This document shows, piece after piece, positions 1-49,624 of a stretch of DNA of 49,624 nucleotides; the first letter of the stretch is position 1, and each line of letters begins with the position of its first letter. This DNA comes from Candidatus Gemmiger avistercoris (GTDB lineage: Bacteria; Bacillota; Clostridia; Oscillospirales; Ruminococcaceae), in the NCBI GenBank assembly GCA_019116705.1, contig DXBF01000064.1, positions 1 to 49,624 of the forward strand, written 5' to 3'. The notes below the pieces were generated by a model. It was not told the DNA's origin, ran no database searches, and saw only the letters and a list, made by a program, of their open reading frames with translations. Both the position numbers and the translations under genes were made by a program.

Positions 1-482
1 TTGCGCTTCTTCTCCACGTCGGTGATGACGTAGTTGATGGTGACTTCGGCGGCGGTGCCGGCGGTGGTGGGCACCGCGATGGTGAACACCGCGTGCTTTT
101 TGGTGGGAGCGACGCCCTCCAGGCTGCGCACGTCGGCGAATTCGGGGTTGTTGGCGATGATGCCGATGGCCTTGGCGGTATCCATGGCGGAGCCGCCGCC
201 GATGGCGATGATGCAGTCGGCGCCGGAGTTGTTGAAGGCGGCCACGCCGGTCTGCACGTTCTCAATGGTGGGGTTGGCCTTGATGTTGGAGTAGACCTCG
301 TAGGGGAACGCGGCGGCGTCCAGCAGGGCGGTGACTTTGCCGGTGACGCCGAACTTGATCAGGTCGGGGTCCGAGCAGACGAACGCCTTCTTGTACCCGC
401 GGGCGTTCAGCTCAGGCAGGATGTTTTCGATGGCGCCATGGCCATGGTAGGAGATGGTGTTCAGTACGATGCGGCTTACCAT
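1..482 (-). CDS. fucO: Lactaldehyde reductase (iron-containing alcohol dehydrogenase), N-terminal part
   Basis: Only the first 160 codons are present; the gene runs off the left edge. The translation begins MVSRIVLNTISYHGHGAIE and contains GGGSAMDTAKAIGIIANNPE and VPTTAGTAAEVT, the NAD-binding and substrate-cleft motifs of group III Fe-dependent alcohol dehydrogenases, closest in feel to FucO. FucO reduces L-lactaldehyde to 1,2-propanediol with NADH, recycling the C3 aldehyde made by the aldolase just upstream (rhaD). The ATG at 482 has an AAGGAG site about 8 bases before it. It is last in the rhamnose cluster visible here, 155 bases after rhaD; that gap shows no terminator. The metal-binding histidines lie outside the window. 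Confidence 0.88.
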   Translation of the reverse strand, partial: MVSRIVLNTISYHGHGAIENILPELNARGYKKAFVCSDPDLIKFGVTGKVTALLDAAAFPYEVYSNIKANPTIENVQTGVAAFNNSGADCIIAIGGGSAMDTAKAIGIIANNPEFADVRSLEGVAPTKKHAVFTIAVPTTAGTAAEVTINYVITDVEKKR

Positions 483-637
483 AATGATACGCTCCTTATA
501 ATAGTGTAGGGGTGTGGGACGGACGGGGCTGCTTCCGCGCAGACAGGAAAACAGCTGCTGCTGTCAGCTTACCATGCTGCGGACGAAAAGGCAACCATTC
601 CAATGATGAATTTTGTGTGGGGCGGGCCGGATCCGGC

Positions 638-1465
638 TCAGTCGAGAAATTCTTCATTCAGCTGCACGCCGAAATCCCGGGCGATGGCGCGCAGGTCATC
701 GTCCCCGATGGTCTGGCGGATCAGGCCGCCGCCCATCGAGAGGACTTTGACGTAGATCTCGGCGCTTTTCTCGATGGTGTGGGCCAGGCCGAAGGTGGTG
801 TCGAAGTCGGGGCCGGAGGCGAACAGCCCGTGCTGGGCCCAAATGGCGGCCTGGTAGGTCTTCATCTTCTCGCTGGTAGCCATGGCGATGTCCGCGCCGC
901 CGGGCACCATCCAGGGGCAGACGCCCACGCCTTCGGGAAAAACCACGGGGCATTCGGTGGCGCTCTGCCACAGCGCGCGGGAGAACGCGCGGTCGGTCAG
1001 CGGCAGGATGTAGGTCAGCGCAATGACGTTGGTGGCGTGGCAGTGGTAGATGACCCGGTTGGCGCCGCCCGTCGCCGCCTTGCGCACGCTGTGGTTCATG
1101 AAATGGCTGGGGAATTCGCTGGTCGACTTGGCCCCGTCGGCCAGGCCCCAGACGATGCGCCAGGCGTCGCCCGCCTCGTTGATCTCCACGATGCCGATGC
1201 TGTGGATGGGGTCGGGCTCCACATTGCGGAAAAATTTGCCGGAGCCGGTGGTGATGAAATATTCTCCCGCCAGGTTCGCGGCCTGGACGCCCATCTTGAC
1301 CCACTCCCGCGGGGGCTCGGCAAACCAGGGGCGGCAGGCGGCCACATCCTCCCCGGTCATGCGGTAGGTCAGGTTGCCGCCGTTGCGCTCGTGCCAGCCC
1401 TGCAGCCAGCCGTCGTTGCACATGCGGATGAAGCCTTTGACGCAGGCGATATCATAGATTGCCAT
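638..1465 (-). CDS. rhaD: Rhamnulose-1-phosphate aldolase
   Basis: A 275-residue class II aldolase that splits L-rhamnulose 1-phosphate into dihydroxyacetone phosphate and L-lactaldehyde. It keeps ERNGGN at 26-31 and TGSGKFFRNV near 73-82, and the catalytic Glu117 and zinc ligands His141, His143 and His212 fall at the same numbers as in E. coli RhaD (274 residues), so the assignment to RhaD rather than FucA is firm. The ATG at 1465 follows GAAAGGAAGG. It lies 58 bases after the isomerase gene and feeds lactaldehyde to the fucO product downstream. Nothing in it looks damaged. Confidence 0.95.
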   Translation of the reverse strand: MAIYDIACVKGFIRMCNDGWLQGWHERNGGNLTYRMTGEDVAACRPWFAEPPREWVKMGVQAANLAGEYFITTGSGKFFRNVEPDPIHSIGIVEINEAGDAWRIVWGLADGAKSTSEFPSHFMNHSVRKAATGGANRVIYHCHATNVIALTYILPLTDRAFSRALWQSATECPVVFPEGVGVCPWMVPGGADIAMATSEKMKTYQAAIWAQHGLFASGPDFDTTFGLAHTIEKSAEIYVKVLSMGGGLIRQTIGDDDLRAIARDFGVQLNEEFLD

Positions 1466-1523
1466 GGGATTGTCCTTCCTTTCGTGATGTTTCCATAACG
1501 TTTTTGCAAAGGGGAAACGGTCG

Positions 1524-2951
1524 TTATCTCGTGATCACATCGACCGGCACGTTGAAAATTTTGGCGACCTTCAAAATCGTGTCGATGTGGCGGCCGCTGG
1601 CGGCGGCCATGTGGTGGGTGGGGCCCGCTTCGCTCCAGCGGTTGACGAACTCCCGCGCGCCGCAGGCAAAGCGGGTGCGCATGTTGGTGTCGCCGAAGGT
1701 GAAGATGGGGCCGTCCTCATTGACGCCCTCGGCCGCCACGAACTTGAAACGGCCGTCCCTGTCCTGGGTGATGCCCAGGTAGGTCACGGGGCCCAGGTGG
1801 GGGTAGAACTGGGTCAGGTAGCCGCCGCCGGTCTTGCCGTGAAATACCGGCACGATCTTCATAGTGGGCTTTTTGGCGGAAATATCGGCGTCGCCGGAGC
1901 CGGAATGGCCGATGATGCAGATGTCCTTATCGAAGTCGATGGAGTACATCTCGGACAGCTGGCCGGTGCCGGCGATGGTCTTGAGGATGGACATGGCCAT
2001 GGCCACCTTGATGTCGCCCTCCACCGCGCAGGCCACGCCCTGCTTGATGAGCATCGAGAACGCCGGGATCAGCATGGAATCCAGCACGCCCGCCTTGCCT
2101 TTGGCGAAGCCGTCGTAGTGGGAGGCGATGAAGCCGATCTTTTCCTCCCGGACCCAGGCCTCAAAGGCGACCACATACCGGGCCATCTCCCAGACTTTTT
2201 CGATGGTGCCGCCGCCCTCGATGTCGAAGGTGTCCAGGATGTCCTGGGCCTTGGCGCGGATGGCGGCCTCGTCGGTGATGTTGTCGGCGATGGCCCACAT
2301 CTTCTCCCAGTCAAACTGCTTGGTGTACAGCCACATGCGGTGGTAGAGGTTGGTCTCGTCGATGTACAGATCCATCATGCCGGGGTAGGGGCAGCCGATC
2401 TGGGCGAGGTTCAGATCGCGGAAACGGCGGCGCACCTGGGCGGCCTTGCACCAGCTTTCGATCTCGGCCTGCACGGCGGGGTCGCCGCCCTCCACCACGC
2501 CGGTGATGACGGCGTGGCGTTTTCCGGCGCGTTCCAGGTCGGCCACCATCTCGCCCACCGCGCCGCAGGCGTACAGTTCGCCCAGCCAGGTGGGGGTGTC
2601 GGTGTGGGCGTAGTCGGGGGCGCGGCGTTTCTGCACGTTCACCAGCACCACCGGCACGTCGAGGTCCCGCACGGCGGGCAGCATGTTGTAGCTGGTGGCG
2701 TAGGTCAAAAGCTGCAGAATGACCAGGTCTACATCGGCGGCGCGGAACTTGTCGCCTGCTTCCTGGCTTTTCTCCTTGGTGGTGACGATACCGCCGTCGA
2801 TAAGTTCCACCGTGCCGGGGAGGGTCTTTTTGAAATCGGCATACTGGGCCTCGAATTCGGGCACCAGGCTGGGGAACTGGGGCAGATACGCGCCCAGGGC
2901 AATGGCGAACACGCCCACCCGGGCTTTGGTCTCCACTAACGGTTTGGTCAT
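1524..2951 (-). CDS. AraA/FucI-family sugar isomerase, probable L-rhamnose isomerase of the operon
   Basis: A 475-residue member of the L-arabinose/L-fucose isomerase superfamily. Candidate metal ligands are Glu311 (AVEGD), Glu334 (LSEMYSIDF), His349 (IIGHSGSGD) and His446/His447 (PTHHMA), spaced like the Glu306/Glu333/His350/His450 set of AraA. It does not resemble RhaA, the TIM-barrel rhamnose isomerase, yet it sits between rhamnulokinase and rhamnulose-phosphate aldolase, so by context it should turn L-rhamnose into L-rhamnulose. Its ATG overlaps the rhaB stop by four bases (ATGA) and has AAGGAGG ten bases upstream. Activity on L-fucose, L-arabinose or D-arabinose is possible; the substrate is inferred from the operon only. 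Confidence 0.8.
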   Translation of the reverse strand: MTKPLVETKARVGVFAIALGAYLPQFPSLVPEFEAQYADFKKTLPGTVELIDGGIVTTKEKSQEAGDKFRAADVDLVILQLLTYATSYNMLPAVRDLDVPVVLVNVQKRRAPDYAHTDTPTWLGELYACGAVGEMVADLERAGKRHAVITGVVEGGDPAVQAEIESWCKAAQVRRRFRDLNLAQIGCPYPGMMDLYIDETNLYHRMWLYTKQFDWEKMWAIADNITDEAAIRAKAQDILDTFDIEGGGTIEKVWEMARYVVAFEAWVREEKIGFIASHYDGFAKGKAGVLDSMLIPAFSMLIKQGVACAVEGDIKVAMAMSILKTIAGTGQLSEMYSIDFDKDICIIGHSGSGDADISAKKPTMKIVPVFHGKTGGGYLTQFYPHLGPVTYLGITQDRDGRFKFVAAEGVNEDGPIFTFGDTNMRTRFACGAREFVNRWSEAGPTHHMAAASGRHIDTILKVAKIFNVPVDVITR

Positions 2952-4378
2952 TGGGGAAATACCTCCTTGATCGTAAAACTCTGTTTGATCGCATCCCGGG
3001 CGGCCTGCAGATCGGGATATTCGCCGGACGCGAGGAACTGTACCATCAGGTTACCCAGGGCGGTGCCCTCGGTGGGGCCTGCATAGACCGGCAGCCCGGT
3101 GGCGTTGGCGGTCATCTGGTTCAGGTGGCCGTCCTGGCTGCCACCGCCCACGATGTTCAGGCTGGTGCAGGCCCTGCCGGTCAGGCCCTGCAGTTCTTCG
3201 ACCGCGCGGCGGTAATCGCGGGCCAGCGAGTTGTAGATGGTCTGCATGAGCTGGCCGGTGGTCTCGGGGCGGGGGTACCCGGCTTCGGCGCAGGCGGCTT
3301 TGACCTCCTCGATCATGCTGCGGGGCGCGAGGAAGCGGTCATCCCCGGTAAAGACGACGCCGGGGAAATCTGCGGCCTCCTGCGCGGCGGCGATCAGTTC
3401 GGGGAAGGACGGACGCGCGCCGTCCGGGGCCTGCCCGCCCAGTTCCCGCCGCACGCTCTGGATCATCCACAGCCCCATGATGTTCTTGAGGTAGCGGTAG
3501 GTCCCGCCGTAGCCGCCCTCGTTGGTAAAGTTGGCGGCGGCGCTGGCCGCGCTGGTGATGGGGACGGGGTTCTCCACCCCCAGCAGGCTCCAGGTGCCGC
3601 TGGAAAGGTAGACCGCGTTTTCGTCCCGGGCGGGCACGGCCAAAAAGGCGGAGCCGGTGTCGTGGGTGGCGGGCAGCAGCACGCTACAGTCGAAACCGGC
3701 CGCCTCCCGGACCGCGGCGGTAAAGTGGCCGAGGACCTGCCCCGGCATGCGGATAGGCTGGAAGATGCCCCGCGGCAGACCCAGCCTGGCGATGAGTTCA
3801 TCGTCCCAGTTCCGGCTTTCGGCCCCCACCAGCGCGGTGGTGGAAGCGTTGGTGTATTCGTTGGCGGCCACGCCGGTCAGCTTGTAGTTCAGGTAATCCG
3901 GCACCATCAGGAAGGTCCGGGCCGCGGCCAGTTGCTCGGGATGCTCCCGCTTGAGGGCGGTGAGCTGATAGGCGGTGTTGAAGGGCTGGTACTGGATGCC
4001 GGTGCGGGCGTAGTGCTCGGCAAAGGGCAGCACCGGCTCCAGGCGGGCCCGTTCGCCCTCGGTCCGGACGTCCCGGTAGGCCACCGTGTCGCCAAGGACG
4101 CCGCCGTTTTCATCCAGCAGCACAAAGTCCACGGCCCAGGTGTCGATGCCCAGTGTGGCGGGGACGTACCCGGCGGCCCTGCAGGCGCGCAGGCCCTCCA
4201 GCACGCTGTTCCATAATGCGTCCATGTCCCAGCACAGGTGTCCGTTTTTGGTGACCAGGCGGTTTTCGAACCGATAGACCTCTTTCAAGTGCATACGGCC
4301 GTTTTCCACCCAGCCCAGGATGTGCCGGCCGGAGGATGCGCCGATGTCGATGGCAAGATGACAGATCAATGGGGTCAC
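2948..4378 (-). CDS. rhaB: Rhamnulokinase (FGGY carbohydrate kinase)
   Basis: About 476 residues. The N-terminus holds AIDIGASSGRHILG, the phosphate loop typical of RhaB (GASSGR), followed by LGIDTWAVDFVLLD, PATHDTGSAFLAVP and SSGTWSLLG, and ends with the ATP-site segment NIVGGGSQDGHLNQMTA. It phosphorylates L-rhamnulose at O-1 with ATP, giving the RhaD substrate. Start choice is open: GTG at 4378 lies only two bases after the GGAG of AAAGGAGAG, while the in-frame TTG at 4369 lies 11 bases after it. It is the first catabolic gene behind the TATAAT promoter at 4403-4408 and is translationally coupled to the isomerase. Confidence 0.94.
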   Translation of the reverse strand: MTPLICHLAIDIGASSGRHILGWVENGRMHLKEVYRFENRLVTKNGHLCWDMDALWNSVLEGLRACRAAGYVPATLGIDTWAVDFVLLDENGGVLGDTVAYRDVRTEGERARLEPVLPFAEHYARTGIQYQPFNTAYQLTALKREHPEQLAAARTFLMVPDYLNYKLTGVAANEYTNASTTALVGAESRNWDDELIARLGLPRGIFQPIRMPGQVLGHFTAAVREAAGFDCSVLLPATHDTGSAFLAVPARDENAVYLSSGTWSLLGVENPVPITSAASAAANFTNEGGYGGTYRYLKNIMGLWMIQSVRRELGGQAPDGARPSFPELIAAAQEAADFPGVVFTGDDRFLAPRSMIEEVKAACAEAGYPRPETTGQLMQTIYNSLARDYRRAVEELQGLTGRACTSLNIVGGGSQDGHLNQMTANATGLPVYAGPTEGTALGNLMVQFLASGEYPDLQAARDAIKQSFTIKEVFPQ

Positions 4379-4402
4379 CTCTCCTTTCTGCTTGTTACCC
4401 TC

Positions 4403-4465
4403 ATTATAACGAACGCAGAAGCAAAAAATAAGCGCGTGATTTACAATAAAATCACGCGCTTATTT
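4403..4465 (-). promoter_or_regulatory. rhaB promoter overlapped by a perfect 17-bp inverted repeat (operator and/or araC-type gene terminator)
   Basis: Reading the minus strand, a perfect inverted repeat with 17-base arms (4449-4465 and 4426-4442; core AAGCGCGTGATTT) and a 6-base loop follows the regulator's stop codon. It ends in six T residues, as an intrinsic terminator would. A TATAAT box (4403-4408) follows, and the -35 position for a 17-base spacer (4426-4431, TTATTT) lies inside the near arm. The element could therefore both stop regulator transcription and bind the AraC-type regulator over the -35. The -35 match is poor, in line with activator dependence. Confidence 0.7.
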
Positions 4466-4478
4466 AACATTCGGGCCG

Positions 4479-5450
4479 CTATTTGTCGGAGTTGCACAAA
4501 CGGTCCCGGTATTCTTTCGGCGTTATGCCGAACTGCTTTTTATAGATGCTGTAAAAGTAACTGGTGGTTTCGTAGCCTACCGCCTCGGCGACGGCCTGCA
4601 CGGACAGCGGGGTGGTGCGCAGCATCTGCTGCGCGCGGTCGAGGCGCTTCTGCTGCAGCAGTTCTTTGAACGTGCTGCCGGTGGCACGGCGGATCAGGGC
4701 GCTCAGATAGGGCAGCGACACATGGAAGGTCTCCGCCACGCGGGACAGGCTGGCGTCCCGGCAGTCGTCCTCGATCTCCCGCAGGGCGGCCAGCACCAGC
4801 GGGCTGCCCTGGCCGGGTTCCCGCTGTACCTCGATGCAGTCGTGGTGGTCCAGCAGGTCCAACAGCAGCAGGGCCATGCGCATCTGGTTGGCGCGGCGGG
4901 CGCCCGGTTCGTTGTTCAAAAGGCTCCATACCATGCTCTCCACCAGGTTCTGCACAGGCAGCAGGTCCGCGGTGTGGCAGAGCAGGTGGGTGATCTCGGA
5001 ACTGCCGGTTTTCAGCGTGCCCAGCAAAAAGCGGCCCAACAGGTTGGAGGTGCCCACGATTTGAAAGGCAAAGTCAAAAAACTGCGGCAGAATGATAAAG
5101 TTCACCGCCACGTCGCCCACCTCGGCCCGCTGGATGGCGTGGCTGGCCCGCTGGTTCAGAAACAGCAGCTCCCCCGCCTGCAGATGCACGGGGCTGCCGC
5201 CGATCAGGTGGGTGGTCTGCCCGGTACACATATACATGATCTCCACATAGTCGTGGCTGTGGCGGGGAAACGCCACGAAGCGGGTATGGGGGCGTATGGT
5301 GATCAGCTGCCCCTGCCGCAGCAGTTTGGCAGCCTCGATCTCAAAGCCGTGGCCGGTGGCGTACAGCGTGCGGTCCAGCGCTTCGCCGTCCCGCAGGCGC
5401 TGTTCTTCCGGCGTGATGCGGGCCAGGGCGTGGATGATGGCGGGGTCCAT
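4479..5450 (-). CDS. AraC-family transcriptional regulator, probable rhamnose-operon activator
   Basis: A 323-residue regulator. The N-terminal half is cupin-like (FPRHSHDYVEIMYMCTGQ, then AGELLFLNQRASHAI), a sugar-sensing fold used by RhaS/RhaR. The last ~100 residues are the double helix-turn-helix of the family (LSRVAETFHVSLPYLSALIR, then VQAVAEAVGYETTSYFYSIYKKQFGITPKEYR). The ATG at 5450 is chosen over the GTG at 5468 because AAGGAG (5460-5465) lies nine bases before it and would be inside the longer form. It is followed 100 bases later by rhaB in the same direction, so it most likely activates the rhamnose genes. The inducer is inferred from context. Confidence 0.85.
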   Translation of the reverse strand: MDPAIIHALARITPEEQRLRDGEALDRTLYATGHGFEIEAAKLLRQGQLITIRPHTRFVAFPRHSHDYVEIMYMCTGQTTHLIGGSPVHLQAGELLFLNQRASHAIQRAEVGDVAVNFIILPQFFDFAFQIVGTSNLLGRFLLGTLKTGSSEITHLLCHTADLLPVQNLVESMVWSLLNNEPGARRANQMRMALLLLDLLDHHDCIEVQREPGQGSPLVLAALREIEDDCRDASLSRVAETFHVSLPYLSALIRRATGSTFKELLQQKRLDRAQQMLRTTPLSVQAVAEAVGYETTSYFYSIYKKQFGITPKEYRDRLCNSDK

Positions 5451-5474
5451 GGATACCAACTCCTTCACGCCTCT

Positions 5475-5504
5475 ATCTTATCAGAGGAAGGCACGGCTTG
5501 TCCA
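5475..5504 (-). promoter_or_regulatory. Promoter of the AraC-type regulator
   Basis: On the minus strand TGGACA (5499-5504), an 18-base spacer and TAAGAT (5475-5480) lie just upstream of the regulator's ribosome binding site. One base of the -35 deviates from consensus. Confidence 0.55.
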
Positions 5505-5515
5505 GTGCCGGGGGC

Positions 5516-6319
5516 TCAACGGCGTGCCGGCCGGCCGCGCTTTTTTGCCTTGGTCCGGCGGGGACGGGCGGCGCGGCGGCTCCAGCGTTCGGACGATGCC
5601 AGCAGCAGGGCGGTGACGGCCAGCGTGAACAGCAGCCCTGCGGCGGACAGCAGAGGCTGCGGCTGCGTAGTAGCGCCGTTGTATTCCTGCATATCGAACC
5701 CCGCCAGGATCAGTGCGGCGGAGAAGGGATAGAAGGACAGCAGGAACCCGCTTTTGAAGAACAGGATGCTGTACCCCAGAAAAAAGGTGGCGATGGACCC
5801 GGCCAGATATGCCCCGCGCAGCTGCCCAAACAGCAGCGCCGGCGGCAGGCAGACCAGCCCGGTGGTGCAGGCCGCCGCGACGATCTGCGCAAAACCGGGG
5901 AGCGCGGCCTCCAGCGTCAGCCCCGGCAGGTCAAAGACCGCCCCGGCCAGCAGCGTCGCCGCGCAGCTGTACAGGCCGAACGCCAGCGCCAGGCATTCGA
6001 CCACCAGCAGCTTGGCCCCCAGCAGCGCCGGCATGCGCAGCGGAACGGTCAGCAGATTTTTGGCTGTGTCCTGGGCGTTTTCCCGGTCGATGAGCCAGCC
6101 GCCGATCATGACCAGCGAGATGGGCAGAAAGATCTGGGTGTTGCCCCAGACCACGTTGGCGCACAGATGCGTGAAATCATAGTTGGGGTCGCGCAGTTCC
6201 GGCTCTATGATGAGTTGGGTGCCATACTGCACCAGCGGGCAGAGGGCCAGCGCGACCACGCCTACCAGCAGGATCTGGCAGCGGCGCAGTTTGAGCCATT
6301 CGGTGTGAAATATACGCAT
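5516..6319 (-). CDS. ABC-2 type permease, second of a pair (bacitracin/lantibiotic-type transporter)
   Basis: A 267-residue polytopic membrane protein with six predicted hydrophobic segments, beginning MRIFHTEWLKLRRCQILLVG, the usual cytoplasmic start of BcrB/MutE-type permeases (short basic helix with WLKLRR). A conserved-style IDRENAQDTAKNLLTVPL segment lies near residue 80. It ends in a very basic tail (roughly the last 24 residues are mostly Arg, Lys, Ala and Pro), unusual for the family. ATG 6319 has AAAGGAGG nine bases upstream. It is third in the ATPase-permease-permease operon and probably pairs with the preceding permease. The substrate is unknown; peptide antibiotic export or self-protection fits family and context. 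Confidence 0.83.
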   Translation of the reverse strand: MRIFHTEWLKLRRCQILLVGVVALALCPLVQYGTQLIIEPELRDPNYDFTHLCANVVWGNTQIFLPISLVMIGGWLIDRENAQDTAKNLLTVPLRMPALLGAKLLVVECLALAFGLYSCAATLLAGAVFDLPGLTLEAALPGFAQIVAAACTTGLVCLPPALLFGQLRGAYLAGSIATFFLGYSILFFKSGFLLSFYPFSAALILAGFDMQEYNGATTQPQPLLSAAGLLFTLAVTALLLASSERWSRRAARPRRTKAKKRGRPARR

Positions 6320-6335
6320 GGATCAAGACCTCCTT

Positions 6336-7139
6336 TCAGGCTTCCTGCCGCCGGTAAGCCCAGGCGATCAGCGCGGTCCAGAAGACGGCTTCCAGCGCGG
6401 AGATGCCAAAGGCGGCCGGTGTGCTGACCGCATGCTCCAGAATCATCTGCACCAGCGGCGGCTGTTCGCCGGGGCTCAGAAAGGGCGTATACCACCGCAG
6501 GCTCAGCGCGCCGGGGATCAGCGTCCCGGCGTTGAAGCCGAGCGGTACGGCGGTCAGGCCTGGCAGGGCGGTGGGAACGATGTAGTTGACCATGGTGTAG
6601 AAAAAGGTGATGATGACCGACAGGATGTAGCTTTTGTTGAGCAGCACCACCAGCAGGATGCAGGGCAGCGCGCCCGCCCACATGAGCACGCCTTGCCCCA
6701 GGCAGACGGCGAACAGGGGCCAGTAGCCCGCTGGCTCCCATCCCTGGCAGAGCAGCAGGAACAGCGTGACCAGCGCGCCGGCCGCCATGAACAGCACCGC
6801 GAAGAGCAGCAGGACCAGCAGTTTGCAGACCGCCAGCATACCCCGGCCCACCGGGACGCAGGCCAGGTTTTTCATGGTATCGTAGTCCTGTTCAGCGAAC
6901 AGCAGGTGCGAGGCCAGCACCGCCACTGCGGGGATCAGCACCAGGTAGGCGCTCAGCTGGATCATGGTGGCCATCGACTGGATCACCGCCGTTTCACTGT
7001 CCGGCGGGTCGGAGAGGAACAGGGCGAAGGCCAGCGGCAGCAGCACCGAGGAAGCCGCCAGCACCAGAAACAGCGGCTTGCGCTTCAGCTTGGCAAACTC
7101 GCAGCGGGTATACACAAACAGTTCAGCCAATGCCTTCAC
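6336..7139 (-). CDS. ABC-2 type permease, first of a pair
   Basis: A 267-residue membrane protein with six hydrophobic segments, beginning MKALAELFVYTRCEFAKLKRK; the cytoplasmic EFAKLKRK helix and the EQDYDTMKNLACVPVGR segment match the companion permease in position, so the two probably arose by duplication and form a heterodimer. It overlaps the ATPase gene by 17 bases. The GTG at 7139 has little room for a ribosome binding site; the TTG at 7130 sits five bases after GGGGGTGA and may be the true start. It sits 16 bases before the second permease gene. Family role: membrane channel of a BcrAB/MutFEG-like exporter. Confidence 0.83.
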   Translation of the reverse strand: MKALAELFVYTRCEFAKLKRKPLFLVLAASSVLLPLAFALFLSDPPDSETAVIQSMATMIQLSAYLVLIPAVAVLASHLLFAEQDYDTMKNLACVPVGRGMLAVCKLLVLLLFAVLFMAAGALVTLFLLLCQGWEPAGYWPLFAVCLGQGVLMWAGALPCILLVVLLNKSYILSVIITFFYTMVNYIVPTALPGLTAVPLGFNAGTLIPGALSLRWYTPFLSPGEQPPLVQMILEHAVSTPAAFGISALEAVFWTALIAWAYRRQEA

Positions 7140-8046
7140 CCCCTGTCACGCGCTTGAAATAGTCTTCCAGCGTGTCCTCGCACAGATGGGCGTCGCGGAC
7201 CGTCAGCCCGGCCTGCACGAAGGCTTCCACCGCGCGGCCCGCGTCCAGCCGGTCGCCGGGGACCGTCAGTTCCTGCGCGTTCACCAGCTGGAGATCCTGC
7301 ACGCCCAGCCGGGTGTAGAGCAGCCGGGCGGCGGCGCGGGCGTCCGAAACGGTAAAATGCAGATACCGTCCGTTCTTCTGTTCCAGCTGCTGCAGGCTTT
7401 CCTCCTCCAGCAGCACGCCCTGGTCGATGATGCCGATGTCGTCGGCCAGCAGCGCGATCTCCGAAAGGATGTGGCTGGAGATCAGGATGGTCTTGCCCCG
7501 TTCTTCGCACAGGCTGCGGATGAACTGCCGCACCTCGGCGATGCCGATGGGGTCCAGGCCGTTGATGGGCTCGTCCAGGATCAGCAGTTCCGGGTCGTGC
7601 ATGATGGCCAGCGCGATGGCCAGGCGCTGCTTCATGCCCAGGGAATACTGGCTGAACAGCTTTTTGTCCCGGTAGGGCAGGCTGACCATGTCCAGCGCGG
7701 CATGGATAGCCTGCTCCGGCTGGGGCAGACGGCGCAGAATGGCGAAGATGCGCAGGTTCTCGCTGCCGGTCAGGTTGGGGTAAAACCCCGGGGATTCAAT
7801 CAGGCTGCCGGTCCGCGGCAGGACGCTGCGGGCTTTGTCCGGCATGGGCTGGCCGAAGATGCGGATGCTCCCGGCACTGGGGCGGGTCAGGCCCAGCAGC
7901 ATCCGCATGGTGGTGGTCTTGCCCGCGCCGTTGCGGCCCAGCAGCCCGTAGATGCGCCCGGGCCGCACATGCAGCGAAAGATCCGCCACGCTGTGCTGTT
8001 CGCCGTAGCGCTTGGTAAGGCCCTTTGTCTCGATGATATACTTCAT
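7123..8046 (-). CDS. ABC transporter ATP-binding protein, BcrA-like
   Basis: A 307-residue ATPase. The Walker A is GRNGAGKTT at 37-45, the signature is the variant YSLGMKQRLAIA typical of the bacitracin/lantibiotic immunity group, the Walker B is LLILDEPINGLDP, and the H-loop is ILISSHILSE. About 90 C-terminal residues follow, as in BcrA. It drives the two permeases encoded just downstream. ATG 8046 has AAGGAGG five bases before it. The gene is divergent from a two-component system; 11-bp-phased repeats over its promoter suggest that regulator controls it. Substrate not determinable from sequence. Confidence 0.9.
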   Translation of the reverse strand: MKYIIETKGLTKRYGEQHSVADLSLHVRPGRIYGLLGRNGAGKTTTMRMLLGLTRPSAGSIRIFGQPMPDKARSVLPRTGSLIESPGFYPNLTGSENLRIFAILRRLPQPEQAIHAALDMVSLPYRDKKLFSQYSLGMKQRLAIALAIMHDPELLILDEPINGLDPIGIAEVRQFIRSLCEERGKTILISSHILSEIALLADDIGIIDQGVLLEEESLQQLEQKNGRYLHFTVSDARAAARLLYTRLGVQDLQLVNAQELTVPGDRLDAGRAVEAFVQAGLTVRDAHLCEDTLEDYFKRVTGGEGIG

Positions 8047-8096
8047 AAAAACCTCCTTCGGGTCCATGGCTTGCGCCGCCTTGTTCCTACAAGGCC

Positions 8097-8150
8097 AGTA
8101 TAGGGCGCAAAGCTTGAACGCCGATGGAGCCTTGCTTGAATTTACCTTGA
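8097..8150 (-). promoter_or_regulatory. ABC operon promoter with 11-bp-phased CTTGA repeats (likely response-regulator site)
   Basis: The minus strand has a good -10 TATACT (8097-8102) but no usable -35. In its place, on the plus strand, CTTGA occurs at 8113-8117, 8135-8139 and 8146-8150, with a degenerate copy (ATGGA) at 8124-8128, all on an 11-base period; the fuller GCTTGAA occurs exactly 22 bases apart (8112, 8134). Such phased direct repeats over the -35 are the normal binding layout for OmpR/PhoB-type regulators, and one is encoded divergently next door. Confidence 0.7.
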
Positions 8151-8167
8151 GATCGGAGCGGACGGCC

Positions 8168-8196
8168 TTGGCGGCGGGCCGCGCCTGCGGTATAAT
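8168..8196 (+). promoter_or_regulatory. Promoter of the two-component system genes
   Basis: TTGGCG (8168-8173), a 17-base spacer and a consensus TATAAT (8191-8196) lie just ahead of the GGAAGGAGG ribosome binding site of the response regulator. Confidence 0.75.
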
Positions 8197-8229
8197 ACAA
8201 ACGGAAAACAGGGAAGGAGGGCGGCCGAT

Positions 8230-8940
8230 GTGAAGCAGGCGTCGATTTTGGTGGTGGACGACGAAGCGGCCATTTTGGAGATGATCCGCACGATCTTTGC
8301 GCAGGCGGGGTACCGAAACGTGAGCACAGCGGCGGACGCGGCAGGGGCGCTGGGCATCCTGCGCCGCAAAATGCCGGACCTTCTGATCCTGGACGTGATG
8401 CTGCCCGGTGAGATGGACGGCTTCGGCCTGCTGCGCGCGGTACGGGCCGTCAGCCGGGTGCCGGTGCTGATGCTGACCGCCCGCGGCGAGGCCGCCGACC
8501 GCGTGGCGGGGTTCGAGCAGGGGGCGGACGACTACCTCGTCAAGCCCTTTCTGCCCCAGGAACTGCTTCTGCGGGTGCAGGCCATCCTGCGGCGTGCCTA
8601 CCCGGAACAAAACCGCTGCGTCAGGCTGGCGGATGCCGTGGTGGACCTGGACCGGGCGGAAGTCCGGCGCCCCGGCCGGGCGGAGCCCATCCAGCTGACG
8701 GCCAAAGAATACGCCCTGTTCTGCAAACTGGCCGAGAACGCGGGCCGCATCGTGACCATCGGCGCGCTGTGCCAGACCGTCTGCGGCGAGATCTGGCAGG
8801 GGTACGAGAACACCCTGATGACCCACATCCGCCACCTGCGGGAAAAACTGGAAGCCGACCCCTCCGCGCCGCGTTCGCTGCTGACAGTGCGGGGCCTGGG
8901 CTACCGGCTGATCGTGGAACGGGAGGAGGATGCGCCGTGA
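8230..8940 (+). CDS. OmpR-family response regulator
   Basis: A 236-residue regulator. The receiver domain (about 1-120) has the acidic pair at DDE (10-12), phospho-acceptor Asp55 in LILDVMLPG and the VKPF lysine; the winged-helix output domain ends with MTHIRHLREKLE and VRGLGYRL. GTG 8230 is the start: the overlapping ATG two bases earlier is out of frame and closed by TGA. AAGGAGG precedes it. The next gene, a kinase, overlaps by four bases (GTGA). Its likely target is the divergent ABC operon, whose promoter carries phased direct repeats of the kind this family binds. Confidence 0.93.
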   Translation: MKQASILVVDDEAAILEMIRTIFAQAGYRNVSTAADAAGALGILRRKMPDLLILDVMLPGEMDGFGLLRAVRAVSRVPVLMLTARGEAADRVAGFEQGADDYLVKPFLPQELLLRVQAILRRAYPEQNRCVRLADAVVDLDRAEVRRPGRAEPIQLTAKEYALFCKLAENAGRIVTIGALCQTVCGEIWQGYENTLMTHIRHLREKLEADPSAPRSLLTVRGLGYRLIVEREEDAP

Positions 8941-10316
8941 CCGCACAACGGTTTTTCCGCCGGTATTTCCTCACCGGCATCGGGCTGATCCTGCTGTTTC
9001 TGGTAGCCAACGGGGTCATGCTGCTGGGACTGAGCATGGCGATCGACCGGGTGTCGGCCTTCCGCGCCCCGCTGGACGAACTGGCCGCCTGCGTGCAGGC
9101 GGAGGGTGGGGGCTACCGCGTGCGGCAGGCGGAGATCACGGCACTGCTGGAGGGCAGCGGCCTGCCCTGGGCGATGGTCCTGGACGCGGAGGGCGGTGTC
9201 GTCTGGTCCTGGCAGCTGCCGCCGTCTCTGTGCCTCGACTACACGGCGGCGGACGTCGCCCGCTTCAGCCGCTGGTATCTGGAGGATTACCCGGTGCTGG
9301 AACGGGTACTGGACGGCGGCGGGCTGCTGGTGGTGGCCGGGGATAAGGACCGGCTGGTGCGCCTGGGCCTCAGCAACCTGATGAGCCTGGGCGGGGTGCG
9401 CACGATGCTGTACGGCGGCCTGGGCATCGTGGCGGCCAACCTGCTGCTGGTGGTGGCGCTGTTCTGGCGCAGCACCCGCCGCATGGAGCAAAGCGCCGCG
9501 CCGCTGATGGAGGGCATCGGCAAGATCGCCGCCGGGCAACCCGCGGCTTTGCCGGAGACCGGCGAACTGGCCCCGGTGCAGAAAGCGCTGAACCGGGTCA
9601 GCGCCCAGATGGCGCGGCGGGACGCCGCCCGGGCGGAATGGATCAACGGCATCTCCCACGATGTGCGCACGCCGCTCTCGGTCATACTGGGCTACGCGGG
9701 CACCCTGGCCGCCGACCCGGCGCTGCCCCCGGCGGCCCGGCAGCAGGCGGGCATGATCTGCGCCCAGGGGGAACGGCTGCGGGATCTGATCCGGGATCTG
9801 AACCTGGTCTCGCAGCTGGAATACTCCATGCAGCCGCTGCAATGGCGGCACCTTGACCCGGTGGAACTGGCGCGGGGCGTGCTCTCCGAACTGCTCAACG
9901 GCGGGCTAGACAGCCGCTATGTGCTGGAACTGCAGACCGCCGGACGGGAAGATACCATCGAGGGAGACCCGGCCCTGCTGGCGCGTGCGCTGGAAAACCT
10001 GGTGCGCAACAGTATCCGCCACAACCCCGGCGGCTGCACGGTCACGGTGACGGTGGACCGGGAGCCGGAGACCTGCCGCTTTACCGTGCAGGACGACGGC
10101 GTGGGCATGACGGCCGCCGCCATGGAGCGGGCCAACGCCGGGCAGTTTGAGGCCGCCCAAAGCGGGGCGCAGCACGGGTTCGGCCTGCGGCTCGTATACG
10201 GCATCGCCGCGGCCCACGGGGGGACCATGGCCTGCCGCCCGGTCCGGCCCACCGGGCTGGAAGTGACGATCACCCTCCCGGCGGCCAGGGCGCGGGACGG
10301 CACGGCCCCGGCGTAA
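8937..10316 (+). CDS. Sensor histidine kinase
   Basis: A 459-residue membrane kinase: TM1 near residues 12-36, an extracytoplasmic loop of about 120 residues, TM2 near 155-180, a HAMP-like linker, the H-box WINGISHDVRTPLS with phospho-acceptor His241, N-box ENLVRNSIRHNP, and G-boxes DDGVGMT and GFGLRLVYGIAAAHGG. The sizeable sensor loop sets it apart from the loopless BceS type, so it may sense a ligand directly. GTG 8937 follows GGGAGGAGG and overlaps the regulator stop. It ends just before a bidirectional terminator. Confidence 0.92.
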   Translation: MTAQRFFRRYFLTGIGLILLFLVANGVMLLGLSMAIDRVSAFRAPLDELAACVQAEGGGYRVRQAEITALLEGSGLPWAMVLDAEGGVVWSWQLPPSLCLDYTAADVARFSRWYLEDYPVLERVLDGGGLLVVAGDKDRLVRLGLSNLMSLGGVRTMLYGGLGIVAANLLLVVALFWRSTRRMEQSAAPLMEGIGKIAAGQPAALPETGELAPVQKALNRVSAQMARRDAARAEWINGISHDVRTPLSVILGYAGTLAADPALPPAARQQAGMICAQGERLRDLIRDLNLVSQLEYSMQPLQWRHLDPVELARGVLSELLNGGLDSRYVLELQTAGREDTIEGDPALLARALENLVRNSIRHNPGGCTVTVTVDREPETCRFTVQDDGVGMTAAAMERANAGQFEAAQSGAQHGFGLRLVYGIAAAHGGTMACRPVRPTGLEVTITLPAARARDGTAPA

Positions 10317-10348
10317 AAATGCGCCGCCGGCTGTGCGGCACAAAGCAA

Positions 10349-10386
10349 AGCGCCGGACGGCAGAAAAACTCTGCCGTCCGGCGCTT
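10349..10386. terminator. Bidirectional terminator between convergent operons
   Basis: A 15-bp perfect stem (AGCGCCGGACGGCAG, 10349-10363, pairing with 10371-10385) and a 7-base loop. The plus strand continues with TTTT and the minus strand with TTTGC, so it serves both the kinase gene and the FtsX permease gene. Confidence 0.85.
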
Positions 10387-10414
10387 TTGGTCTTATTTGT
10401 CTGTACGGGGCGGC

Positions 10415-12649
10415 TCACCGCAGGCTGTCGTCCTTCAGCACCGCCGTCAGGTCGCCGGTGAGCAGTTCCCGGGCCCCCAGCCCGTAGGCCAGCGCTACCG
10501 TGCCCACGATCAGCGCGGCGAACAGCGCCACCGGCAGAACGGGGGCCTGGGCCAGAAAGATTTCCGCCTCCAGGTGGCTGGCGTCCAGCATAAAGGCAAC
10601 CACGGCGGCGGTCAGCGGCAGGGTGACGACCAGCGGCCGTCCGGCCACCACGGCCCCTTCGATCCAGAACAGGCTGCGCAGTTCCGCGGGGGTCATGCCG
10701 AGGGAAAGATAGCGGGCAAATTCCCGGCGGCGCTGGTGTACAAATCCCCGCGTGTTGAGGAAGACGTTGGCCAGCCCGATGGCGGCCAGCAGCAGGCAGA
10801 ACGCCCCGAGGATCAGCTGGGCCCCGGTGATCATCTCGTCGTTGGCGATCTTCTCGTCGATGCGGTTCTCGATGGTACAGGCATACCCGCCCTCTTCCAG
10901 CAGGGCGGCGGCCGCCGTCTGCAGGGCGCGGCATTCCTCCTGCGTGATGCCGTCCCGGCCCAGCAGGCGGACGGTCAGCCGGGTCGCAGCGCCTGCCGGG
11001 GCAAGGCCCCAGGCGGCCCCCAGTTCCTGCCAGAGACTTTGGGGCCAGAACAGGACCAGCGCGTAATCGTCGTATTCTTCCCGCAGGTTGGGCGGGCCGC
11101 CGGTACGGCCCAGCAGGGGCAGATCGCCCAGGGCTGCGCCGCCGTCCCCGGCCAGCGTCAGGGCTTCGGTGCCGGGCTGCACAAAGGGCAGGTACAGCGG
11201 GTCGCGGAAATGGCTGTGCAGGCTGTCCCATACCCGGTCCAGCAGCACGGCCCCGTCCAGCGCGGGCTCGATCCCGCACGCTTCGCAGTAGGCCAGGAAA
11301 CTGGCGTCGTCCAGCACCACGATGGGCGCGTCCACCAGCCAGCCGCCGTCCAGGGGCACGGCGCTGCCGTCCAATGCCCCCAGGCCGCCCAGGGCCTGCA
11401 GGGCGTCGCTCTGGGCCCCGGCGGGCAGGAAGCATTGGGCCTGCGCTTTTTCGTACACGGTGCAGTCCTCCACGCCGGGCAGGGCGCGCAGCGGCTCCGT
11501 CAGGGAAAAATCGTCCAGCGAAGCGCCGGGCACGGTGGCCATTACGTCCCATGCGTCCTGATAGCGCGCAAAATAGGTCATTTGGGTGCTGATGCCGGAC
11601 AGGGTGAAAAAGCACAGCATGGCCGTGAACCCCAAAAAGGACAGCAGCAGCGACACGTTGGCGATGCGCAGGGAGCGTTTCTGCGCACGCAGGGCGTTCC
11701 CGGCCAGTTCCCCGCGTATGCCGAAGCAGAGCGCCAGCAGGCGGGCGTGCCTGCGGCGCTTCCAGCGCAGGGCGGGGCTTTCCGCGGCGCCGTCCCGCAG
11801 GGCTTCCAGCGGGGTCATGCGGCTCAGGCGGCGGGCCGGGAGCCAGGCCGAGAACAGGACCGTCAGCAGCGAGAGCAGCAGGATGGCCGCAACGAGCAGC
11901 GGGTGCATCTGAAAGACCGCCGTATGCCGCCCCGCCACATGGGCGGCCGCGGCGTTGAGGGCGGCCAGCACGCCGGAACAGGCGGCAAGCCCCAGGGCTG
12001 TGCCGAGCGCCAGCGGCAGCAGGGCCAGGGCGGCGGCTTCCTGCAGCAGACAGAGCCGGAGCTGCCGGGGCGTGGCGCCGACGCTGGCAAGGATGCCCAG
12101 CTGGTGCAGCCGGGCCTGCATGGTGATGGCAAAGGAGTTGCGGATCAGCAGCACCAGCGCCAGCGCCACCGCGCCCAGCACGGCCAGATAAAAGGGCATC
12201 AGCAGGGAAGGGGAGGAATCCTGCGGATCGTTGACCAGATAGCGGGAAAGCAGCAGCTCATGGGCCTGTACTGCCTCGTCGGGCAACTCCAGCGCCTCCC
12301 GGATGCGGTCCAGGTCCGCATAAGCGTCCCCCAGATCCCGGAAGGTCAGGTCGATCACGGCGACGCCGTTCTCCGAAAGGCCGGTGTTGAGCGCGGCGGT
12401 ATCCACGTTGGCAAAGCGGGCCAGCGCGTCCAGCGTCTCGTCCAGCGCCGCGCCGCTTTGTTCCACCGTGACGCGCCCCTGCCAGCCGCCTTCCTCCAGG
12501 GTGATGCGCTCGATCTCATACACCCAGAAATTGTAAAACAGGCTGCCCACCAGCGAAAGGAAAAACGCAGCGGCCAGCGCGGCGGCGGTGATGCTCCGGC
12601 GGGTAGCCCGGTTATGGGCCAGGTAGCTGCGGGAATACAGTTTCCACAT
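10415..12649 (-). CDS. FtsX-type ABC permease (MacB/BceB-like)
   Basis: A 744-residue permease with an N-terminal membrane segment (AALAAAFFLSLVGSLFYNFW), an extracytoplasmic domain, a central FtsX core (LALVLLIRNSFAITMQARLHQLGILASVGATPRQLR), a second large outer domain of about 250 residues and a second FtsX core at the end (QRRREFARYLSLGMTPAELR). The ASVGATPRQLR and LSLGMTPAELR loops are the coupling segments for the ATPase. ATG 12649 is preferred because GGGGGTGA lies five bases before it; a GTG at 12658 overlaps the ATPase stop. With the upstream ATPase it forms a MacB/LolCDE/Bce-like mechanotransmission ABC system; the substrate is unknown. Confidence 0.9.
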   Translation of the reverse strand: MWKLYSRSYLAHNRATRRSITAAALAAAFFLSLVGSLFYNFWVYEIERITLEEGGWQGRVTVEQSGAALDETLDALARFANVDTAALNTGLSENGVAVIDLTFRDLGDAYADLDRIREALELPDEAVQAHELLLSRYLVNDPQDSSPSLLMPFYLAVLGAVALALVLLIRNSFAITMQARLHQLGILASVGATPRQLRLCLLQEAAALALLPLALGTALGLAACSGVLAALNAAAAHVAGRHTAVFQMHPLLVAAILLLSLLTVLFSAWLPARRLSRMTPLEALRDGAAESPALRWKRRRHARLLALCFGIRGELAGNALRAQKRSLRIANVSLLLSFLGFTAMLCFFTLSGISTQMTYFARYQDAWDVMATVPGASLDDFSLTEPLRALPGVEDCTVYEKAQAQCFLPAGAQSDALQALGGLGALDGSAVPLDGGWLVDAPIVVLDDASFLAYCEACGIEPALDGAVLLDRVWDSLHSHFRDPLYLPFVQPGTEALTLAGDGGAALGDLPLLGRTGGPPNLREEYDDYALVLFWPQSLWQELGAAWGLAPAGAATRLTVRLLGRDGITQEECRALQTAAAALLEEGGYACTIENRIDEKIANDEMITGAQLILGAFCLLLAAIGLANVFLNTRGFVHQRRREFARYLSLGMTPAELRSLFWIEGAVVAGRPLVVTLPLTAAVVAFMLDASHLEAEIFLAQAPVLPVALFAALIVGTVALAYGLGARELLTGDLTAVLKDDSLR

Positions 12650-12654
12650 ACGGC

Positions 12655-13335
12655 TCACCCCCGTCTGCGGTCGCTGACGATCCTGCCGTCGCTCAGCGTG
12701 ATCACCCGCTCCGCCTGGGCGGCCAGACGTTCGTCGTGGGTCACCAGCAGGATGGTCTGCCCCAGGCTGCGGTGGCAGAGCAGGAGCAGGTCCAGGATCT
12801 CGCCGCTGTTTTTGCGGTCCAGGTTGCCGGTGGGCTCGTCGGCCAGCAGCAGGGCGGGGCGGTAACACAGCGCCCGGGCGATGGCGGTGCGCTGCTGCTG
12901 CCCGCCGGAAAGCTGCCCCGGCAGCGCCTGCAGCTTATCCTGCAGGCCCAGTGCGCTCACCAGGCGGCGCAGTTCGTCGGGATCGGGTCTGCGTTTGTCC
13001 AGCAGCAGCGGCATCAGGATGTTCTGTTCCACGGTCAGGGTGGGGATCAGGTTGAAAAACTGGTAGACCAGCCCCACCTTGCGGCGGCGGAACAGGGCGG
13101 CACGGGTGGGGTCCAGGCGGCCCACGTCCACGCCGTCCACCAGCACGGTGCCGCCGGTGGGTTTGTCCACGCCGGCCAGAATGTGCAGCAGGGTGGATTT
13201 GCCGGACCCGGACGCCCCCACGATGGCGGTAAATTCGCCGTGCTCCACCGTCAGGTCCACGCCGTTCAGGGCATGGACGGCGGCCGCGCCCCGGCCATAG
13301 GTTTTTTGCAGTTGGGTACATTGCAGCAGTTCCAT
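12655..13335 (-). CDS. ABC transporter ATP-binding protein (LolD/BceA-like)
   Basis: A 226-residue ATPase with Walker A GASGSGKST, a Q-loop in VYQFFNLIPTLTVEQNI, signature LSGGQQQRTAIARAL and Walker B ALLLADEPTGNLD, the set of the MacB/LolD/BceA family. The start is ATG 13335, eight bases after AAAGGAGGG; an upstream in-frame start would give a poorly conserved leader. Its own -10 (TACAAT, 13358-13363) and phased GTGACATCC repeats lie just upstream, so it can be transcribed apart from the regulator-kinase pair. It energises the FtsX permease encoded next. Confidence 0.93.
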   Translation of the reverse strand: MELLQCTQLQKTYGRGAAAVHALNGVDLTVEHGEFTAIVGASGSGKSTLLHILAGVDKPTGGTVLVDGVDVGRLDPTRAALFRRRKVGLVYQFFNLIPTLTVEQNILMPLLLDKRRPDPDELRRLVSALGLQDKLQALPGQLSGGQQQRTAIARALCYRPALLLADEPTGNLDRKNSGEILDLLLLCHRSLGQTILLVTHDERLAAQAERVITLSDGRIVSDRRRG

Positions 13336-13357
13336 GGGATGCCCTCCTTTGCCGTTC

Positions 13358-13393
13358 ATTGTACCACCGTTAAGTGACATCCCGGTGACATCC
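13358..13393 (-). promoter_or_regulatory. Internal promoter of the ATPase/FtsX genes with an 11-bp-spaced direct repeat
   Basis: On the plus strand GTGACATCC occurs at 13374-13382 and again at 13385-13393, a period of exactly 11 bases. A -10 TACAAT (minus strand, 13358-13363) lies ten bases away, with no -35 hexamer in the usual place. This is the geometry of an OmpR-type activator site, and it starts immediately after the stop codon of the partner histidine kinase. Confidence 0.75.
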
Positions 13394-13398
13394 GCCCC

Positions 13399-14577
13399 TC
13401 ACCCGGCAGGGGGATAAAACCGCACCGTGAACTGCCCGCCGCCTTCGGGCGGGTTTTCGGCGGCCAGGACCGCATTCTGCCGTTCCAGCAATTCTTTGGC
13501 GATGGAAAGCCCGATGCCCACGCCGCCGGGGCCTGCGCCCGCGCCGCGGTAGAACCGATCAAACAGATGGGGCAGGTCCTCCGGGGAAAAACCGTTCCCT
13601 TCGTCCCGGATGCGCACCTCAGTGTACAGCGCGCTGCTTGTGCAGAGGCAGTGGACCGCGCCGCCCGGCGGGCTGTGCTCCAGGCAGTTTTTTATCAGGT
13701 TCATCAGCGCTTCCACCGTCCAGTCGGGGTCCGCCTCGATCGTGACGGGCGTTTGCTCCGGCACATCCAGCGTGACGCCCGCCCGGCGGGCCAGCGGCTG
13801 TAGCTGGTCCGCGGCCATTGTCAGCAGTGTGAACAGGTCGGCGGGGGCGGGGTGCAGCGGCAGCGCGCCGGAGTCCAGCCGTGCCAGCAGCAACAGCGCT
13901 TCTTCCAGCCCGGTCAGCCGTCCGATCTGCGCCTCCAGCGCGCGGCGGGTGGGGGCTGCCGCGTCCTGGGCCGCCAGCGAAAGGGCCGTCAGCGGCGTTT
14001 TCAGCTGGTGGGCGATGTTCGCAAGGTTCCGGGCAAAGCGGTCGCGGGCGGCCACGGCGGCCTGGCGGGTGCGGGCCAGTTCACCCACCGTCTTGCCGAT
14101 CTCGTCGGCCAGCGGGGAAAACAGGCTCTCCCGTTCTTCCCAAAGGGGCAGCGGTTTCCCGGCCCGGGCCGCTTCCAGAATGCCGGTCACCCGCCCGAGC
14201 TGCCGGGCCGTATGGCGGCGCTGGAGCCACCAGCCGCCCAGCCAGGAAAGCAGGCCCAGCGCCAGCCCCGCCCCGGCGGCCACCCAAAGGGGAGCCGTCC
14301 CGGCGGCAAGATCCCCGGCGTCATAGCCCAGTCCGGCCAGCATGCCGGGGCTGCGGGAAAACGCAGGCGCCCCGGCCTTGACCAGATCACAGACAGCGCC
14401 GGCGCTCTGGGGCGCGCGCTGGGCCAGGGCGGTGCAGAAACCGTCCAGCAGGGCAAACTGCTGTCCCTCATGCCAGCGCAGCAGAAGGGCTGCCGTCAGG
14501 CCGGCGGCCAGCAGGCCGGCGGCCAGCACGCCCAGGCAAACCGGCAGAACGCCGGTGTTTTTTGCACGGTTCACCAT
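13399..14577 (-). CDS. Sensor histidine kinase of the second ABC module
   Basis: A 392-residue kinase: TM1 near 10-34, an outer loop of about 60 residues, TM2 near 90-112 (LWVAAGAGLALGLLSWLGGW), HAMP-like linker, H-box NLANIAHQLKTPLTAL with His190, N-box MNLIKNCLEHSP, G1 DEGNGFSP and G2 GVGIGLSIAKELLE. Its ATG overlaps the regulator's terminal TGG TGA codons, so the two are co-translated. The stop codon lies six bases from the direct repeat of the next promoter. By context it controls the ATPase/FtsX pair. Confidence 0.92.
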   Translation of the reverse strand: MVNRAKNTGVLPVCLGVLAAGLLAAGLTAALLLRWHEGQQFALLDGFCTALAQRAPQSAGAVCDLVKAGAPAFSRSPGMLAGLGYDAGDLAAGTAPLWVAAGAGLALGLLSWLGGWWLQRRHTARQLGRVTGILEAARAGKPLPLWEERESLFSPLADEIGKTVGELARTRQAAVAARDRFARNLANIAHQLKTPLTALSLAAQDAAAPTRRALEAQIGRLTGLEEALLLLARLDSGALPLHPAPADLFTLLTMAADQLQPLARRAGVTLDVPEQTPVTIEADPDWTVEALMNLIKNCLEHSPPGGAVHCLCTSSALYTEVRIRDEGNGFSPEDLPHLFDRFYRGAGAGPGGVGIGLSIAKELLERQNAVLAAENPPEGGGQFTVRFYPPAG

Positions 14578-15242
14578 GGTTCCTCCTCCATGCGGTAGCC
14601 GAAGCTGCGGATGGTTTTCAGGCAGTCGGGCTGGCCCAGTTTTTCCCGCAGCCGTTTCATGGTCACGGTCAGCGTGTTGTCGTTGACGAAGCGCCCGTTG
14701 CAGTCCCACAGGGTCTCCAGCAGCTGGCGGCGGGTCACGGTGCGGCCTTTGTTTTGCAGCAGCAGGCGAAGCAGCTGGTATTCCAGCTGCCCCAGGCCCA
14801 CCGTCCGGCCCCGGCAGGTGACGGTCTGACGGTTTTCGTCCAGTACGATCCCCGCGCATTGCAGTACCGGCCCGCCCGTGCCCCGGCTGCGCCGCAGCAG
14901 GGCCAGCATGCGGGAATAGAGCACTTCCCGGTCGAAGGGCTTGGTCACATAGTCGTCGGCGCCGCAGTCGAAACCGGCCAGGACGTCCCGGGTATCACTG
15001 CGCACGGTCAAAAGCAGCACCGGCAGTTCCGGCGCGCGGGCCCGCAGTTCCCGGCAGAAGCCCGCGCCTTCGCCGTCGGGCAGGTTCCAGTCCAGCAGTA
15101 TCAGGTCCGGCAAAGTCCCGGCCAGCGCTTCCCGCGCCGCCGCCAGCGTGGGGCACACCGTCACGGCGCAGCCCTTGCCGGCAAGGAACCCCTGCACGGC
15201 TTCCGCAATGGCGCGGTCGTCCTCAATGTATAGGATCGTCAT
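14571..15242 (-). CDS. OmpR-family response regulator of the second ABC module
   Basis: A 223-residue regulator with DD at 8-9, phospho-acceptor Asp51 (LILLDWNLPDG), the TKPF lysine and a C-terminal winged helix (NDNTLTVTMKRLREKLG, IRSFGYRMEEEPW). ATG 15242 follows AAGGAGG by six bases; longer in-frame readings upstream lack a receiver-like sequence. It is first in the regulator-kinase-ATPase-permease operon and is the obvious candidate to bind the GTGACATCC repeats before the ATPase gene. Confidence 0.93.
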   Translation of the reverse strand: MTILYIEDDRAIAEAVQGFLAGKGCAVTVCPTLAAAREALAGTLPDLILLDWNLPDGEGAGFCRELRARAPELPVLLLTVRSDTRDVLAGFDCGADDYVTKPFDREVLYSRMLALLRRSRGTGGPVLQCAGIVLDENRQTVTCRGRTVGLGQLEYQLLRLLLQNKGRTVTRRQLLETLWDCNGRFVNDNTLTVTMKRLREKLGQPDCLKTIRSFGYRMEEEPW

Positions 15243-15283
15243 ATTCAGCCTCCTTGCGCGGAGAAAATGTTTCCTCTGCCCCC

Positions 15284-15312
15284 AGTATAGCTGTTTTGGG
15301 GCGGCAGGGCAA
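15284..15312 (-). promoter_or_regulatory. Promoter of the regulator-kinase genes
   Basis: Minus strand: TTGCCC (15307-15312), 17-base spacer, TATACT (15284-15289), 41 bases upstream of the regulator start. Confidence 0.65.
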
Positions 15313-15494
15313 TGCCCCCTGGGGCGCTCCTCCCTTTTTTGAAGCAACCCTGCGGGAAACCCGGATGCGCACGGGCGCACAGGAATAGAAGCGTGTGCCG
15401 TTGCAGCGCGGCATGTACGAATGCGCGTACACTCTGCCGGATCGAAAAGCCCTTCCTGCTTTTTGCGCGTGCGCCCCGCTCCCCGAAACAGGGC
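15313..15494. other. Intergenic region without a recognised gene
   Basis: The stretch from 15243 to 15566 is the longest gap between genes in the window. Its ends carry the two divergent promoters listed separately. I see nothing in the middle part: short reading frames on both strands lack ribosome binding sites and resemble no known protein. Confidence 0.5.
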
Positions 15495-15544
15495 TTGACA
15501 AATACCCGTCCGGGGTATATTATATAAATACCCCGCTGGGGTAT
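15495..15544 (+). promoter_or_regulatory. csoR-copA-copZ promoter with two CsoR-type operators
   Basis: A consensus -35 TTGACA (15495-15500), 17-base spacer and -10 TATTAT (15518-15523). A palindrome ATACCCGTCCGGGGTAT fills the spacer (15502-15518), and a second, perfect one, ATACCCCGCTGGGGTAT, follows the -10 (15528-15544). The TACCC/GGGTA arms match the CsoR operator type; their centres are 26 bp apart, so both the promoter core and the start of transcription would be covered without copper. Confidence 0.88.
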
Positions 15545-15566
15545 CTTGCGCGAAAGGATGTCTGCT

Positions 15567-15875
15567 ATGGGAACCGAAGAAATGAAAGACTGCTGCCGGC
15601 GCACCAAGGAACGCACGCCGGAGGAATACAAAAAGCTGATCCACCGCCTGAACCGTATCGAGGGGCAGATCCGCGGCATCCGCGGTATGGTGGAAAAAGG
15701 CGTTTACTGCCCTGATATCCTGGTCCAGTCGGCGGCGGTCACGGCGGCCATGAACTCTTTCAACCGGGAACTTCTGTCGGACCATATCCGCACCTGCGTG
15801 GCCCGGGACATCCGGGACGGCAAAGACGAAACCATCGACGAACTGCTGAACGTCCTGCAAAAGCTGATGAAGTGA
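15567..15875 (+). CDS. csoR: Copper-sensing transcriptional repressor CsoR
   Basis: A 102-residue all-helical repressor. The Cu(I) ligands Cys48 (VYCPDIL), His73 and Cys77 (DHIRTC) keep the spacing of B. subtilis CsoR (Cys45, His70, Cys74), separating it from the formaldehyde sensor FrmR and the nickel sensor RcnR. The [13 protein letters not shown] helix is the family's DNA-binding face. ATG 15567 is chosen because AAAGGA lies eight bases upstream; the earlier in-frame ATG at 15558 is part of that site. It heads the operon with copA and copZ and should repress its own promoter until it binds Cu(I). Confidence 0.93.
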
Positions 15876-15925
15876 GCGCGGGCGTTCCGGCGGGCGCGTA
15901 CCACTGTTCGGGAGGGAACGATACC

Positions 15926-18502
15926 ATGCAACAATATACTATCACCGGCATGAGCTGCGCGGCCTGCAGCGCCCGGGTGGAAAAGGCCGTGTCGGCGGTG
16001 CCGGGCGTCACGTCCTGCTCGGTGAGCCTTTTGACGAATTCCATGGGCGTGGAGGGCTCTGCAGCGCCCGAGGCGGTCATCGCCGCGGTGGAAAACGCAG
16101 GCTACGGCGCGTCGGTCAAAGGCGCGCAGCGGCGGGCGGCCGCGGCGGAAAGCGGCGAACTCAAGGACACCGAGACCCCAAAGATGCTTCACCGGCTGAC
16201 CCTGTCGGTCATCTTCTGGCTGCCCCTGATGTATATCATGGGCTGGATGCTCTGGGGCTGGCCGCTGCCGCCGTTTTTTGAGAACAACCACCTGGCCTTG
16301 ATGATGTTTGAAATGCTGGATACCATCGCCGTAATGGTCATCAACCAGAAATTCTTCGTCAGCGGCTTCAAGGGCCTCCTCCACCGCGCGCCCAACATGG
16401 ATACCCTGGTGGCCATGGGTGCGGCGGCCGCGTTCGGTTACAGCACGGTCATGCTGTTTCTGATGGCCGACGCTGCGGTGCGCGGGAATACGGCCCAGGC
16501 CATGGTCTATATGGACGAGATGTATTTTGAGTCCGCAGCCACCATCCTGACGCTGATCACCGTCGGCAAAACGCTGGAAGCCTACTCCAAGGGGCGCACC
16601 ACCGACGCGCTCAAGAGCCTGATGAAGCTGGCCCCCAAGACCGCCACCGTGGTGCGCGGCGGGGTGGAGACCGAGGTCCCCGTGGATGCGGTGCGCCGGG
16701 ACGATATCTTTGTGGTGCGCCCCGGTGAGAACATCCCGGTGGACGGCGTGATCCTGGAAGGCCACAGCGCCGTCAACGAGTCCGCCCTGACCGGCGAGAG
16801 CATCCCGGTGGACAAGGCCGAGGGAGACCCGGTATCGGCCGCCACGGTCAACCAGTCCGGCTTCCTGCGCTGCCGCGCCACCCGTGTGGGGGAGGACACC
16901 ACCCTGGCCCAGATCATCCAGATGGTCAGCGATGCCGCAGCCACCAAAGCGCCTATCGCCAAGATCGCCGACAAAGTTTCCGGCGTGTTCGTGCCTGCGG
17001 TCCTCGCCATCGCCGCCGTCACCACCGTCGTCTGGCTGCTGCTGGGGCAGGATGTGGGCTATGCGCTGGCCCGCGGCATCTCGGTGCTGGTCATCAGCTG
17101 CCCTTGCTCGCTGGGTCTGGCCACCCCGGTGGCCATCATGGTGGGCAACGGCATGGGGGCCAAAAACGGCGTGCTGTTCAAGACGGCCGCTTCGCTGGAG
17201 GAGACCGGCCGTGTGGAGATCGTGGCGCTGGATAAGACCGGCACCATCACCAGCGGCGAACCCAAAGTCACCGACATCCTGCCCGCCGCGGGCGTCGGCG
17301 AGGAGGAACTGCTCCGGCTGGCCCTGGCGCTGGAACAGAAAAGTGAACATCCCCTGGCCCGCGCCATCCTGCAGGCGGGCGCGGAGCGCGGCATGCAGGC
17401 GGAGGCAGTCTCCGCTTTCCGGGCGCTGCCCGGCAACGGCGTGACCGCCGAGCAGAACGGCGTGTCCCTCAGCAGCGGCAACCTGAAATTCATGCAGACC
17501 CGCGCCACAGTGCCCGAACCCCTCCGCGCCCGGGCCGAAGAACTGGCCGGGCAGGGCAAGACCCCGCTGTTCTTCTGCCGGGAGGGCCGCCTGCTGGGCG
17601 TGATCGCGGTAGCCGACGTTATCAAGCCCGACAGCCCCCAGGCGGTGCGGGAACTGCAAAACATGGGCGTCCGGGTGGTCATGCTCACCGGCGACAACGA
17701 GCGCACCGCCCGCGCCATCGGCGCACAGGCCGGTGTGGATGAAGTCATCGCCGGGGTGCTGCCCGACGGCAAGGAGAGCGTCATCCGCAAACTGAAAGAA
17801 CAGGGCAAGGTGGCCATGGTGGGCGACGGCATCAACGACGCCCCGGCCCTGACCCGCGCCGACATCGGCATCGCCATCGGCGCGGGGACCGACGTGGCCA
17901 TCGACGCGGCGGATGTGGTGCTGATGAAGAGCCGCCTCAGCGACGTGCCGGCGGCGGTCCGCCTGAGCCGCGCCACCCTGCGCAACATCCACCAGAACCT
18001 GTTCTGGGCGTTCTTCTACAACAGCATCGGCATCCCGCTGGCTGCGGGGGCTTTCGTCTCGCTGGGGCTGACGCTGAATCCCATGTTCGCGGCGGCCGCC
18101 ATGAGCCTGAGCAGCGTCTGCGTGGTGACCAACGCGCTGCGGCTCAACTTCTTCGATATGCGCAGCGCCCGCAGGGATAAGCCTGTCCGCCATAAACGTC
18201 CGGCGCAGCCGGCAACAGGGGAAAGTACCCCGGCTTGCCCGGTCCCCGCCCCGGCCTGCCCGGTCCCCGCCGCGCCCTCGGCGGAGCAGACCGTCGAAAA
18301 GACCCTGCAGATCGAAGGCATGATGTGCGAACACTGCGAAGCCACGGTCAAGAAGGCGCTGGAGGGCGTGCCCGGCGTGCAGGAAGCAACGCCCAGCGCG
18401 GCACAGGGCACGGCGGTCGTCCGTATGGACCCCGGCACGCCGGAGGAGGCCCTTGCCAAAGCGGTGGAGGGCGTAGGCTATGTGGTACACGGCGTCGGCT
18501 GA
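15926..18502 (+). CDS. copA: Copper-exporting P-type ATPase with HMA domains at both ends
   Basis: An 858-residue P1B-ATPase. Order: N-terminal HMA domain ([11 protein letters not shown], Cys11/Cys14), membrane helices, actuator TGES near 289, CPC ion gate at 392-394 (SCPCSLG), phosphorylated Asp436 in DKTGT, hinge GDGIND near 633, last two helices, then a linker with a doubled ACPVPA motif and a second, C-terminal HMA domain ([11 protein letters not shown], Cys801/Cys804). Common CopA proteins carry their metal-binding domains at the N-terminus, so the C-terminal one is odd. It exports Cu(I) from the cytoplasm. ATG 15926 follows GGAGGG; the gene lies 50 bases after csoR. Confidence 0.95.
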
Positions 18503-18554
18503 GCCGAAGTCTGTTCCCATCTGATTTTGTAACTTTACAAGGAGGTATGACCCT

Positions 18555-18773
18555 ATGAAAAAGTTGATGAAAGTGGAAGGCATGCACTGCGGCGGCTGTT
18601 CGGCCCGCTTGAAACGGATGCTGGAAGCCCTGCCCGAGGTGGAGAGCGCCGCGGCGGACCACGAGGCAGGCACCGCCGAAGCGGAGCTGAACGCCGCACT
18701 GCCCGACGACAAGATCAAGGCTGTGATCGAGAACGGCGGCTTTACCGTCACAAAGATCGAAACGGTGGACTGA
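18555..18773 (+). CDS. copZ: Copper chaperone CopZ-like HMA protein
   Basis: A 72-residue single HMA domain, MKVEGMHCGGCSARL, with metal-binding Cys12 and Cys15 and the usual beta-alpha-beta-beta-alpha-beta length. It should carry Cu(I) to CopA, whose two HMA domains have the same fold. ATG 18555 follows AAGGAGG. It is the last gene of the operon, 52 bases after copA, and is followed by a strong hairpin. Its sequence differs clearly from the C-terminal HMA of CopA, so it is not a very recent copy of it. Confidence 0.9.
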   Translation: MKKLMKVEGMHCGGCSARLKRMLEALPEVESAAADHEAGTAEAELNAALPDDKIKAVIENGGFTVTKIETVD

Positions 18774-18789
18774 CCGGCCGCACAGCACA

Positions 18790-18827
18790 AAACAGCGGGG
18801 ACCGCGTGAAAGCGGTCCCCGCTGTTT
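18790..18827 (+). terminator. Terminator of the copper operon
   Basis: A perfect 16-bp stem (18790-18805 with 18812-18827, core AGCGGGGACCGC) with a 6-base loop, ending in only three T residues (GTTTCGG). The arm also begins AAA, so it can form for transcripts from the minus strand. Confidence 0.75.
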
Positions 18828-18883
18828 CGGTTCACGGGCAAAGACGGCGTTCCCACCCGGACGGCGGGGCACCCAAAGCATGT

Positions 18884-19516
18884 TCAGAGGTTGAACAGAA
18901 AAATGACGGTTTCGCACAGCAGCGGGGCTGAAGCCCACAGGCAGTAAAACAGCTGGGACCCCAGCGCCACCCAGGGGGCCAGCCGCGGGTGCAGGATCTG
19001 CAGCCAGGTCAGGACTGAACGGTAAAAACGGCCCTGTTCCCATGCTTTCCAGAGCCAAAGAAACAGGAAAGTGAAGCCCAGGCAGCATAGATAGACCAGC
19101 GGCGTGGGCAGCACGGCGCCGGGGTAAAGGACGCCGTCCTCAGGACGCCACTGGGTAACCACCTGGGCGGGCAGCAGAAACAGGGCGGCGACCGCCAGGG
19201 CTGCGGCTGCCAAGAAAAGGGCGGCCCGTACCGAGTGCCACTCGATGGCCGGAGGAAGTTCCAGCAGGGAGCGGGAGGACCGCGCCTGCCCGGCGGGGGC
19301 GTCGGGCGACCGCCCGGCCTGCATCAACTCCTCCAGCGTAAGCCCCAGGGCCTGGGCCAGCGGTTCCAGCGTGCCGATGTCCGGGAAGCCTAACCCCCGT
19401 TCCCAGCGGCTCACCGCCTTGTCGGTGACGTGCAGCTGCTCGGCCAGCGCGCTCTGGGTCAGGCCGCGCTCCCGGCGGGTTTGGGCTAAAAAGACGCCGA
19501 AAGATTTGGCATCCAT
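18884..19516 (-). CDS. XRE-family regulator with a C-terminal membrane domain
   Basis: A 210-residue protein: an N-terminal helix-turn-helix of the Cro/CI type (residues about 5-58; LTQSALAEQLHVTDKAVSRWERG), a short polar linker, then about 110 residues with four strongly hydrophobic segments. Membrane-tethered XRE proteins of this layout are common in Firmicutes, but their signals are mostly unknown. ATG 19516 has AAAGGAGG seven to eight bases upstream. It is divergent from the methyltransferase gene, and an imperfect palindrome over its own -35 suggests autoregulation. Convergent with the copper operon; no functional link to it is visible. Confidence 0.85.
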   Translation of the reverse strand: MDAKSFGVFLAQTRRERGLTQSALAEQLHVTDKAVSRWERGLGFPDIGTLEPLAQALGLTLEELMQAGRSPDAPAGQARSSRSLLELPPAIEWHSVRAALFLAAAALAVAALFLLPAQVVTQWRPEDGVLYPGAVLPTPLVYLCCLGFTFLFLWLWKAWEQGRFYRSVLTWLQILHPRLAPWVALGSQLFYCLWASAPLLCETVIFLFNL

Positions 19517-19541
19517 GGCAGCCCCTCCTTTCTTTGCTTTC

Positions 19542-19586
19542 AGCATAGCACGGCGGGGGCAAAAAGTAAATCGACGATCCGTTTAC
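19542..19586 (-). promoter_or_regulatory. Promoter of the XRE gene with an overlapping imperfect palindrome
   Basis: Minus strand: TTTACT (19565-19570), 17-base spacer, TATGCT (19542-19547). A 21-base imperfect palindrome at 19566-19586 has arms GTAAATCGA and TCCGTTTAC (7 of 9 positions pair) and covers the -35, as a self-repressor site would. Confidence 0.55.
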
Positions 19587-19620
19587 CTGCCTGTCGGGCT
19601 GGCGGAACGCGGGTGTTTTA

Positions 19621-19629
19621 TGGTATACT
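19621..19629 (+). promoter_or_regulatory. Extended -10 promoter of the methyltransferase gene
   Basis: TGGTATACT supplies an extended -10 (TGn plus TATACT, 19624-19629); no -35 hexamer is seen 17 bases upstream. It lies about 30 bases before the start codon. Confidence 0.5.
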
Positions 19630-19657
19630 GGGCGCACAGAACGCAAGGGGGAGAACG

Positions 19658-20419
19658 ATGGAGCGAAACGAATGGCTCCGGCTCTGGAAAGCGGAAGAAA
19701 ACGCCGCCCACATCCACGGGTGGGATTTTTCCCATATTCACGGCCGGTATACCGAGGAAACCGACCTGCCGTGGTCCTACCGGGACGTGGTTTTGCAATA
19801 TCTGCGGCCGGAGATGCAGCTGCTGGATGTGGACACCGGCGGCGGGGAATTCCTGCTCTCGCTGGGGCACCCTCCGGCCCGCACGGCCGCAACGGAAGCC
19901 TACCCGCCCAATGTGCGGCTCTGCCGGGAACGGCTGCTGCCGCTGGGCGTCGGCTTCCGGGAAGGGGACGGCGGGGGCCGCCTGCCCTTTGCGGACGCGG
20001 CGTTCGACTGTATCATCAACCGGCACGGGGACTTTCAAGCGCAGGAGACCGGCCGCCTGCTCAAACCCGGCGGCTTGTTCATCACCGAACAGGTGGGCGC
20101 GCAGAACGACCGGGAACTGGTGGAACTGCTGCTGGGACCGACGCCGCTGCCATACCCCGGCCTGACCCTTGCGGCGGTATGCCGCCAATTCCGGGAGGCA
20201 GGGTTTACAATCCTGCAGGCGCAGGAATGTTTCCGCCCTATCCGCTTTTTTGACGTGGGCGCGCTGGTCTGGTTCGCGCGGGTCATCGAGTGGGAGTTCC
20301 CGGGCTTCTCGGTGGACGCCTGCGCCGGACGGCTGCTGGCCGCGCAGCAGATGCTGGAACGGGACGGCTGCATCGAAGGACGCATCCACCGTATCCTGCT
20401 GGCAGCGGCCAAACCATGA
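19658..20419 (+). CDS. Class I SAM-dependent methyltransferase
   Basis: A 253-residue enzyme with a Rossmann-type SAM site: motif I LLDVDTGGGEFLLSLG, an acidic residue after strand 2 (ATEAYPPN), motif IV region FADAAFDCIINRHGDF and post-motif RLLKPGGLFITEQVG. The last 80 residues, holding an FRPIRFFDVGALVWFARVI segment, probably form the substrate pocket. ATG 19658 follows AAGGGGGAG. Single gene, divergent from the XRE regulator. The substrate cannot be told from sequence; a small molecule is likelier than nucleic acid because no RNA- or DNA-binding domain is attached. Confidence 0.82.
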   Translation: MERNEWLRLWKAEENAAHIHGWDFSHIHGRYTEETDLPWSYRDVVLQYLRPEMQLLDVDTGGGEFLLSLGHPPARTAATEAYPPNVRLCRERLLPLGVGFREGDGGGRLPFADAAFDCIINRHGDFQAQETGRLLKPGGLFITEQVGAQNDRELVELLLGPTPLPYPGLTLAAVCRQFREAGFTILQAQECFRPIRFFDVGALVWFARVIEWEFPGFSVDACAGRLLAAQQMLERDGCIEGRIHRILLAAAKP

Positions 20420-20432
20420 CGGCGGAGCCATA

Positions 20433-20468
20433 AGAAAAAGCCCGCCCCCGGCATGTGCCGGGGGCGGG
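20433..20468 (-). terminator. Terminator of mntP
   Basis: Minus strand: CCCGCCCCCGGCA pairs with TGCCGGGGGCGGG (20441-20453 with 20456-20468), followed by CTTTTTC. The plus strand has no T-run after the stem, so it probably does not serve the methyltransferase gene. Confidence 0.82.
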
Positions 20469-20475
20469 AACGCCT

Positions 20476-21033
20476 TTACAGGACGCCAAGCCCGCTCAGC
20501 AGCGTTTTGAACCCGATCAGGAGCAGTACCACACCGCCCAGCCGCTCGGCCGGGGCGCGGTATCTGCCGCCGAACACGGCCCCGGCCTTTACGCCAACGG
20601 CGGAAAGCACACAGGTGATGCAGCCGATCAGCGCTACGGCGGGCAGGATCTGCACCTGCATGGCGGCAAAGCTGACGCCGACGGCAAAGGCGTCGATGCT
20701 GGTGGCGACGGCCAGCGGCAGCATGGCTTTGGCGGAGTAGTCGTCGTCGAGGGTCTCGTCATCGCCGAAACTTTCCCGCACCATGTTGGCACCGATGGTG
20801 GCCAGCAGGAAAAAGGCGATCCAGGGGCCGAACCGGGTCAGGACCGCCGCAAAGCGGTCCCCCAGAAAATATCCCAGCGCGGGCATGGCCGCCTGGAACC
20901 CGCCGAACCACAGCCCGCAGGTCAGAGCGTGGCGCAGCGTCACTTTGCGTACCGACAGCCCTTTGCAGATGGAGACGGCGAAGGCGTCCATCGAAAGGCT
21001 GACGGCGATCAGGATCAGGTCGAACAGTGTCAT
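20476..21033 (-). CDS. mntP: Manganese efflux pump MntP
   Basis: A 185-residue membrane protein with six predicted helices and the two internal-repeat motifs of the family, SLSMDAFAVS (Asp16) and ATSIDAFAVG (Asp114), whose acidic residues are needed for Mn(II) transport. An acidic loop DDETLDDDYS separates the halves. It exports excess Mn(II). ATG 21033 follows GGAGGAAG. A yybP-ykoY manganese riboswitch lies in its leader, giving independent support for function. Single-gene unit with its own promoter and terminator. Confidence 0.95.
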   Translation of the reverse strand: MTLFDLILIAVSLSMDAFAVSICKGLSVRKVTLRHALTCGLWFGGFQAAMPALGYFLGDRFAAVLTRFGPWIAFFLLATIGANMVRESFGDDETLDDDYSAKAMLPLAVATSIDAFAVGVSFAAMQVQILPAVALIGCITCVLSAVGVKAGAVFGGRYRAPAERLGGVVLLLIGFKTLLSGLGVL

Positions 21034-21060
21034 ATAACTTCCTCCGTTTTTTCAGGGCAA

Positions 21061-21200
21061 TAAAAAAGACCTACCTGCCCGGCTGCATGGCGGGCAGGTA
21101 AGTCTCGTCATTTCAAGTTCAGCCAGAGCCGTGCGGCCCATTGTGTTGACAGAACTGCGCGGCGGCTGCTCCACCGCCGTGCCGACTACTCCCTTACATT
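21061..21200 (-). ncRNA. yybP-ykoY manganese riboswitch ahead of mntP
   Basis: On the minus strand the leader holds GGGAGTAG (end near 21193), the GTCAACA motif (21144-21150), a GC-rich stem between them, then AGACTTACC. That segment can pair with GGTAGGTCTTTTTT (21061-21074) to make a terminator: the arm CCTGCCCG/CGGGCAGG is capped by a short loop and followed by a T-run. These are the signature motifs of the yybP-ykoY class, which binds Mn(II). The layout implies transcriptional control: Mn(II) binding would free the AGACTTACC arm and allow read-through into mntP. Confidence 0.93.
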
Positions 21201-21206
21201 GCCAGT

Positions 21207-21235
21207 ATCTTAGCATGGCGCGGCGGGATTGTCAA
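21207..21235 (-). promoter_or_regulatory. Promoter of the riboswitch-mntP transcript
   Basis: Minus strand: consensus TTGACA (21230-21235), 17-base spacer, TAAGAT (21207-21212). The first transcribed bases would fall just before the riboswitch. Confidence 0.85.
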
Positions 21236-21250
21236 GGCAAACGCTCCGTC

Positions 21251-21279
21251 TTGCGCAAATGTCGCATTTAGGGTACAAT
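21251..21279 (+). promoter_or_regulatory. Promoter of the HAD hydrolase and exonuclease genes
   Basis: TTGCGC (21251-21256), 17-base spacer, TACAAT (21274-21279), about 30 bases before the start codon. Confidence 0.65.
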
Positions 21280-21309
21280 AGGCGTAAATACAAGCAGGAG
21301 CGGGAAGTT

Positions 21310-22128
21310 ATGGGATATAAAGTTTTGGCGCTGGATCTGGACGGGACGCTGACCAACAGCGAAAAGGTCATCACCCCGCGCACAAAGGCGGCTCTGCAGG
21401 AGGCCGCGCGCCGCGGCGTCTGCATCGTGCTGGCCAGCGGCCGCCCCACGGTGGGCATCCTGCCGCTGGCCCGGGAACTGGAACTGGAGAAATACGGCGG
21501 CTGCATTTTGAGCTACAACGGCGGCAAGATCATCGACTGCCGCAGCGGGCGCACCCTGGTGCAGTACGCTTTCCCGCCGGATCTGATCGAACCGGTCTGC
21601 ACTTTCAGCCGTTACTGGAACGTGGTGCCGCTGACCTACGATGCCAACGGCATCGTCACCGAACAGGCGGACAGCCCCTACGTGCAGGAGGAAGCGCGCA
21701 TCAACCGCATCCCGGTCCGCCAGGTGAAGGACCTCCCGGCAGAGATCCGCTATCCCATCCACAAGCTGCTGCTCACCGGCGACCCGGCGGACATGCCCCA
21801 TGTGGAAGAACTGATGCAGCAGGAATTTGCCGGGAAACTTTCCATCTACCGCTCCCAGCCGTTTTTCATCGAGACCATGCCGCTGCATGTGGAAAAGGCC
21901 GCCTCGCTGGAACTGCTGCTGCGCGGCATGGGCCTGACCGCCAAAGACCTGATGGCCTGCGGCGACGGTTGGAACGACCTGCCCATGATCCGTTTTGCCG
22001 GGCTGGGGGTGGCCATGGGCAACGCCCAGGCCCCGGTCAAGGCCGCGGCGGACTGCCTGACGGCCGACAACGACCACGACGGCGTAGGCCTGGCGGTGGA
22101 ACGATATATTTTGCAGGAGGGAAACTGA
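21310..22128 (+). CDS. Cof-type HAD-superfamily hydrolase
   Basis: A 272-residue HAD phosphatase of the type IIB (Cof) group: motif I LDLDGTLTN with nucleophile Asp9 and general acid Asp11, motif II LASGRP, a long cap domain between, motif III lysine (VEKAASLELLLRG) and motif IV GDGWNDLPM. Members dephosphorylate sugar phosphates, FMN or similar small molecules; the actual substrate is not readable here. ATG 21310 follows CAGGAG. The exonuclease gene begins three bases after its stop, so the two form an operon. Confidence 0.92.
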   Translation: MGYKVLALDLDGTLTNSEKVITPRTKAALQEAARRGVCIVLASGRPTVGILPLARELELEKYGGCILSYNGGKIIDCRSGRTLVQYAFPPDLIEPVCTFSRYWNVVPLTYDANGIVTEQADSPYVQEEARINRIPVRQVKDLPAEIRYPIHKLLLTGDPADMPHVEELMQQEFAGKLSIYRSQPFFIETMPLHVEKAASLELLLRGMGLTAKDLMACGDGWNDLPMIRFAGLGVAMGNAQAPVKAAADCLTADNDHDGVGLAVERYILQEGN

Positions 22129-22131
22129 GCG

Positions 22132-23088
22132 GTGAATCTGATCGTTTTTGACCTGGAGTGGAATATCGGGTACAAACCCAAGACCTTCCTTTACCACGGC
22201 ACCGAACTGACGCTGCGCGGGGAGATCATCCAGATCGGCGCGGCGCGCATCAATGAGCACGGGGATGTGCTGGATACCTTTGAAGTCAACCTGCGGCCCC
22301 GTATTTTCCGCAAATTGCAGCACCACATCGCCAAGGTCACCGGCATGTCCCAGGGGGACCTGGACGCCGGCATGCCGATGCGGGACGGCCTGCAGAAATT
22401 CCTCGACTGGGCCGGGCCGGACGCCGAACTGGCGGAATGGGGCCTGGACGATGTGCCGGTGCTGAAACAGAACCTGTTCCTGGCAGGGCTGGACGAGCGC
22501 TGGCCCGCCCAGTGGTACGATTTGCAGCGCATCTTCCTGCAGACTTACCCCCGCCGGGAAGGGGAGGGCCTGACGCTGGAAAGCGTGGTGGAACGCCTGG
22601 GCATCCCCAAGGAGGAACCTTTCCACAACGCGCTGGACGATGCGCTCTACACTGCGAAGATCTGCCGCAAGCTGCCGCTGGCGGAGGGGCTGGCCACCTA
22701 CCCCACCGGGGAGGAACTGCTGCGCAGCGCCCTGCTGGGGGAGGACTCCGCGGCGCGGGACGTGCGGGTGTTCATGGACCGCCTGGAACATGACGATTAC
22801 AAAAACGCGCCCGAACTCAACAGCGTGCACTGCCCCGAATGCGGCGCGCCGCTGACCCATGACGAAGTCTGGCTCAAGCGGGGCAACACCGGGTACTACA
22901 CCCGCAGCGAATGCCCCTACTGCGGCCACTGGTACGTGCGTTTCAAGCTGAGCCGCCGGGACGGGCTGCACTGGAGTTTTGCCCGCTGCACCGAACCGGC
23001 CACGCGGGAGGCGGACGCCCGCTGGGAAAAACAGCGCGCCGCCTTTGTGGAGCGCCTGCGCCGCAAGAAGGAACGCGAACAGGCATGA
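22132..23088 (+). CDS. DEDDh 3'-5' exonuclease with a C-terminal zinc ribbon
   Basis: A 318-residue protein. Residues 1-180 are a DnaQ/RNase T-type exonuclease: ExoI FDLEW (Asp7, Glu9), ExoII in AEWGLDDVPVL and ExoIII HNALDDALYT. Residues about 215-270 add two Cys pairs, HCPECG and CPYCGHW, forming a likely zinc ribbon, then a basic tail (RLRRKKEREQA). The exonuclease part resembles small KapD-like proteins; the added ribbon suggests RNA or DNA binding. GTG 22132 is preceded by GCAGGAGG inside the end of the HAD gene, so translation is coupled. Cellular substrate unknown. Confidence 0.85.
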   Translation: MNLIVFDLEWNIGYKPKTFLYHGTELTLRGEIIQIGAARINEHGDVLDTFEVNLRPRIFRKLQHHIAKVTGMSQGDLDAGMPMRDGLQKFLDWAGPDAELAEWGLDDVPVLKQNLFLAGLDERWPAQWYDLQRIFLQTYPRREGEGLTLESVVERLGIPKEEPFHNALDDALYTAKICRKLPLAEGLATYPTGEELLRSALLGEDSAARDVRVFMDRLEHDDYKNAPELNSVHCPECGAPLTHDEVWLKRGNTGYYTRSECPYCGHWYVRFKLSRRDGLHWSFARCTEPATREADARWEKQRAAFVERLRRKKEREQA

Positions 23089-23091
23089 CAA

Positions 23092-23117
23092 AACGCCCCG
23101 GAATTTTCCGGGGCGTT
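23092..23117. terminator. Bidirectional terminator between the exonuclease and degV genes
   Basis: AACGCCCCGGAA (23092-23103) pairs with TTCCGGGGCGTT (23106-23117); the minus strand continues with a T-run (GTTTTG). It separates two convergent genes. Confidence 0.75.
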
Positions 23118-23139
23118 CGCCGTTTGGGTCGTACGCTGT

Positions 23140-23979
23140 TCAGTAGGTGATGATAAGCCCCTGATCCTGGGCGTAAAAGCTGCACAGGCCGGCGCAGGGG
23201 GCAATGCGGATCTTCGCTTCCGGCCATTTGGCACGGATGCCGTGTTCCAGCAGCCGGGCGGCGTTCAGGTTGTTGCATTCGCTGATGAACACCGGGTGCA
23301 CGCCGTCGTATTTGTCGGCGTCCATCTGTTCCAGGATGCGGGCCAGTACGCGGGTCTCTCCGCGGGTCTTGTAGAAAAAGTCGATCCTGCCGTCGCTGGT
23401 GCGGCGGCCCAGCACCCGCATGTTCAACCGCCCGGCGATGAAGCCGACGACCTTGTTCACGCGGCCGTTCTTGGCCAGGTTCTCAAAGCTGGCCAGCGCG
23501 AAGAGGATATGGGTGGTCTCGGCAAATTTTTTCAGGGCAAAGCAGACGTCGTCGAAACCAATGCCTTCCCCGATCAGGGTGTTGGCCAGCTCTGCGGCGT
23601 CTGCCAGCGCGCCGGCGCAGCTCAGGGTGTCCAGAATGAAGATCTTCTTCTCGGGGTGCTCGTCCAGCACCATCTCCCGTGCCGAAAGCGCTGCATTATA
23701 GCTGCCGGACAGGTTGCTGCTGATGGTCAGCGCGATCACCTGGTCGGCCTGCAGAAAATATTCCGCCCATTCCTCGGGGCTGGGGCAGGCGCTGGTGCTG
23801 GCCCCGTTGTAGTCGGTCATCGCCTGCAGCATCTGCGGCACGTTCAAAGTCGGCAGATCCACGTATTCCCGTTCCCCGATGCGGATCTTAAAGGGTGCCA
23901 GGGCGAACTGCACCCCGGGCGCCGGGTGCGCCAGCGAACGGATCTCACAGGAAGTATCCGAAACGATCATCCATGACAT
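23140..23979 (-). CDS. DegV family fatty-acid-binding protein
   Basis: A 279-residue DegV/FakB-type protein. It keeps the ligand motifs STSACPSPEEW (near 61-71) and ISSNLSGSYNAA (near 86-97), whose Thr/Ser residues hold the fatty-acid carboxylate in FakB structures, and the C-terminal FISECNNLNAARLLEHGI segment. FakB proteins hand exogenous fatty acids to the kinase FakA; no fakA is present here, so it could serve a partner elsewhere. The N-terminus lacks the common IVTDS start (reads MIVSDTSCEI). ATG 23979 follows AAAGGAG. Single-gene unit with its own promoter. Confidence 0.88.
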   Translation of the reverse strand: MSWMIVSDTSCEIRSLAHPAPGVQFALAPFKIRIGEREYVDLPTLNVPQMLQAMTDYNGASTSACPSPEEWAEYFLQADQVIALTISSNLSGSYNAALSAREMVLDEHPEKKIFILDTLSCAGALADAAELANTLIGEGIGFDDVCFALKKFAETTHILFALASFENLAKNGRVNKVVGFIAGRLNMRVLGRRTSDGRIDFFYKTRGETRVLARILEQMDADKYDGVHPVFISECNNLNAARLLEHGIRAKWPEAKIRIAPCAGLCSFYAQDQGLIITY

Positions 23980-24023
23980 AAAATCGCTCTCCTTTACAGC
24001 AAAAGCAGGAGCTTTTTCTTTAT

Positions 24024-24052
24024 ATTATAGGGGGCGGACCGGGGACCGTCAA
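24024..24052 (-). promoter_or_regulatory. Promoter of the degV gene
   Basis: Minus strand: TTGACG (24047-24052), 17-base spacer, TATAAT (24024-24029), about 45 bases upstream of the start codon. Confidence 0.8.
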
Positions 24053-24095
24053 GTGAAGATTTCACCGGCCGGCATGTAAAAGATGGGGCGGCCAC

Positions 24096-24124
24096 TTGCC
24101 CCCGCCGGGAAAACGCGGTATAAT
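24096..24124 (+). promoter_or_regulatory. Promoter of the SGNH hydrolase gene
   Basis: TTGCCC (24096-24101), 17-base spacer, TATAAT (24119-24124). Confidence 0.72.
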
Positions 24125-24165
24125 AAATCTGTTATCGAAAGCCCCGAAGATCAGGAGTATCTGGA

Positions 24166-25176
24166 ATGTCTGATTTTTATACCTACCGCAATGAATTTTC
24201 CCGCAAAAGGCGGCAGCGCCGCATCGTAGGCGTGCTGTCGGTCCTGTTTGCGCTGGCCTGTCTGGGCGCGGCCTGGTACTGGTACCAGAGCCGGGAACCG
24301 GAGCAAACGCCCGCCCCCACGCCGACGCCGGCGGCAGCGGAACCTACCCAGTCGCCGGAGACGGCCGCGACCCCCGCGCCCACCCCCGCCACCGGGGAAA
24401 CGCCGGAACGCATCGTCCAGGCGGTGGACACCGCCGTGTGGAACACCTCCACGCCGGTGGAGCAGACCATCGACACCGAGTATTTCAACACCGACCATCG
24501 CATGGTGGGCGTGCCGATGCTGGGCACCGTGACCGACAGCTACTTCAACACAGTCACCTTCGTGGGCGACAGCATCGCCTCGGGCCTGGGGCTGTATGCC
24601 ACCGGCCTGCCCAACGCCAAGTATGCCACGTATATCAGCGCGGGCGTGAACAGCTTTGTCAACAATGCCACGATGACCAACGCCGTCACCCATGTGGAGG
24701 AAACGCCGATGGAGGCCATCGCGGCCACCCAGCCGGATTACGTTTATCTTCTGGTGGGCACCAACAACCTGGTCACCCAGGGCAACGAGGACAGCTTCAT
24801 CGCCTACTATGAGCGCCTGATCGACATGCTGCGTGAACGGCTCAACCCCGGCGTGATCTTCTATATCCAGGCGATCCCCGGCGTGCAGGAAACCGTGGTG
24901 GAAAGCAAGCCCGGCCTGGACAACGCCCGCATCGCCACGGTCAACGACCTGCTGGCCAATCTGGCGCTGCGCAAGGGCTGCTACTTCGTGAATATCCGCG
25001 AGGCGCTGACCAACCCGGCGGACGGCAGCCAGATCGACGATTACCAGGTCACAGACGGCGTGCATTTCAACCCCGCCGGTTACCGCGCCTGGGCGGAATA
25101 CCTGGCTACCCACACGGTATGGAACCGCCGCAGCATTTACAGCGGACAAAATCCGTATTATATTTACGGAGCATAA
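24166..25176 (+). CDS. Membrane-anchored SGNH/GDSL hydrolase
   Basis: A 336-residue surface protein: a basic cytoplasmic start (RKRRQRR), one membrane helix (residues about 20-40), a Pro/Thr/Ala-rich spacer of about 40 residues, then an SGNH esterase domain with block I FVGDSIASG, block III GTNN and block V DGVHFNPAGY carrying the catalytic Asp and His. The helix has no signal-peptidase site or lipobox, so it is likely a type II anchor with the enzyme outside. Such enzymes often remove acyl groups from peptidoglycan or cell-surface glycans; the substrate is inferred only. Single gene between its own promoter and terminator. Confidence 0.87.
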   Translation: MSDFYTYRNEFSRKRRQRRIVGVLSVLFALACLGAAWYWYQSREPEQTPAPTPTPAAAEPTQSPETAATPAPTPATGETPERIVQAVDTAVWNTSTPVEQTIDTEYFNTDHRMVGVPMLGTVTDSYFNTVTFVGDSIASGLGLYATGLPNAKYATYISAGVNSFVNNATMTNAVTHVEETPMEAIAATQPDYVYLLVGTNNLVTQGNEDSFIAYYERLIDMLRERLNPGVIFYIQAIPGVQETVVESKPGLDNARIATVNDLLANLALRKGCYFVNIREALTNPADGSQIDDYQVTDGVHFNPAGYRAWAEYLATHTVWNRRSIYSGQNPYYIYGA

Positions 25177-25188
25177 TGATTAGACAGA

Positions 25189-25230
25189 CCCCGCACAAGG
25201 TGTAAAAAGTACCTTGTGTGGGGCATTTTT
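25189..25230 (+). terminator. Terminator of the SGNH hydrolase gene
   Basis: CCCCGCACAAGGT (25189-25201) pairs with ACCTTGTGTGGGG (25211-25223, one G-U pair), then CATTTTTG. Confidence 0.9.
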
Positions 25231-25326
25231 GTATAAGGATACAACAGCGGAATGAAAAATGTGTCGAAGTTGCACAAATCAAAATTGCAGAGGCATAAAA
25301 TTTTAGCGGATTATTACAGAAAAACC

Positions 25327-25355
25327 TTGAAATTCATGCGCGAAACAGGTAATAT
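25327..25355 (+). promoter_or_regulatory. Promoter of the glycogen operon
   Basis: TTGAAA (25327-25332), 17-base spacer, TAATAT (25350-25355). The stretch 25231-25326 before it is AT-rich compared with its surroundings and carries no convincing gene. Confidence 0.65.
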
Positions 25356-25411
25356 AGAAATAGCAAAATTACAGGGGGCCGGGGGCGCCCGGCCCAAAAG
25401 GGGAGATTACG

Positions 25412-27448
25412 TTGAAGCAAGGCAAACGCACGCCCAAAAGTTCTGATTTGCCCATCTATCTGTTCCATGCAGGTGAAAACCAGGAGGCTTACCGTTACTT
25501 TGGCGCGCACCTGTGCGAGCAGGATGGCCAGGCAGGCGCGGTGTTCCGCGTCTGGGCACCGCACGCCGCCGCGGTTTCGGTGGTAGGCGATTTCAACAAC
25601 TGGGCGCCGGGCGACCATCCGATGGCAAAGGTGGCGGACGAGATCTGGGAACTGTTCATCCCCGGTATCCGGGAATATGACGTTTACAAATACTGCATCA
25701 CGACCGCCGCTGACGAGCTGGTCTACAAATCCGATCCCTATGCGTTCCATACCGAGACCCGCCCTTCCAACGGCAGCAAGGTCTATGAGATCTCCGGGTA
25801 TCCCTGGGGGGACGCCGCCTGGGAGCAGGCCTGCAGCAAGCAGGACGTGATCAACAGCCCGGTCTCGATCTATGAACTGCAGGCCGGAAGCTGGAAGATG
25901 AAAGACCCCGAAAACGGGGTCCCCTACAATTACTCCGAACTGGCGGACGAACTGATCCCGTACATAAAAGAGATGGGCTATACCCATGTGGAACTGCTGC
26001 CCATCACCGAGTATCCCTTCGACGGCAGCTGGGGGTACCAGGTCACCGGTTACTTTGCCCCCACCAGCCGCTACGGCACCCCCAAAGACTTCATGGCCTT
26101 TGTGGATAAGCTGCACCAGGCCGGTATCGGCGTGATCCTGGACTGGGTGCCCGCGCACTTCCCGAAGGACGGCTACGGGCTTTACTATTTCGACGGCGCG
26201 CCCTGCTATGAGGACCCCAACCCCCGCCGCGGGGAGCATAAGGAATGGGGGACCATGGTATTCAACTACGGCATGAACGAAGTGGCCAGTTTCCTGATCT
26301 CCAGCGCCATGTTCTGGGTCGAACAGTACCATGTGGACGGCCTGCGGGTGGATGCAGTGGCCAGCATGCTGTATCTGGACTATAACCGCCGTGACGGCGA
26401 ATGGGAACCCAACCGCAACGGCGGCAAGGAAAACCTGGAGGCCATCGCGTTCCTGCAGAAACTCAATACCGCGATCCTGAGCCGCTACCCCTACAAAATG
26501 ATGATCGCTGAGGAATCCACCGCCTGGCCGATGGTCACCAAACCGGCTTCGGACGGCGGCCTGGGCTTCAATTTCAAGTGGAACATGGGCTGGATGAACG
26601 ACATGCTCAGCTACATGAAGACCGACCCGCTGTTCCGCGCGGGCAATCACGGCAAGGTCACCTTCAGCTTCTTCTACGCCTTCAGCGAGAATTTCATCCT
26701 GCCCATCAGCCACGACGAGGTGGTCCACGGCAAGTGCAGCCTCATCAACAAGATGCCCGGCGATTATGAGGAAAAGTTCGCCAACCTGCGCACCTTCTAC
26801 GGCTACATGATGGCCCACCCCGGCAAGAAACTGCTCTTTATGGGGCAGGAGTTCGGCCAGTTCATCGAGTGGGATGAGAAAAAGCAGCTCGACTGGATGC
26901 TGCTGGGCTATGACAAACACCGCCAGCTGCAGAATTACGTCAAGGACCTCAACCGCTTCTACCGCGACACCCCCGCTCTGTGGCAGGTGGACTACAGCTG
27001 GGAAGGCTTCCAGTGGATCGTCCCGGACGACAACCAGCAGAGCGTGGTGGCCTTCCTGCGGCGGGACAGCGCCGGCAAAATGCTGATGATCGTCTGCAAC
27101 TTCAACCCCGTGCTGCGGCAGGATTATGAGATGGGTGTTCCCAACCCCGGCAGCTACAAGGAGATCCTCAACTCCGACGACGCCCGATACGGCGGCTCCG
27201 GCGTGACCAACGGCACCGTGCGCAGCAAAAAGGGCGAGCGCCACGGCTTTGCCCAGCATGTTTCGCTGACGCTGCCGCCGCTGTCCACCCTCTACTTCCA
27301 GGTCCCGGCGGCCCGCAAGCCGCGCGCCAAAAAGACCGGCGCGGAAGCAAAAACCGAGGCGGCGGCCAAGAAGGGCGCGGGCGGCAAGACTGCCGAAAAG
27401 AAACCGGCGTCCCGCCGCCGCACCACCAAAGCCAGCCCGCAGGAATAA
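25412..27448 (+). CDS. glgB: 1,4-alpha-glucan branching enzyme with a Lys/Ala-rich tail
   Basis: A 678-residue GH13 branching enzyme that makes alpha-1,6 branches in glycogen. Order: N-terminal CBM48 ([20 protein letters not shown]), (beta/alpha)8 barrel with DWVPAHFP, nucleophile Asp314 in [14 protein letters not shown], the acid/base glutamate in [10 protein letters not shown] and the third carboxylate in [10 protein letters not shown], then the C-terminal beta domain. After FQVPA comes a tail of about 45 residues rich in Lys, Ala and Arg, not part of the usual fold. The start is TTG 25412, after GGGGAG; no better start exists nearby. First gene of the glycogen operon. Confidence 0.95.
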
Positions 27449-27537
27449 GGCGGCTGCCTTTTCCCTGCGTGATGGATAGATCGCAGACCCATATTGTTAA
27501 TCATGGCATATGCCAAATTTTTAAGGGGAGAAATCTT

Positions 27538-28761
27538 ATGGCTAAAGAAATGATCGCAATGATCCTGGCCGGCGGCCAGGGCTCGCGCCTCTACGCGCTG
27601 ACCCAAAAGCTCGCCAAGCCCGCAGTTCCGTTCGGCGGAAAGTACCGTATCATCGACTTTCCGCTCTCCAACTGCGTCAACTCTGACATCGATACGGTGG
27701 GCATCCTGACCCAGTACCAGCCGCTGGTCCTGAACGAGTACATCGGTAACGGCCAGCCCTGGGACCTGGACCGTCTGCACGGCGGCGTGCATGTGCTGCC
27801 GCCCTACCAGCAGGCCACCGGTTCCGATTGGTACAAGGGCACGGCCAACGCGATCTACCAGAATATCTCGTTCATTGACCGCTATGACCCCAAATACGTC
27901 ATCATCCTGTCCGGCGACCAGATCTGCAAGCAGGATTACTCCGACTTCCTGCGTTTCCATAAGGAGAAGGACGCCGAGTTCTCGGTGGCTGTTATGGAAG
28001 TGCCCTGGAGCGAGGCGTCCCGCTTCGGCCTGATGGTCACCGATGAGGATGACCGCATCAACGAATTCCAGGAAAAACCCAAAAACCCCAAGTCCAACCT
28101 GGCTTCCATGGGCATTTACATCTTCAACTGGGACATCCTGAAAAAGTATCTTACCGAGGACGAAGCCGATCCCAACTCCGAGAACGACTTCGGCAAGAAC
28201 GTTATCCCCAACCTGCTCAAAGACGGGCGCCGCATGTACGCCTACCACTTCAGCGGCTACTGGAAGGACGTGGGCACCATCTCCAGTCTGTGGCAGGCCA
28301 ACATGGAGGTGCTGGACCCCAGCCATTCCGGCATCAACCTGTTTGATGAAAACTGGAAGATCTATTCCCGCAACTCCGGCCAGCCCTGCCAGCGTATCGG
28401 CAGTGACGCCACCATCGTGAACTCCATGATCTCCGAAGGCTGCCAGATCGACGGCACCGTCAACCACTCCATCCTGTTCCCGGGCGTTGTGGTCGAAAAG
28501 GGAGCGACCGTGGAGGCCGCCGTCGTCATGGGCGGCACGGTCATCAAGGCGGGCGCCAGCGTCAAGCACTGCATCGTGGCCGAAAACGTCACGATCGAGG
28601 AAGGCGCCACGGTGGGCGCCATGCCGGAGGGCGGCCTGAATATTGCCGAACCCGGCGAAGTGGCCACGGTCGGCTCCGATGTGGTGGTCGGCAAGGGGGC
28701 GACGGTCGGCCCCAAGGCGATGGTATCCAGCGATGTAAAGGATGGTGAGGAACAATGGTAA
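27538..28761 (+). CDS. glgC: Glucose-1-phosphate adenylyltransferase, catalytic subunit
   Basis: A 407-residue enzyme that makes ADP-glucose from glucose 1-phosphate and ATP, the committed step of glycogen synthesis. It has the intact nucleotide loop [32 protein letters not shown], substrate motif [16 protein letters not shown] and the glucose-phosphate segment [11 protein letters not shown], followed by a left-handed beta-helix domain. ATG 27538 follows AAGGGGAG. Its end overlaps glgD by seven bases (ATGGTAA), so the two subunits are translated together. It lies 89 bases after glgB. Confidence 0.96.
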
Positions 28762-29879
28762 ACAGCAACGTCAACGCTCTCGGCGTCATTTTCGCCAACA
28801 CCTATGATAATCTTGTTCCCGAACTGGTGGCGGAGCGCTCTATGGCCTCCATCCCCTTCGGCGGACGCTACCGCCTGATCGACTTTACGCTGTCCAGCAT
28901 GGCAAACGCCGGCATCGACAACGTGTCGGTCATCGTGCGCCGCAACTATCATTCCCTGATGGATCACCTGGGCGCGGGCCGTGAATGGGACCTGACCCGC
29001 AAGCGCGGCGGCCTGAACATCGTGCCGCCCTTTGCCGAGCGCAGCGTCAAGGTCTACTCCGGCCGTGTGGACGCGCTGGAAAGCATCCTCTCCTGGCTGG
29101 AAGCCCAGAAGGAGCGCTATGTGATCCTGTCGGACGCTTACACCGCCCTCAACTTTGATTTTGCCAAACTGATCGACGCACACGTCAACAGTGGCGCCGA
29201 TGTGACGATGGTCTACAACCGCGCGCCGATCCCCGAGGGCGCCCGCAGCGATAACTATACCATCCGTATCGACGATGCCGGCCGTGTGACCGAGATCCTC
29301 TCCAACGATTACCGGCTGGGTGAGCAGAATCTTTCGCTGAACATCTATGTCATTGAGCGCGAGAGCCTGATCCACCTGGTCCATGATGCGGCGGTGCGCG
29401 GTCTGGTCTACTTCGAGCGCGACATCCTGGCCCGCAATCTCAAGCTGCTCAACGTGCAGGCGTACCGTTTTGACGGGTATGTGGCGCGCATCTCGGATAT
29501 GAAGAGTTACTTTGACGAGAATATGCGCCTGCTGCAGCCCGGCAGCATGGACGCCCTGTTCGGCGGCGCGCCGATCTATACCAAGATCCGCGATGACAAC
29601 CCCACCCGCTATCTGGAAGGCAGTTCTGTGAAGAACAGCCTGCTGGCCGACGGCTGCGTGATCGAAGGTACGGTGGAGAACTGTGTGTTGTTCCGCGGCT
29701 GCCAGGTCAAGAAGGGCGCCGTTGTCAAGAACAGCGTGCTGGGCCAGGATACGGTGGTCGAGCCGGAATGCGATGTCGAGTTTGTGGTCACCGACAAGAA
29801 CGTCCACATCACCGAAGGCAAACGGCTGAACGGTACCGACACCTTCCCGGTCTTTATCGCCAAGAACCACAGCGTATAA
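28755..29879 (+). CDS. glgD: GlgD, regulatory subunit of ADP-glucose pyrophosphorylase
   Basis: A 374-residue GlgC paralogue. It shares [21 protein letters not shown] and the C-terminal beta-helix, but the nucleotide loop GGxGxRL of GlgC is replaced by [15 protein letters not shown], so it is not expected to be catalytic. In Firmicutes such as Geobacillus, GlgC and GlgD form a mixed tetramer that is more active than GlgC alone. It overlaps glgC and is followed by a strong hairpin 50 bases after its stop. Confidence 0.94.
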
Positions 29880-29930
29880 AACGGCTCATAGAGGCGGCCC
29901 GCCTTCTCCCCGGCGGGCGGCTTACATGAG

Positions 29931-29973
29931 AAGGACGGGGGGACCGCAGGGGCCGCCCCCGTCCTTCCTTTTT
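29931..29973 (+). terminator. Hairpin terminator between glgD and glgA
   Basis: AAGGACGGGGG (29931-29941) pairs with CCCCCGTCCTT (29956-29966), then CCTTTTT. A second GC-rich inverted repeat precedes it (29893-29921). Because no clear promoter follows, glgA is probably transcribed by partial read-through and so made in smaller amounts than glgBCD. Confidence 0.8.
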
Positions 29974-30008
29974 ATGGAACGATCCTGCCATCTGGATGGA
30001 GGTTACTT

Positions 30009-31427
30009 ATGAGAATTCTGTATGCAGCCAGCGAGGCTGCTCCTTTTGCAAAGTCCGGCGGTCTGGCCGATGTGGCCGGGGCGCTGCCCAAAGCGCTGGT
30101 CAAGGACGGTGTGGACTGCCGTGTGGTCATGCCGCTGTACGGCGACCTGAAATACAAAGACACCCTGACCTATGTGACCAACTTCAGCGTGCCGGTGGGC
30201 TGGCGCAGCCAGTACTGCGGCCTGTTCAAGGCCGAGCACGAGGGCGTTACCTTCTATTTCATCGACAACGAATACTACTTCAAGCGCAGCGGCCTGTACG
30301 GCTTCTACGATGACGGCGAGCGCTTCGCCTTCTTCTCCCGCGCCATCCTCGAAATGCTGTTCTATACCGATTTCGAGCCCGACATCATCAACTGCAACGA
30401 CTGGGAGACCGCGCTGACGCCCGTCTACCTGAACCTGTACTACCGCCACCTGGACAAGTTCAACCGCATCAAGACGGTGTTCACCATCCACAACATCGCC
30501 TACCAGGGCAAGTACGGCCTGGATATTCTGGAGGATACCTGCGGCATCGGCGCGCGGGACGCCCATGTGGTGGAGTACGACGGCTGCGCCAACTTCATGA
30601 AGGGCGCCATCGAGACCGCCGACAAGGTCACCACGGTCAGCCCCACCTACGCCCAGGAGATCCTGGACCCCTGGTTCAGCCATGGTCTGGACGGCCTGCT
30701 GCGCCAGAAGCAGTACAAGACCTGCGGCATCCTGAACGGCATCGACGTGGATGTTTTCAACCCCGCTACCGACCCCGACATCGTCAAGAACTACGATGTC
30801 AACACCTTCCAGGACGGCAAGGCGGTCTGCAAGGCGGCCCTGCAGGATGAATTCGGCCTGCATAAGGACGGCAGCCCCATCATGGCCATGATCACCCGTC
30901 TGGTGGGCCACAAGGGCGTGGACCTGGTGCGCGCCGTGGCCGAAGGGCTGCTGCAGCAGGGCATCGAGCTGGTCATCCTCGGCTCCGGCGAGGCCCAGTA
31001 CGAGAACTTCTTCAACGAACTCTGCGCCCGGCATCCCGGCCGTGTAGGCGTTTACATCGGCTTCAACGCGCAGCTGGCCCAGCGCATCTACTCCGGCGCG
31101 GACATCTTCCTGATGCCCTCCCGTTCGGAGCCCTGCGGCTTGGCCCAGATGGTCTCCTGCCGCTACGGCACGATCCCCGTGGTGCGCGAGACCGGCGGCC
31201 TACGGGATTCCATCCACGATTCCGGCGACGGGTTCGGCAACGGTTTCACCTTCGCCAACTACAACGCCCATGAATTGTACGAAGCCTGCTGGCGCGCCAA
31301 GGAAGGCTACTGGCAGAAGGACGGCTGGCCGATCCTTGTGCGCCGCGCCATGGAGTGCGATTTCAGCTGGGCCAACTCGGCCAAGAGCTATGAGGGCCTG
31401 TACAATGAGGTCGTGAACCTCTGGTAA
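30009..31427 (+). CDS. glgA: Glycogen synthase (ADP-glucose)
   Basis: A 472-residue GT5 glycosyltransferase that extends alpha-1,4-glucan from ADP-glucose. The N-terminal RILYAASEAAPFAKSGGLADV holds the nucleotide-sugar motif KSGGL (Lys15), VFTIHNIAYQGKYG is typical of GlgA, and the second Rossmann domain has the retaining-GT Glu region PSRSEPCGLAQMVSCRYGTIPVVRETGGL. ATG 30009 follows GGAGG by six bases. Last gene of the glycogen cluster, followed by its own terminator; glgP, malQ and pullulanase genes are not in the window. Confidence 0.96.
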   Translation: MRILYAASEAAPFAKSGGLADVAGALPKALVKDGVDCRVVMPLYGDLKYKDTLTYVTNFSVPVGWRSQYCGLFKAEHEGVTFYFIDNEYYFKRSGLYGFYDDGERFAFFSRAILEMLFYTDFEPDIINCNDWETALTPVYLNLYYRHLDKFNRIKTVFTIHNIAYQGKYGLDILEDTCGIGARDAHVVEYDGCANFMKGAIETADKVTTVSPTYAQEILDPWFSHGLDGLLRQKQYKTCGILNGIDVDVFNPATDPDIVKNYDVNTFQDGKAVCKAALQDEFGLHKDGSPIMAMITRLVGHKGVDLVRAVAEGLLQQGIELVILGSGEAQYENFFNELCARHPGRVGVYIGFNAQLAQRIYSGADIFLMPSRSEPCGLAQMVSCRYGTIPVVRETGGLRDSIHDSGDGFGNGFTFANYNAHELYEACWRAKEGYWQKDGWPILVRRAMECDFSWANSAKSYEGLYNEVVNLW

Positions 31428-31459
31428 AGCCTGCACAAACCCATTTTCACAGAAATATC

Positions 31460-31490
31460 AAAATCCGGCGGGGATTCCCGCCGGATTTTC
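31460..31490 (+). terminator. Terminator of glgA
   Basis: AAATCCGGCGGG (31461-31472) pairs with CCCGCCGGATTTT (31477-31489), ending in T residues. Confidence 0.88.
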
Positions 31491-31519
31491 TTGCTTTTCA
31501 CACAAAATGGGGCTATGAT
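31491..31519 (+). promoter_or_regulatory. Promoter of the C39-like lipoprotein gene
   Basis: TTGCTT (31491-31496), 17-base spacer, TATGAT (31514-31519), directly after the glgA terminator. Confidence 0.65.
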
Positions 31520-31590
31520 TTTACTAAAAGAACGGTATATGGAGGATTCTGCGCGCAGTAGGGCGCGGCGGAACAAGGGGGGGCAAGGAT

Positions 31591-32571
31591 GTGAAAAGGA
31601 TGCGCGGTCCAATGTGCGCGGCGCTGGCATTCCTGTGCCTGTCCCTGGCCGGATGCGGCGCGGCAGAACCGGCGCTTGCGGCGTTGGATGATACGGGCCG
31701 TCAGATCCGTGCGGCGGCAGAGCAGACGGTGCCGGATCTGGCGGCGGCAGCGGGGCGGATGCTCTCGGAGTTGGCTGCGGCAGCGGAACAGGCGGCATCG
31801 GAACTGGCTGCGGCGGCAGGGCAGGCCGCGGACGAATGGTTTGCGGAGGAAACGGAACCCGCAGAGGGCAGCAGCGCACCACAGCCGACGCCGGAAAACA
31901 GCCCCGAAGGATCGGTACAAAATCCGCAGGAAGAGCCGGCCGGACAGGAAGGATCAGGCGGGCAGGAAGAAGAACAGGAAGAAGCCGCGTCCGACGCCGT
32001 CCTGCTGGATGTGGACAATATCCTGCAGAACCCGGAACTGCCCAACGGCTGCGAGATCACGGCGGCCACCATCGTGCTGAACTATCTGGGGTTCCCTGTG
32101 GATAAAGTCACCATGGCCGAGCAGTATCTGCCGCGGCAGGCCGAATACTGGGCCACCGACCCCGATGAGGCCTTCATGGGCAATCCGGCCTGGCTGCTGG
32201 CCTACTACTGCAATGCGGGGCCGGTGGTAGAGGCGGTCAACGCCTACCTGGAGGACCAGGGGGCGGACTATCGCGCGGTGGACATCAGCGGCAGTCCGGC
32301 GGAAGAACTGTATGAATGGGTGGAGCAGGGGGTGCCGGTCATCGTCTGGACGACCCACGGCTGCACGGCCCCGACCTACAGCACCAATTTTATGATGGCG
32401 GACGGCAGCCTGCCTTACAGCAATTCCCACAGCGTGGTGCTGACGGGGTATGACAGCGAGGGCTGCTATGTGGCCGACCCGATGTACGAGTTCTCCTACG
32501 CTTCCTACGAGGTGTTCAACTGGTGCTACGAAGCCCGTGGCAGCTACGCGGTGGTGATTGTGGAACAATAA
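31591..32571 (+). CDS. Lipoprotein with a C39-like cysteine peptidase domain
   Basis: A 326-residue surface lipoprotein. The signal peptide ends in a lipobox LSLAGC (Cys22). Residues about 30-75 are a strongly Ala-rich helix with repeated ELAAAAxQAA units, then a Glu/Gln/Pro/Gly-rich spacer (about 78-130), then a papain-like domain of the Peptidase_C39_2 type: catalytic Cys154 in NGCEITAA, His280 in NSHSVVLTGYD and Asp296 in VADPM. Unlike bacteriocin-processing C39 domains it is not attached to an ABC transporter, so it likely acts outside on cell-wall or exported peptides. GTG 31591 gives the basic N-region; its ribosome site (AAGGGGGGG) is loose. Confidence 0.85.
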   Translation: MKRMRGPMCAALAFLCLSLAGCGAAEPALAALDDTGRQIRAAAEQTVPDLAAAAGRMLSELAAAAEQAASELAAAAGQAADEWFAEETEPAEGSSAPQPTPENSPEGSVQNPQEEPAGQEGSGGQEEEQEEAASDAVLLDVDNILQNPELPNGCEITAATIVLNYLGFPVDKVTMAEQYLPRQAEYWATDPDEAFMGNPAWLLAYYCNAGPVVEAVNAYLEDQGADYRAVDISGSPAEELYEWVEQGVPVIVWTTHGCTAPTYSTNFMMADGSLPYSNSHSVVLTGYDSEGCYVADPMYEFSYASYEVFNWCYEARGSYAVVIVEQ

Positions 32572-32572
32572 G

Positions 32573-32618
32573 CAAAAAGGGGACCCCCGGCGGCCAAAAA
32601 AGCGCCTGCCGGGGGTCT
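32573..32618 (-). terminator. Hairpin between the lipoprotein and udk genes
   Basis: GACCCCCGGC (32582-32591) pairs with GCCGGGGGTC (32608-32617). The minus strand continues with CCCCTTTTTGC, fitting termination after udk; on the plus strand only a short T-poor tail follows. Confidence 0.65.
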
Positions 32619-32622
32619 GGGC

Positions 32623-33249
32623 TTATTCTTGCGTATCCTGCAAATGGTTGGATACCCACTTGATCAGCATGTCCAGCGCCACCAGGTTGCGCCCGCCCTC
32701 GGGCACGATCAGGTCGGCCTTGCGCTTGCTGGGTTCCACGAACTGCTCGTGCATCGGCTTCACGGTGGTCAGGTACTGGGCCACCACGCTGTCCAGCGTG
32801 CGGCCGCGCTCCTTCACGTCGCGCACGATGCGCCGCAAAATGCGCACGTCGGCGTCGGTATCCACGAACACTTTCATGTCCATCAGTTCGCAGAGTTCCG
32901 GCGAATCGAAGATCAGGATGCCCTCCACAATAATAACGGGGGCCGGTTTGACCAGCACCGTCTCGTTGCTGCGGTTGTGGATGGCGTAGTCGTACACGGG
33001 TACCTGCACCGGGTGTCCGGCGCGCAGTTCCCGCAGGTGGGCGACCATCAGCGGAGTGTCGAAACTGTCCGGGTGGTCGTAGTTCAGTTTGCAGCGCTCC
33101 TCATAGGGCAGTTCGTCGTGCCGCTTGTAGTAGCTGTCATGGTTGATGACGCTGACCTCGTTCGCGCCGAAATGGTCGCGCAGCCGTTCGGTCAGCGTAG
33201 TCTTGCCGCTGCCGGTACCGCCTGCGATGCCGATGATGATGGTTTTCAT
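32623..33249 (-). CDS. udk: Uridine kinase
   Basis: A 208-residue P-loop kinase: Walker A GIAGGTGSGKTTL, substrate region VINHDSYYKRHDELPYEER, DHPDSFD and VYDYAIHNRSNET, and VEGILIFDSPELCELMDMKVFVDTD, all standard for Udk, which phosphorylates uridine and cytidine in pyrimidine salvage. ATG 33249 is preceded by CAGGGAG. It lies 19 bases after the dCMP deaminase gene, so the two pyrimidine enzymes share a transcript. Full length. Confidence 0.95.
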   Translation of the reverse strand: MKTIIIGIAGGTGSGKTTLTERLRDHFGANEVSVINHDSYYKRHDELPYEERCKLNYDHPDSFDTPLMVAHLRELRAGHPVQVPVYDYAIHNRSNETVLVKPAPVIIVEGILIFDSPELCELMDMKVFVDTDADVRILRRIVRDVKERGRTLDSVVAQYLTTVKPMHEQFVEPSKRKADLIVPEGGRNLVALDMLIKWVSNHLQDTQE

Positions 33250-33268
33250 GCCTGTTCGCTCCCTGCTT

Positions 33269-33748
33269 TTATACTTCCAGCCGGATCTCACGCCCGGTGG
33301 GTTCATAGGCGCGGTACTTGACGCCCGTCATCTTGAACATGCGGCGGCTGGCGATGCTGGCGTGGCTGTCGTGGTACTTATCCGAAAGATAGATCAACTC
33401 CTTGATGCCGCTCTGGATGATCGCCTTGGCGCATTCGTTGCAGGGGAACAGCGTCACATACATCCGCGCGCCGGTCAGGTCGTTGTGCGGGCTGTTGAGG
33501 ATCGCGTTCAGTTCCGAGTGGCAGACATACATATACTTGGTTTCCAGGTCCTCGCCCTCGCGCTCCCAGGGCATGTCGTCGTCGTTGCAGCCGATGGGCA
33601 TGCCGTTGTACCCCAGCGACAGGATCTTGTTCTCCGGGCTGACGATGCAGGCGCCCACCTGGCTGTTGTTGTCCTTGGAGCGCATGGCGGAAAGCAGGGC
33701 GATGCCCATAAAATATTCATCCCAACTGATATAATCCGTTCTTTTCAC
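33269..33748 (-). CDS. dCMP deaminase (ComEB-type)
   Basis: A 159-residue zinc deaminase that turns dCMP into dUMP for dTTP synthesis. Zinc ligands are His77 (CHSELNAIL, with catalytic Glu79), Cys103 and Cys106 (PCNEC); Asn-containing [16 protein letters not shown] and the C-terminal [14 protein letters not shown] are typical of the family. The active-site motif reads HSE instead of the usual HAE, a conservative change. GTG 33748 has GGAAGGGG upstream. A promoter whose -10 overlaps the spoIIID stop codon drives it, separate from spoIIID's own control. Confidence 0.92.
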
Positions 33749-33782
33749 AGCGTTCCCCTTCCTTCGTATTCCTTTTATCTGT

Positions 33783-33811
33783 ATTATACTGTGCGCAATG
33801 CGCATTCGCAA
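33783..33811 (-). promoter_or_regulatory. dCMP deaminase/udk promoter inside the 3' end of spoIIID
   Basis: Minus strand: TTGCGA (33806-33811), 17-base spacer, TATAAT (33783-33788); the -10 contains the TAA stop of spoIIID (33784-33786). The spacer holds a near-palindrome centred on ATGCGCAT. Confidence 0.75.
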
Positions 33812-34059
33812 GGCTGTTTGTGCAAATATTTGCGGCGCGTGGCCTCCCCGCCGCGCAGGTGGCGCTCCGCTTTGTTGCGCTGCACAACGGTCTGTACCTC
33901 GGCCCACAATCCGGGATGGGTGCGGCGCAGCCGGCTCTGGTCCTTCCAGATCGTGCTTTTGCTCACACCAAACACGACCGCCGCCGCGCGCACGGTGGCG
34001 CCGGTGCGCACGATGTACCGCCCTACGGCTACGGCCCGCTCTTCCGGGTCACCTTTCAT
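33784..34059 (-). CDS. spoIIID: Sporulation transcriptional regulator SpoIIID
   Basis: A 91-residue protein (B. subtilis SpoIIID has 93). It has the helix-turn-helix [20 protein letters not shown] and the signature C-terminal [17 protein letters not shown], both diagnostic. SpoIIID is a mother-cell DNA-binding regulator that adjusts sigma-E-dependent genes. ATG 34059 is chosen over a TTG at 34092 because GAGGGGG lies about nine bases upstream, the length then fits, and the TTG falls at the expected transcription start of a sigma-E-like promoter. It lies 35 bases upstream of the dCMP deaminase gene. Confidence 0.93.
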
Positions 34060-34092
34060 ACCGCCAACCCCCTCACATGGAATCTCTGCCAA

Positions 34093-34121
34093 ATCCTATG
34101 TGAGCGGGGCGGGGGATATGC
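34093..34121 (-). promoter_or_regulatory. Candidate sigma-E-type promoter of spoIIID
   Basis: Minus strand: GCATATC (34115-34121), a 14-base spacer, CATAGGAT (34093-34100). This fits the sigma-E pattern (-35 kmATAtt, 14-15 bases, -10 CATAcAnT) with two -10 differences; no sigma-A pair is present. spoIIID is a sigma-E gene in B. subtilis. Confidence 0.55.
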
Positions 34122-34129
34122 CGGGCGGC

Positions 34130-34157
34130 AAAAAAATCCCCGCCCTGCCGGGCGGGG
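34130..34157 (-). terminator. Terminator of the cysteine-synthase-like gene
   Basis: Minus strand: CCCCGCCC, loop, GGGCGGGG (34138-34157), then ATTTTTTTG. It lies some 140 bases beyond the stop codon; the bases between (34158-34299) show no gene. Confidence 0.82.
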
Positions 34158-34299
34158 GTGGAAAATTCATGTAGCCGGTGCAGGCCGGGGTCCTGCTTTC
34201 GGCGGCGCGGTCTGGGCACGCACAGCGGCGCAACAGGGCAGGGGAGGGCGGCGGCCGGTCCGCACAGAGGCCGCGGGGCGCCGCCTGCCCTTCCAGGGT

Positions 34300-35193
34300 T
34301 TATTCGTACATCTTGCGCCCGGCAAACACACACAGCGGGCGCTTGGCCTTGCCGGTGCCCATCAGCTGCACGGCGGCGGCCAGCGTGGCCCCGGCGCTGG
34401 TGCAGGCGGGGATGCCGTCGAAAAACAGCACCTCGCGGGCTGCGCGCTCGGCGTCGGCGGTGGTGACGGTAAGCACCGTATCCACTACGTAGGGGTTGTA
34501 GTTCTCGGGCACGAACCCCGGCCCGATCCCGGCAATGCCGTGCTGCCCGATGAACCCGCCCGAGATGGCCGCGCATTCGGCAGGCTCCACCGCCACGATG
34601 CGGATCATGCTGTTCCATGCCTTGATGTACTCAGCCACGCCGGTGACGGTGCCGCCGCTGCCTACACCGATGACAACGGCGTCGATGGCTTCCCCGGCAT
34701 TTTTGAGGATCTGGGGCCCGGTCACCCGGCGGTGGTACTCGGGGTTGTCGTCATTGGCAAAATAGTGGGTGAAGTATCCGTTGTAGCGTCTGGCGGTATC
34801 CTCGGCGATGCGGTCCATTGCCTTGCGGCCGCCGCTGCTGCATACCACGATGTGCGCGCCCAGGTCCTGCAGCCGCTTGCGCCGGGCGATGGGCAGGCTG
34901 CTGGGCACCACCAGGATGCAGGGGTGCCCGGTGGTGGCGCAGCTGACGGCCAGCGCCGCGCCGAAACTGCCGGAACTGGCTTCCACCACCGGCATACCGG
35001 GCTGCAAGGTACCGCGCTCGGTGGCGAAGGCCAGCATCGTCTCTGCCAGGCCGTCCTTGGAAGTGCCCGTGGCCCCGCCGAAATCCAGGTAGGCCAGAAT
35101 GCTGGAATCCAGATTGTGGCGGCCGGAATAGCCGTCCAGCCGAACCACGGGGGAACGGTAGACTTCCTGGTAGTAGCTTTTTAAGATCGCCAT
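34300..35193 (-). CDS. PLP-dependent cysteine-synthase-family protein
   Basis: A 297-residue fold-type II PLP enzyme. The PLP lysine is Lys46 in GATGTSKDGLAETM, and the phosphate-binding loop is GVGSGGTVTGVAEY. The substrate-carboxylate loop, TSGNTG in CysK/CysM, reads EASSGSFGAA, so O-acetylserine sulfhydrylase activity is uncertain; the substrate may be another O-activated serine or a cysteine-derived compound. ATG 35193 follows GGAAGGAGG by seven bases. Single gene with its own promoter and a palindrome beside the -10. It should not be called CysK on this evidence. Confidence 0.82.
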   Translation of the reverse strand: MAILKSYYQEVYRSPVVRLDGYSGRHNLDSSILAYLDFGGATGTSKDGLAETMLAFATERGTLQPGMPVVEASSGSFGAALAVSCATTGHPCILVVPSSLPIARRKRLQDLGAHIVVCSSGGRKAMDRIAEDTARRYNGYFTHYFANDDNPEYHRRVTGPQILKNAGEAIDAVVIGVGSGGTVTGVAEYIKAWNSMIRIVAVEPAECAAISGGFIGQHGIAGIGPGFVPENYNPYVVDTVLTVTTADAERAAREVLFFDGIPACTSAGATLAAAVQLMGTGKAKRPLCVFAGRKMYE

Positions 35194-35229
35194 GGGGCAC
35201 CTCCTTCCTTCAGGGACACAGTACTGTTT

Positions 35230-35252
35230 ATTATAGCACAATCTGACAGATT
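35230..35252 (-). promoter_or_regulatory. -10 box and 13-bp palindrome upstream of the cysteine-synthase-like gene
   Basis: Minus-strand TATAAT (35230-35235) with the perfect palindrome AATCTGACAGATT (35240-35252) four bases upstream, in the spacer. No good -35 hexamer is seen. The palindrome looks like a repressor or activator site. Confidence 0.55.
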
Positions 35253-35336
35253 TTGCACCGTGGCGGCCCGGAAACCTGAAATTTTTTGTGTGCTGAAAGT
35301 TTTGCTTTTCTCCGTCGAAAAAATGCGCCGCGGCCC

Positions 35337-35365
35337 TTGACTTCCGGCCCTGACCCTGCTATAAT
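35337..35365 (+). promoter_or_regulatory. Promoter of the ylxM-ffh operon
   Basis: TTGACT (35337-35342), 17-base spacer, TATAAT (35360-35365), 65 bases before the ylxM start. Confidence 0.85.
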
Positions 35366-35430
35366 GCATAGGCTGATGTGTAAAGAAAAAAACTTTACAT
35401 GGCATCTTGAACAGGGAAGGGGCGCGGGCC

Positions 35431-35829
35431 ATGGCGGGCAAGCCGCAGAAAAATCTGGCCTATTCGGTCCTGCTGGACTTTTACGGTGCGGTATTGACCG
35501 ACAAACAGCGCGCCATCCTGACGGAATATTACGACGAGGATCTCTCGCTGGCGGAGATCGCCGAGAATTTCGGCATCACCCGCCAGGGCGTGCGCGACGC
35601 GATCAAACACGGCGAAGCCGCGCTGGACGGTCTGGAAGCCAAGCTGGGCAACGCCCGCCGCCACATGGCGATGCAGGCGGACCTGGAACGGATGCGCCAG
35701 CTCGTTATGGAGATCCGCTGCTGCAACACGGGGCTCTTCACCCCGGTCCCGCAGATCTGCACCGATACCGACGAGATGCTCGGGATCTTGAAGCGGCTGG
35801 ACACGCAGGAGGAATCGGATGGCCTTTGA
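35431..35829 (+). CDS. ylxM: YlxM-like putative DNA-binding protein (SRP operon)
   Basis: A 132-residue UPF0122 protein. LAYSVLLDFYGAVLTDKQRAILTEYYDEDLSLAEIAENFGITRQGVRDAI is the sigma-70 region-4-like helix-turn-helix of YlxM. The ATG at 35431 is used; an in-frame TTG at 35407 lacks a suitable site. YlxM is always found beside ffh and has been linked to modulating the SRP GTPase. It overlaps ffh by 11 bases. The C-terminal third is longer than the ~110-residue B. subtilis protein. Confidence 0.9.
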   Translation: MAGKPQKNLAYSVLLDFYGAVLTDKQRAILTEYYDEDLSLAEIAENFGITRQGVRDAIKHGEAALDGLEAKLGNARRHMAMQADLERMRQLVMEIRCCNTGLFTPVPQICTDTDEMLGILKRLDTQEESDGL

Positions 35830-37177
35830 ATCCCTGACAGAGCGCCTGAACGGCGTATTCAAAAAGCTCCGCGGCAAGGGCAAACTGAGCGAGGCGGACA
35901 TCAAAGCCGCCATGCGCGAGGTGCGCATGGCGCTGCTGGAAGCGGACGTCAACTATAAGGTCGCCAAGGATTTCTGCGCCGAAGTCTCCCAGCGCGCCAT
36001 GGGGCAGGAAGTCATGGAAAGCCTGACCCCCGCCCAGCAGGTGGTCAAGATCGTCAACGAGGAACTGACCAGACTGATGGGCGGCGACGAACCCCGTTAC
36101 CTGCACATCAAGAACAAGGGCCAGACGGTGCTGATGATGTGCGGCCTGCAGGGCAACGGCAAGACCACCCATGCGGCCAAGCTGGGCAAGTTCTACCGCA
36201 GCCAGGGCCGCCGCCCGCTGCTGGTGGCCTGCGACGTGTACCGTCCGGCGGCCATCCAGCAGCTGCAGATCGTGGGCGAACAGGCCGGGGTCCCGGTATT
36301 TGCCATGGGGACCGAGAAGCCGGAGCTTATCGCCCAAAAGGCGATGGCCCATGCCCGGGACCACGGCAACGACATCGTGATCCTCGATACCGCCGGCCGT
36401 TTGCAGATCGACGACGCGCTGATGGACGAACTGGTCCGCATCAAGGAAGCCGTCGAGGTGGATGAAACGCTGCTGGTCGTGGACGCCATGGCCGGTCAGG
36501 AAGCCGTCAACGTAGCCAAAACTTTCAATGAGAAGATCGGCATCACCGGCGTGGTCCTGACCAAGACCGACGGCGACACCCGCGGCGGCGCGGCGCTCTC
36601 GGTGCTGGCGGTCACCGGCAAGCCGGTCTATTTCCAGGGCACCGGCGAAAAGCTGGAGGACCTGGAACCCTTCTACCCCTCCCGCATGGCGGGCCGCATC
36701 CTCGGTATGGGCGATGTGCTTTCCCTGATCGAGAAAGCGCAGAGCATCCAGAACGACAAGGAAGCCGAAGAGGCTGCCCGGCGCATGATGGAGAACAAGT
36801 TCGATATGAACGACCTTCTGGCCCAGTTCCAGCAGGTCAAGAAGATGGGCGGCGCGTCGGCGCTGCTGGCGATGATGCCGGGCGGCAGCCAGATCGACGC
36901 CGATGCGCTGGACGAAAAAGCGCTGCCCCATATCGAGGCCATCATCTACTCGATGACGCCTGCGGAACGCGCCCGACCGGAGATCATCAACCCCAAGCGC
37001 AAACGCCGCATCGCCGCCGGTTCTGGCCAGACGGTGGAAGCCGTCAACAAGCTGCTGCGCCAGTACGAGATGATGCAGAAAGTCATGAAGAAAGTCCGCC
37101 GCAACCCCAAGGGCTTTATGCGCAGCCTGGGAAGTCTGGGCGGCGGCTTCGGCGGCATGAAAGGCTTCGGCCGCTGA
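35819..37177 (+). CDS. ffh: Signal recognition particle protein Ffh
   Basis: A 452-residue SRP54 GTPase: N-domain helices, G1 GLQGNGKTTHAAKLG, the DVYRPAAIQQLQ insertion box, G3 DTAGRLQID, G4 TKTDGDTRGGAAL, then the Met-rich M domain that binds signal peptides and SRP RNA, with a Gly/Met/Phe-rich end. It targets membrane proteins co-translationally with 4.5S/6S RNA and FtsY (neither gene is in the window). ATG 35819 overlaps the end of ylxM. Confidence 0.97.
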   Translation: MAFESLTERLNGVFKKLRGKGKLSEADIKAAMREVRMALLEADVNYKVAKDFCAEVSQRAMGQEVMESLTPAQQVVKIVNEELTRLMGGDEPRYLHIKNKGQTVLMMCGLQGNGKTTHAAKLGKFYRSQGRRPLLVACDVYRPAAIQQLQIVGEQAGVPVFAMGTEKPELIAQKAMAHARDHGNDIVILDTAGRLQIDDALMDELVRIKEAVEVDETLLVVDAMAGQEAVNVAKTFNEKIGITGVVLTKTDGDTRGGAALSVLAVTGKPVYFQGTGEKLEDLEPFYPSRMAGRILGMGDVLSLIEKAQSIQNDKEAEEAARRMMENKFDMNDLLAQFQQVKKMGGASALLAMMPGGSQIDADALDEKALPHIEAIIYSMTPAERARPEIINPKRKRRIAAGSGQTVEAVNKLLRQYEMMQKVMKKVRRNPKGFMRSLGSLGGGFGGMKGFGR

Positions 37178-37280
37178 AAACTTACTCAGGTATGACCCGC
37201 AAGGCTCTGCGGCCCACGGGATGTACAATATAAAAACCGCCCCGCAAGGGCCGTAAACAATGATTTGGAGGAATTTTACA

Positions 37281-37520
37281 ATGGTCAAGATCCGTCTGCG
37301 CCGTATGGGCGCCAAGAAAGCTCCCTTCTACCGTGTGGTCGTGGCTGACAGCCGCTTCGCCCGTGACGGCCGTTTCATCGAGGAGATCGGCTACTACGAT
37401 CCCACCAAGGAGCCCAGCATCGTGAAGATCGACGCCGACAAGGCCAAGCAGTGGCTGGCCAACGGCGCCCAGCCCACCGACACCGTCCGTGCGCTGCTGA
37501 AGAAGGCTGAAATTCTGTAA
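37281..37520 (+). CDS. rpsP: 30S ribosomal protein S16
   Basis: A 79-residue S16 with the diagnostic [24 protein letters not shown] start and [12 protein letters not shown] 37281 follows GGAGG by nine bases. It keeps its conserved place between ffh and khpA; the 103 bases after ffh show no clear promoter or terminator. Confidence 0.98.
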
Positions 37521-37556
37521 TCTTGCAGTTCACTTGTTTCAGGGAGGGAACGCCCC

Positions 37557-37790
37557 ATGCAGGAACTCTTATTGGCCGTCGCCCGCGGCCTTGTGGAAGA
37601 CAAGGAGGCCGTGCAGGTGACCGTTGACCCCGCGCGGGAGGATGGCACCGTGGTGTACCACCTCAAAGTAGCGGAGGCCGACATGGGTCATGTGATCGGC
37701 AAGCAGGGGCGCATCGCCAAAGCGATCCGCGTTGTGATGCGTGCTGCTGCGGCCCGCCATGACGAGAAAGTCGTCGTCGAGATCGACTGA
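37557..37790 (+). CDS. khpA: KH-domain RNA-binding protein KhpA
   Basis: A 77-residue single KH domain (formerly YlqC). The RNA-binding loop is GKQG in DMGHVIGKQGRIAKAIRVVMRAAA. KhpA pairs with KhpB to bind small and messenger RNAs and influences cell division in streptococci. It follows rpsP by 36 bases with AGGGAGG ahead of ATG 37557. A terminator with six T residues follows 16 bases after its stop. Confidence 0.95.
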   Translation: MQELLLAVARGLVEDKEAVQVTVDPAREDGTVVYHLKVAEADMGHVIGKQGRIAKAIRVVMRAAAARHDEKVVVEID

Positions 37791-37806
37791 CAAGGCAAAA
37801 CAGCTG

Positions 37807-37844
37807 GCGCCCCGCCTCCGTCCATCGGTGCGGGGCGCTTTTTT
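37807..37844 (+). terminator. Terminator between khpA and the PPase-rimM gene
   Basis: GCGCCCCGC (37807-37815) pairs with GCGGGGCGC (37830-37838), followed by TTTTTT. It ends only 16 bases before the next start codon, leaving no room for a full promoter between, so rimM and trmD must rely on read-through. Confidence 0.85.
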
Positions 37845-37860
37845 GTGCAAGGGGGAAACA

Positions 37861-38739
37861 GTGGCGCTGGAGTCCGTCTTTGTGATCGTGGATCGTCCCC
37901 TGGGAAGCTGCCACCCCCAATGGCCGGACAGCATCTACCCGGTCAACTACGGCTATGTGCCGGGTTTGCCGGCGCCGGATGGGGAGGAACAGGATGTCTA
38001 CATCCTGGGGGTGGACCACCCGCTGGAAACCTTCACCGGGCCGGTGATCGCGGTCATTGATCGCGCAGATGATGTGGAAGACAAGTGGGTGGCCGCCCCG
38101 CAGGGCTGCCATTTTACCCGCGAACAGATCGAGTCGGCCGTCCGGTTTCAAGAACGCTATTTTCGATCGCAAGTCATTGTATTGCCGCAAAATGCAAAGG
38201 AGGAAGCTATGCAGAACTATCTGCCTGCCTGCAAGATCGTCACCACCCACGGGGTGCGCGGCGAGATGAAGGCCCTGCCGCTGTGCGACGGCGCGGAATT
38301 TCTGGCAAAATGCAAACGCCTGTTCGCCGCGGCGGATGGAGCCGGGGAGGTCCGCGTGCTGGGCGTGCGGCCCCAGGGCAATATGATCCTGCTGCGCCTG
38401 GAGGGCGTCGGCGATATGGACGCCGCCCGCGCCCGGGTGGGGCGGACCTATTACTTTGCAAAGGGCGACGTCCGTCTGCCCAAAGGCCGCTACTTCATCG
38501 ACGACCTGCTGGGCTGCCGGGTGGTGGACGCCGCCACCGGGGCCGAGTACGGCACCCTGACCGACGTGGACCATCCGGCGGCCCAGGACATCTACACCGT
38601 GACCGACGCGCAGGGCGGGACCCATATGCTGCCCGCGGTGCCGGAGTTCGTGCAGAAGATCGATCTGGAAACCCGCACGATCACCGTGACCCCCATCGAC
38701 GGCATGTTCACCGAGGCGGTCAACGGCGATAAGGAGTGA
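37861..38739 (+). CDS. Pyrophosphatase-like domain in frame with RimM
   Basis: One open frame of 292 residues. Residues 1 to about 112 are a short inorganic-pyrophosphatase-like domain (VFVIVDRPLGSCHP, YPVNYGYVPG, DGEEQDVYILGVDHP, DDVEDKWV), as in a ~115-residue stand-alone protein known from clostridia; the usual DxDPxD signature is altered to DGEEQD. Residues 117-292 are complete RimM. No stop separates them. GTG 37861 has AAGGGGG six bases upstream. A strong AAAGGAGG just before codon 117 suggests RimM is also started on its own. Whether the first domain hydrolyses pyrophosphate is uncertain. Confidence 0.8.
   Translation: MALESVFVIVDRPLGSCHPQWPDSIYPVNYGYVPGLPAPDGEEQDVYILGVDHPLETFTGPVIAVIDRADDVEDKWVAAPQGCHFTREQIESAVRFQERYFRSQVIVLPQNAKEEAMQNYLPACKIVTTHGVRGEMKALPLCDGAEFLAKCKRLFAAADGAGEVRVLGVRPQGNMILLRLEGVGDMDAARARVGRTYYFAKGDVRLPKGRYFIDDLLGCRVVDAATGAEYGTLTDVDHPAAQDIYTVTDAQGGTHMLPAVPEFVQKIDLETRTITVTPIDGMFTEAVNGDKE
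38209..38739 (+). CDS. rimM: Ribosome maturation factor RimM, internal start of the fused frame
   Basis: The last 176 residues of the fused frame are a normal-length RimM (E. coli 182): N-terminal barrel YLPACKIVTTHGVRGEMKALPLCDG, LRLEGVGDMDAARARVG, then the PRC-barrel half with GRYFIDDLLGCRVVD, GTLTDVDHPAAQDIYTV and LLPAVPEFVQKID-like sequence. ATG 38209 stands five bases after AAAGGAGG, an ideal site, so this product can be made separately. RimM binds S19 and helps mature the 30S subunit head. It is followed by trmD three bases after the stop. Confidence 0.9.
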   Translation: MQNYLPACKIVTTHGVRGEMKALPLCDGAEFLAKCKRLFAAADGAGEVRVLGVRPQGNMILLRLEGVGDMDAARARVGRTYYFAKGDVRLPKGRYFIDDLLGCRVVDAATGAEYGTLTDVDHPAAQDIYTVTDAQGGTHMLPAVPEFVQKIDLETRTITVTPIDGMFTEAVNGDKE

Positions 38740-38742
38740 CCC

Positions 38743-39969
38743 ATGCGCATCGACATCGTAACGCTTTTCCCGGAACTGTGCGACAGCTTCCTTTCCGCCA
38801 GCATCCTGGGCCGGGCGCGGGCCAAAGGGCTTTTCGAGGCCCACTGCCACCAGATCCGGGACTATACCCGCAACAAGCAGAAGCAGACCGACGACTACCC
38901 CTACGGCGGCGGCTGCGGCATGGTGCTGTACGCCCAGCCCATCGCCGACTGCCTGCGCGCCGTGCAGGCCCAGTGCGCCGCCCAGGGCCGGGCCAGGCCC
39001 CATGTGGTCTTTTTGACCGCCGCCGGGCAGCCGTACAATGAGGAAACGGCCAAACGGCTGGCGCAGTACGACGCCGTCACCCTGGTCTGCGGCCACTATG
39101 AGGGCATCGACGAGCGGGTGATCGAAGCCTTCGGGGACGAGGAGATCTCCATCGGGGACTATGTGCTCACCGGCGGCGAACTGGCCAGTCTGGTGGTGGC
39201 CGACAGCGTGCTGCGCCTGCAGCCCGGTGTGCTGGCCGAGGAAAAGGGCTACCAGGACGAAAGCTACTGGGACGGCCTGCTGGAATACCCCCAGTATACC
39301 CGGCCCGAAGTGTGGGAGGGCCGCGCCGTACCGCCGGTGCTGCTCACCGGCGACCATCAGAAGATCGACGCCTGGCGGGCGGCCCAGAGCCGCGCCCGCA
39401 CCCGCATCCGCCGCCCCGACCTTTACGAGCGCTGGTGCGACACCCACCCCATCACCGACTTCCCCAAGTGGAAGCGCGGCGAAAACATGCGCCTTGTGAA
39501 AACCGGCGAACAATGGGCGGCGGCCGCCGCCCTGTTCGCCGAGGGCCGCTACGCAGTATGCGAAGAAGTGTTCACGCCGCTGTATCTGGACACGCTCACG
39601 CCGGAAAACTGCCGCGCCGAACTGCTGGAAGAAAAGCGCGGCGGCTGGGCCTTTTACCTGCACTATACGGCGGGGCAGGCCGACGGTATGGTGGGGGTCT
39701 GCCACAAGACCGGGCGGATCACCCACCTGTTTGTGACGTCCGAAGCCCGGGGGAAGGGCATCGGCGCCAAAATGCTGGAATTTGCCCGCAAAAAGCTGCC
39801 GGAACACCCCCACCCGACGCTGACGGTGCTCAACACGAACACCCGGGCGCTGGCCCTCTACCGCCGCCTGAAGTGGCGCCCGGCGGGCGTGGAGACGGTC
39901 TACGACCCGGCGCAGGACCCGACCGCCGCCGTCTATACGGAAGAATGGAGGCTGCGGTACGAAGGGTAA
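38743..39969 (+). CDS. trmD: tRNA (guanine37-N1)-methyltransferase fused to a GNAT acetyltransferase domain
   Basis: A 408-residue protein. Residues 1 to about 245 are a full TrmD (MRIDIVTLFPELCDSF; the trefoil-knot SAM site LVCGHYEGIDERVIE and EISIGDYVLTGGELA; the C-terminal RRPDLYERW), which methylates G37 of tRNA and prevents frameshifting. Residues about 249-408 are a GNAT domain with THLFVTSEARGKGIGAKMLEFARKKL, including the acetyl-CoA loop RGKGIG, and LNTNTRALALYRRLKWRPAG. The internal Met249 lacks a ribosome site, so a real fusion is likely. rplS, which normally follows trmD, is absent. ATG 38743 follows AAGGAG. Confidence 0.93.
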   Translation: MRIDIVTLFPELCDSFLSASILGRARAKGLFEAHCHQIRDYTRNKQKQTDDYPYGGGCGMVLYAQPIADCLRAVQAQCAAQGRARPHVVFLTAAGQPYNEETAKRLAQYDAVTLVCGHYEGIDERVIEAFGDEEISIGDYVLTGGELASLVVADSVLRLQPGVLAEEKGYQDESYWDGLLEYPQYTRPEVWEGRAVPPVLLTGDHQKIDAWRAAQSRARTRIRRPDLYERWCDTHPITDFPKWKRGENMRLVKTGEQWAAAAALFAEGRYAVCEEVFTPLYLDTLTPENCRAELLEEKRGGWAFYLHYTAGQADGMVGVCHKTGRITHLFVTSEARGKGIGAKMLEFARKKLPEHPHPTLTVLNTNTRALALYRRLKWRPAGVETVYDPAQDPTAAVYTEEWRLRYEG

Positions 39970-40090
39970 GGCTTCCTGGCTTTTGTCGTCAATCTACAAG
40001 AATGTTGAAAATAAACTGGTGAATGTGCACAAAGGAAAAAGCGCACTTTTGGCGGAATTACAGAATCCTGCCAAATTTGCAAATTTCTAC

Positions 40091-40119
40091 TGTACAAAAT
40101 CGACGAAATAGGATAAAAT
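40091..40119 (+). promoter_or_regulatory. Promoter of the HPr gene
   Basis: TGTACA (40091-40096), 17-base spacer, TAAAAT (40114-40119). The 100-base leader after it can fold AGGCGG (40131-40136) with CCGCCT (40155-40160). The bases 39970-40090 after trmD hold no gene and no terminator that I can see. Confidence 0.55.
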
Positions 40120-40221
40120 AGAAGCAATCAAGGCGGCGTATCGTACGCAAGAGACCGCCTGACAAGCGCCCACGGTAGAAACGCAGGGGCATATTATTTT
40201 CAAAAGTAGGAGAGAATAACT

Positions 40222-40485
40222 ATGTACGTGAAAGAAGTTACCGTTGAGAATCAGGTTGGTCTGCACGCCCGTCCGGCTACCTTCTTCATCCAGAAGGCGA
40301 ACGAGTACAAGTCTTCCATCTGGGTCGAAAAAGAAGAGCGCCGCGTCAACGCCAAGAGCCTGCTCGGCGTGCTGAGCCTGGGTATCGTGGGCGGTACCAC
40401 CATCCGCATCATTGCGGACGGCGCAGATGAGCAGGCGGCGGTCGATGGGCTGGTCAAGCTGGTCAGCTCCGGCTTTGCCGAGTAA
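40222..40485 (+). CDS. ptsH: HPr phosphocarrier protein
   Basis: An 87-residue HPr. His15 in GLHARPAT is the site phosphorylated by enzyme I, and Ser46 in NAKSLLGVLSLG is the HPr kinase site used in Firmicutes carbon catabolite control, so it is HPr rather than Crh (which lacks His15). The gene stands alone, not next to ptsI. ATG 40222 follows AGGAG. It is flanked by its own promoter and a strong terminator, fitting the constant high need for HPr. Confidence 0.95.
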   Translation: MYVKEVTVENQVGLHARPATFFIQKANEYKSSIWVEKEERRVNAKSLLGVLSLGIVGGTTIRIIADGADEQAAVDGLVKLVSSGFAE

Positions 40486-40498
40486 GTTTGATTTGTGC

Positions 40499-40526
40499 AG
40501 CGGCGGGGCGACCCGCCGCTTTTTTA
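40499..40526 (+). terminator. Terminator of the HPr gene
   Basis: AGCGGCGGG (40499-40507) pairs with CCCGCCGCT (40512-40520) and is followed by TTTTTATT. Confidence 0.92.
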
Positions 40527-40551
40527 TTCTTTTTTCTATGTCAGGTGAGTT

Positions 40552-42402
40552 ATGACCAAGCCCGAACTTTATAAAAAAGCCTGCATGCTGCCGCTGCTGC
40601 CCGGCGTCTATATCATCCGGGATAAAAGCGATACCATCATCTATATCGGCAAGGCCAAGCGCCTGCGCACAAGGGTGTCCCAGTATTTCCGCGAGGGCGT
40701 GCCCCACGATACCAAGGTCACCCAGATGATCGCCCACGCCTTCTCCTTCGATGTGATCGTCTGCCAGAGCGAGTTCGAAGCACTGGTGCTGGAGGCCAGC
40801 CAGATCAAGGCCCACACCCCCAAGTACAACATCCTGCTCAAAGACGACAAGGGCTACAGCTATGTCAAGGTGACCAAAGGCCCCTGGCCCCGCATCTCGG
40901 CGGCGCTGCAGAAAGATGACGACGACGCCGATTATATCGGCCCCTTCACTTCCTCCTTCGCTGTGCGGGAGATGGTGGAGATGGCCCAGGACTGCTTTTT
41001 GCTGCCGCGCTGCAACCGGGTGTTCCCGCGGGACTTCGGCAAGGGCCGCCCGTGTCTGAACGCCCATATCGGCAAGTGCATGGCGGTGTGCAGCGGCAAG
41101 ATCGGCTGCGAGGCGTACAACGACGCCGTGCAGGGGGCGCTGCACATGATTCGTTACGGAAAAAAGGACATCGTGCGCCAGCTGCGGGAAAAGATGGAGG
41201 CCGCCGCCGAACGGCTGGATTTCGAGAACGCCGCCTTGCTGCGGGATCAGATCCAGGCCATTGAACGGGTGGCGGCAGGGCAGAAGGTGGTCATGGACGC
41301 CGATACCGAGATGGACGTCATCGCCCTGGCGGGCACCACGCGGGCGGTCTGCGCGGCGGTGCTGCGCTACCGCGACGGCCGCCTGACCGACAAGCGGGAG
41401 TTTCTCTTTCACGATACCACCGACGTGGCCGCCGTGCGGGAGGAATTTCTGCCCCAGTATTACCTGGATGGCGAGACTGTTCCCAAGATCATTGCGGTGG
41501 ACGCGTTGCCCCCGGACGCCGACGCCCTGCGCGAAGCGCTGAACCAGGTGCGGGGCAGCAAGGTGGAACTGTATGTGCCCCAGCGCGGCGACGTGGCCAA
41601 GCTGGTCACTATGGCGTATACCAACGCCGTCGAACGCCTGGGGCGGGAGAGCGGCCGTTATACCCGGGAGGAGAAACTGCTGGAGGAAGCCGCCCAGATG
41701 CTGGGCCTGAAAGCGCCGCCCCGCGTCATCGAAAGTTACGACATCTCCAACTGGGGCGACGGTTCCAGCGTCTGCGGCATGGTGGTGTTCAAGGACGGCA
41801 AACCCCACCGCGCCGGCTACCGCCGCTTCAAGATGAAGACCGTGGCGGGTACCGACGACTACGCCTCGCTGGCCGAGACTCTCGCCCGCCGTGCGGCGGA
41901 ATATGAGGCGGCGCGCCGGGGCGAGAAACCCGACGGCCCCCAGAACCAGTTCGCCACCCTGCCGGACCTGCTGCTGATCGACGGCGGCCGCGGGCAGGTC
42001 GGGGCCGTCAAACAGGCGCTGCGGGGCACGGCGCTGGAACATGTGCCCACCTTCGGCATGGTCAAGGACGACCGCCACCGCACCAGGGCCATCGTGGACG
42101 ATGCGGGCGGGGAGATCGCCATCAACCGCAACCGCAATATTTTCACTTTCGTCACCAACATCCAGGACGAGACCCACCGGTATGCCAACGACTACCGCCG
42201 CCGCGCCATGAAAAAGCGCTCCTACGCGGCCACGCTGACCGCGCTGCCCGGCGTGGGGGAAAAGACCAGCGCAGCCCTGCTGGCCCATTTCAAAACGGTG
42301 GCCGCCGTGCGGGAAGCCAGCATTTCCGACCTGGAGGAAGTCAAGGGCATCAGCCACAACAAGGCCGAAAAACTGTACAACGCCCTGCATCATGGTGTAT
42401 AA
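40552..42402 (+). CDS. uvrC: Excinuclease ABC subunit C
   Basis: A 616-residue nucleotide-excision-repair nuclease. Order: GIY-YIG domain (LPGVYIIRDKSDTIIYIGKAKRLRTRVSQYF) making the 3' cut, a Cys-rich CLNAHIGKCMAVCSGK linker, UVR motif (MEAAAERLDFENAALLRDQIQAIE) that binds UvrB, RNase-H-like domain (YDISNWGDGSSVCGMVVFKDGKP; LLIDGGRGQV) making the 5' cut, and tandem helix-hairpin-helix motifs (LPGVGEKTSAALL; ISDLEEVKGISHNKAEKL). No uvrA or uvrB lies nearby. It starts 26 bases after the HPr terminator. Confidence 0.97.
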   Translation: MTKPELYKKACMLPLLPGVYIIRDKSDTIIYIGKAKRLRTRVSQYFREGVPHDTKVTQMIAHAFSFDVIVCQSEFEALVLEASQIKAHTPKYNILLKDDKGYSYVKVTKGPWPRISAALQKDDDDADYIGPFTSSFAVREMVEMAQDCFLLPRCNRVFPRDFGKGRPCLNAHIGKCMAVCSGKIGCEAYNDAVQGALHMIRYGKKDIVRQLREKMEAAAERLDFENAALLRDQIQAIERVAAGQKVVMDADTEMDVIALAGTTRAVCAAVLRYRDGRLTDKREFLFHDTTDVAAVREEFLPQYYLDGETVPKIIAVDALPPDADALREALNQVRGSKVELYVPQRGDVAKLVTMAYTNAVERLGRESGRYTREEKLLEEAAQMLGLKAPPRVIESYDISNWGDGSSVCGMVVFKDGKPHRAGYRRFKMKTVAGTDDYASLAETLARRAAEYEAARRGEKPDGPQNQFATLPDLLLIDGGRGQVGAVKQALRGTALEHVPTFGMVKDDRHRTRAIVDDAGGEIAINRNRNIFTFVTNIQDETHRYANDYRRRAMKKRSYAATLTALPGVGEKTSAALLAHFKTVAAVREASISDLEEVKGISHNKAEKLYNALHHGV

Positions 42403-42454
42403 TCAGGGCGGCCGCGCATAGGCCGGAAACTTTGATCTGTGAGGGAGCACCCCT

Positions 42455-44875
42455 ATGCTCATACTGACTCTTTGCATCACGCTGGCGCTGGCCGCCCTTT
42501 TCGCCTGGCTGCCGGGGCGTCTGTGCCGCCGCGGCCTTGCCCGCGCGGATCTGCTGGCGGGGCCCGGGCTGGCAGCCGCCGTCTGGCTGTGGGCGGCCTG
42601 CATCTACGAAAAACCGGGCCTGGCCGTGGATTTCGACGCATTCCACCTGCTGCATCTCACGGCGATGACGCTGTGGGCCTGCGGGCTGGCGCTGGGATTC
42701 CGTCTGCGCAAAAAGCTGCCGCGCCTGCGCACAGCGGCGGCTGTGGGGCTGCTGGCGGTGCTGGCGCTGGGGCTGGAAGGTTTCGTCTGCAATCTCAACT
42801 TTTGGGCCACCCACGGCTACACCCCTGTAGACCTGCGCCCCTGGCTGGCGGAGGACGCCGATCCCGGCGCGCCGCTGGTACTGGATGCGGACCATACCAC
42901 CCTGACCTTTGCCGGACTGGATCAGGAACTGTACAACCTGCAGCTGGCGGGTCTGGCCTACCAGTACGACGGCCCCCACCCGGAGGTCCAGGACCCGCTG
43001 TTCACGCTGACGGTGGCGGCCACCGACGAGGCCAGCAGCGCCTCCCGCCAAAGCTGGTCCTGGCAGGTGGCTGCGCGCGCCCCCCGCAGCCTGACCCGCA
43101 GCCTGGATCTTTCCGGCAAGGCCGGGACCCTGACGCTGACGGCCTACGCCTATGAGGGGGAGTACCGGCAGTATCCGCTGCACTATACCTTGCAGACCGT
43201 GTATGCCAACGTGCCCCGCCCGCTGGACTTCTCTCTGGTACGGTGCCTGGGACTGTTCGCCCTGCTGGGGGCTGCCTTTGCGCTGCGCCCGGCCGGCGTA
43301 TTCTGGCGTGAAGCCTACCTCGAACATACCGCCCGCTACCGCCCGGCGGTGGCGGTGGTGGCGGCGGCATTGGCGGCGCTGGCGTTCCTGGCCCCCTTTG
43401 CCGACCGCTTCAACGCAGGGGTGGCGACCTCTTTCTACAACACCGCTGATTGGGACGGCGAGAGCCGCATCACCTTTACCAAGCACATCAACGACTGGGC
43501 CGGCGACACCGCCGCCCAGTATGGCGCGCTGGCCCACAGTTTGCTGAACGGGCGGCTGGACCTGGAAAAAGACCCGCCCGCCGCGCTGCAGGCGCTGGAA
43601 AACCCCTACGACACGGCGGCCCGCCAGGAGGCGGCCCCCGACGCCCTGTGGGATGTGGCCTACTATGAGGGGCGTTACTACGTCTATTTCGGGCTGGTGC
43701 CCTGCCTGCTGTTCCAGCTTCCCTTTGAATGGCTCACCGGCGTGGGGGACCTGCCGCCCAGCCTGCCCATGATCCTGCTGGCCTGGCTGCTGATCCTGGC
43801 CGCTTTCGGCTGCGTGAAGCAGGCGCTGCGCCGCTGGTTCCCCAAAGCCAGTGCGGCCGCCTATCTGCTGGCCGCTACCGGCGTTGCCGCGGGCAGCCAG
43901 ATCTATTATCTGCTGCTGCGCCCCTCCACCTACGAGTATGCCATCCTGGCCGGGGCCGCCTTTGTGCTCTTGGGGCTCTGGCAGTGGCTGGCCGCGGCCA
44001 ATACGCCGGTGCAAAAACGGGTGCGGCTGGCGCTGCACCTGATGCTGGGCAGCCTGTGCATGGCGCTGGTGGCCGGGTGCCGCCCCCAGATGGAACTGTT
44101 CGCGGTGCTGGCATTGCCCATCTTTTGGCAGCGCTACCTGCGGGAAAAGCGCCTGTTCACCCGGGCGGGCGCGGGGGAGGCGCTGGCTTTCCTGCTGCCC
44201 TTTGCGGCGGTGGCGGCGCTGCTGATGTGGTACAACGCCGCTCGCTTCGGTTCGCCCTTTGATTTTGGTGCCAACTACAACCTGACCAGCAACGATATGA
44301 CCCGCCGCGGTTTCAGCGTCGGGCGGATCGCCCCGGCAGTATGGACCTTCCTGTCCGGCATGCCGGGTCTGTCCACCGTGTTCCCGTATCTCAGCGCCAC
44401 CCGCATGCAGACCAACTACATGGGTCTGACCATCACCGAACTGTTCTACGGCGGGGCCTTCGCCTGCCTGCCGCTGCTGTGGGGGCTGGCAGTGCTGCCG
44501 CTGGCCCGGGGCCGTTTGGGCAGAAAGCGGGACCTGCGCGCCCTGCTGGGCCTGACCCTGGCGGCGGCGCTGGCGCTGGTGGTGCTGGACTGCCAGATGG
44601 CCGGCGTGCTCTACCGCTACCAGAGCGACTGGCTGGGGCCGCTGCTGCTGGCGGCGGCGCTGGCCTGGCTGCTGGCGGAGCAGACGCTGCAGGATCATCA
44701 GGGCCAGCCCGGTATGGACCGCCTGCAAACGCTCTGCCGCACAGCGCTGCCGCTGGCGGTGCTGGCGGGCGCGGCGTACAATTTCTGTGTGTATTTTGCG
44801 GCGGAACCCGGCCTGATCGGCCAGAACCCCGCCCTTTACCAGAATGTGAGCCGTCTGGTGCAATTCTGGCTGTGA
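42455..44875 (+). CDS. Large polytopic membrane protein, possible GT-C glycosyltransferase
   Basis: An 806-residue protein with about 12-14 hydrophobic segments: a few at the N-terminus, an outer domain near residues 125-255 rich in beta-type sequence (LDADHTTLTFAGLDQELYNLQ), then a block of helices. The loop YYEGRYYVYFGLVPCLLFQLPFEW and the aromatic RPSTYEYAILAGAAFVLLG segment recall GT-C lipid-linked sugar transferases of Gram-positives, but I see no conclusive catalytic DxD. ATG 42455 follows GAGGGAG. Transcribed after uvrC without a clear terminator. The name is a fold-level guess. Confidence 0.6.
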   Translation: MLILTLCITLALAALFAWLPGRLCRRGLARADLLAGPGLAAAVWLWAACIYEKPGLAVDFDAFHLLHLTAMTLWACGLALGFRLRKKLPRLRTAAAVGLLAVLALGLEGFVCNLNFWATHGYTPVDLRPWLAEDADPGAPLVLDADHTTLTFAGLDQELYNLQLAGLAYQYDGPHPEVQDPLFTLTVAATDEASSASRQSWSWQVAARAPRSLTRSLDLSGKAGTLTLTAYAYEGEYRQYPLHYTLQTVYANVPRPLDFSLVRCLGLFALLGAAFALRPAGVFWREAYLEHTARYRPAVAVVAAALAALAFLAPFADRFNAGVATSFYNTADWDGESRITFTKHINDWAGDTAAQYGALAHSLLNGRLDLEKDPPAALQALENPYDTAARQEAAPDALWDVAYYEGRYYVYFGLVPCLLFQLPFEWLTGVGDLPPSLPMILLAWLLILAAFGCVKQALRRWFPKASAAAYLLAATGVAAGSQIYYLLLRPSTYEYAILAGAAFVLLGLWQWLAAANTPVQKRVRLALHLMLGSLCMALVAGCRPQMELFAVLALPIFWQRYLREKRLFTRAGAGEALAFLLPFAAVAALLMWYNAARFGSPFDFGANYNLTSNDMTRRGFSVGRIAPAVWTFLSGMPGLSTVFPYLSATRMQTNYMGLTITELFYGGAFACLPLLWGLAVLPLARGRLGRKRDLRALLGLTLAAALALVVLDCQMAGVLYRYQSDWLGPLLLAAALAWLLAEQTLQDHQGQPGMDRLQTLCRTALPLAVLAGAAYNFCVYFAAEPGLIGQNPALYQNVSRLVQFWL

Positions 44876-44883
44876 CCGTTCGT

Positions 44884-44921
44884 GAAGCCCCTGCCGCGCG
44901 TTTCTGCGCCGCAGGGGCTTC
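44884..44921. terminator. Hairpin after the large membrane-protein gene
   Basis: GAAGCCCCTGC (44884-44894) pairs with GCAGGGGCTTC (44911-44921). No T-run follows, so termination would be weak or factor-dependent. Confidence 0.5.
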
Positions 44922-44925
44922 CGCC

Positions 44926-44954
44926 TTGCATAAGCGGCGCAAACGCTCTATAAT
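44926..44954 (+). promoter_or_regulatory. Promoter of the YesN/YesM/lipoprotein operon
   Basis: TTGCAT (44926-44931), 17-base spacer, TATAAT (44949-44954), then AAGGAGCG before the first start codon. Confidence 0.8.
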
Positions 44955-44983
44955 AGAGGCAATCTAAGAAGGAGCGTTCCTTT

Positions 44984-46255
44984 ATGGCAGAGAAAAACAT
45001 TTATACCGTCGTGGTGGCGGACGATGAGGACGAACTGCGCGAGGCGGTCTGCACCATGACCCCCTGGGAGGCGCTGGGCTTCCATCTGGTCGGCAATGCC
45101 AGCAACGGCCTGGACGCGCTGGAACTGGTGGAGCGCCTGGAGCCGGACCTGCTGCTCACCGACATCCGCATGCCCTTCATCTCCGGCCTGGAACTGGCCC
45201 GCCAGGTGCGCGAGATCCGCCCCGCCATGCACATCGCCTTCCTCAGCGGTTACGACGATTTCGAGTATGCCAAGCAGGCGATCCAGTACAACATCATCAG
45301 CTACATGCTCAAGCCGCTGACGATGGACGGCCTTGCGGCGGAACTCAAGGTCATCCACGAAAAGATCGACCAGCGCTATGCGAGCCTGCGCCGCTTTGAC
45401 GACAACCAGGGCGACCGCGCGGCTTTCCTGATCCCGTTGGTGCTGGAACGCTATGACGCCATGCCCGACGGGCGGGAAGCTGCCCTGCGGGAACAGGCGG
45501 CGGCCTGCGGCGTGCTGCGCGGCACCGATGACCGCAGCGTGCTGGTGGTGCTCACGGCGGCGCTGCCGGATGGCAGCGCCTGCGAGCCGGGGCTTGTCCA
45601 TCTGGTGGATCAGCTGGCCAACAAATACTTGCGTCACTTTACCTTTTCTTCCAGCGGAAGGGTGGTCGCCGTGCTGTTGGGCAATCCTTCGGACTTTGAG
45701 GAATACCTGCACATCCTGGCAGACGAGATCTGCCAGCTGACCGAGCGCGCCCTGGGCAAGCGGGTGCTCGTGGGGGTCAGCCGCGCTGTGACCGTATTCG
45801 GGGAACTGAACAGCGCCTACCGGCAGTCGCTGGAGGCGCTGCATGCCGCTGCAGACAGCGAGGGCGGCGTCAGCTTTACGGCCGATACCCGCAAGGGCGG
45901 CGGGCTGTGTGAGCGCGCGCTGGAGATCATCGAACAGCGCTATATGGACGAGAACCTGTCCCTGGCGTCCCTCAGCGCCATGCTGAACGTCAGCCCCAAC
46001 CACCTGAGCGCCTGCATCAAAAAGACGGCGGGGGAGACCTTCATCAATATCCTGATCCGCCGCCGCATGGAAAAAGCCCAGCAGCTGCTGCTGACCACCA
46101 ACCTTCAGGTGCAGGAGATCGCCCGCCGCTGCGGCTATACCGACCAGCACTATTTCAGCTACTGCTTCAAAAAATACAGCGGTACTTCGCCCGGGGCCCT
46201 GCGCCGCCAGAAGGGCGTGCAGGGCGGGACGGCTCCTGAGGAGGTCACTGCATGA
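44984..46255 (+). CDS. YesN-type response regulator with an AraC output domain
   Basis: A 423-residue regulator: receiver domain (acidic pair at DDED 13-16, phospho-acceptor Asp60 in LLTDIRMPFISG, lysine in MLKPLTMDG), a central region of about 170 residues, then an AraC-type double helix-turn-helix (LSLASLSAMLNVSPNHLSACIKK; VQEIARRCGYTDQHYFSYCFKKYSGTSPGALR). YesN-type regulators usually switch on carbohydrate uptake or degradation genes. ATG 44984 follows AAGGAG. It overlaps the kinase gene by four bases (ATGA). Confidence 0.92.
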   Translation: MAEKNIYTVVVADDEDELREAVCTMTPWEALGFHLVGNASNGLDALELVERLEPDLLLTDIRMPFISGLELARQVREIRPAMHIAFLSGYDDFEYAKQAIQYNIISYMLKPLTMDGLAAELKVIHEKIDQRYASLRRFDDNQGDRAAFLIPLVLERYDAMPDGREAALREQAAACGVLRGTDDRSVLVVLTAALPDGSACEPGLVHLVDQLANKYLRHFTFSSSGRVVAVLLGNPSDFEEYLHILADEICQLTERALGKRVLVGVSRAVTVFGELNSAYRQSLEALHAAADSEGGVSFTADTRKGGGLCERALEIIEQRYMDENLSLASLSAMLNVSPNHLSACIKKTAGETFINILIRRRMEKAQQLLLTTNLQVQEIARRCGYTDQHYFSYCFKKYSGTSPGALRRQKGVQGGTAPEEVTA

Positions 46256-47976
46256 AACGTCCTTACCGCGCCCCGCGCACTGCGCCGCTCATCGCCGCCC
46301 TCATCGCAGCGGTAGCGGCGGCTACGCTGGCGCTCTGCGTGGCGACCTTTCTGCGCAGTTACCGTGCGGCGGCGGTGGAAAACGCGCGCACCAACAGTGC
46401 GCAGGCGGTCAGCCAGGTGGCGGGCACCGTAGGCAACTATGTACAGACGCTGGACGAAACCATCGTCGACGTCATGGAAGAACTCTATATGCCGGAAAGT
46501 GACCGCGACGCCTATCTGGACGCCTGGCTGGACGCGCGCAGCGAGGTGGTCGCCGTGACGACCTACAGCGCCCGGGGAACCCTGCAGGAATGCTGGGCGC
46601 TGGACCATACGCCGCGCACGGAGATCCTGCAGAACCTTTCTTTCGACCTGGCCGCTGCGCAGGCCGATCCGGGCGGCTACATCACGGCGCCCCATGTGGA
46701 ATCCATTTTTGAGGGCTACTACCCCTGGGTGGTCACCATCGTGCGGCCGATACCCAACGGCGCCGGCGCCTGCTGGGTGGCGGTGGATGTGAGCTTCTCC
46801 GGCCTGGGGGACAGTATCAACGGGGTGGGCATCGGCCAGCACGGTTACTGCTACCTGATGGACGACCAGGGCAACATGGTCTATCATCCGCAGCAGCAGC
46901 TCCTCTACGCGGGCATCAAGACCGAGGAGGCGGAACGCCTGGCGGCCCAGCCGGATGGCACCTATGTGGAGGATACCGTCATCTATAGCGTGCAGGATGT
47001 GCCCGCCAGCAACTGGCGCGTGGTCGGCGTGAGCTATATCGACGAAACCGTCAATGAAAGTTTCTGGCAGATGGCACGCATAACGCTCGGCTCCGCGGCA
47101 CTGATCCTGGCGGCCGCGCTGCTGGTGGGGTGGATCATCTCCCACATGCTGAGCCACCCGCTGCAAAAGCTGGAAACGGCCATGGAACAGTTCGAGCAGG
47201 ATGCCGACGGCTTCACCTTCCAGCCTGTGGCCGGCACACGGGAAGTGCAGGAACTGTCCGACTCTTTCGGCCATATGGTGGGGCGTATCCAGCGGCTGAT
47301 GAACACCGTGCGCGAGGAGGAGATCGTCCTGCGCAAAACAGAACTCAAGGCGCTGCAGGCGCAGATCAACCCGCACTTCCTGTATAATACGCTGGATTCC
47401 ATTGCCTGGATGTGCGAGCGGGGAAAAAATGCCGACGCAGTAGAGATGGTCCACGCGCTGGCCCGGTTGTTCCGCATCAGCATCAGCCGCGGCCATGAAT
47501 TGATCCCCATCGAAAAAGAACTGCAGCACGCCGAGGCGTATCTGCTGATCCAGAAATTCCGCTACAAGAACCAATTCACCTATCATTTTACCGTGGACCC
47601 TGCCTGCACAAAATATCTGTGCAACAAGATCACCCTGCAGCCCATCATTGAAAACGCCATCACCCATGGCCTGGACCTGCTGGTGGAGCCGGGGCACATC
47701 GAGATCGAAGTCTGTATGGACGGCGCGGACATCCTGTTCAAAGTCAGCGACGACGGCATCGGCATGCCGCCGGAGCAGGTGGCGGAACTGCTGAAAAAAG
47801 AACCCAGCGACCGTACCGGCATCGGGATCAAGAACGTCAACGACCGTCTGCAGATCTATTTCGGCCCGCAGTACGGGCTGTCCATCCAAAGTGTGCCGGA
47901 TGAGGGGACCACCGTCACCATCCGCATGCCGCAGGTGCCGGAAGAACGGGAGGGCGAGTATGATAAGACCCATTAA
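46252..47976 (+). CDS. YesM-type sensor histidine kinase
   Basis: A 574-residue kinase: TM1 near 14-36, a large extracytoplasmic Cache-like domain (about 40-275, with HGYCYLMDDQGNMVYHPQQQ and SNWRVVGVSYIDE), TM2 near 280-300, HAMP, then the LytS/YesM kinase core with QINPHFLYNTLDSIAW (His375), N-box IIENAITHGLDLL and G-boxes DDGIGMP and GIGIKNVNDRL. It overlaps both neighbours (4 and 17 bases), so kinase, regulator and lipoprotein are translated together, suggesting one signalling unit. Confidence 0.93.
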   Translation: MKRPYRAPRTAPLIAALIAAVAAATLALCVATFLRSYRAAAVENARTNSAQAVSQVAGTVGNYVQTLDETIVDVMEELYMPESDRDAYLDAWLDARSEVVAVTTYSARGTLQECWALDHTPRTEILQNLSFDLAAAQADPGGYITAPHVESIFEGYYPWVVTIVRPIPNGAGACWVAVDVSFSGLGDSINGVGIGQHGYCYLMDDQGNMVYHPQQQLLYAGIKTEEAERLAAQPDGTYVEDTVIYSVQDVPASNWRVVGVSYIDETVNESFWQMARITLGSAALILAAALLVGWIISHMLSHPLQKLETAMEQFEQDADGFTFQPVAGTREVQELSDSFGHMVGRIQRLMNTVREEEIVLRKTELKALQAQINPHFLYNTLDSIAWMCERGKNADAVEMVHALARLFRISISRGHELIPIEKELQHAEAYLLIQKFRYKNQFTYHFTVDPACTKYLCNKITLQPIIENAITHGLDLLVEPGHIEIEVCMDGADILFKVSDDGIGMPPEQVAELLKKEPSDRTGIGIKNVNDRLQIYFGPQYGLSIQSVPDEGTTVTIRMPQVPEEREGEYDKTH

Positions 47977-48943
47977 AAGCATCCGCCTGCCGGCGCTGCT
48001 GCTGGCGCTCTGTCTGCTGGCGGGGTGCGCGGGTTCCCCGGCCCGCCCTGCCTCCGGCTCGGCGCGCTACCAGGTGGCGCTGGTGGCCAAGTCCACCAAA
48101 ACGGATTTCTGGAAAGCGGTTTTTGTGGGGGCGGAGGCGGCGGCCACCGAATACAATCTGGACCTGACCATCACCGGGCCGGAGACGGAGGAAGACTACG
48201 AAACGCAGAACGAGATGATCGCCGAGGCGGTGGAAAACGGCGCGCAGGCACTGGTGTTTTCGGCCATTGATTTCGATGCCAACGCGCCTGCGATCGAGGC
48301 GGCCGCCGGGCAGGGGGTGGAGATCGTAGTCATTGATTCGGCGGTAAACTCGGAAAATGTGGCAACCTACATCGGCACCGACAACTACAGCGCGGGCAAA
48401 ATGGCGGCGGAAGCCGCGCTGGAAGGCGTGCCCGGTACCCTGCGGGTGGGCATCGTGAACTATGACATCAACAGCGCCAACGGCCAAGACCGGGAGCGGG
48501 GCGCGGTGGATACTTTCGAGCAAAGCGGCCGCAGCGAGATCGTGGCGACCATCCATACCCTGGCGGAAGCCAACAGCGCCCGCCTGGATACGCTGGCCAT
48601 GCTGCGTGAACACCCGGAGATCAACGTGCTGCTGGCCTTCAACGAACCCACCAGCGTGGGCGCGGCCCAGGCGGTGCAGGAGATGCACCTGGCCAACGCG
48701 CTGTTTATGGTGGCGTTCGACTCCAACCCGGTGACCATTGATGCGCTGCAGGACGGGGCCGTGGACGCCATGGTCATCCAGAATACCTACGAGATGGGGT
48801 ATTTCGGCGTGCAGAGCGCCTACCGCCTGCTGTCCGGGCAGGGCGGCGGTGTGGAAAAAAATGTGGCTACCGCGACTCGGGTGGTGAACCGTGACAACCT
48901 GTTCGCACTGGACAGCCAGAAGGTGCTGTTCCCGGTATCCTAA
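47960..48943 (+). CDS. Periplasmic-binding-protein-type (RbsB-like) lipoprotein
   Basis: A 327-residue lipoprotein with signal peptide and lipobox LLAGC (Cys23), then two Rossmann-like lobes of the type I sugar-binding family: YQVALVAKSTKTDFWKAVFVGAEAAATEY, VFSAIDFDANAPAIEAA, VVIDSAVNSENVATYIGTDNYSAGKMAAE and VAFDSNPVTIDALQDGAVDAMVIQNTYEMGY. Its ATG lies 17 bases inside the kinase gene. No permease or ATPase gene follows before the window's recombinase remnant, so it may present a sugar-like ligand to the kinase rather than feed a transporter. Confidence 0.9.
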   Translation: MIRPIKSIRLPALLLALCLLAGCAGSPARPASGSARYQVALVAKSTKTDFWKAVFVGAEAAATEYNLDLTITGPETEEDYETQNEMIAEAVENGAQALVFSAIDFDANAPAIEAAAGQGVEIVVIDSAVNSENVATYIGTDNYSAGKMAAEAALEGVPGTLRVGIVNYDINSANGQDRERGAVDTFEQSGRSEIVATIHTLAEANSARLDTLAMLREHPEINVLLAFNEPTSVGAAQAVQEMHLANALFMVAFDSNPVTIDALQDGAVDAMVIQNTYEMGYFGVQSAYRLLSGQGGGVEKNVATATRVVNRDNLFALDSQKVLFPVS

Positions 48944-49010
48944 AAAGCAAGCCCCCTGAAGCGAAGGCGTAATAGTGATAAGGTACTATTTAGCTTTGCG
49001 AGGGGCAGAG

Positions 49011-49044
49011 AACGGTGTGACCGTAATGGTCACGCCGTTTTTCT
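49011..49044 (+). terminator. Hairpin between the lipoprotein gene and the recombinase remnant
   Basis: AACGGTGTGACC (49011-49022) pairs with GGTCACGCCGTT (49028-49039, one G-U pair), then TTTC on the plus strand. One arm contains the recombinase stop codon (49030-49032). The bases 48944-49010 carry no gene. Confidence 0.7.
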
Positions 49045-49624
49045 GCGTCCAAGGGTAGATTTCGCAACAACAGGCTCGGAAATCACAGGAATCTCTACGT
49101 CATCCACGAAGTTGAAATAGATTTTCACCTTCTGTACCCGCTTGCCGCTGGATTTGTCCGGCGCAAACACCTCAATCTTCTTGATATATTCATTGACTAT
49201 CGTAGGTGTCAATTCCGGCACATCCACATACTTCTGGGTCAGGGCTACAAAGGCGTCTACATCAGCACTCATAGTTTCCTGCGTTTCCAGCCATTCTTCC
49301 GTCACTTCAATTTCGAGTTTTAACCGTTCCTGTTCTGCCTCGTAATCGGCGGTCATTTTCTTGTACCGCTCCTTGCTCAGATCACCCAGGACAAAGTCCT
49401 CATAAAGTCGGGACAGAAGAACATCCAAGTCAGCCAGCCGCTTCTTGGCCTGTTCCACTCGTTTCCGATCTTCACGGATGTTGCGTTCCTGATCGGAACG
49501 GCGGCATTGCAGCCACTCCTCCTGAAAGCCCTCCACGTCCTGCCGGATATAGGCATTGACCGCCCGAATGCGCTCCTACACCAGTTCTCGCAGTACATCT
49601 TCCCGGATATAGTGGGCAGAGCAG
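49030..49624 (-). pseudogene. C-terminal part of a large serine recombinase, broken by an in-frame stop
   Basis: The minus strand encodes CSAHYIREDVLRELV, an in-frame TAG (49576-49578), then ERIRAVNAYIRQDVEGF and some 165 further residues to the stop at 49030. The later part has a long charged coiled coil (RKRVEQAKKRLADLDVLLSRLYEDFVLGDLSKERYKKM) and ends VQKVKIYFNFVDDVEI, the DUF4368-type tail of clostridial element recombinases. The start of the gene lies outside the window. The base composition is visibly less GC-rich than the neighbouring genes, fitting a transferred element. Read-through or an error in the sequence could also explain the stop. Confidence 0.8.

Follow-up and report, generated by a model that had tools for sequence, protein, structure and literature searches.

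In the 49,624-nucleotide stretch of Candidatus Gemmiger avistercoris DNA analysed here (the window; contig DXBF01000064.1 of assembly GCA_019116705.1), we found that a compact pyrophosphatase-like domain of 108 residues, which we name PPX, reads in frame into the ribosome maturation factor RimM, whose native start lies inside the fused gene. PPX-RimM is a new domain combination, and the fusion looks real but very rare, with a narrow distribution. We moderately favour the explanation that PPX was inserted beside rimM, that the fused product and free RimM are both made, and that PPX probably acts on a substrate of its own. The features of the locus are as follows.

37557..37790, forward strand: presumptive khpA, KH-domain RNA-binding protein, 77 aa, the upstream gene (open reading frame list; operon order)
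37806..37844, forward strand: terminator-like hairpin and T-run between khpA and the fusion gene (fold; two overlapping terminator-like matches)
37849..37855, forward strand: putative Shine-Dalgarno AAGGGGG of the fusion start (sequence; duplex -10.3 kcal/mol)
37861..38184, forward strand: PPX, compact family-I-pyrophosphatase-like domain, residues 1-108 (PF00719 below cut-off; AlphaFold; Foldseek)
38185..38208, forward strand: linker codons PQNAKEEA, residues 109-116, largely the old rimM leader (comparison with the G032 empty site and G031)
38196..38203, forward strand: putative internal Shine-Dalgarno AAAGGAGG for free RimM, within the linker codons (sequence; duplex -12.1 kcal/mol)
38209..38739, forward strand: rimM, ribosome maturation factor, 176 aa, residues 117-292, native ATG 38209 (TIGR02273, PF01782, PF24986)
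38743..39969, forward strand: trmD with a fused C-terminal GNAT domain, 408 aa, the next gene (PF01746 and PF13673)

The first-pass annotation, made from the letters alone, had claimed an open frame from 37861 to 38739 that holds a complete RimM with an internal start and predicts two products. The frame translates as claimed, from GTG 37861 to the TGA that ends at 38739 (292 codons plus TGA). It is also open upstream of 37861, where the first GTG, at 37741, would give 332 aa; from the sequence, GTG 37861 rather than GTG 37741 is the sensible fusion start, because AAGGGGG lies at 37849-37855 and the resulting N-terminus coincides with that of free-standing PPX relatives. The RimM part scores 97.8 bits against TIGR02273 (cut-off 66.2), and in Pfam the 292-residue product matches PF01782 with 46.1 bits and PF24986 with 52.6 bits, both above cut-off. 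By these profiles, the RimM part is complete and two-domain, with an N-terminal RimM domain and a C-terminal PRC barrel, as in other RimM proteins, and the gene order is the same; the difference is the N-terminal PPX, which the window product adds through an eight-residue linker. RimM binds S19 and the 30S subunit and affects 16S maturation.

The claim of an internal RimM start is borne out by AAAGGAGG at 38196-38203, which stands 5 nt before ATG 38209. Among the four start sites for which we computed a duplex with the anti-Shine-Dalgarno sequence, whose letters we take to be the typical ones, that of rimM is the strongest (-12.1 kcal/mol), followed by khpA (-12.0), trmD (-10.6) and PPX (-10.3). 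Predicted structure is stronger around the PPX start than around that of rimM (mean unpaired 0.22-0.26 versus 0.48), so the fusion may be produced in small amounts. The AAAGGAG of the rimM ribosome-binding site is retained in G031, the second genome that carries the fusion, and at the empty site of G032, a genome of the genus without PPX before rimM. With a Shine-Dalgarno sequence before each start, two products are predicted from one frame.

The gene order rpsP-khpA-rimM-trmD was found at all 30 genus loci fetched; the 77-residue gene upstream of the fusion is presumably khpA, a name that we took from this operon order. The region has four terminator-like matches, as compared to 1.7 expected. 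When the khpA-rimM spacers of L003-L030 were compared by eye, most were seen to have a G+C-rich hairpin with a T-run, the hairpins being of at least two unrelated sequences in different species and L030 being without a clear T-run. The hairpin may set the output of rimM-trmD relative to rpsP. The trmD frame measures 388-422 aa at the 27 of 30 loci where it is uncut by the stretch end, and because these lengths are similar the TrmD-GNAT fusion looks old in the genus, with the Pfam assignment referring to the window copy.

The domain ahead of RimM had been described as pyrophosphatase-like, and profile, conservation and fold agree with that. PPX alone scores 19.5 bits against the Pfam family PF00719 and the whole product 17, below the cut-off of 23.5, which some fused PPX relatives pass (e.g., L111 with 28.2 bits). 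With an alignment to 78 free-standing relatives as input, AlphaFold models PPX at a mean pLDDT of 90.9 and a pTM of 0.85, and each of the 50 Foldseek matches listed for the model is an inorganic pyrophosphatase (probability 1.00, E 2.6e-6 to 4.4e-5, identity 13-24%, TMq 0.59-0.71, TMt 0.42-0.54). PPX is thus predicted to have the fold of family I pyrophosphatases. Conservation reaches at least 97% among the 78 other rows of alignment A1 at 28 positions, all of which the window retains; with this and the in-frame junction in a second species, the resemblance exceeds what chance would give. Only two departures, at positions 3 and 89, separate the domain from the 70% consensus of 118 domains; given this conservation, the window PPX is probably folded and may be active, and it is predicted to be an intact metal-dependent phosphohydrolase domain. 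In the A1 tree, its terminal branch is long (0.62, median 0.18, rank 75 of 79 by increasing length) and its root-to-tip length ordinary (0.85, median 0.81).

PPX shares with family I enzymes the predicted fold as well as the NYG and DGxxxD motifs and an E-x-K segment, which align in the profile alignment. It differs from them in being about 108 residues long, against roughly 160-190 in the solved pyrophosphatases listed, in having E for the middle Asp of DxDxxD, and in falling below the Pfam cut-off. The catalytic set of the E. coli enzyme comprises E20, K29, E31, R43, Y55, D65, D67, D70, D97, D102, K104, Y141 and K142. In an alignment with a Rickettsia pyrophosphatase, Y55, D65, D70, D97 and K104 (E. 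coli numbering) correspond to Y30, D40, D45, D70 and K75 of PPX, while D67 and D102 correspond to E42 and E73; these counterparts are read from the sequence alignment, in which none was assigned to the N-terminal catalytic residues or to the Y141/K142 pair. We also considered that PPX might be the cell's only pyrophosphatase. This is unsupported, as the window's genome has elsewhere a 95-bit match to DHHA2, which marks a family II pyrophosphatase candidate, and PPi removal therefore need not depend on PPX. The assembled part of the genome has no match to a membrane pyrophosphatase and none to PF00719 besides PPX.

The 292-residue product has a match in 34 of the 35 genomes of the genus, and PPX stands in frame before RimM in two of these 34, the window's genome and G031. 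We fetched 30 of the 34 rimM loci; 28 of them have khpA, then a spacer of 55-201 nt, then rimM, without PPX, and the remaining four matches, for which the match starts were considered, begin at query residue 114-117. PPX-only matches were found in two genomes of the genus, G010, where PPX belongs to a GrpB-PPX protein, and G033, which holds a short relic. The relic (L112:237-425) is a 78-codon open frame from which the N-terminal half is absent, and the other two forward frames immediately before it show no sign of an N-terminal half. In a tree of four operon genes, G033 groups with G031 and G017.

Beyond the genus, no further genome with the fusion was found among the matches listed for three partly overlapping samples, of 396 genomes at the family, 394 at the order and 391 at the class level. 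The family matches listed are the best-scoring ones; the order and class searches used an E limit of 1e-55, at which a remote fusion that gives two weaker matches instead of one could escape. For three RimM matches of the family sample that start early (G324, G137 and G288; at query residue 77-101) the loci were inspected, and PPX is absent before rimM in each; these three were drawn from a larger group that also includes, for example, G275, G060 and G119. The first-pass annotation had supposed the arrangement to be new as far as it knew; its rarity is supported by these counts. We found no description of a PPX-RimM fusion in the accessible parts of the literature on RimM fusions, domain architecture or N-terminal extensions, nor in those of the literature on short family I pyrophosphatases, the TrmD-GNAT fusion, and gene fusion by stop-codon loss or internal initiation. 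Passages of PMC11210485 and PMC1282579 do not mention it, and our search for literature on an inorganic pyrophosphatase-GrpB-Nudix fusion returned none.

The second occurrence of the fusion bears on whether the junction is real. The window's genome is a draft (1.95 Mb, 69 contigs, 83% complete), as is G031 (about 120 contigs, 93% complete), and a draft may join two separate genes through an assembly or sequencing error. However, from a common GAAACC to the rimM ATG the window and G031 have 183 nt each with no indel, and over the tail that they have in common (61 codons) 15 of 61 residues differ, a protein identity of 75%. Since the junction recurs, in frame, in a second species, G031, a sequencing error is very unlikely; we reject error as the source of the fusion, and the probability that we leave to it is close to nil. 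A search of relatives for the same junction, as the first-pass annotation had proposed, thus found it in G031. The other outcome that it had foreseen, a stop between the domains in all close relatives, did not appear: the G031 junction is in frame, and PPX is absent at 28 of the 30 genus loci.

The first-pass annotation attributed the fusion to the disappearance of a single stop codon within a tight operon. We rejected a simple stop loss between two old neighbours for this locus because PPX is missing between khpA and rimM at these 28 loci; what they show instead is an insertion without a stop. The empty site of G032 consists of the hairpin, the T-run, CACACAACAAAGGAGAACGCC and the ATG, while the sequence before the rimM ATG ends in ...TTATTGCCGCACAATACAAAGGAGAACGCC in G031 and in ...GTATTGCCGCAAAATGCAAAGGAGGAAGCT in the window. 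From the comparison of these three sites, PPX, lacking a stop, follows the hairpin and reads into the former leader, which has turned into the linker. The ends of free-standing PPX proteins coincide with the start of the linker in the window: of 85 frames classed as free-standing and counted without deduplication, 51 have their end at window residue 107 or 108, with a median of 108 and a range of 101-122. By this comparison, PPX was inserted beside rimM. Because a single genus offers empty sites alongside one intact and one decaying copy, the steps of a nested-start gene fusion can be read directly.

The route of the insertion is less plain. In the tree built on rpsP, khpA, rimM and trmD of 30 genomes, the window's genome and G031 fall into different clades. 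Yet their spacers ahead of PPX agree in 63 of 73 columns; against the G032 empty site, the window spacer agrees in 51 of the first 60 columns, and it can be aligned only with large gaps to that of G001, which stands close to the window's genome in the tree. Inheritance within one clade is accordingly less likely, and the different clades together with the matching spacer make transfer or recombination within the genus seem more likely. A window-by-window scan along the operon found no clear recombined tract in rimM, with G031 ranking 7 of 29 over the first 90 nt, so recombination stays an inference.

The two copies also allow the tail to be compared at the level of codons. The window and G031 tails have 7, 8 and 19 nucleotide differences at codon positions 1, 2 and 3 (one-sided binomial p 0.006 for third positions). 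The dN/dS of the tail is 0.28-0.31 (0.25-0.27 when the last six codons are left out), as compared to 0.07-0.09 for khpA and 0.08-0.32 for rimM (two methods); this is a comparison of one species pair, in which purifying selection before and after the fusion cannot be told apart. By the codon pattern, the tail was evolving as a protein sequence during at least some of its past, which does not imply selection on the fusion.

In G031, residues 1-55 are replaced in frame by Met-Arg-Pro, and the lost part holds 19 of the 28 nearly invariant positions together with the metal-site motif; the invariant Asp71 is Ala. Because the N-terminal half and the invariant Asp are lost, an intact PPX is dispensable for RimM there. 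Such decay is what one would expect if the fusion were a tolerated accident, a neutral by-product of the insertion, with PPX heading for loss as in G031 and free RimM sufficing. The occurrence of the fusion in just two of 34 matching genus genomes fits this, as do the two PPX-only genomes, one of them with a short relic. Against it, the window PPX is intact at the conserved positions, and the frame has stayed open in two species despite the 15 differing tail residues and with the codon-position bias. We consider the accident a less probable reading that nevertheless deserves a place.

The G031 remnant has its own ATG with AAGGGG upstream, and it stays in frame with RimM. This would also suit a leader role, in which the chief effect of translating the PPX frame would be to adjust rimM-trmD translation through coupling at the internal start, irrespective of the peptide made, and the retained rimM Shine-Dalgarno sequence is compatible with it. 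However, coupling is possible without a fused frame, the codon-position bias of the tail suggests selection on protein, and 28 of 30 genus loci manage without PPX; we give the leader role little credence.

We return to the explanation that we favour, in which both products are made and PPX works on its own. A free-standing compact PPX gene was inserted without its stop between the post-khpA hairpin and the rimM ribosome-binding site, as the empty-site comparison shows, most likely by recombination. Transcription would pass the hairpin after khpA as in relatives. Ribosomes starting from GTG 37861 would read through the old leader to give the 292-residue PPX-RimM, while ribosomes at the retained AAAGGAGG would start at ATG 38209 and give ordinary RimM, by which RimM function would be kept. 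The free product is expected because the Shine-Dalgarno sequence is retained and the start is the native one; the fused product is expected because it has a Shine-Dalgarno sequence, an intact domain and a frame open in two species. PPX would probably work on a small substrate of its own, with a short linker holding it to RimM and with no built-in part in ribosome assembly.

PPX also occurs outside this locus. Searching genome contigs, we obtained 210 PPX relatives among 242 candidate stretches, with up to 70% identity to the window over the best segment, and kept the best 80 of the 210. The window's rpsP, khpA, rimM and trmD have no match in these best 80 loci (E limit 1e-4, 0.3-4 kb on each side). 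By a simple open-reading-frame rule, 16 of the best 80 sit within longer proteins, of which 14 were scanned with Pfam (all but L042 and L100) and 12 have a partner above cut-off: GNAT in five, NUDIX in two, GrpB in two, and a methyltransferase, a pseudouridine synthase and Imm12 in one each. L032 has no Pfam partner match, and L090 has only sub-cut-off P-loop matches. Six further fused proteins, chosen for their long frames, have as partners a methyltransferase (two), NUDIX (two), a xylose-isomerase-like barrel (one) and GrpB (one), so that 18 of the 20 fused frames scanned have a named partner above the Pfam cut-off. PPX stands before some partners and behind others. Judging from these sequences, PPX is widespread, mostly free-standing, and in Bacillota a repeated fusion partner of unrelated enzymes. 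The more general interest of the case lies in this promiscuous compact pyrophosphatase-like domain, and the locus draws attention to its joining of many unrelated enzymes across Bacillota.

These partners weigh on the functional link, suggested by the first-pass annotation, between pyrophosphate or nucleotide binding and ribosome assembly. Should PPX be active when attached to RimM, assembly of the small subunit would be linked to a phosphohydrolase: a bifunctional factor could couple PPi or nucleotide hydrolysis to 30S assembly, or place the phosphohydrolase at the ribosome. Its conserved PPX residues and complete RimM would allow this, and PPX is also fused to an RluA-like pseudouridine synthase at two loci (L084 by Pfam, L100 by translation only). 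However, the distribution is very narrow, most PPX partners are without a known ribosome tie, the N-terminal half has been dropped in G031, and a DHHA2 family II candidate lies elsewhere in the genome. We hold such coupling to be improbable. A more elaborate version, in which a working two-headed PPX-RimM delivers a phosphohydrolase for PPi or for a nucleotide signal to 30S subunits during their maturation, free RimM from the same frame serves as regulatory partner, and the whole is a module recombining between species of the genus, has a similarly slim chance. The suggested link is thus unsupported, since PPX joins many unrelated partners and G031 lacks the metal-site N-terminal half; a ribosomal function of PPX is possible, and nothing found requires it.

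Three of the fused proteins may be described separately. In L084:3116-4309 (Pfam) and L100:3116-4309 (translation only), PPX is at the C-terminus of the RluA-like pseudouridine synthase, an RNA-acting enzyme. In L109:3443-4309, PPX stands behind an Imm12 immunity-like domain in one predicted open reading frame.

In a plasmid collection, 24 of 72,556 records match PPX, some of them chromosome-sized; among the 15 rows listed, 12 are annotated as "inorganic diphosphatase" and one as "NUDIX domain-containing protein", and two are without a gene. In a phage collection, four of 50,697 records match, none of them annotated. The short free-standing "inorganic diphosphatase" belongs to the same family as PPX, with 39-49% identity in the plasmid rows listed, and unlike the window PPX it has its own stop, mostly at residue 107-108.

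A fusion by stop loss, rejected for the rimM locus, is seen elsewhere for the same domain. In two Blautia MAGs (L035:2792-3136 and L036:4001-4345), PPX is followed by TGA-AAT-ATG and a methyltransferase, all in one frame, whereas in L041:650-1615 (a Candidatus Blautia pullistercoris MAG) and L042:4001-4966 (an uncultured Firmicutes MAG) TCA stands where the former have TGA, and PPX is joined to the methyltransferase. Compared in this way, L041 and L042 fit a read-through fusion of PPX by stop loss at the single-base level. As in the window, PPX there reads in frame into the next gene, which has its own ATG; the difference is that TCA replaces TGA between adjacent genes and that the partner is a SAM methyltransferase.
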